A stretch of 22,031 nt of DNA. Origin: a virus. Positions 1 to 22,031 of this stretch are shown in pieces. The number at the start of each line of letters is the position of its first letter. The first letter of the stretch is position 1. The notes beneath the pieces are model-generated. The model worked only from the letters and a program-made list of their open reading frames with translations. It was not told the DNA's origin and made no database searches. The position numbers and the translations under genes are program-made. Location of the stretch: IMG/VR virus record IMGVR_UViG_3300035698_003857, positions 1 through 22,031 of that record; one strand, written 5' to 3'.

Positions 1-39
1 AGTTATTTGTTCAAGTGCATTTGAAAATATATTTGCCAT
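1..39 (-). CDS. Start of an unidentified gene, cut by the window edge
   Basis: Only 13 codons are visible, reading MANIFSNALEQIT on the minus strand. The ATG at 39-37 is preceded at good spacing by AAAGGAT, which overlaps the end of the upstream gene, so this is very likely a real start in the same leftward operon. Too little is visible to name a product. Its position after two small fibre-type genes suggests another virion or tail-fibre gene, but that is inference from context only. Confidence 0.55.
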   Translation of the reverse strand, partial: MANIFSNALEQIT

Positions 40-48
40 TTTTATCCT

Positions 49-327
49 TTATAAGTAATATGTTAATCCGCAATCACAATCATACATATCAAGTGCAAAT
101 GTTAATTCTATGTATGATGGACCAAACATCGGAAGTTTTGTTTTTATTAAATTAATTTCTTCAACTAAACTATCATCTAATGTATCATCACCAAATCCAT
201 TTCCCCTTAATTCATTTATAGCAACAACACAATTACTTGTTGCATCAGTTATTAAGGCATCAATATTACCAGTTAATATTGATATTCTATTAGATATATT
301 AAAATTCTTTTCTACAATTTTTTTCAT
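49..327 (-). CDS. Small fibre-type structural protein with a TDATSNCVVAINEL motif (92 aa)
   Basis: This short protein carries one copy, at about residues 27-40, of a motif of the form LxTDATSNCVVAINEL. Motifs of the type 'S-N-hydrophobic-V-x-A-I-N-E-L' recur in tail-fibre and baseplate-appendage proteins of marine T4-like phages. The rest is not recognised; the C-terminus is rich in Y, D and C. The start overlaps the stop of the upstream gene by one base (TAATG), implying translational coupling. The 44 bp coding for the motif are identical to a stretch in the upstream gene, so the two genes are either duplicates or pieces of one repeat-bearing fibre gene. A role as a fibre or fibre-attachment subunit is inferred. 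Confidence 0.6.
   Translation of the reverse strand: MKKIVEKNFNISNRISILTGNIDALITDATSNCVVAINELRGNGFGDDTLDDSLVEEINLIKTKLPMFGPSYIELTFALDMYDCDCGLTYYL
207..250 (-). repeat. 44-bp direct repeat, copy A
   Basis: These 44 bases are identical to 386-429, in the same orientation and reading frame. They code for the TDATSNCVVAINEL motif. The two copies are 179 bases apart, in adjacent overlapping genes. Identity at synonymous positions points to a recent duplication or ongoing recombination rather than only protein-level constraint. Confidence 0.95.
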
Positions 328-599
328 TAAGACATTCCAAGTATTAAATCAACTTTAAATGATACAACACCAGATAATGTTTCATTTAATTCATTTATAG
401 CAACAACACAATTACTTGTTGCATCAGTTTCTAAACTATCAACATCACCTATATCATCATGTAATTCATTTATACCGTCAACACAATTAGTATTATTAGT
501 ATTTAATATATTTCCATCACCAACATTTGAGGATATGATATTTAATTTATCATTCCATTGTTTAAATGTATCTGTTTTTAAAACCTCTGGTTGGCTCAT
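327..599 (-). CDS. Small fibre-type structural protein with two AINEL-type repeats (90 aa)
   Basis: The protein begins MSQPEVLKTDTFKQWNDKLN followed by an 'IISSNVGD' stretch. This head is familiar from the N-termini of tail-fibre and appendage proteins of marine T4-like phages, where it is followed by repeated units ending in AINEL. Two units are present: a diverged one (TNCVDGINEL, about residues 37-46) and a canonical one (TDATSNCVVAINEL, about 58-71). At 90 residues it is much shorter than such fibres usually are. AAGGA sits upstream of the ATG inside the end of the preceding gene. The stop overlaps the next gene's start (TAATG). Likely role: a minor fibre or attachment protein at the baseplate rim; the function is inferred. 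Confidence 0.65.
   Translation of the reverse strand: MSQPEVLKTDTFKQWNDKLNIISSNVGDGNILNTNNTNCVDGINELHDDIGDVDSLETDATSNCVVAINELNETLSGVVSFKVDLILGMS
386..429 (-). repeat. 44-bp direct repeat, copy B
   Basis: Exact copy of 207-250. A third, diverged relative lies at about 461-490 and codes for the TNCVDGINEL unit of the same protein. Confidence 0.95.
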
Positions 600-601
600 T
601 G

Positions 602-781
602 TTATTCCTTATTAATTACCTGTAAAAGTAAATCCTTTAATTCTTTTACTTGCGTTCTTAAATTCTTTATTTCATCATTTTGTTTAATTTTTTGTCTATG
701 GGCATTCAAAGCTTTTTTATTAGTTGATAATATAGCTTTAGAATGACCATCTCTACCAACATCATTATCTATAGGTATCAT
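602..781 (-). CDS. Small lysine-rich coiled-coil protein (59 aa)
   Basis: Read directly from the sequence: it starts MIPIDNDVGRDGHSKAI and ends in LQVINKE. The ATG (781-779) shares a base with the TAA of the upstream gene (TAATG overlap), and its stop lies three bases from the next ATG. Residues from about 20 to the end form one charged helix with heptad-like leucine/isoleucine/valine spacing (IKNLRTQVKELKDLLLQVI), so an oligomerising coiled coil is likely. Small proteins with a short 'MIPI' head, a central 'N(T)xKxA(L/Y)N' stretch and such a helix are common beside structural genes of marine T4-like phages, mostly without assigned function. The exact role is unknown. No other reading frame fills this gap. 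Confidence 0.75.
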   Translation of the reverse strand: MIPIDNDVGRDGHSKAILSTNKKALNAHRQKIKQNDEIKNLRTQVKELKDLLLQVINKE

Positions 782-2637
782 TATGAATCCAATGCAATAG
801 CTCTAAGTTTTTTAACAATAGGAACATCTATTGTACTTGTTGATAATAATACAATTTTTATAGCAAAATATTTAAATTCTCCAATTGCTGTAATTACACC
901 AGCAACATCATTATTATATTCATATTCTATAAATTGTTGATTATTTGTTGAATATACTATTGTACCAGCATCACCAGAATCTAAATTCATTTTAACATAA
1001 GGTAATGATTCAAATAATACATCTGATTCAGCCGATTGAATTTTATAATAAACTTCAATATCACTTGTTATTGGTTTATATGCATCAAGATAAACATGTA
1101 TATCATTAGCATCAAATCCATCAGCAAGTGTTACTTTTCTTGTTATATATCTGGCTTTATTATTCCCACCGGAAGGATTAGTTTCTCCATATAAACCAAA
1201 TGATTGTAATTTACAATTACCAGGAATTATTAAAGTATCATTTGTTGTATAATTTGTTCCATCTCCACCAGGACTTATACTACAATATCCTACAAAACCA
1301 GCGGTAGAATCAGCCATTATAACAGCACCATTACCTGTTGAATCAACTACAGAGCAATATATATGACCAGCGGCCGGATAATTATATCCTGGACTTGTTA
1401 CTGTTATTGCTTCTATATTTCCTGTTGCGCCTACAGTTGTTATTTTTGCTGTTGCACCATATCCACCAGTTGCATCAGGATTTGAAGCACATGTCCAATC
1501 ATAATCAGGAGTAGAATCATAATCCGTTCCATAAGATATAATATTTACAGCGACAACCTCTCCTGTAATAGTATTTATTGAAGAATCAGCAGTAGCATTT
1601 CCATCTATTAATATAGTTGGAGCAGAAGAATAACCATATCCAGAATACACAATAATAGGATCCAAAGCAGGATAATCATTAATAATATTTTCAACACCAA
1701 TAACACCAACCCGAGCAACATCTACAACAGGACTAACATCAGCATTAGTTGATAATAATGATGCCTGTAATTTCATATTTGTAGAACCAGAACCAATGGT
1801 TTTTCTTTCTGGCATTAAAGTATTTTGATGAGCTTTTATTGCTGTATATGATGGTGACACCGCGGTTGAATAATACCAATCTAAAGAAATATCATTTAAT
1901 ACAAATTCTGGATTTACAAGTTCAATTAAATCCAAATTGGCTGTTGTGTCGCAAGAACAATTTAATACAACTGTTTTACTTCCACTTATATCAAATACAC
2001 AATGATTTAATTTAAACATTAAATCCATGTCTTGTTGTGGTTCCCATGTACTTGAATTTTGCGAAATGAAAAAAGAACCGGCATATGGTTGTGTTGAAAT
2101 ATTATTTGATGAATTTATTTGTAACTCACCAAGCTCGGCAATAAAAACTTCATATTCGTTACTGTTTGACATAATAACGATTGAATATTCCCCTTGATTT
2201 AAATATATCGGTGCAGGAAATTTAAAATTTGTTGGTAAACTTGCATCATCACTAATATTTACATTAGCAGGCAATAAAGTTACTTCTCCAAAAGGAAGTA
2301 CCATAGAAGAATGTGGATATCCATTAACTGTAGGTCTAATTTGTACTGTAACAGGTAAGCCACTACTTTTTGTTTTAAAATATAAATCAACACTATCTAA
2401 AAATATACCATTAGGATGAGTAACAGCACTAACAAGAAATGTTTCCGCAAAAGGGTCTTGATATGCACATATTTCCACAGTTGTATTCACCCGTGTATCT
2501 ATACTTGAATATACTTCTGTTTGTGAAACATCAACTTTAACTATTTTTGGTACCCTTGTACTAAGAGATACCTCTTCTTTAATTTGTAATAATCCTTGAG
2601 CAAAATAAGTAGCTTCTGCACTTGTTGTTATTGCCAT
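781..2637 (-). CDS. Large virion structural protein, C-terminal partner of the DUF4815 protein (618 aa)
   Basis: Probable baseplate or fibre-network component. The N-terminal 200 residues contain SAEATYFAQGLL, a DPFAETF motif, and 'GIFLDSVDLYF...PVTVQIRPTVNGYP', then a GEYSIVIMSNSNEYEV stretch. These form a conserved beta-rich module which, as I recall, follows the DUF4815 region inside single giant proteins of cyanophages. The middle (about 300-480) holds several glycine/tyrosine beta repeats such as GYGYSSAPTI and GATAKIT. The C-terminal 130 residues (ARYITRKVTLADGFDANDI to KKLRAIALDS) are another familiar end domain of these proteins. A good GGAG precedes the ATG. The gene lies 21 bases after the DUF4815 gene and seems to be its split-off half (see findings). 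No enzyme motif is seen. Confidence 0.75.
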   Translation of the reverse strand: MAITTSAEATYFAQGLLQIKEEVSLSTRVPKIVKVDVSQTEVYSSIDTRVNTTVEICAYQDPFAETFLVSAVTHPNGIFLDSVDLYFKTKSSGLPVTVQIRPTVNGYPHSSMVLPFGEVTLLPANVNISDDASLPTNFKFPAPIYLNQGEYSIVIMSNSNEYEVFIAELGELQINSSNNISTQPYAGSFFISQNSSTWEPQQDMDLMFKLNHCVFDISGSKTVVLNCSCDTTANLDLIELVNPEFVLNDISLDWYYSTAVSPSYTAIKAHQNTLMPERKTIGSGSTNMKLQASLLSTNADVSPVVDVARVGVIGVENIINDYPALDPIIVYSGYGYSSAPTILIDGNATADSSINTITGEVVAVNIISYGTDYDSTPDYDWTCASNPDATGGYGATAKITTVGATGNIEAITVTSPGYNYPAAGHIYCSVVDSTGNGAVIMADSTAGFVGYCSISPGGDGTNYTTNDTLIIPGNCKLQSFGLYGETNPSGGNNKARYITRKVTLADGFDANDIHVYLDAYKPITSDIEVYYKIQSAESDVLFESLPYVKMNLDSGDAGTIVYSTNNQQFIEYEYNNDVAGVITAIGEFKYFAIKIVLLSTSTIDVPIVKKLRAIALDS

Positions 2638-2658
2638 ATTTTATATTCTCCTTTATAC

Positions 2659-5600
2659 TTATTCTGTAGCACTATCGCAAAGTTTTAATATTCTTTCACC
2701 GGTTCTAAATTTTAATGTACTATTTGAAGGTATTAAAAACTCAAATGTAATTGAACCAGCTGTATCTGTTGTTAATGTTTCACCTAAAGTTCCAGCAACC
2801 AATCTACAATAACTACTCACAAGAGTTCCATTGAAATATGGATACATTATTGTTGATGGTTTTAAACCGGTACATGTTGCTGTTATTGTTTTTTCTCTAA
2901 TAAATGGAATAATACTAACATCAACAATTCTATCACCCAAACTACGTGTAATTGTTTCTGGTACGATTGATGTCATAACACCTGTCCTGGTTTTTTCATT
3001 ACTAACATCGTATGTTTGAGTATTAACGGTTGTTATTGTGGTACTAACTGGGTAATACCAATGATGAGGATAATATACATAGTCAGTGACATCTTTAGTT
3101 ATATCATTTTCCTCAGATATTAATGATTCACCAATAATTGTATGTTCCCAATCATTCCATTGAGTACCAAAACCAGACCTATCATCTTGTAATGCTAACC
3201 CTATAAAATCCCAAGCATCATTTTCACCAATAACATTTATATTTACTGCTGGTCTTTGCTCTGTAGTAATCCAATTATCAACTGGTGGGGATAATACCAT
3301 AGAACCAACCCACGAAACTAAATTATACGGATTAACATTAATAGACGTACTTGCAAGTGGTTGATTAACAAGAGATTTTGTTGTATATGGTAAAGTTACA
3401 ATCTCTCCATTATCACTTGTTTGGCAATTATTACCACTCGAAGCTGTTGTGCTATCAAAATATTTTGATTTAAATGGACTTCTCATAAAATTATTTCTAA
3501 AATCAATAGAACACAAATAATCGTAATTACCAACATCACCAATATTATGACCCATAAACGGATCCACTAATATTCCATTTTTAAATCTATCATTACCATC
3601 AGCATCTTTAATTAACATATCATTAGTATTTTTTTCAAGTAAACTTAATGATGTATAATATTCAATATTATTTAACCGTTTTTCAAGCTTACCAATATCT
3701 CTCATTGTGTATCGTTTATTTTCAATAAATTTTATTCTAACATTGGTTGGATTAAAAGTATATGCTGGTATAGTAAAATTATACAATGTCATTGAATAAT
3801 CTGTATCTGTAGGTAATTTTGGATTTAATTCAGAAATACCTTTAATTATTTTAAATTTTCTATCAGAAGTTAATACTAAAGAATCTTTCCTTGGTAAATA
3901 ATAATAATATGATGATTCATAATCTTCATTTGGTAATGGTGTATAATGAGCAACAAATGAAGTATCATCTATTGCATTTTCTACATCAGGCCTAAAATCA
4001 ATAGTATCCGCTAATTCATATTTTGTACCAAAAGTATCAATATAAAATGGTATATCTTTAACATCAACTGCGGTAGGATATGAATCAATATTAAAATAAT
4101 CTTTATCTAAACCATGACTAAAATAATCATATACAACCAATAATCGTCCGGTTTGTGGTTTACCAGTTACAAGATTTACTTTGCCATTATCATAATAATT
4201 ATCTCTTTGTCCATCATCAATAGTATACCATGTTGACCGCTCTCTTGCCATATCCTTTGGATCAAATACAGCAATAACTCCAGTTACAGGTGTGGCATTA
4301 TCAGTAGTAAAATCATCACCGGCGACAAAGGTATCGGATGTTGCTATTTGATATGCACTTGAAGTAGTAACAAAATATCCTGTTTTTGTTCCTGATGTAA
4401 GTTTATCACCTTTAGTAGGAGCACCACTTATTCCGGTAACAGTTATTGTAGGTAATAATGGATCTGTACTTGTATCTTCTGATTCATAAATACCATGTAC
4501 TGAAAATAAATCTGTATGTGGTAAAATATTTATAGAACCCGGATCATCAAATATTTGAGTTTCACATTTTTCCCATGTTTTAGCACTTCTTCTATCAAAA
4601 CCACTATCAATAATATTTACTTTTGTTTGAACATAAAATGTTGCTATAGAAACAGGTGTTTTTATGGTTGCTGTTAATCCATCAGCATTTATATCAACAC
4701 CACCAGGTTTTACAATCGCACCTGTTTCACCATTTATAACTATAAAATTATCATTTATATTTGTAGCACTTAATGAGGTATTAACTGTTCCTTTATGTTT
4801 TAATGGTGCTAATACATCATAATCAAAAGTTCCATCGACACCAGCTGAAGTACAAGTATCATATGAAAATCTTTCGTATGATATACCAAAAATATTATCT
4901 TGTAATGCATTTCTTGGATATTTAAATAACATTGTATTATATAAAGGTTCAAATAATGTTGTATTTGTTCCATCCATACCACTTGCATCAACAATATTTG
5001 CTCTTGTTCCATCTTGTTGGCCAATACATATAGAATTAACATCTAAAAATGAATTAGTTCCATCCATAAGAACATTATATAAATACATTTTATATATACA
5101 TACATCAGACCCAACTATACCAGATGAATACTCTAACCCTCGTACATTAGCAGTACCTATATTATTCTCACCTAAAGTAGCATCCAAATGTGTAGGATTA
5201 TATAATGTAACCTGTGGTAATGTTTGTGTATTAAAATCTCCAACTAACTCATCAACTAAAACATAATTACCTATTTGGAGTAATGTATTATTATCTAAAT
5301 CAGTAGCATCATCTCTACCTTTTTCCATTGTAATAGTTTGTGGTGCTATTGTTTCAAATTCATGTCCAAATACATATGCTTTACCTGGGTCAATTTGGAT
5401 ATCTAATAAAGAATCATCATCATCATTTTCCGAAATTTCAATAGGAAAATATCTAACAGTATAATTACCAGATTCATCATATGTTCTACGAGCCAATGTT
5501 TTTTCTATTTCATTATACATAGGATAAACAACATTAACAATTAAAACACCATCTTCAACTCTCATAATCTCAATAAAATCTGAATTTGAAAAATTATCTG

Positions 5601-6312
5601 CACCAGATGAAGTATCTGGATCCCATGTGTTTGAAGTTAATGTTAAATCAATTTTAAATCTATCTGCACCTGGAGCCAAATAATTGGAAAATCCATGTGC
5701 AGGATCCAATAAAGAATCATCTTCATCACTATCAATAATAGAACTTGTAATTGATAAACCTATTCTTACTGATGGTGTATTACTTGTAGAATCAATTATA
5801 TGTGTTTGTGAATCAACTTTAACGAATAAATTATTAGTAAAATACACACCATCATCAATACTAACAATAGATGCCGTACCTTGTGTACCATCAACCAAAA
5901 ATGTATTTCCTGAAACACTTGAGGTAATTGAATTTGTATCTGAAAAAACATCGCTATTAAGTGGTGTACAAATTAATATTTTTTTTGTAGTATCAATTGT
6001 AATTACTTTTGCAATCGCACCAGTAACCGCATCTTTGATTTCAACATCAAGATAATCCGATATGTCACCAACACCATCATTTACAGGTATAGACACAACA
6101 TCAGTATCTAATGATGTTTGACCACCCAACACTTTACTACCATCTTTAAATATATGTTTACCAAAATCTGCAAGTTGGTTTTGTAACATTGTTTGTATTT
6201 GTGTTAATTCTCTGGCTTGTACTGCTTTACCTGGATTAAATAACATACGTAGATATTTTGTTGTCTTATCAAAATCATCATAATATGGTGACGTATTTTT
6301 ATTATATGGCAT
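2659..6312 (-). CDS. DUF4815-type giant virion structural protein (1217 aa)
   Basis: The N-terminus (residues 1-70: YYDDFDK, then NPGKAVQARELTQIQTMLQNQ, then GKHIFKDGSKVLGG) matches the DUF4815 family of large structural proteins found beside baseplate genes in marine T4-like phages. The body is beta-rich and acidic, and includes repeated KGDKLTSGTKTG/AGDDFTTDN-type units around residues 630-690. The last 120 residues (IPFIREKTITATCTGLKPST... and FRTGERILKLCDS) resemble the middle of longer homologues. The protein ends at that point, and the missing continuation is found in the next gene. In T4, gp9-gp10-gp11-gp12 follow gp8; this protein occupies their place and probably connects wedges to fibres. 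This role is inferred. AGGATAAAAA precedes the ATG. Confidence 0.8.
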   Translation of the reverse strand: MPYNKNTSPYYDDFDKTTKYLRMLFNPGKAVQARELTQIQTMLQNQLADFGKHIFKDGSKVLGGQTSLDTDVVSIPVNDGVGDISDYLDVEIKDAVTGAIAKVITIDTTKKILICTPLNSDVFSDTNSITSSVSGNTFLVDGTQGTASIVSIDDGVYFTNNLFVKVDSQTHIIDSTSNTPSVRIGLSITSSIIDSDEDDSLLDPAHGFSNYLAPGADRFKIDLTLTSNTWDPDTSSGADNFSNSDFIEIMRVEDGVLIVNVVYPMYNEIEKTLARRTYDESGNYTVRYFPIEISENDDDDSLLDIQIDPGKAYVFGHEFETIAPQTITMEKGRDDATDLDNNTLLQIGNYVLVDELVGDFNTQTLPQVTLYNPTHLDATLGENNIGTANVRGLEYSSGIVGSDVCIYKMYLYNVLMDGTNSFLDVNSICIGQQDGTRANIVDASGMDGTNTTLFEPLYNTMLFKYPRNALQDNIFGISYERFSYDTCTSAGVDGTFDYDVLAPLKHKGTVNTSLSATNINDNFIVINGETGAIVKPGGVDINADGLTATIKTPVSIATFYVQTKVNIIDSGFDRRSAKTWEKCETQIFDDPGSINILPHTDLFSVHGIYESEDTSTDPLLPTITVTGISGAPTKGDKLTSGTKTGYFVTTSSAYQIATSDTFVAGDDFTTDNATPVTGVIAVFDPKDMARERSTWYTIDDGQRDNYYDNGKVNLVTGKPQTGRLLVVYDYFSHGLDKDYFNIDSYPTAVDVKDIPFYIDTFGTKYELADTIDFRPDVENAIDDTSFVAHYTPLPNEDYESSYYYYLPRKDSLVLTSDRKFKIIKGISELNPKLPTDTDYSMTLYNFTIPAYTFNPTNVRIKFIENKRYTMRDIGKLEKRLNNIEYYTSLSLLEKNTNDMLIKDADGNDRFKNGILVDPFMGHNIGDVGNYDYLCSIDFRNNFMRSPFKSKYFDSTTASSGNNCQTSDNGEIVTLPYTTKSLVNQPLASTSINVNPYNLVSWVGSMVLSPPVDNWITTEQRPAVNINVIGENDAWDFIGLALQDDRSGFGTQWNDWEHTIIGESLISEENDITKDVTDYVYYPHHWYYPVSTTITTVNTQTYDVSNEKTRTGVMTSIVPETITRSLGDRIVDVSIIPFIREKTITATCTGLKPSTIMYPYFNGTLVSSYCRLVAGTLGETLTTDTAGSITFEFLIPSNSTLKFRTGERILKLCDSATE

Positions 6313-6323
6313 TTTTTATCCTA

Positions 6324-8078
6324 TTAAAATTCCAAAATTAATTTTATATCTTCAACTTGTGTTGTTGCTCTACTTATTGGTCGTCTTTGTTCAATATAAA
6401 TAATATCACCAACACCATAATCTATAACTGGTTTTGTTATTGTATTAATAATTAAATTATCATCATTTGCATCATCATAAATAAGGTCGGACTTATAAAA
6501 TCCATTTGTTGAATCTATTTTTTCATTACATATTATATTAGTAATTCTACATCTGGCTGCGGTTAAACTTGGTGTAAATTCAACAATATTTGCATGAGTT
6601 TGATTTTTATTATAAGTATCTTCTACTGATGCTCCAACTTTAATTACTTCATCTTCAGAAAATGAATAAGGACCATTTCCAGCAGTAAAAATTAATTGTG
6701 TTGTTAAATCATAAACAGTATCATTAGCTATATCACCAGATTCAGTAGGATTATGTATAATACCTAAAATTCTATAATCATTCTCAACTGATAAAATTGA
6801 ACCTTCACTTCCACTTAATTTTGAATAAACCATAACATATTTACCACCCAATTCATTAATTGCATTAGAACCATGTCCTCCTGGAGGACCAATAAGAACT
6901 TCTATAATAGCCGGTCTATCAGGGTATTCGGTACTTTTATTAGAACTAAAATCTAAAGTTGCATTTGCATATTCATAACCATTACCAATTGGGTCAATTG
7001 TAATAGCTGTAATTGCACCATATGTAATTGTAAATAAAGCATGTTCGGTATTTGCTTCAACTTTATATCCTCTTCCTGAAATATTTAAATCTTCATTAGA
7101 AGTCCAATCACCATCAACATAACCAGTACCACCATCTAATATCCTCACATATAATTCACCGTTTGTTGCATCATTATAAGTATTCCATTGTGTTTCATAT
7201 GGTTGACCGGTACCAGGACTCGCTGTTATATTTCTAACAGGAATCCAATCATCTGTTACAAATTTAGCTACATCGGCAGCAGAAATGGTATACATAAATT
7301 TCCACACATAACTATCAGATGTTGTTATATACCCAGTTCCTGTTGATGTTGGTTCATTGCTTACTTCTGAGGAACCATTATTTGATATACATTTATATAC
7401 ACTATAATCACTATTCATAACATAAATAGAATCTATATAATTAGATGATGAATCTGTTGGATAATTATCTAAATCAATAGTATCGGAATATTGATTATAA
7501 ACATTTCCAGTTGTCCAATTTATTCTTGGAATAATATGAGATACATCACTTGATAAAATTTCTTTCATACCTAACATATTATTCCAAACATGGTAAGAAT
7601 TAAATTCACTATCAATTGCACTTGGAGCAGATGTATTATCATCATATAATGTTGTGCCTGTTGTATCTATATACCCACCACATGTAGCTGGGCCGCGGAC
7701 CGCACCATCTAAAGGTGTATCATTTAAATTATTAAAAATTACACCATTACTTCCATCACATACAAAATTAGTTCCTGTAACATCACTAAGATATAATATT
7801 TTATCTATACTATTCCAATATTTAACTTTACCGGTTGCTTCTGCAAGGGCCAATGTTCTTGACCCTATAATACCAGTATCCAACCAAACTGTTTCATCAA
7901 CAACATAATCTAAACTTAATCCAGAAGTTGCATCGCGTAATTGTATTTCTACATCAGACCATGGTGTTGTTTTCGCAAAAAAGAGGTAATATGAATTTGT
8001 TGCATCCGCTTCTCCAAAATCTTCTACAAATTGAGCGGCTGCATTTATTCTAAATTTATTTGTAATTATAGCTGGCAT
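6324..8078 (-). CDS. gp8: Baseplate wedge protein gp8 (584 aa)
   Basis: Wedge subunit of the T4-type baseplate. The start MPAIITNKFRINAAAQFVEDF and the motifs SYYLFFAKTTPW, FNSYHVWNNMLGMKEI, YVWKFMYTIS and DDWIPVRN occur in the order expected for gp8 of marine T4-like phages. It is far longer than T4 gp8 (334 residues). The extra length includes a beta-repeat stretch (about residues 300-370, with GGTGYVDGD and GNGYEYANATLDF) and an inserted segment near residues 70-150. It follows the gp7-like gene, as gene 8 follows 7 in T4. A 26-base gap and a double TATAAATA element lie directly upstream, so it may have its own late promoter besides read-through. Identity rests on motif order and synteny. 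Confidence 0.85.
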   Translation of the reverse strand: MPAIITNKFRINAAAQFVEDFGEADATNSYYLFFAKTTPWSDVEIQLRDATSGLSLDYVVDETVWLDTGIIGSRTLALAEATGKVKYWNSIDKILYLSDVTGTNFVCDGSNGVIFNNLNDTPLDGAVRGPATCGGYIDTTGTTLYDDNTSAPSAIDSEFNSYHVWNNMLGMKEILSSDVSHIIPRINWTTGNVYNQYSDTIDLDNYPTDSSSNYIDSIYVMNSDYSVYKCISNNGSSEVSNEPTSTGTGYITTSDSYVWKFMYTISAADVAKFVTDDWIPVRNITASPGTGQPYETQWNTYNDATNGELYVRILDGGTGYVDGDWTSNEDLNISGRGYKVEANTEHALFTITYGAITAITIDPIGNGYEYANATLDFSSNKSTEYPDRPAIIEVLIGPPGGHGSNAINELGGKYVMVYSKLSGSEGSILSVENDYRILGIIHNPTESGDIANDTVYDLTTQLIFTAGNGPYSFSEDEVIKVGASVEDTYNKNQTHANIVEFTPSLTAARCRITNIICNEKIDSTNGFYKSDLIYDDANDDNLIINTITKPVIDYGVGDIIYIEQRRPISRATTQVEDIKLILEF

Positions 8079-8104
8079 AAAAATTTCCTATTATTTTAAT
8101 TTTC

Positions 8105-10285
8105 TTATTTATATTTATACACAGAAACAATAGCTTCTGGACAAATATTTGTTTTTTTATTTGGAATATCTATAAAATCACCAATTATTTCATTAAATAT
8201 ATGAACTAATTGTACATCTCCAAAATTATTATGATATGTTCTATATAACCAATCAATAGATGGGTCTGATATAAGCCACCCACCCCACACTCCACCACCC
8301 GGATGCATTAAAGCCGTATTATCTGGGTCATATGAACCAGAACTACCATCATGTGGACAATCATACTCATATGTATATGTATTCAAACTAAATTTACCTG
8401 TAGCAGATGAACCAGAATTTGCTGTATAATCACCTTCAAGGCCGGAAGAATTATCAAATAAAACACTTCCACTATATTCTGTTCCAAGATGATATACTGT
8501 TCCATTTTTCCATATTATATAATCTCCACTTCTATGGATAAATGAAGTATTGTTAGTTGTATCATAATAATCACCCAAAACGGTATTTGGTGTTGCATCA
8601 GATAAATCGGTAGCAATATTAATAGTAGCATCACTTAAATATTCAAAATTTGAACTTCCATCTTCAGGTGATGAATATGATAACATTAATATATCTAATG
8701 ATTCAAATCTTGGATCAAATTTTTCATTATTACCATTATCAAATCCATCAGGACTTGTAATAATAATTTTATATTTTAATTCATCAGTAATAACAAAATT
8801 TATATTATTTACAGTACGTATTATATAATTTACTGGATTTGTTTCTGCTGTAGTAATGATTGATGTTTGACCTTCACTATATTCAACAGGTATATCAAAT
8901 ATACTACTAATTAATAACATTCCAGCTGGATGTAATAATTTTTTAAGGACAGGTTCAAATTCACTATATTCAATACTACTACGTAATAAATATGAAAAAT
9001 CTTGATAATACCAATTATCTTGTAAATATTTATCAGAACTTAAATATCCATCTGTTCCTAAAAAATATGGAATTTCTGTATATTGTGACCCGAATAATAA
9101 TCCAATTGTAGCATCTTCACAACTCGCGGAATTTAATTCACCTATATTACTAATGTAGGTAGATGAATCTGAATAATTTAAAAATGGGTTAGTTATTTCT
9201 ATTTCTTGTATAGCACCTATTGTTGTACTATCTATAGAAAATGTTGCAGAAGAACCTAAACTTGAATAAACTCTAACATCAGATGTGTTATATGTTTCCC
9301 CAGCGGTTCCATCTAAACCTAAAACCGAGGGTAGAGTTTTATAATTAGAACCAGTTTCTTTTATAACTACTGAGGAAATATCTCCTGTTAGTCCTGTAGT
9401 ATCTACATACGCATATGCACCCCACCCATCGGTTGCACCAAAAACAAGAACATCATTAACTCTGTAATTAGAACCTCCATTTAAAATAGTTATATGAGTT
9501 ACACCACCACCATATATTTTATTAATAGTAGCATGAGGAATTAATTCTTGAACTCCACCATTAGGATAAATATATATATTACTACCAACTGTATACCCAT
9601 ATCCTGAATTAGTAATATTTATATTTGTTAATATACTTACAACAACACCATTAACTTCATTAACATCATCTGGTTTATCTTTTATAAATATAACCTCACC
9701 TACATCAAATGAATCTTCAAGATTTGCAATATTTGACATTATTTCATATGTTGTTGAATCTGAATCAAGCAATGATACACTATTAACAATGGTAGAGGCG
9801 TTTGAGTTACTTCCCAAAATTGTTCTATTAACAATATCATTAATATCACCTTTAATAACATCAACACAAAAAGAAACATTTCGTACCCAATTACCATCAG
9901 ATGATTTAAGTATATCAACCTTTGGATAATAAAAATCAACATCAACATCAAACAAAATTCTAAATAATAATTTAAATGATTGTTCAGTTCCTCTACTTGC
10001 ATAAAAATCTTTTATATTTTTTATTAATAAATTTGTATCAGATAAAATATTTTGTGGTATATCAAGTAAATATTCATTTTTAAAAAAATTGGTAAATTCT
10101 TCAATAACAATTTCATCATCAATATTTTCTGCCGCAAGAATTGATGATAATCTATCATATGGATTTCCTTCTAATTCAGACCATCTATAATATGCTTCTA
10201 TAAAAGAAACAAAATTTGGAAAATCTGTAAGAATAAAATCAGGAACTTGTGATTCTATTAAATTTGATATTTTTTCATTTGGCAT
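8105..10285 (-). CDS. Baseplate wedge protein, gp7-like candidate (726 aa)
   Basis: The conserved N-terminal 130 residues (SQVPDFILTDFPNFVSFIEAYYRW, then LLDIPQN, then IKDFYASRGTEQSFKLLFRILF) are characteristic of a protein found directly after gp6 in marine T4-like phages. The FYxSRGTExSFKLLF motif is reminiscent of phage tail protein I, which joins the wedge in simpler contractile tails. Position between gp6 and gp8 is that of T4 gene 7. It is shorter than T4 gp7 (1032 residues), and I see no direct T4 gp7 motif, so the gp7 assignment is positional inference. Residues about 210-400 contain glycine/tyrosine beta repeats (SGYGYTVGSNI, GGSNYRVNDVL, TGSNYKTLPSV). The start overlaps the gp6 stop (TAATG). 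The final YKYK codons contain the TATAAATA cluster upstream of gp8. Confidence 0.6.
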   Translation of the reverse strand: MPNEKISNLIESQVPDFILTDFPNFVSFIEAYYRWSELEGNPYDRLSSILAAENIDDEIVIEEFTNFFKNEYLLDIPQNILSDTNLLIKNIKDFYASRGTEQSFKLLFRILFDVDVDFYYPKVDILKSSDGNWVRNVSFCVDVIKGDINDIVNRTILGSNSNASTIVNSVSLLDSDSTTYEIMSNIANLEDSFDVGEVIFIKDKPDDVNEVNGVVVSILTNINITNSGYGYTVGSNIYIYPNGGVQELIPHATINKIYGGGVTHITILNGGSNYRVNDVLVFGATDGWGAYAYVDTTGLTGDISSVVIKETGSNYKTLPSVLGLDGTAGETYNTSDVRVYSSLGSSATFSIDSTTIGAIQEIEITNPFLNYSDSSTYISNIGELNSASCEDATIGLLFGSQYTEIPYFLGTDGYLSSDKYLQDNWYYQDFSYLLRSSIEYSEFEPVLKKLLHPAGMLLISSIFDIPVEYSEGQTSIITTAETNPVNYIIRTVNNINFVITDELKYKIIITSPDGFDNGNNEKFDPRFESLDILMLSYSSPEDGSSNFEYLSDATINIATDLSDATPNTVLGDYYDTTNNTSFIHRSGDYIIWKNGTVYHLGTEYSGSVLFDNSSGLEGDYTANSGSSATGKFSLNTYTYEYDCPHDGSSGSYDPDNTALMHPGGGVWGGWLISDPSIDWLYRTYHNNFGDVQLVHIFNEIIGDFIDIPNKKTNICPEAIVSVYKYK
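8106..8119 (-). promoter_or_regulatory. Overlapping double T4-type late promoter element before gp8
   Basis: Reading leftward the bases are TATAAATATAAATA, two overlapping exact copies of the T4 late promoter octamer TATAAATA, 28-41 bases before the gp8 ATG. No -35 element is expected for T4 late promoters. The octamers lie within the last codons (YKYK and stop) of the preceding gene, and the DNA is very AT-rich, so coincidence is possible. Isolated octamers also occur inside genes elsewhere. Confidence 0.45.
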
Positions 10286-12147
10286 TATACACCCACAGCA
10301 GAAACAGAAATATCTGAACTATCTATAAATAATAAATTATTTGCTGATACCGATATATCATTTATATTAGGTTCAACTATTAAAGATATTATTAACTTAT
10401 CAGACGTTAAATTTTTTGGTAAAAAATTCGATAATACTATTCTACCAGTATCATAATCTATTGTACCAGCTGTTGAATTTAAATAACTTCTGGAAGTAGT
10501 TAATACACCAGCAACCGTTTCTGTTAATAAATAATATATTCTAACATTACCATTATCATCATCATCAAAATAGCAATCATAATCTAAACCATCAGAGTGT
10601 CTATAACTAAAAAGAGAACTATCTAAAATTATATTATTATCAATATTATTATTATATAAACTATTTCCAAAATCAATAGTATAATTATCAGCAGAAATTA
10701 CATTTGGTGTAAATTCTTTTTTAAGTTTTATTGTTGTTAAATTACTAATAATTGATGTATGAGCATTATCTATTGCCTCAGATAAATTAGAAAATCTAAA
10801 TGTAGAACCAAAATCTGTTATATTTGTTAATCCAAAATCATATATAGCATTTGTGGTGGCTTGTTTTATTGTTTCCTCATCACCAATCAATGTGGTTGTA
10901 TTATACGTAACAACACATTCAATAGTAATATATGTAAATTCAGGGTCTACAAATTCAGGAATAACAGAAACAATATTTTTATATTCTGATATAAAATCTA
11001 AAATATTTTGTTTATATATTGATGTGGCATAATATCCTGTTTTTGGTTTTATAGATATAAAAACTTTACCAAAGTCTGGTGGAGTATTATCTTCACCACC
11101 CCAAACATTTATACTTTCAATATCACTAAATTGTGATTGTATTATTACTTTATAATCCCTTGTTGTAACTGCTCTATTTTGTGCTTGGTAATATCTTGGC
11201 GCATTAAATTTTATTGATTTTATAGATTCATTCTCATCACCACCTGAAGCCATACCACTTATTTCACCATCACTATCTACAGCAACCGAAACAATAGCAC
11301 TATAATTTGATGCCACACCATGCGTAAATGTTCTATCAGATTCACTATCAAGAGAACCAATATTATTTGCATCCGCACCGTTAGTAACTATATATTCCAT
11401 TATAACAATATTACCATCTTCTAATGCCACACCAGTAACTCCATCACCGAAATATATTTCAAATTGGTTATCGTGTGATTCTTGCAAAAAATATACACAC
11501 GAATCCTCATCAACACCTAATATTGAATCAGTAAAAGTATATATTTTTGTTTCAGTATTAGAACTGGATTTTTGTATTTTAACAATGAGTGTAGATGTAT
11601 CTATTTTAGAATTTGGAATTATAAATCGTTGAGATTCATCCGAAAGATTAACTTCATATACTGTAGAAATAACATATCCTTCTTTTATTTCTATATCATT
11701 AAATATATATTCATCATTAGCATCTTTGGTTGCAACTACCGACTCTGTTGTGTAAAAATTATATACTATATCATCTTTCTCAGCAACAAAAATTGAATAT
11801 TTATTTAACGTGTATGAAGTAAATGCCTCACCAACAGGTGGAGTAATTACTAAATCAACAATCGCCGTTGGTGTAAGATATGACCTTGGTGTATATCCTA
11901 ATTTATTCGCTTCTGAAATAACAGCATTTCTTGTTATAGCAGAATCTAAATGACATTCATTAGATACCATATTTGTATAATATGCACCGTAATGGGTATT
12001 GTATGCTAAAATATCAAGTAAAATATTTATTGACGCACCCTCGAAATTATAATCTTCGAATTGTGTTTGTGAACGTAAATAAGTTTTTAATGAATCTTTT
12101 ATTTCATCAAAATCTAATGCCGCTATATTTGTTTTTTGTGAAGCCAT
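10285..12147 (-). CDS. gp6: Baseplate wedge protein gp6 (620 aa)
   Basis: Core wedge protein that dimerises and, in T4, forms the inner iris ring of the baseplate around the hub. The N-terminus is diagnostic: LDFDEIKDSLKTYLRSQTQF, then EGASINILLDILAYNTHYGAYY, then AITRNAVISEANKLGYTPRS. The length is close to T4 gp6 (660). The middle includes the conserved 'FEIYFGDGVTGVALEDGN' and 'APRYYQAQNRAVTTRDYK' segments typical of the gp6/baseplate-J-like fold. It lies directly after gp25, as expected for wedge core partners, and shares its stop with the start of the next gene (TAATG). AAGGTAAA, overlapping the gp25 stop, serves as its ribosome binding site. Confidence 0.93.
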   Translation of the reverse strand: MASQKTNIAALDFDEIKDSLKTYLRSQTQFEDYNFEGASINILLDILAYNTHYGAYYTNMVSNECHLDSAITRNAVISEANKLGYTPRSYLTPTAIVDLVITPPVGEAFTSYTLNKYSIFVAEKDDIVYNFYTTESVVATKDANDEYIFNDIEIKEGYVISTVYEVNLSDESQRFIIPNSKIDTSTLIVKIQKSSSNTETKIYTFTDSILGVDEDSCVYFLQESHDNQFEIYFGDGVTGVALEDGNIVIMEYIVTNGADANNIGSLDSESDRTFTHGVASNYSAIVSVAVDSDGEISGMASGGDENESIKSIKFNAPRYYQAQNRAVTTRDYKVIIQSQFSDIESINVWGGEDNTPPDFGKVFISIKPKTGYYATSIYKQNILDFISEYKNIVSVIPEFVDPEFTYITIECVVTYNTTTLIGDEETIKQATTNAIYDFGLTNITDFGSTFRFSNLSEAIDNAHTSIISNLTTIKLKKEFTPNVISADNYTIDFGNSLYNNNIDNNIILDSSLFSYRHSDGLDYDCYFDDDDNGNVRIYYLLTETVAGVLTTSRSYLNSTAGTIDYDTGRIVLSNFLPKNLTSDKLIISLIVEPNINDISVSANNLLFIDSSDISVSAVGV

Positions 12148-12152
12148 ATAAT

Positions 12153-12533
12153 TTACCTTGTTCTTCTTAATGGGAATTCTAATTCAATAATATTTTCTTT
12201 ATCTAAAATATAAAACCAAATAGTAATATTATAACCTTGAGTAATATAATCTGGGATAACTAACAATTTATAAATTTTAGCTCTTGGTTCAAAATTATTT
12301 ATAGTATCCATAATTAAATTTTTTATATGTATCGCTGTAATTGGTGAAATAATTTCAAATAATAATTTTTTAATACCACAACCTATTTCCGGATGAAATG
12401 GTTTTTCGTAATGAGAAATCATAACTAAATTTATAATTGAAGCTTTTACCGCTTCCTCGTCATATTTCATTCCAATATCACCCGTTACTGGATGATTAAT
12501 GAACAATAAATCAAAATCTTTATATTTTGACAT
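12153..12533 (-). CDS. gp25: Baseplate wedge protein gp25 (126 aa)
   Basis: Small sheath-initiator/wedge protein of the gp25 (TssE-like) family. It links the first sheath ring to the gp6 core bundle. The conserved core is visible: VKASIINLVMIS, then KPFHPEIGCGI, then LLFEIISP, and the EPR triplet at residues 82-84 (NNFEPRAKI). The length is almost that of T4 gp25 (132). AGGATAA, overlapping the stop of the PAAR gene, precedes the ATG, so translation of the two is probably coupled. In T4 gene 25 is far from genes 5 and 6; here it sits between the spike tip and gp6, as in simpler contractile systems. Confidence 0.95.
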   Translation of the reverse strand: MSKYKDFDLLFINHPVTGDIGMKYDEEAVKASIINLVMISHYEKPFHPEIGCGIKKLLFEIISPITAIHIKNLIMDTINNFEPRAKIYKLLVIPDYITQGYNITIWFYILDKENIIELEFPLRRTR

Positions 12534-12539
12534 TAAATT

Positions 12540-12830
12540 TTATCCTGAAAAAACATTTGGACTACCTTCTGCTACATGAGCACCACACGATTGTAAATCA
12601 CCTATTCTACCTACAGCCTTACCATTTGCAAATACTGTAGAGGAGCCTTTAGTTAAAACACTATCATGGCAAACCCCAACAGGATTACAATGTATCGGCC
12701 AATGGTCTCCAACTCTATGAATTGGAATACCATTTACAAACACGTTAGGAGAACCTTCATCATTTCTTCTCGGAATATGAGTACAAGCACCATCTCCCAT
12801 ATCTCCCTTTCTTGCTATCGCTTTACCCAT
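12540..12830 (-). CDS. gp5.4: PAAR-repeat spike-tip protein, gp5.4-like (96 aa)
   Basis: Sharpens the tip of the central spike that punctures the outer membrane. The sequence shows the PAAR pattern: EGSPNVFVNGIPIHRVGDHWPIHC near residues 25-48 (written here in part: SPNVFVNG, HRVGD, H43, H47, C48), then GSSTVFANGKAVGRIGD, and a third SPNVF at the C-terminus. Candidate metal ligands are H38, H43, H47, C48, C54, H55 and C81. The length matches T4 gp5.4 (97). It follows the gp5-like gene directly, as expected for its binding partner. AGGAAATAG precedes the ATG. Confidence 0.95.
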   Translation of the reverse strand: MGKAIARKGDMGDGACTHIPRRNDEGSPNVFVNGIPIHRVGDHWPIHCNPVGVCHDSVLTKGSSTVFANGKAVGRIGDLQSCGAHVAEGSPNVFSG

Positions 12831-12844
12831 TCTATTTCCTATAT

Positions 12845-13765
12845 TTAGTTATGGTGAATTGTTGCTCCGGTATCTGAAATACTTCCGCTTGCATTTCTAC
12901 TAATAGACCCACCGACAGTTTGCAATAAATTACCATCTATATTTTCTGTTAAATTACCAGTAACAACTCTATTAATATTACCTGATATTTGTTCTTCAAC
13001 ATTACCAACTACAATTATATTAGCATTACCATCTATTTTTACATTAACAGTACCCTTTATATATATACTATCATCACCATAAATTATCTTATATTTACTT
13101 TTAATTATCTTTTCTACAACACTTCCATCAGGAAATATTTCCTCAAAGGTACCAGATTTATGATAATGGTGTATTCTTTCAACATTTGTTGTATCATCAT
13201 ATTCAACTATATGTCCAGATTTACTTTCTTTAACATTATTATTTGGATAGATTGCATCATATTCTGTAAGAGGTTCAGACCACACCTCATCACTATTAGC
13301 AATTGGTATATTTATTACAACATTATCTTTTTTATATTGCACTATTGTTTTTGTTATATTTTCATTTCTTGCTAATCTATTAATATCAGATTCACAAGTC
13401 ATATCACTTTTAGGATATTCTCCATTTGGGTCATTAAATCCTTCACTTATCAATGGTGCATTATTTGGTATACCAGCAAGCGTACCCATTACAATAGGTT
13501 TCTGTCCAATACTTCCATCACTAAAAAATATAACACACCACGTACCACACACCAAATTAGTAGGTGAACTTCCAACACCACTCACAGCGGCAGAGGTTGT
13601 CGGTTGCATAATTATAGCCCAAGGTAATGAGTTTGTTGGTATTTTTTGTTTATTTTTTGTATGCCAACCATGAACTCTAACACGGACACGACCCAATTTT
13701 TCTGGGTCATTAATATCTTCAATAACACCAATGCTCCACACCATACCTGAATTAAAACTTTTCAT
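12845..13765 (-). CDS. gp5: Central spike protein gp5-like, without lysozyme domain (306 aa)
   Basis: Trimeric tail needle that sits under the hub. Residues about 8-105 form the gp5/VgrG OB-fold domain (GVIEDINDPEKLGRVRVRV, LPWAIIMQP, GTWCVIFFSDGS, PIVMGTLAG). A linker follows, then HIVEYDDT, HYHKSGTFEEIFPDGS and YIKGTVNVKIDGN, leading into a beta-helix. Six octad repeats with glycines at residues 246, 254, 262, 270, 278, 286 and 294 are clearly visible. T4 gp5 (575 aa) has a lysozyme domain between the OB fold and the helix; here that domain is absent and no ExxxxxxxxDxxxxxT-type active site is seen. The next gene is its PAAR tip and the hub gene lies just upstream. The short gap after the kinase-like gene suggests co-translation. 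Confidence 0.9.
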   Translation of the reverse strand: MKSFNSGMVWSIGVIEDINDPEKLGRVRVRVHGWHTKNKQKIPTNSLPWAIIMQPTTSAAVSGVGSSPTNLVCGTWCVIFFSDGSIGQKPIVMGTLAGIPNNAPLISEGFNDPNGEYPKSDMTCESDINRLARNENITKTIVQYKKDNVVINIPIANSDEVWSEPLTEYDAIYPNNNVKESKSGHIVEYDDTTNVERIHHYHKSGTFEEIFPDGSVVEKIIKSKYKIIYGDDSIYIKGTVNVKIDGNANIIVVGNVEEQISGNINRVVTGNLTENIDGNLLQTVGGSISRNASGSISDTGATIHHN

Positions 13766-13767
13766 TA

Positions 13768-14613
13768 TTAATTATCCCAAATATATTTTGTTAAATCAGT
13801 TTTAGGTACATTATTAATTATCCAAGAATATAATTCATTAGACATAGCATTGTTTCGCATTGCTTTCCCTGGTTTTTTTATAGTTATATATTTAAAATCT
13901 TTTATTATACTTTTACCTTTTGAATTAGTTATTTTATTTCCTTTATCATCCGCATAATAAATTGTATGTTCTGGGTTATTTAAAATAACATATATTCCAC
14001 CATTCATACCCTTAGGTAAATTATTATTTTTTATCATATTATACAACGTAATTGCAGAACCTTCATGCACATTTAAAAGAATATCATCAGGTACAATTCG
14101 CTCTCTTGATTTATTATTTTTTACAGCTATTGAATAATTTGCTAATACCCATATAATATGAATATTTTCGGGTTTATATCCAACCCTCTCTAAATCATCA
14201 AAACTGGGTTTTAATGATTTCATATCAGCCATTGAAGCATCAAATAAAACATTTGGTAAATGTGTAGCACTAATATCTTTTAATAACAAATCTAATGTTT
14301 TTTCTTTTATATTTTTATCTTTTAAAAATTTATGTAGAAAAAAAACGTGTTTTGGATTTCTTAAATTTAATTTACTAATCTCTTGATTTTTTCCAGTTAA
14401 TTTTGATAATTTAATAAATGATTTTTTCCATTCATCAACATCTCGTATTTTAAATTTATTATTTTCAATAAAATTTTGTATAGCAAATCCTTTACCAGAA
14501 CCAGCACCACCAGCTAAAAATACAGCTTGCCCATAATTAGCACTATTTTGTATTACTAAAAGCTTTTCTTGCAAATATTCGGGCGAATCACTAAATGAAT
14601 TAAAATCTAACAT
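13768..14613 (-). CDS. P-loop kinase-like protein of zeta-toxin/PNK type (281 aa)
   Basis: Probable nucleotide-binding phosphotransferase of unknown substrate. Walker A GGAGSGKG is at residues 35-42, an RDVDEW motif at 57-62 resembles the D-x-D/E element of zeta toxins and polynucleotide kinases, a hydrophobic strand VLFDAS (122-127) fits Walker B, and NKSRERIVPDD (167-177) followed by H183 fits the arginine-rich lid of the zeta family. The last 90 residues are not recognised and may bind a partner. The gene lies between the hub-like gene and gp5, with gaps of nine and two bases, so it is made with the hub components. No antitoxin gene is next to it. Whether it acts in assembly, modifies a host target, or is a virion protein cannot be told. 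Confidence 0.7.
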   Translation of the reverse strand: MLDFNSFSDSPEYLQEKLLVIQNSANYGQAVFLAGGAGSGKGFAIQNFIENNKFKIRDVDEWKKSFIKLSKLTGKNQEISKLNLRNPKHVFFLHKFLKDKNIKEKTLDLLLKDISATHLPNVLFDASMADMKSLKPSFDDLERVGYKPENIHIIWVLANYSIAVKNNKSRERIVPDDILLNVHEGSAITLYNMIKNNNLPKGMNGGIYVILNNPEHTIYYADDKGNKITNSKGKSIIKDFKYITIKKPGKAMRNNAMSNELYSWIINNVPKTDLTKYIWDN

Positions 14614-14622
14614 ATAATATTC

Positions 14623-15858
14623 CTATTTAACATAATCAGGTAATTGATTTTCCAAACCATCTTTTGATATTTCCAATAACATACTATAATCATCTTTTGT
14701 TATATCATGGCGAATTGCTGTTATAATAAATTTACCTGATATATACCTATCTAATTCGTTTTCAGCATATATTGGTGCGGCCACTGGCACATGAAAATTT
14801 ATTATATGACCACATTCTAATTCTGAATCACCATATATATCTAATAATATACCCACATTTTGTAATTGATATAATAAAGATATTCGCTCTAATCCATATA
14901 CATTAATATCTTTAGCATTTTCAGAAAATGAATAATAATAATTAGATAAATAATCTTCTGTATATTTAATGTTATTATAATCACCCTTATGATTAATAAA
15001 CATATTTTTATTTAAATGCTGTTCTGGTTTAAAATTATCTTCATAGTTATAATTTATATCTTTTATATATTTATGTTTAATATCTATAACGCGTTGCTTA
15101 GATGCAAATAACCCAGATTTAATATTTTTTATTGTATCAAAACTTGTTTTAATATTATAATTTTTAACTGTCCTAAATATATCATTTACTTTAGTATTAT
15201 TTATATTAGCTGGGGTATATATAAAATCTTGTACTGGTTCAAATTTAAATAAAGTAGATAAAGAAGCAAAATAAAAAGTATTCATAGTTTCATAAAATAA
15301 ATAATTAATATGTTTATCTTCACTTGTTGCTTGAGAAGCCAACCAATTCATTGTATATATTGGCGTCCAATATGGTATAATAGCATCAATAGAATTTATT
15401 GTTTTTTCAACAAAACATTTTTTAGTATCATTATTCAAATAATTAATAAATATATTACTTGCTATTTCAGATATATTTCCAGAATATGCTTTACTTATTT
15501 TTTTACGTAAAGAAGATATTGCTTCCTCTGATGTAAAATATAATACATATGATAATACTCGGTCTTTAAGCAAAACCCTTTTTGATATTTTATAAATATT
15601 AAATTGATTTATTCGTAGTTGTTTTTTCCCTGGTGTTTTAAATTTTATAACTATTTTTTCTTGACCTATAATATTAAAATTTTCTAATAAATTTAAAGCA
15701 TCAGTAACAACAATTTCTCCACTCATTGTATTACTAAACAAACTTTCATATATAGTAATACCTTTAAATTGATTATATATATCTATCGTATCACCTATAT
15801 TATTTAAAATAACAATAGATATAATTTCAACATCACCAGGTTTTTGTAATCCATCCAT
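14623..15858 (-). CDS. gp27: Baseplate hub protein, gp27-like candidate (411 aa)
   Basis: Probable trimeric hub ring between tail tube and spike. The start (KPGDVEIISIVILNNIGDTIDI, followed by YESLFSNTMSGEIVVTDALNLL) and the C-terminal stretch (HIINFHVPVAAPIYAENELDRYISGKFIITAIRHDI, read in part as DRYISGKFIITAIRH) are typical of hub proteins related to gp27 and the VgrG/gpD family: an N-terminal tube-like domain and a terminal domain where a '(S)GKxxIxxxxH' strand recurs. The length is close to T4 gp27 (391). It lies two genes before gp5, its usual partner. AGGATAA overlaps the gp53 stop and acts as ribosome binding site. Assignment is by these weak motifs plus synteny, so it is moderately sure. 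Confidence 0.65.
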   Translation of the reverse strand: MDGLQKPGDVEIISIVILNNIGDTIDIYNQFKGITIYESLFSNTMSGEIVVTDALNLLENFNIIGQEKIVIKFKTPGKKQLRINQFNIYKISKRVLLKDRVLSYVLYFTSEEAISSLRKKISKAYSGNISEIASNIFINYLNNDTKKCFVEKTINSIDAIIPYWTPIYTMNWLASQATSEDKHINYLFYETMNTFYFASLSTLFKFEPVQDFIYTPANINNTKVNDIFRTVKNYNIKTSFDTIKNIKSGLFASKQRVIDIKHKYIKDINYNYEDNFKPEQHLNKNMFINHKGDYNNIKYTEDYLSNYYYSFSENAKDINVYGLERISLLYQLQNVGILLDIYGDSELECGHIINFHVPVAAPIYAENELDRYISGKFIITAIRHDITKDDYSMLLEISKDGLENQLPDYVK

Positions 15859-15861
15859 ATA

Positions 15862-16611
15862 TTATCCTATCAAAGAATCGAAATGTTCTAAAATTACTCC
15901 AAGAAATCTCGATTTAAGTAATTTTATTTTTCGTTTACTTTCATTTTTTGTATTTTCATAATCAGAATTTAAAATAAACTTTGCATCCGCACTACCACCC
16001 ATATATTGAGCCAGATAATCAGTATCATCAACACCATTTATATCAACTACTGGTGACCTACATAATCCATTTATTTCAATATGATGTAATGAATATTTAT
16101 AATATGTATCGTGCCGAGTTATTGTACCAGTCGCACCAGAATCGCTTGTAACTGTTTCTCCTTCAATAAAGGTTAACATGTCAGCAGGTATAACAAGCCG
16201 CTTATATGAAGCATCCCAAGCATTTACCGTAGTATCAGAACTATTACATGTAACAGTTTCACCAACTTTAAATTGAATAGCGTTACTTCTGGTTATATAT
16301 AATGCAGTTCCTGGATATTTATTATCAATATATTTATCCAATTTATCACTATTTAAAAGCATATCGTAATGTGGATTTATAACATCATTCATCATAAATA
16401 CAATCCAATGATATTCAGAAGAACCATATATTTTATCTGCTATAATTTCGGCAGAATCTCCATCATTCATATAATATTCAAAATATATATTTTCATCATT
16501 TTTAATTGAATCTTTTATAACGAAATTTTTTAATATATCAACAACCAAATCATATTTATTATTTGTATTAATGTCCCAATATGTCCTGGGAAATTTTTCG
16601 AAATATTTCAT
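15862..16611 (-). CDS. gp53: Baseplate wedge protein gp53 with inserted beta module (249 aa)
   Basis: Wedge protein that locks neighbouring wedges together. The family signature is at residues 41-85: a YYMNDGDSAEIIADKIYG segment, then SEYHWIVFMMNDVINPHYD, which lines up with the 'ANAIYGNPQLYWVLLMCNDNYDPYYGW' region of T4 gp53 (compare IYG, YHWIVFMMND and PHYD). The end (NESKRKIKLLKSR) matches the usual 'R-x-I-K-(I/L)' region. Between them, about residues 101-185, lies an insert with two GETVT units (117-121 and 151-155), the second followed by SGATGTIT; it makes the protein longer than T4's 196 residues. The ATG shares a base with the gp48 stop (TAATG). Clear family member. Confidence 0.9.
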   Translation of the reverse strand: MKYFEKFPRTYWDINTNNKYDLVVDILKNFVIKDSIKNDENIYFEYYMNDGDSAEIIADKIYGSSEYHWIVFMMNDVINPHYDMLLNSDKLDKYIDNKYPGTALYITRSNAIQFKVGETVTCNSSDTTVNAWDASYKRLVIPADMLTFIEGETVTSDSGATGTITRHDTYYKYSLHHIEINGLCRSPVVDINGVDDTDYLAQYMGGSADAKFILNSDYENTKNESKRKIKLLKSRFLGVILEHFDSLIG

Positions 16612-17774
16612 TAGTAACCTTTCATAATCTTTTCTTTAGTAATTAATTCTGTTTCCGTAAAGTCTAATGATAAAGTTGCTGATACTGGCATTGAACCCAC
16701 CGAATCTTTTTTAAAGGTAGTCCAAACACCTTCAGAACCATTATATTTAACATTTATATTTGTTAAAACACAAGTTGAAATTTTATTAATTCTTTTATTT
16801 TCTTTACCATTACCAAAAAAAGAAATGTCAAATGTAGATGGATAATGATAATATGCACCAGCTTTATCATCACCAATAATTTCAGGTGCAGAATGAAATT
16901 TAAATGAATGTATTATATTAGTAACCAAATTAACTTCATGTTGATTTTTTGGTAAAAATTTAAAATTAAAAGTAAAATTTCTTGGGTCTATACCAATAAA
17001 CATAAATTCGATATGCGGATTTCTTACTCTTTGACCTGATATACTTACAAAATCTTTAATTTTAAATGCATCTAATGTAATTGCATCAAGAAATCCCGCC
17101 ATAGTATCCATACCACCCAGGCCTATATTATCAATTTTATCACTAATATCTTCTCCATTTGTATATGATAATATAGTTGATACTAAATCAATACCTCTAC
17201 CTAAAAATTTAGTATCACCCCAAGAATTTTTATATTCTGTTTCTAATGATTCTGGCATATAAAGAACAATAGCTTCGGTTATTCGTTTTGTTCTATCCCG
17301 TAACTTTAAATTTTTAATTACCTTCGTAGTAACTTTACCAATAGCATTACCAGCCTTATTGACGCTTGTTTCCAAATCCTCAGATACTAATCCAACAGCA
17401 GTACCAATAGCTTTGGACATAAAACTAACTGTAGAACTTGCTCCGGTTGCAACATTCTCAGCCTGCTCTGTTGATAATCCTTGTTGCCCAGCACCACCAG
17501 CATCTTTAACTGATTGTGGATTTAATATACCACTATTATTAAGTCCTTTATAACTACCTTCAAATTTTGATTCGTATGTCTTATTAATATTAAACATTAT
17601 ATAATGACCTAATCCTGCATCTCCATCAACATTTTCTGGATATTGTGTTGATTTGAAATCATATTTATTTCCATCTAAAGATTGATAATCTTTTACTCTT
17701 GGTCCCCAGTCTGCTGTATAATTTTTATTTTTAAATGCATGTATATCATAAGGCATAATTATATCATAAGGCAT
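16611..17774 (-). CDS. gp48: Baseplate tail-tube cap gp48-like protein (387 aa)
   Basis: Probable protein that tops the hub and starts tube polymerisation. Characteristic segments are a 'LPxxYxxxW' equivalent (IVLYMPESLETEYKNSWGDT, about residues 190-210), NPHIEFMFIGIDPRNFTFNFKFLP (read in part as DPRNFTFNFKF), HEVNLVTNIIHSFKFHSAPE and DISFFGNGKEN, which together form the tube-like fold shared by gp48 and tube proteins. The length is near T4 gp48 (364). The N-terminal codons are duplicated: MPYDII then MPYDIH. I chose the first ATG because AGGAA lies nine bases before it, while the second (17756) has none. The gene is the first of the leftward unit, 40 bases behind an exact TATAAATA. Confidence 0.83.
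   Translation of the reverse strand: MPYDIIMPYDIHAFKNKNYTADWGPRVKDYQSLDGNKYDFKSTQYPENVDGDAGLGHYIMFNINKTYESKFEGSYKGLNNSGILNPQSVKDAGGAGQQGLSTEQAENVATGASSTVSFMSKAIGTAVGLVSEDLETSVNKAGNAIGKVTTKVIKNLKLRDRTKRITEAIVLYMPESLETEYKNSWGDTKFLGRGIDLVSTILSYTNGEDISDKIDNIGLGGMDTMAGFLDAITLDAFKIKDFVSISGQRVRNPHIEFMFIGIDPRNFTFNFKFLPKNQHEVNLVTNIIHSFKFHSAPEIIGDDKAGAYYHYPSTFDISFFGNGKENKRINKISTCVLTNINVKYNGSEGVWTTFKKDSVGSMPVSATLSLDFTETELITKEKIMKGY
17742..17774 (-). repeat. 18-bp tandem duplication at the gp48 start
   Basis: The first 15 bases of the gene, ATGCCTTATGATATA, are repeated exactly 18 bases later (17756-17742). This gives two in-frame ATG codons with the same first four residues. Only the first is near a ribosome binding site. 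Confidence 0.9.
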
Positions 17775-17786
17775 AAATAATATTCC

Positions 17787-17794
17787 TATAAATT
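17787..17794 (+). promoter_or_regulatory. Possible rightward late promoter, one mismatch
   Basis: TATAAATT differs from the T4 late octamer TATAAATA only in its last base. It points rightward, about 57 bases before the gp4 start, and is the only candidate for the rightward unit in this short divergent gap. AT-richness makes this a weak call on its own. Confidence 0.45.
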
Positions 17795-17814
17795 ATTTTT
17801 TATATATTCATATT

Positions 17815-17822
17815 TATTTATA
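17815..17822 (-). promoter_or_regulatory. Leftward T4-type late promoter element
   Basis: Exact TATAAATA on the minus strand, 40 bases ahead of the first gene of the leftward structural unit (gp48-like). T4-type late promoters consist of this octamer at about -10 with no -35 box and need the phage sigma factor gp55 with gp33 and gp45. Its place in the only divergent gap of the window supports it. Confidence 0.7.
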
Positions 17823-17835
17823 CTAAATAGAATAG

Positions 17836-17842
17836 AAGGAGA
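17836..17842 (+). promoter_or_regulatory. Strong ribosome binding site that sets a TTG start for gp4
   Basis: AAGGAGA is the best Shine-Dalgarno match among the gene starts examined here. It lies eight bases before a TTG codon at 17851. The next in-frame ATG (17896) would remove conserved residues and has no such site, so TTG is the likely start. Confidence 0.8.
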
Positions 17843-17850
17843 TTATAAAT

Positions 17851-18309
17851 TTGAGATATTCTGGAAAATATAGAATAATTAACCATAAAAAGTATATGGG
17901 TGATGTAAATAATATTATTTGGAGGTCATTATGGGAAAGAAAAGTTTGTAGATACCTTGATTTAACTAAAGCTGTTTTAAGGTGGAATAGCGAGGAAGTG
18001 ATAATACCCTACTTATCACCCATTGATAATAAATGGCATAGATATTTTGTTGATTTTTGTGTTGAAGTAAAAACAAAATCTGGTGATATTGTAAAATATT
18101 TGGTTGAAATAAAACCAAATGCTCAAAGATACGCTCCAAAAAAGAAAAAACGAACAACTAAGCGATATATCAATGAAATTAAAACTTATGGTATAAATTC
18201 AGCTAAATGGACTGCGGCTGAATTATGGTGTGAACAACATGGTTATAAATTTAAAATTTTTGATGAATATGATTTGGGTATAAAAAAGAGAAATAAAAAC
18301 AGACAATGA
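17851..18309 (+). CDS. gp4: Head-completion nuclease gp4 (152 aa)
   Basis: Head-completion protein of the T4 gp4 (gp50) family, needed to finish filled heads before tail joining. Residues 15-35 (YMGDVNNIIWRSLWERKVCRYLD) and the PD-(D/E)xK nuclease pattern are visible: E29, D68 in RYFVDF, and E86/K88 in YLVEIKP. A basic stretch PKKKKRTTKR follows at 96-105, then the conserved helix NSAKWTAAELWCEQHGYKF (about 116-134). The length matches T4 gp4 (150). Translation most likely begins at TTG behind AAGGAGA. The stop overlaps the next start (ATGA), so the two genes are coupled. It opens the rightward unit. Confidence 0.88.
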   Translation: MRYSGKYRIINHKKYMGDVNNIIWRSLWERKVCRYLDLTKAVLRWNSEEVIIPYLSPIDNKWHRYFVDFCVEVKTKSGDIVKYLVEIKPNAQRYAPKKKKRTTKRYINEIKTYGINSAKWTAAELWCEQHGYKFKIFDEYDLGIKKRNKNRQ

Positions 18310-18878
18310 AAAATACATATTCAGAATTAAATCCAAAAGAAATATTAAATTCTCCAATAGCCAGAAAATGGTTTAAAGATAATATATATAATCTTACACA
18401 TACAAATATAAAACGTGATTTATTTAAAAATTATAAAAATTTTACAGATAAATTCGAAATTGGTAGTATGTATATGTATATATATAATCCAGAAACAAAA
18501 AAACAATTACCATATTGGGATACTTTTCCATTAACTATAGTATTAAATTATGATAAAATTGGATTTCTTGGATTAAATCTCCATTATATTCCAATAAAAA
18601 TGAGAGAAACTTTAATTAATAATATGCTTACATTAGTTAATAATAACCAATATAATAAAACAACAAGGATGAAAGTATCATATAACATATTAAAATCATT
18701 CTCAAGGTTTAAATTTATGAGACCTTGTGTAAAAAAATATTATTATAGAAATATAAAATCAAAGATAATTAAAATTTCTCCATTTGATTGGACTTATTCT
18801 TTATATTTACCTACAGAAAAATTTATAGGAGCTCTAAAAGAAGAGGTTTGGGCAAATTCTAAGAAAAGGATAATATAA
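18306..18878 (+). CDS. Conserved T4-like virion protein, possible gp2 (DNA end protector)-like (190 aa)
   Basis: A basic protein with the conserved block GSMYMYIYNPETKKQLPYWD, then TFPLTIVL, then GFLGLNLHYIPIKMR (about residues 56-100), and a second block around residues 110-150 (YNKTTRMKVSYNILKS, FRPCVKKYYYR-like). Proteins with these blocks are widespread next to head and tail-completion genes of marine T4-like phages, and I recall some being labelled DNA end protector (gp2). In T4, genes 2 and 4 are neighbours, which supports that reading. I cannot confirm the match to T4 gp2 by sequence. The start overlaps the gp4 stop and only a weak AAGAGA precedes it, implying translational coupling. 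No membrane or enzyme motif is seen. Confidence 0.55.
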   Translation: MKNTYSELNPKEILNSPIARKWFKDNIYNLTHTNIKRDLFKNYKNFTDKFEIGSMYMYIYNPETKKQLPYWDTFPLTIVLNYDKIGFLGLNLHYIPIKMRETLINNMLTLVNNNQYNKTTRMKVSYNILKSFSRFKFMRPCVKKYYYRNIKSKIIKISPFDWTYSLYLPTEKFIGALKEEVWANSKKRII

Positions 18879-19592
18879 ATGTCAGAACTTTTGAAAAACC
18901 GGATAACAAACTTAAAAACATATGGTGTTGCAACACCTAATAAATTTATGGTTAATATATTTCCACCTTCGAATAGTTATTTTAACAAAAATAAATCCGA
19001 AAGGGTATCATTATCTTGTGTAACTTCTGGATTTCCGGGTAAAAGTTTTATTTCATCGGATAGAAATTACCGAGGACATAAACGAAAAATACCATATGGA
19101 AAAATATATGAGGATAATATTTCATTAACATTTATTGTAAATACTAATATGTTAGAAAAAATATTTTTTAATGCATGGCAAGATTTAATTGTTGATAATA
19201 TAAATCACGAATATAATTTTTATGATAATTATGTATCAAAAATTAATATATATCAATTAGATAAAATGTTAAATCCAATATATGGTATTACTTTATCAGA
19301 GGCATACCCAATCGCGGTTTCAAAATTAGATTTAGATGTTGCTTCTAATGATTCATATCATACATTAAGTGTTGAATTTGCATATTATGAATGGAAAGAA
19401 ATATTACATTCAGTAGCAACACCACCATTTTCAATAGAGGGATTCGAAAAAGAAGTGGTTGATATTATTACAGCCGGAAAAGATGAAATAAATAGTAGTA
19501 AGTTTAAAAAAGCAATAAATAAAATGAAAGCTATGAAAAGTAAATATGATGATGCATACAATAATGCATATCATAATTACACAGGTACATAG
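18879..19592 (+). CDS. gp54: Tail-tube-like protein, gp54 (tube initiator) candidate, C-terminus frameshifted (237 aa)
   Basis: The protein has the gp19/gp54 tube-like layout: 'TPNKFMVNIFPP' near residue 20, 'LSCVTSGFPGKSF' near 45, 'GHKRKIPYGKIYEDNISLTFIVNTN' (about 66-90, read in part), 'FFNAWQDLI' near 97, and 'EAYPIAVSKLDLDVASNDSYHTLSVEFAYYEW' (about 140-172, in part). T4 gp54 caps the hub and starts tube growth. A size of 237, larger than the tube protein gp19 (163) but smaller than gp54 (320), and a baseplate setting favour gp54 over gp19. AAGGATAA precedes the ATG, right after the previous stop. The reading frame is broken near its end by a 7-bp tandem duplication. Without it the protein would end 26 residues later. 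Confidence 0.65.
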   Translation: MSELLKNRITNLKTYGVATPNKFMVNIFPPSNSYFNKNKSERVSLSCVTSGFPGKSFISSDRNYRGHKRKIPYGKIYEDNISLTFIVNTNMLEKIFFNAWQDLIVDNINHEYNFYDNYVSKINIYQLDKMLNPIYGITLSEAYPIAVSKLDLDVASNDSYHTLSVEFAYYEWKEILHSVATPPFSIEGFEKEVVDIITAGKDEINSSKFKKAINKMKAMKSKYDDAYNNAYHNYTGT

Positions 19593-19598
19593 TACATA
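19585..19598 (+). repeat. 7-bp tandem duplication that shifts the gp54-like frame
   Basis: GTACATA occurs twice in a row. The duplication creates the TAG stop at 19590-19592. Taking out one copy joins the upstream frame to an open frame that runs to TAA at 19675-19677. Confidence 0.9.
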
Positions 19599-19677
19599 TA
19601 CAAGTCTTAAACGCAGGTATGCAAGTGGTGGTTTAGATGCATTTGGAACAATCGACATGATTGATAATAATATATAA
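19599..19677 (+). pseudogene. Detached C-terminal coding segment of the gp54-like gene
   Basis: In the +1 frame relative to the gp54-like gene, these bases read YTSLKRRYASGGLDAFGTI and a few more residues up to a TAA that lies seven bases from the ribosome binding site of gp26. The composition looks like coding rather than spacer DNA. It has no useful start of its own: upstream ATGs in this frame lack a ribosome binding site and give a methionine/isoleucine-rich nonsense run. It is best seen as the old end of the gp54-like protein. A programmed +1 shift or a sequencing/assembly error are alternatives. Confidence 0.55.
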
Positions 19678-19693
19678 TTTTGAAAGGAAAAAA

Positions 19694-20413
19694 ATGAGTA
19701 TACCAAAATTAAAAGTACCTATACATGAAGTAACATTACCATCTGGTCAAGCTATAAAATATAGACCATATGTTTTGGGTGAACAAAAAATATTATTAAT
19801 GGCTGCGGAAAGTCAAGATTCTAAAGAAATATTAAATGCCATTAAAACTGTAGTTGGTGTTTGTGTACAATCACCTAAATCATTTTCTGTTGAAAAACTA
19901 TCTGGCTTTGATTTAGAATATTTCCTTATGCAACTTAGAGCAAAAAGTGTTGGAGAATTTATAGAATTAACATTAAGATGTCCAGATTGTACATCAAAAA
20001 CAGATGTTAATATTAATATAGAGGAAGATATTAAAATTAAAACATCTAAAGACCACAAAAAGAAAATAAATATTGGTGGTGGTATTGGTGTTGTTATGAA
20101 TTATCCTACATTAGGCCTGTCACGTAAAGGTGTTGGTAAAATGTCTGAAATGAGTGTTATTGATGCTGATATATTTTTAGTTAAATCAACAATTAAATCC
20201 ATTTATGATAAAGATTCTGTACATCAAATAACAAAAAAAGATAATGAGGAATTAGATGAATTTATAAATTCATTATCAACAACACAATATGAAAAAATAA
20301 TAAACTTTTTCAAAACAGCACCTACAGTTATTTGTTCAAAAGAATGGAAATGCAGTAATTGTAAGAAAATGCATACTCTTGAATTGTCTGGATTAGAAGA
20401 TTTTTTTATCTAA
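19694..20413 (+). CDS. gp26: Baseplate/tail assembly protein gp26-like (239 aa)
   Basis: Matches the T4 baseplate hub assembly gp26 family. The N-terminus (PIHEVTLPSGQAIKYRPYVLGEQKILLMA, read in part) and 'LSGFDLEYFLMQLRAKSVGEFIELTLRCPDC' region are diagnostic. Two CxxC pairs, C96/C99 and C220/C223, suggest a zinc-binding site. The length exceeds T4 gp26 (208). I placed the start at the ATG 19694 because AAAGGAAA lies just before it; an upstream in-frame TTG at 19661 adds eleven unlikely residues. The last codons are GAT TTT TTT ATC TAA, which contain a correctly phased T_TTT_TTT slippery heptamer, so part of the ribosomes may continue into the -1 frame to give a 293-residue fusion with the gp51-like segment. 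Confidence 0.87.
   Translation: MSIPKLKVPIHEVTLPSGQAIKYRPYVLGEQKILLMAAESQDSKEILNAIKTVVGVCVQSPKSFSVEKLSGFDLEYFLMQLRAKSVGEFIELTLRCPDCTSKTDVNINIEEDIKIKTSKDHKKKINIGGGIGVVMNYPTLGLSRKGVGKMSEMSVIDADIFLVKSTIKSIYDKDSVHQITKKDNEELDEFINSLSTTQYEKIINFFKTAPTVICSKEWKCSNCKKMHTLELSGLEDFFI
20401..20407 (+). promoter_or_regulatory. Candidate -1 ribosomal frameshift site T_TTT_TTT
   Basis: Seven T residues are phased as X_XXY_YYZ with respect to the gp26 frame, two codons before its stop. A weak stem (AGCC at 20413-20416 with GGCT at 20433-20436) begins five bases downstream. A slip by -1 leads straight into an open frame with conserved-looking sequence. No stable pseudoknot is obvious by eye. Confidence 0.6.
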
Positions 20414-20574
20414 GCCTCTGTAATGAAACTTTGGCTAATTTATATCAAGTATTATATATATTAAAAAGTAAATCAAATTTTTCATTATTTGAACTCGAAA
20501 ACCTTATTCCGTGGGAATATGATGTGTATGCCCATATGTTCGCAAATACAATAAAAGAGAAAAACAATGGCTGA
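20407..20574 (+). CDS. gp51: gp51-like segment expressed by -1 frameshift from gp26 (55 codons)
   Basis: In the -1 frame after the heptamer the sequence reads YLSLCNETLANLYQVLYIL, then SKSNFSLFELENLIPWEYDV, then YAHMFANTIKEKNNG and TGA. The 'FSLFELENLIPWEYDVY' core resembles the small hub-assembly (gp51-like) proteins after gp26 in marine T4-like phages, and the short terminal domains of tail assembly chaperones. There is no ATG before residue 43 and the only early alternative, TTG at 20431, has no ribosome binding site. The frame is open upstream only back to 20383. The stop overlaps the next start (20567). Expression as an extension of gp26 is the simplest reading. Confidence 0.65.
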   Translation, partial: YLSLCNETLANLYQVLYILKSKSNFSLFELENLIPWEYDVYAHMFANTIKEKNNG

Positions 20575-22031
20575 TAAAAATCTTCTGACTATCATAAATG
20601 CATTAAAATTAAATACATCTAATAACCAACCGGTTGTAATTTCTGACAACAACATAGAAGTTATAACCAATCCTCAACCAAGAACTGAGGAACGTAGGCA
20701 TACTCTTGATAAACGGTTAGAACAATTCTTAAAAATCATTGCTCCTACAGTTAAAACTAATAAAAAACAAAAAATGTTACCTTTACCAGAGAAAAATGAT
20801 GAAAATAATAACCAATTAATAACTACAACTACACCATCAACAGCGATTGTTATTAGAAATCAAAATGATGATAATAGACAATTATCAAATACAACAAATA
20901 CAATTGCAAATACACCATCAACATTTATTAGAAAAGAAAATAATGATAAGGAATTAAAAAACTTTCATAAAGCTCTTATTTTTAGTTTAATAAAAATACA
21001 AAACTTATTAATTAATAATAATATTTTAAATAAACCAAAAAATGTTGAAAAACCATTTAATGAATTATTTGAAAAAAATGAAGAAAGTGATAAAAAGGAG
21101 TTTGGAGCAAAACAAAAAGAAAATGAAGAAAGTGATAAAAAGGAGTTTGGAGCAAAACAAAAAGAAAATGAAGAAAGTGATAAAAAGGAGTTTGGAGCAA
21201 AACAAAAAGAAAATGAAAAAGATGATAGATACACAGAAAAACAAGAACGAGAAGATTATGAAGAAAAAAAAGAAGGGTTGAGTGGAATAGGTGTATTTAG
21301 GAAAGTTAAAAGTATAGCTGGTAGTATAGCAACTGCACCAGCAAAAGCAGATGAAAGTATTAAAAATTTCCTTAAAAATACATTAGGGCCAGCAAACTTA
21401 ATGAAATATATTATATCACCTGTAATAACTGCTCTTTTAGTTACTGGTGGATTAGTAATATTAATTGGATTAATAACAATGCTTGTAAAAAAATTAATTT
21501 TTAATCCCTTTAAATCTTGGGCTGATAAATTTATAGCTAAACGAGATTCTATCAAAGATACTAAAGGCACTATAGATGAATCAAAGAACATGGAAACTGA
21601 TTTTAGAAAACAAGGAAAAGATATTAACTTCAATGTTAAATCATTTACAAATCAACTTAATAAAGCAAAATCAGATGAAGAAAAACAAAAACTTATTGAT
21701 GATTTAAAACCAGAAGAAAGAGAAATAGTTAGTGGATATGTAGGTTCAAGAAAACATGCATTAGATTCTGAAATAAAATTACATAAAATACGCCGTGGTG
21801 ATGTATCTAAAGTAAATCCCGGTCTACAACGACATTATACTGAAATAGATAAAATTAAAAATGCAGAATCAGAAAGCTTTAATAAAATATTAAAAATGAT
21901 ACCAGATTCAAAATTTGATAACATAAGTGAAAAGATTGAAAATGAAAAAGACCTTAATATAATTTATGGTGATGATGAACGAGGTTATCATCCAAAAGAA
22001 AAAACTTTTGGAGAACATGTTAATAATGAAC
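20567..22031 (+). CDS. Long structural protein, tape-measure candidate, cut by the window edge
   Basis: An open frame from ATG 20567 runs without a stop to the window end (488 codons seen). It starts MADKNLLTIINALKL. Residues about 70-130 are N/T-rich and low-complexity. Residues 171-215 are three perfect copies of a charged 15-residue unit (NEESDKKEFGAKQKE). One hydrophobic segment at about 285-308 (PVITALLVTGGLVILIGLI) looks membrane-spanning, and the rest is charged and helical. Position right after a frameshift-type chaperone pair, a hydrophobic segment in a long helical protein, and length variation by internal repeats are all typical of tape measure proteins; T4's is gp29, near 51. No sequence match to gp29 was recognised, so this is inference. 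AAAGAGA gives a weak ribosome binding site. Confidence 0.6.
   Translation, partial: MADKNLLTIINALKLNTSNNQPVVISDNNIEVITNPQPRTEERRHTLDKRLEQFLKIIAPTVKTNKKQKMLPLPEKNDENNNQLITTTTPSTAIVIRNQNDDNRQLSNTTNTIANTPSTFIRKENNDKELKNFHKALIFSLIKIQNLLINNNILNKPKNVEKPFNELFEKNEESDKKEFGAKQKENEESDKKEFGAKQKENEESDKKEFGAKQKENEKDDRYTEKQEREDYEEKKEGLSGIGVFRKVKSIAGSIATAPAKADESIKNFLKNTLGPANLMKYIISPVITALLVTGGLVILIGLITMLVKKLIFNPFKSWADKFIAKRDSIKDTKGTIDESKNMETDFRKQGKDINFNVKSFTNQLNKAKSDEEKQKLIDDLKPEEREIVSGYVGSRKHALDSEIKLHKIRRGDVSKVNPGLQRHYTEIDKIKNAESESFNKILKMIPDSKFDNISEKIENEKDLNIIYGDDERGYHPKEKTFGEHVNNE
21077..21211 (+). repeat. Three perfect 45-bp tandem repeats
   Basis: Units start at 21077, 21122 and 21167 and are identical, each coding for NEESDKKEFGAKQKE. 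A partial fourth unit (AATGAAAAAGAT) follows. The unit length is a multiple of three, so copy number can change without loss of frame. Confidence 0.97.

What the first reader, a model, noticed from the sequence alone, without database searches (positions are those of the whole stretch)
20383..20574. Lambda G/GT-like -1 frameshift joining gp26 and a gp51-like segment
The gp26 gene ends GAT TTT TTT ATC TAA. The seven T residues form a classic X_XXY_YYZ slippery site in the correct phase. A -1 slip opens 55 further codons that carry a conserved-looking core (FSLFELENLIPWEYDVY), have no usable start codon or ribosome binding site, and fill what would otherwise be the largest gap in the rightward unit. 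The following gene looks like a tape measure. Shifted tail assembly chaperone genes just before the tape measure are well known in siphophages and P2-like phages, but T4-like phages are usually described with separate genes 26 and 51. This would unite them with the general tail-chaperone scheme.
Basis: partly seen in the sequence, partly recalled or inferred. Interest (0 to 1): 0.85.

Follow-up and report, generated by a model that had tools for sequence, protein, structure and literature searches.

The report
Frameshifted tail chaperone in T4-like phage
A ribosome slip at a run of seven T's at the end of gene 26 very probably makes a longer form of a phage tail-assembly helper protein; the site is real and strongly conserved, but this trick was already described for T4-like phages in 2022.

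Summary
Gene 26 (19694-20413) ends GAT TTT TTT ATC TAA; T_TTT_TTT (20401-20407) is in phase, and the -1 frame runs 55 codons to TGA 20572-20574 (293-aa product). The -1 segment is a real gp51-type domain (phrog_634, E 1.6e-12). Of 101 loci examined (window included), 100 (65 clusters at 70% identity) carry T_TTT_TTN in phase at the gp26 end, followed by the -1 extension. The constraint is on nucleotides, not only on Phe-Phe: other Phe-Phe pairs in the same genes are T_TTT_TTY in 4 of 101, and T4-type phages, which do not need the site, spell it TTC TTT. T4 gp51 is a single 249-aa ORF collinear with the frameshift fusion. The predicted gp26 N-terminal domain matches solved tail assembly chaperones best (3FGX, HK97 gp13). 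So this is -1 frameshifting that makes short and long tail chaperones. It is prior art (Vladimirov, Gautam & Davidson 2022, as reported by two papers read here). Possibly less documented: a downstream hairpin, an upstream Shine-Dalgarno-like word, and an NTT_TTY variant in Ackermannviridae. Verdict: new member of a known kind; no direct protein evidence.

The parts
19694..20413 (+). gp26 / short tail assembly chaperone (TAC-N), 239 aa, ATG start, SD-like AAAGGA at 19683-19688
   Evidence: PF12322 E 5.2e-54, phrog_150 E 1e-55; AF2 model pLDDT 90.9 whose N-terminal domain matches 3FGX and 2OB9
20401..20407 (+). Slippery heptamer T_TTT_TTT, in gp26 phase, one codon before the TAA
   Evidence: Sequence; T_TTT_TTN in phase in 100 of 101 loci
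20407..20574 (+). -1 frame extension, 55 codons plus TGA: C-terminal chaperone domain (TAC-C, 'gp51'), read as a gp26::gp51 fusion of 293 aa
   Evidence: (phrog_634 E 1.6e-12)
20413..20436 (+). Weak candidate stimulatory hairpin AGCC...GGCT, 5 nt after the heptamer
   Evidence: z -2.0 against synonymous resampling of 36 nt, but z -0.1 against dinucleotide shuffles of 103 nt; the same position holds strong hairpins in many relatives
20567..22031 (+). Next gene, runs off the contig end (488+ aa), probable tape measure; its start overlaps the -1 frame stop (ATGGCTGA)
   Evidence: Position after the chaperone genes; hydrophobic stretch; no family match; identity inferred, not shown
18879..19592 (+). 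Tail tube protein upstream of gp26
   Evidence: phrog_45 E 2.3e-33

Best explanation
gp26 is the short tail assembly chaperone (TAC-N) of an uncultivated T4-like myophage. Ribosomes decode TTT TTT near its end; a minority slip back one base on T_TTT_TTT, miss the TAA one codon later and go on in the -1 frame for 55 codons, making a long form (TAC-NC, 293 aa) with a C-terminal domain homologous to the end of T4 gp51. By analogy with lambda gpG/gpGT, many short and few long copies would coat the tape measure protein during tail assembly, with the C domain recruiting tube protein. Shown: sequence, phase, homology, conservation, nucleotide-level constraint, collinearity with T4 gp51, TAC-like predicted fold. 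Inferred: that slippage happens, its efficiency, and the chaperone role.
For: (1) In-phase T_TTT_TTN near the gp26 stop in 100 of 101 loci (65 clusters), followed by a conserved -1 extension; 56 more loci in a second scan. (2) Nucleotide constraint: the codon before Phe-Phe ends in T 100/100 (background 0.62), first Phe TTT 100/100 (background 0.69); other Phe-Phe in the same genes are T_TTT_TTY 4/101. (3) Natural negative control: T4-type gp26, with gp51 as a separate complete gene, keeps Phe-Phe as TTC TTT in all 7 loci read, some of them close relatives. (4) No ATG in the first 16 -1 codons of 39/98 loci, no ATG/GTG/TTG in 20/98; third-position periodicity of the -1 frame begins right after the heptamer, also in no-ATG loci. 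(5) T4 gp51, one ORF, aligns with the fusion across the junction: hhalign 99.2%, E 1.1e-19; it matches phrog_150 and phrog_634; T4 gp26 and gp51 are both PF12322. (6) Best structural matches of the gp26 model are tail chaperones 3FGX (Z 8.2, 85 residues, 3.0 A) and HK97 gp13 2OB9 (Z 6.8, 83 residues, 4.4 A), next unrelated Z 4.1. (7) RNA structure excess 5 nt past the heptamer, mean z -1.16 (SE 0.24) against synonymous resampling, controls near 0.
Against: No protein or ribosome-profiling data. The window itself lacks the GAG-GG word seen upstream in many relatives, and its downstream hairpin is weak. Many cyanophages have an ATG 2-6 codons into the extension, so initiation there cannot be excluded for them. 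Foldseek alone gave no significant match, and the second look at the T4-type gp51 model listed no TAC structure.
Confidence: 0.93

Rival explanations
1. The gp51 segment is a separate small protein made by termination-reinitiation or internal initiation just after the gp26 stop.
For: Most records annotate gp51 as its own gene, with ATG overlapping or 2-6 codons after the gp26 stop; 12 loci have a start with a 4-base SD word.
Against: 39/98 loci, the window included, have no ATG in the first 16 codons and 20/98 no start at all; the -1 coding signal begins at the heptamer; the heptamer constraint is left unexplained; in several loci the annotated ATG lies in the 5' arm of a hairpin.
Confidence: 0.04
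2. Sequencing or assembly error in a T homopolymer: gp26 and gp51 are really one in-frame gene (8 T's).
For: Metagenomic contig; homopolymers are error-prone; T4 gp51 is a true in-frame fusion.
Against: The same -1 arrangement is in cultured isolates and in over 150 loci, many with the six-T spelling T_TTT_TTC.
Confidence: 0.01
3. Remnant: gp51 decayed after losing its start codon, and the open -1 frame has no function.
For: No usable start codon in the window.
Against: Conserved core, phrog_634 match, third-position periodicity and an open -1 frame in all relatives not cut by a contig end.
Confidence: 0.01

Closest known systems
T4-like phage tail assembly chaperones (Vladimirov, Gautam & Davidson 2022, Virology 566:9-15)
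   Same: Same gene family (26/51), short and long chaperone, polyT -1 site, per PMC12846349 and PMC10885494
   Different: The paper is not held, so its phage list could not be compared; the window is another, uncultivated lineage, 28-41% identical in gp26 to the relatives aligned
Lambda G/GT and HK97 gp13/gp14 frameshifted tail chaperones
   Same: -1 slip near the end of the short gene before the tape measure; gp26 N domain resembles HK97 gp13
   Different: No sequence similarity found; different slippery sequence (lambda G_GGA_AAG, from memory); gp26 has a large extra domain with two CxxC motifs
T4 gp26 and gp51
   Same: Homologous: gp26 = short form, gp51 = long form
   Different: T4 makes them from two separate genes and has no slippery heptamer
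Vandenendeviridae/Andersonviridae TAC frameshift (phage Adele, PMC12846349)
   Same: -1 frameshift at a T-rich site at the end of TAC-N
   Different: GTTTTT site; other myophage families

Membership tests
-1 programmed frameshift tail assembly chaperone (TAC-N/TAC-NC) | In-phase slippery heptamer near the end of the short gene | tested here: met
   T_TTT_TTT at 20401-20407, conserved in 100/101 loci
-1 programmed frameshift tail assembly chaperone (TAC-N/TAC-NC) | Downstream frame conserved as protein and without an obligate start of its own | tested here: met
-1 programmed frameshift tail assembly chaperone (TAC-N/TAC-NC) | TAC fold of the short protein | tested here: met
   3FGX Z 8.2 and 2OB9 Z 6.8 on residues 1-95 of the model; moderate scores, but standing above unrelated rows
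-1 programmed frameshift tail assembly chaperone (TAC-N/TAC-NC) | Position between tail tube and tape measure genes | tested here: inconclusive
   Tail tube upstream; downstream ORF incomplete and without family match; the downstream gene of P-TIM40 matches tape measure profiles, E 1.3e-9
-1 programmed frameshift tail assembly chaperone (TAC-N/TAC-NC) | Both products made in infected cells at a fixed ratio | not testable with these tools
   Needs a reporter or mass spectrometry
T4 gp26/gp51 family (PF12322, phrog_150, phrog_634) | Profile match of both parts | tested here: met
T4 layout: separate short and long chaperone genes | A second, complete long gene in one frame | tested here: inconclusive
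   No second gene of this kind was seen among the ORFs of this 22-kb contig, but the rest of the genome is not available

The most novel reading that the evidence does not exclude
The T4-like chaperone frameshift uses a three-part signal like that of bacterial dnaX: a Shine-Dalgarno-like GAGG word about 10 nt upstream, a T_TTT_TTY heptamer and a hairpin about 5 nt downstream, in lineage-dependent mixtures. In Ackermannviridae the same junction uses a T7 gene 10-like NTT_TTY site with a mostly unannotated C domain.
Probability: 0.4. Interest if true: 0.4.

Novelty: new member of a known kind. Interest (0 to 1): 0.27.

Why it matters
It confirms, on a wide set including uncultivated marine phages, that most T4-like lineages sampled make their tail chaperone by frameshifting and that T4, the textbook case, is the exception. 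Practically, many records annotate 'gp51 baseplate hub assembly catalyst' as a stand-alone gene that is better described as the C-terminal part of a joined CDS; in two Ackermannviridae records read here the segment is not annotated at all.

Tried and rejected
Literature searches for gp26/gp51 with frameshift gave only unrelated gp numbers; the key 2022 paper is not held, so its content is taken from two citing papers. A single-sequence search of viral contigs found only 3 relatives; the alignment search solved this. SD-like words of 4 bases upstream of the heptamer show no excess over synonymous resampling, because the Leu-Glu-Gly motif yields them anyway; with 5 bases the count is 47 vs 31.2 (sd 4.5) in all loci and 30 vs 18.6 (sd 3.4) in cluster representatives. 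One fixed hairpin register pairs 72% in an ATG-type group against 31-57% when slid, but not in no-ATG loci, so no single structure is shared by all. PDB sequence searches with gp26 or T4-type gp51 profiles found nothing. Foldseek on the gp26 model gave no hit below 1e-3, and the second look at the T4-type gp51 model listed no TAC. The fused protein was not folded as such, because a -1 product is not a plain translation.

Full report
What is there. The window is one whole 22,031-base virus contig, 24-31% G+C. On the right it carries head closure, DNA end protector, tail tube, gp26, the segment in question and a long ORF cut by the contig end; on the left, leftward baseplate genes. gp26 is 19694-20413 and ends GAT TTT TTT ATC TAA. 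The heptamer T_TTT_TTT is 20401-20407, in phase. Re-reading one base back gives ...D F F Y L S L C N..., 55 codons to TGA 20572-20574 and a 293-aa fusion.

Is it more than chance? In-phase T_TTT_TTN heptamers occur 8 times in 6,892 codon positions of the window's genes, so one near the end of a given gene is a 1-2% event. That alone would be weak. But the -1 peptide matches phrog_634, 'baseplate hub assembly catalyst', at E 1.6e-12, and tblastn finds relatives of it in 303 phage records.

Conservation. I collected the window and 22 phage and contig loci by hand, and 80 loci by profile from viral contigs. Of 101 with a readable gp26 end, 100 have T_TTT_TTN in phase (76 TTTTTTC, 23 TTTTTTT, 1 TTTTTTA), usually one or no codon before the stop and at most about ten; all those not cut by a contig end have the full -1 extension. 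They form 65 clusters at 70% identity. Loci with the stop displaced (L011, L056, L079, L094) still start the -1 homology at the heptamer, not at the stop. A second profile scan added 56 loci with the same heptamer.

Nucleotide against amino-acid constraint. Phe-Phe could be kept for the protein. But the codon before it ends in T in 100/100 (expected 0.62 for those amino acids) and the first Phe is TTT in 100/100 (background 0.69), whereas other Phe-Phe pairs in the same genes are T_TTT_TTY in only 4 of 101. These counts are not phylogenetically independent; the 65 cluster representatives give the same picture. T4-type phages give a natural control: their gp26 keeps Phe-Phe but writes it TTC TTT in all 7 loci read here, some of them close relatives.

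Start codons. 39 of 98 loci, the window among them, have no ATG in the first 16 codons of the extension, and 20 have no ATG, GTG or TTG. Substitutions follow the -1 frame from just after the heptamer (positions 1/2/3: 0.28/0.22/0.43), also in no-ATG pairs (0.24/0.22/0.42). This is hard to explain by separate initiation.

T4 as a key. In T4, 26 and 51 are separate, divergent genes. Both are PF12322 members: gp26 over its full length, gp51 with residues 1-201 plus a tail. gp51 aligns with the frameshift fusion straight through the junction (hhalign 99.2%, E 1.1e-19; C part alone 94.2%, E 1.1e-7) and matches both phrog_150 and phrog_634. Hence T4 gp51 is the long form in one ORF, T4 gp26 the short form, and the 'gp51' of cyanophages and of this window only the C-terminal domain.

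Fold. AlphaFold2 of the window's gp26 has mean pLDDT 90.9. Foldseek alone finds nothing significant, though HK97 gp13 (2ob9) and 3fgx are in its list. On closer alignment these are the top two, Z 6.8 (83 residues, 4.4 A) and 8.2 (85 residues, 3.0 A), the next unrelated entry at 4.1. Both are regarded as phage tail assembly chaperones in PMC9603447. Scores of this size can arise by chance, but that both top entries belong to the expected functional family is telling.

Stimulators. RNA structure is in excess in the 36 nt starting 5 nt after the heptamer (mean z -1.16, SE 0.24, n 64, against synonymous resampling in the -1 frame), falling to about -0.1 from 36 nt after the heptamer start; upstream controls lie between -0.02 and -0.37. 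Several cyanophage-like loci have 10-12 bp hairpins there. The window's own is weak. Upstream, Glu-Gly five codons before the heptamer uses GAG in 54/77 against 7/36 elsewhere in the same genes, which puts GAGG about 10 nt before the heptamer, the spacing known for dnaX (from memory); the window lacks it.

Exception. Ackermannviridae keep the -1 extension but use NTT_TTY in 22 of 22 loci, so the heptamer is not universal in the wider family.

Prior art. PMC12846349 states that polyT sequences are known -1 signals in TAC-N genes of T4-like phages, citing Vladimirov et al. 2022; PMC10885494 states that some T4-like phages instead carry a short gene and a long fusion gene, citing the same paper. 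The central idea of the finding is therefore published. I could not read the 2022 paper itself.

Verdict. Observation confirmed, mechanism very probable, novelty low: a new member of a known kind.

Noticed in passing
L017 2166-2351; L116 1683-1856; L117, L118, L119-L139, L157: Ackermannviridae gp26 homologues (22/22 loci of the scan) have a conserved -1 extension, unannotated in phages Marshall and Menlow, after an NTT_TTY site (A_ATT_TTC, G_GTT_TTC, C_GTT_TTT, A_CTT_TTC) instead of T_TTT_TTY; weak phrog_634 matches, E 0.003-0.04. T7 gene 10 uses a similar site (from memory).
   Followed up: partly
window 21075-21227: 45-bp tandem repeat, 3.4 copies, 98% alike, inside the putative tape measure ORF.
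   Followed up: no
window 13768-14613, strand -: P-loop protein (weak Zeta_toxin match below the cut-off; phrog_5268 of unknown function, E 8e-54) sits inside the baseplate gene cluster.
   Followed up: no
window 19694-20413, residues 89-239 of gp26: gp26 has an extra beta-rich region with two CxxC motifs (CPDC, CSNC), weakly like ZPR1 zinc ribbons (Z 4.1); its role in a chaperone is unexplained.
   Followed up: no
window 12540-12830 and 12845-13765, strand -: Gp5-like hub protein without a lysozyme match and a separate PAAR tip protein.
   Followed up: no
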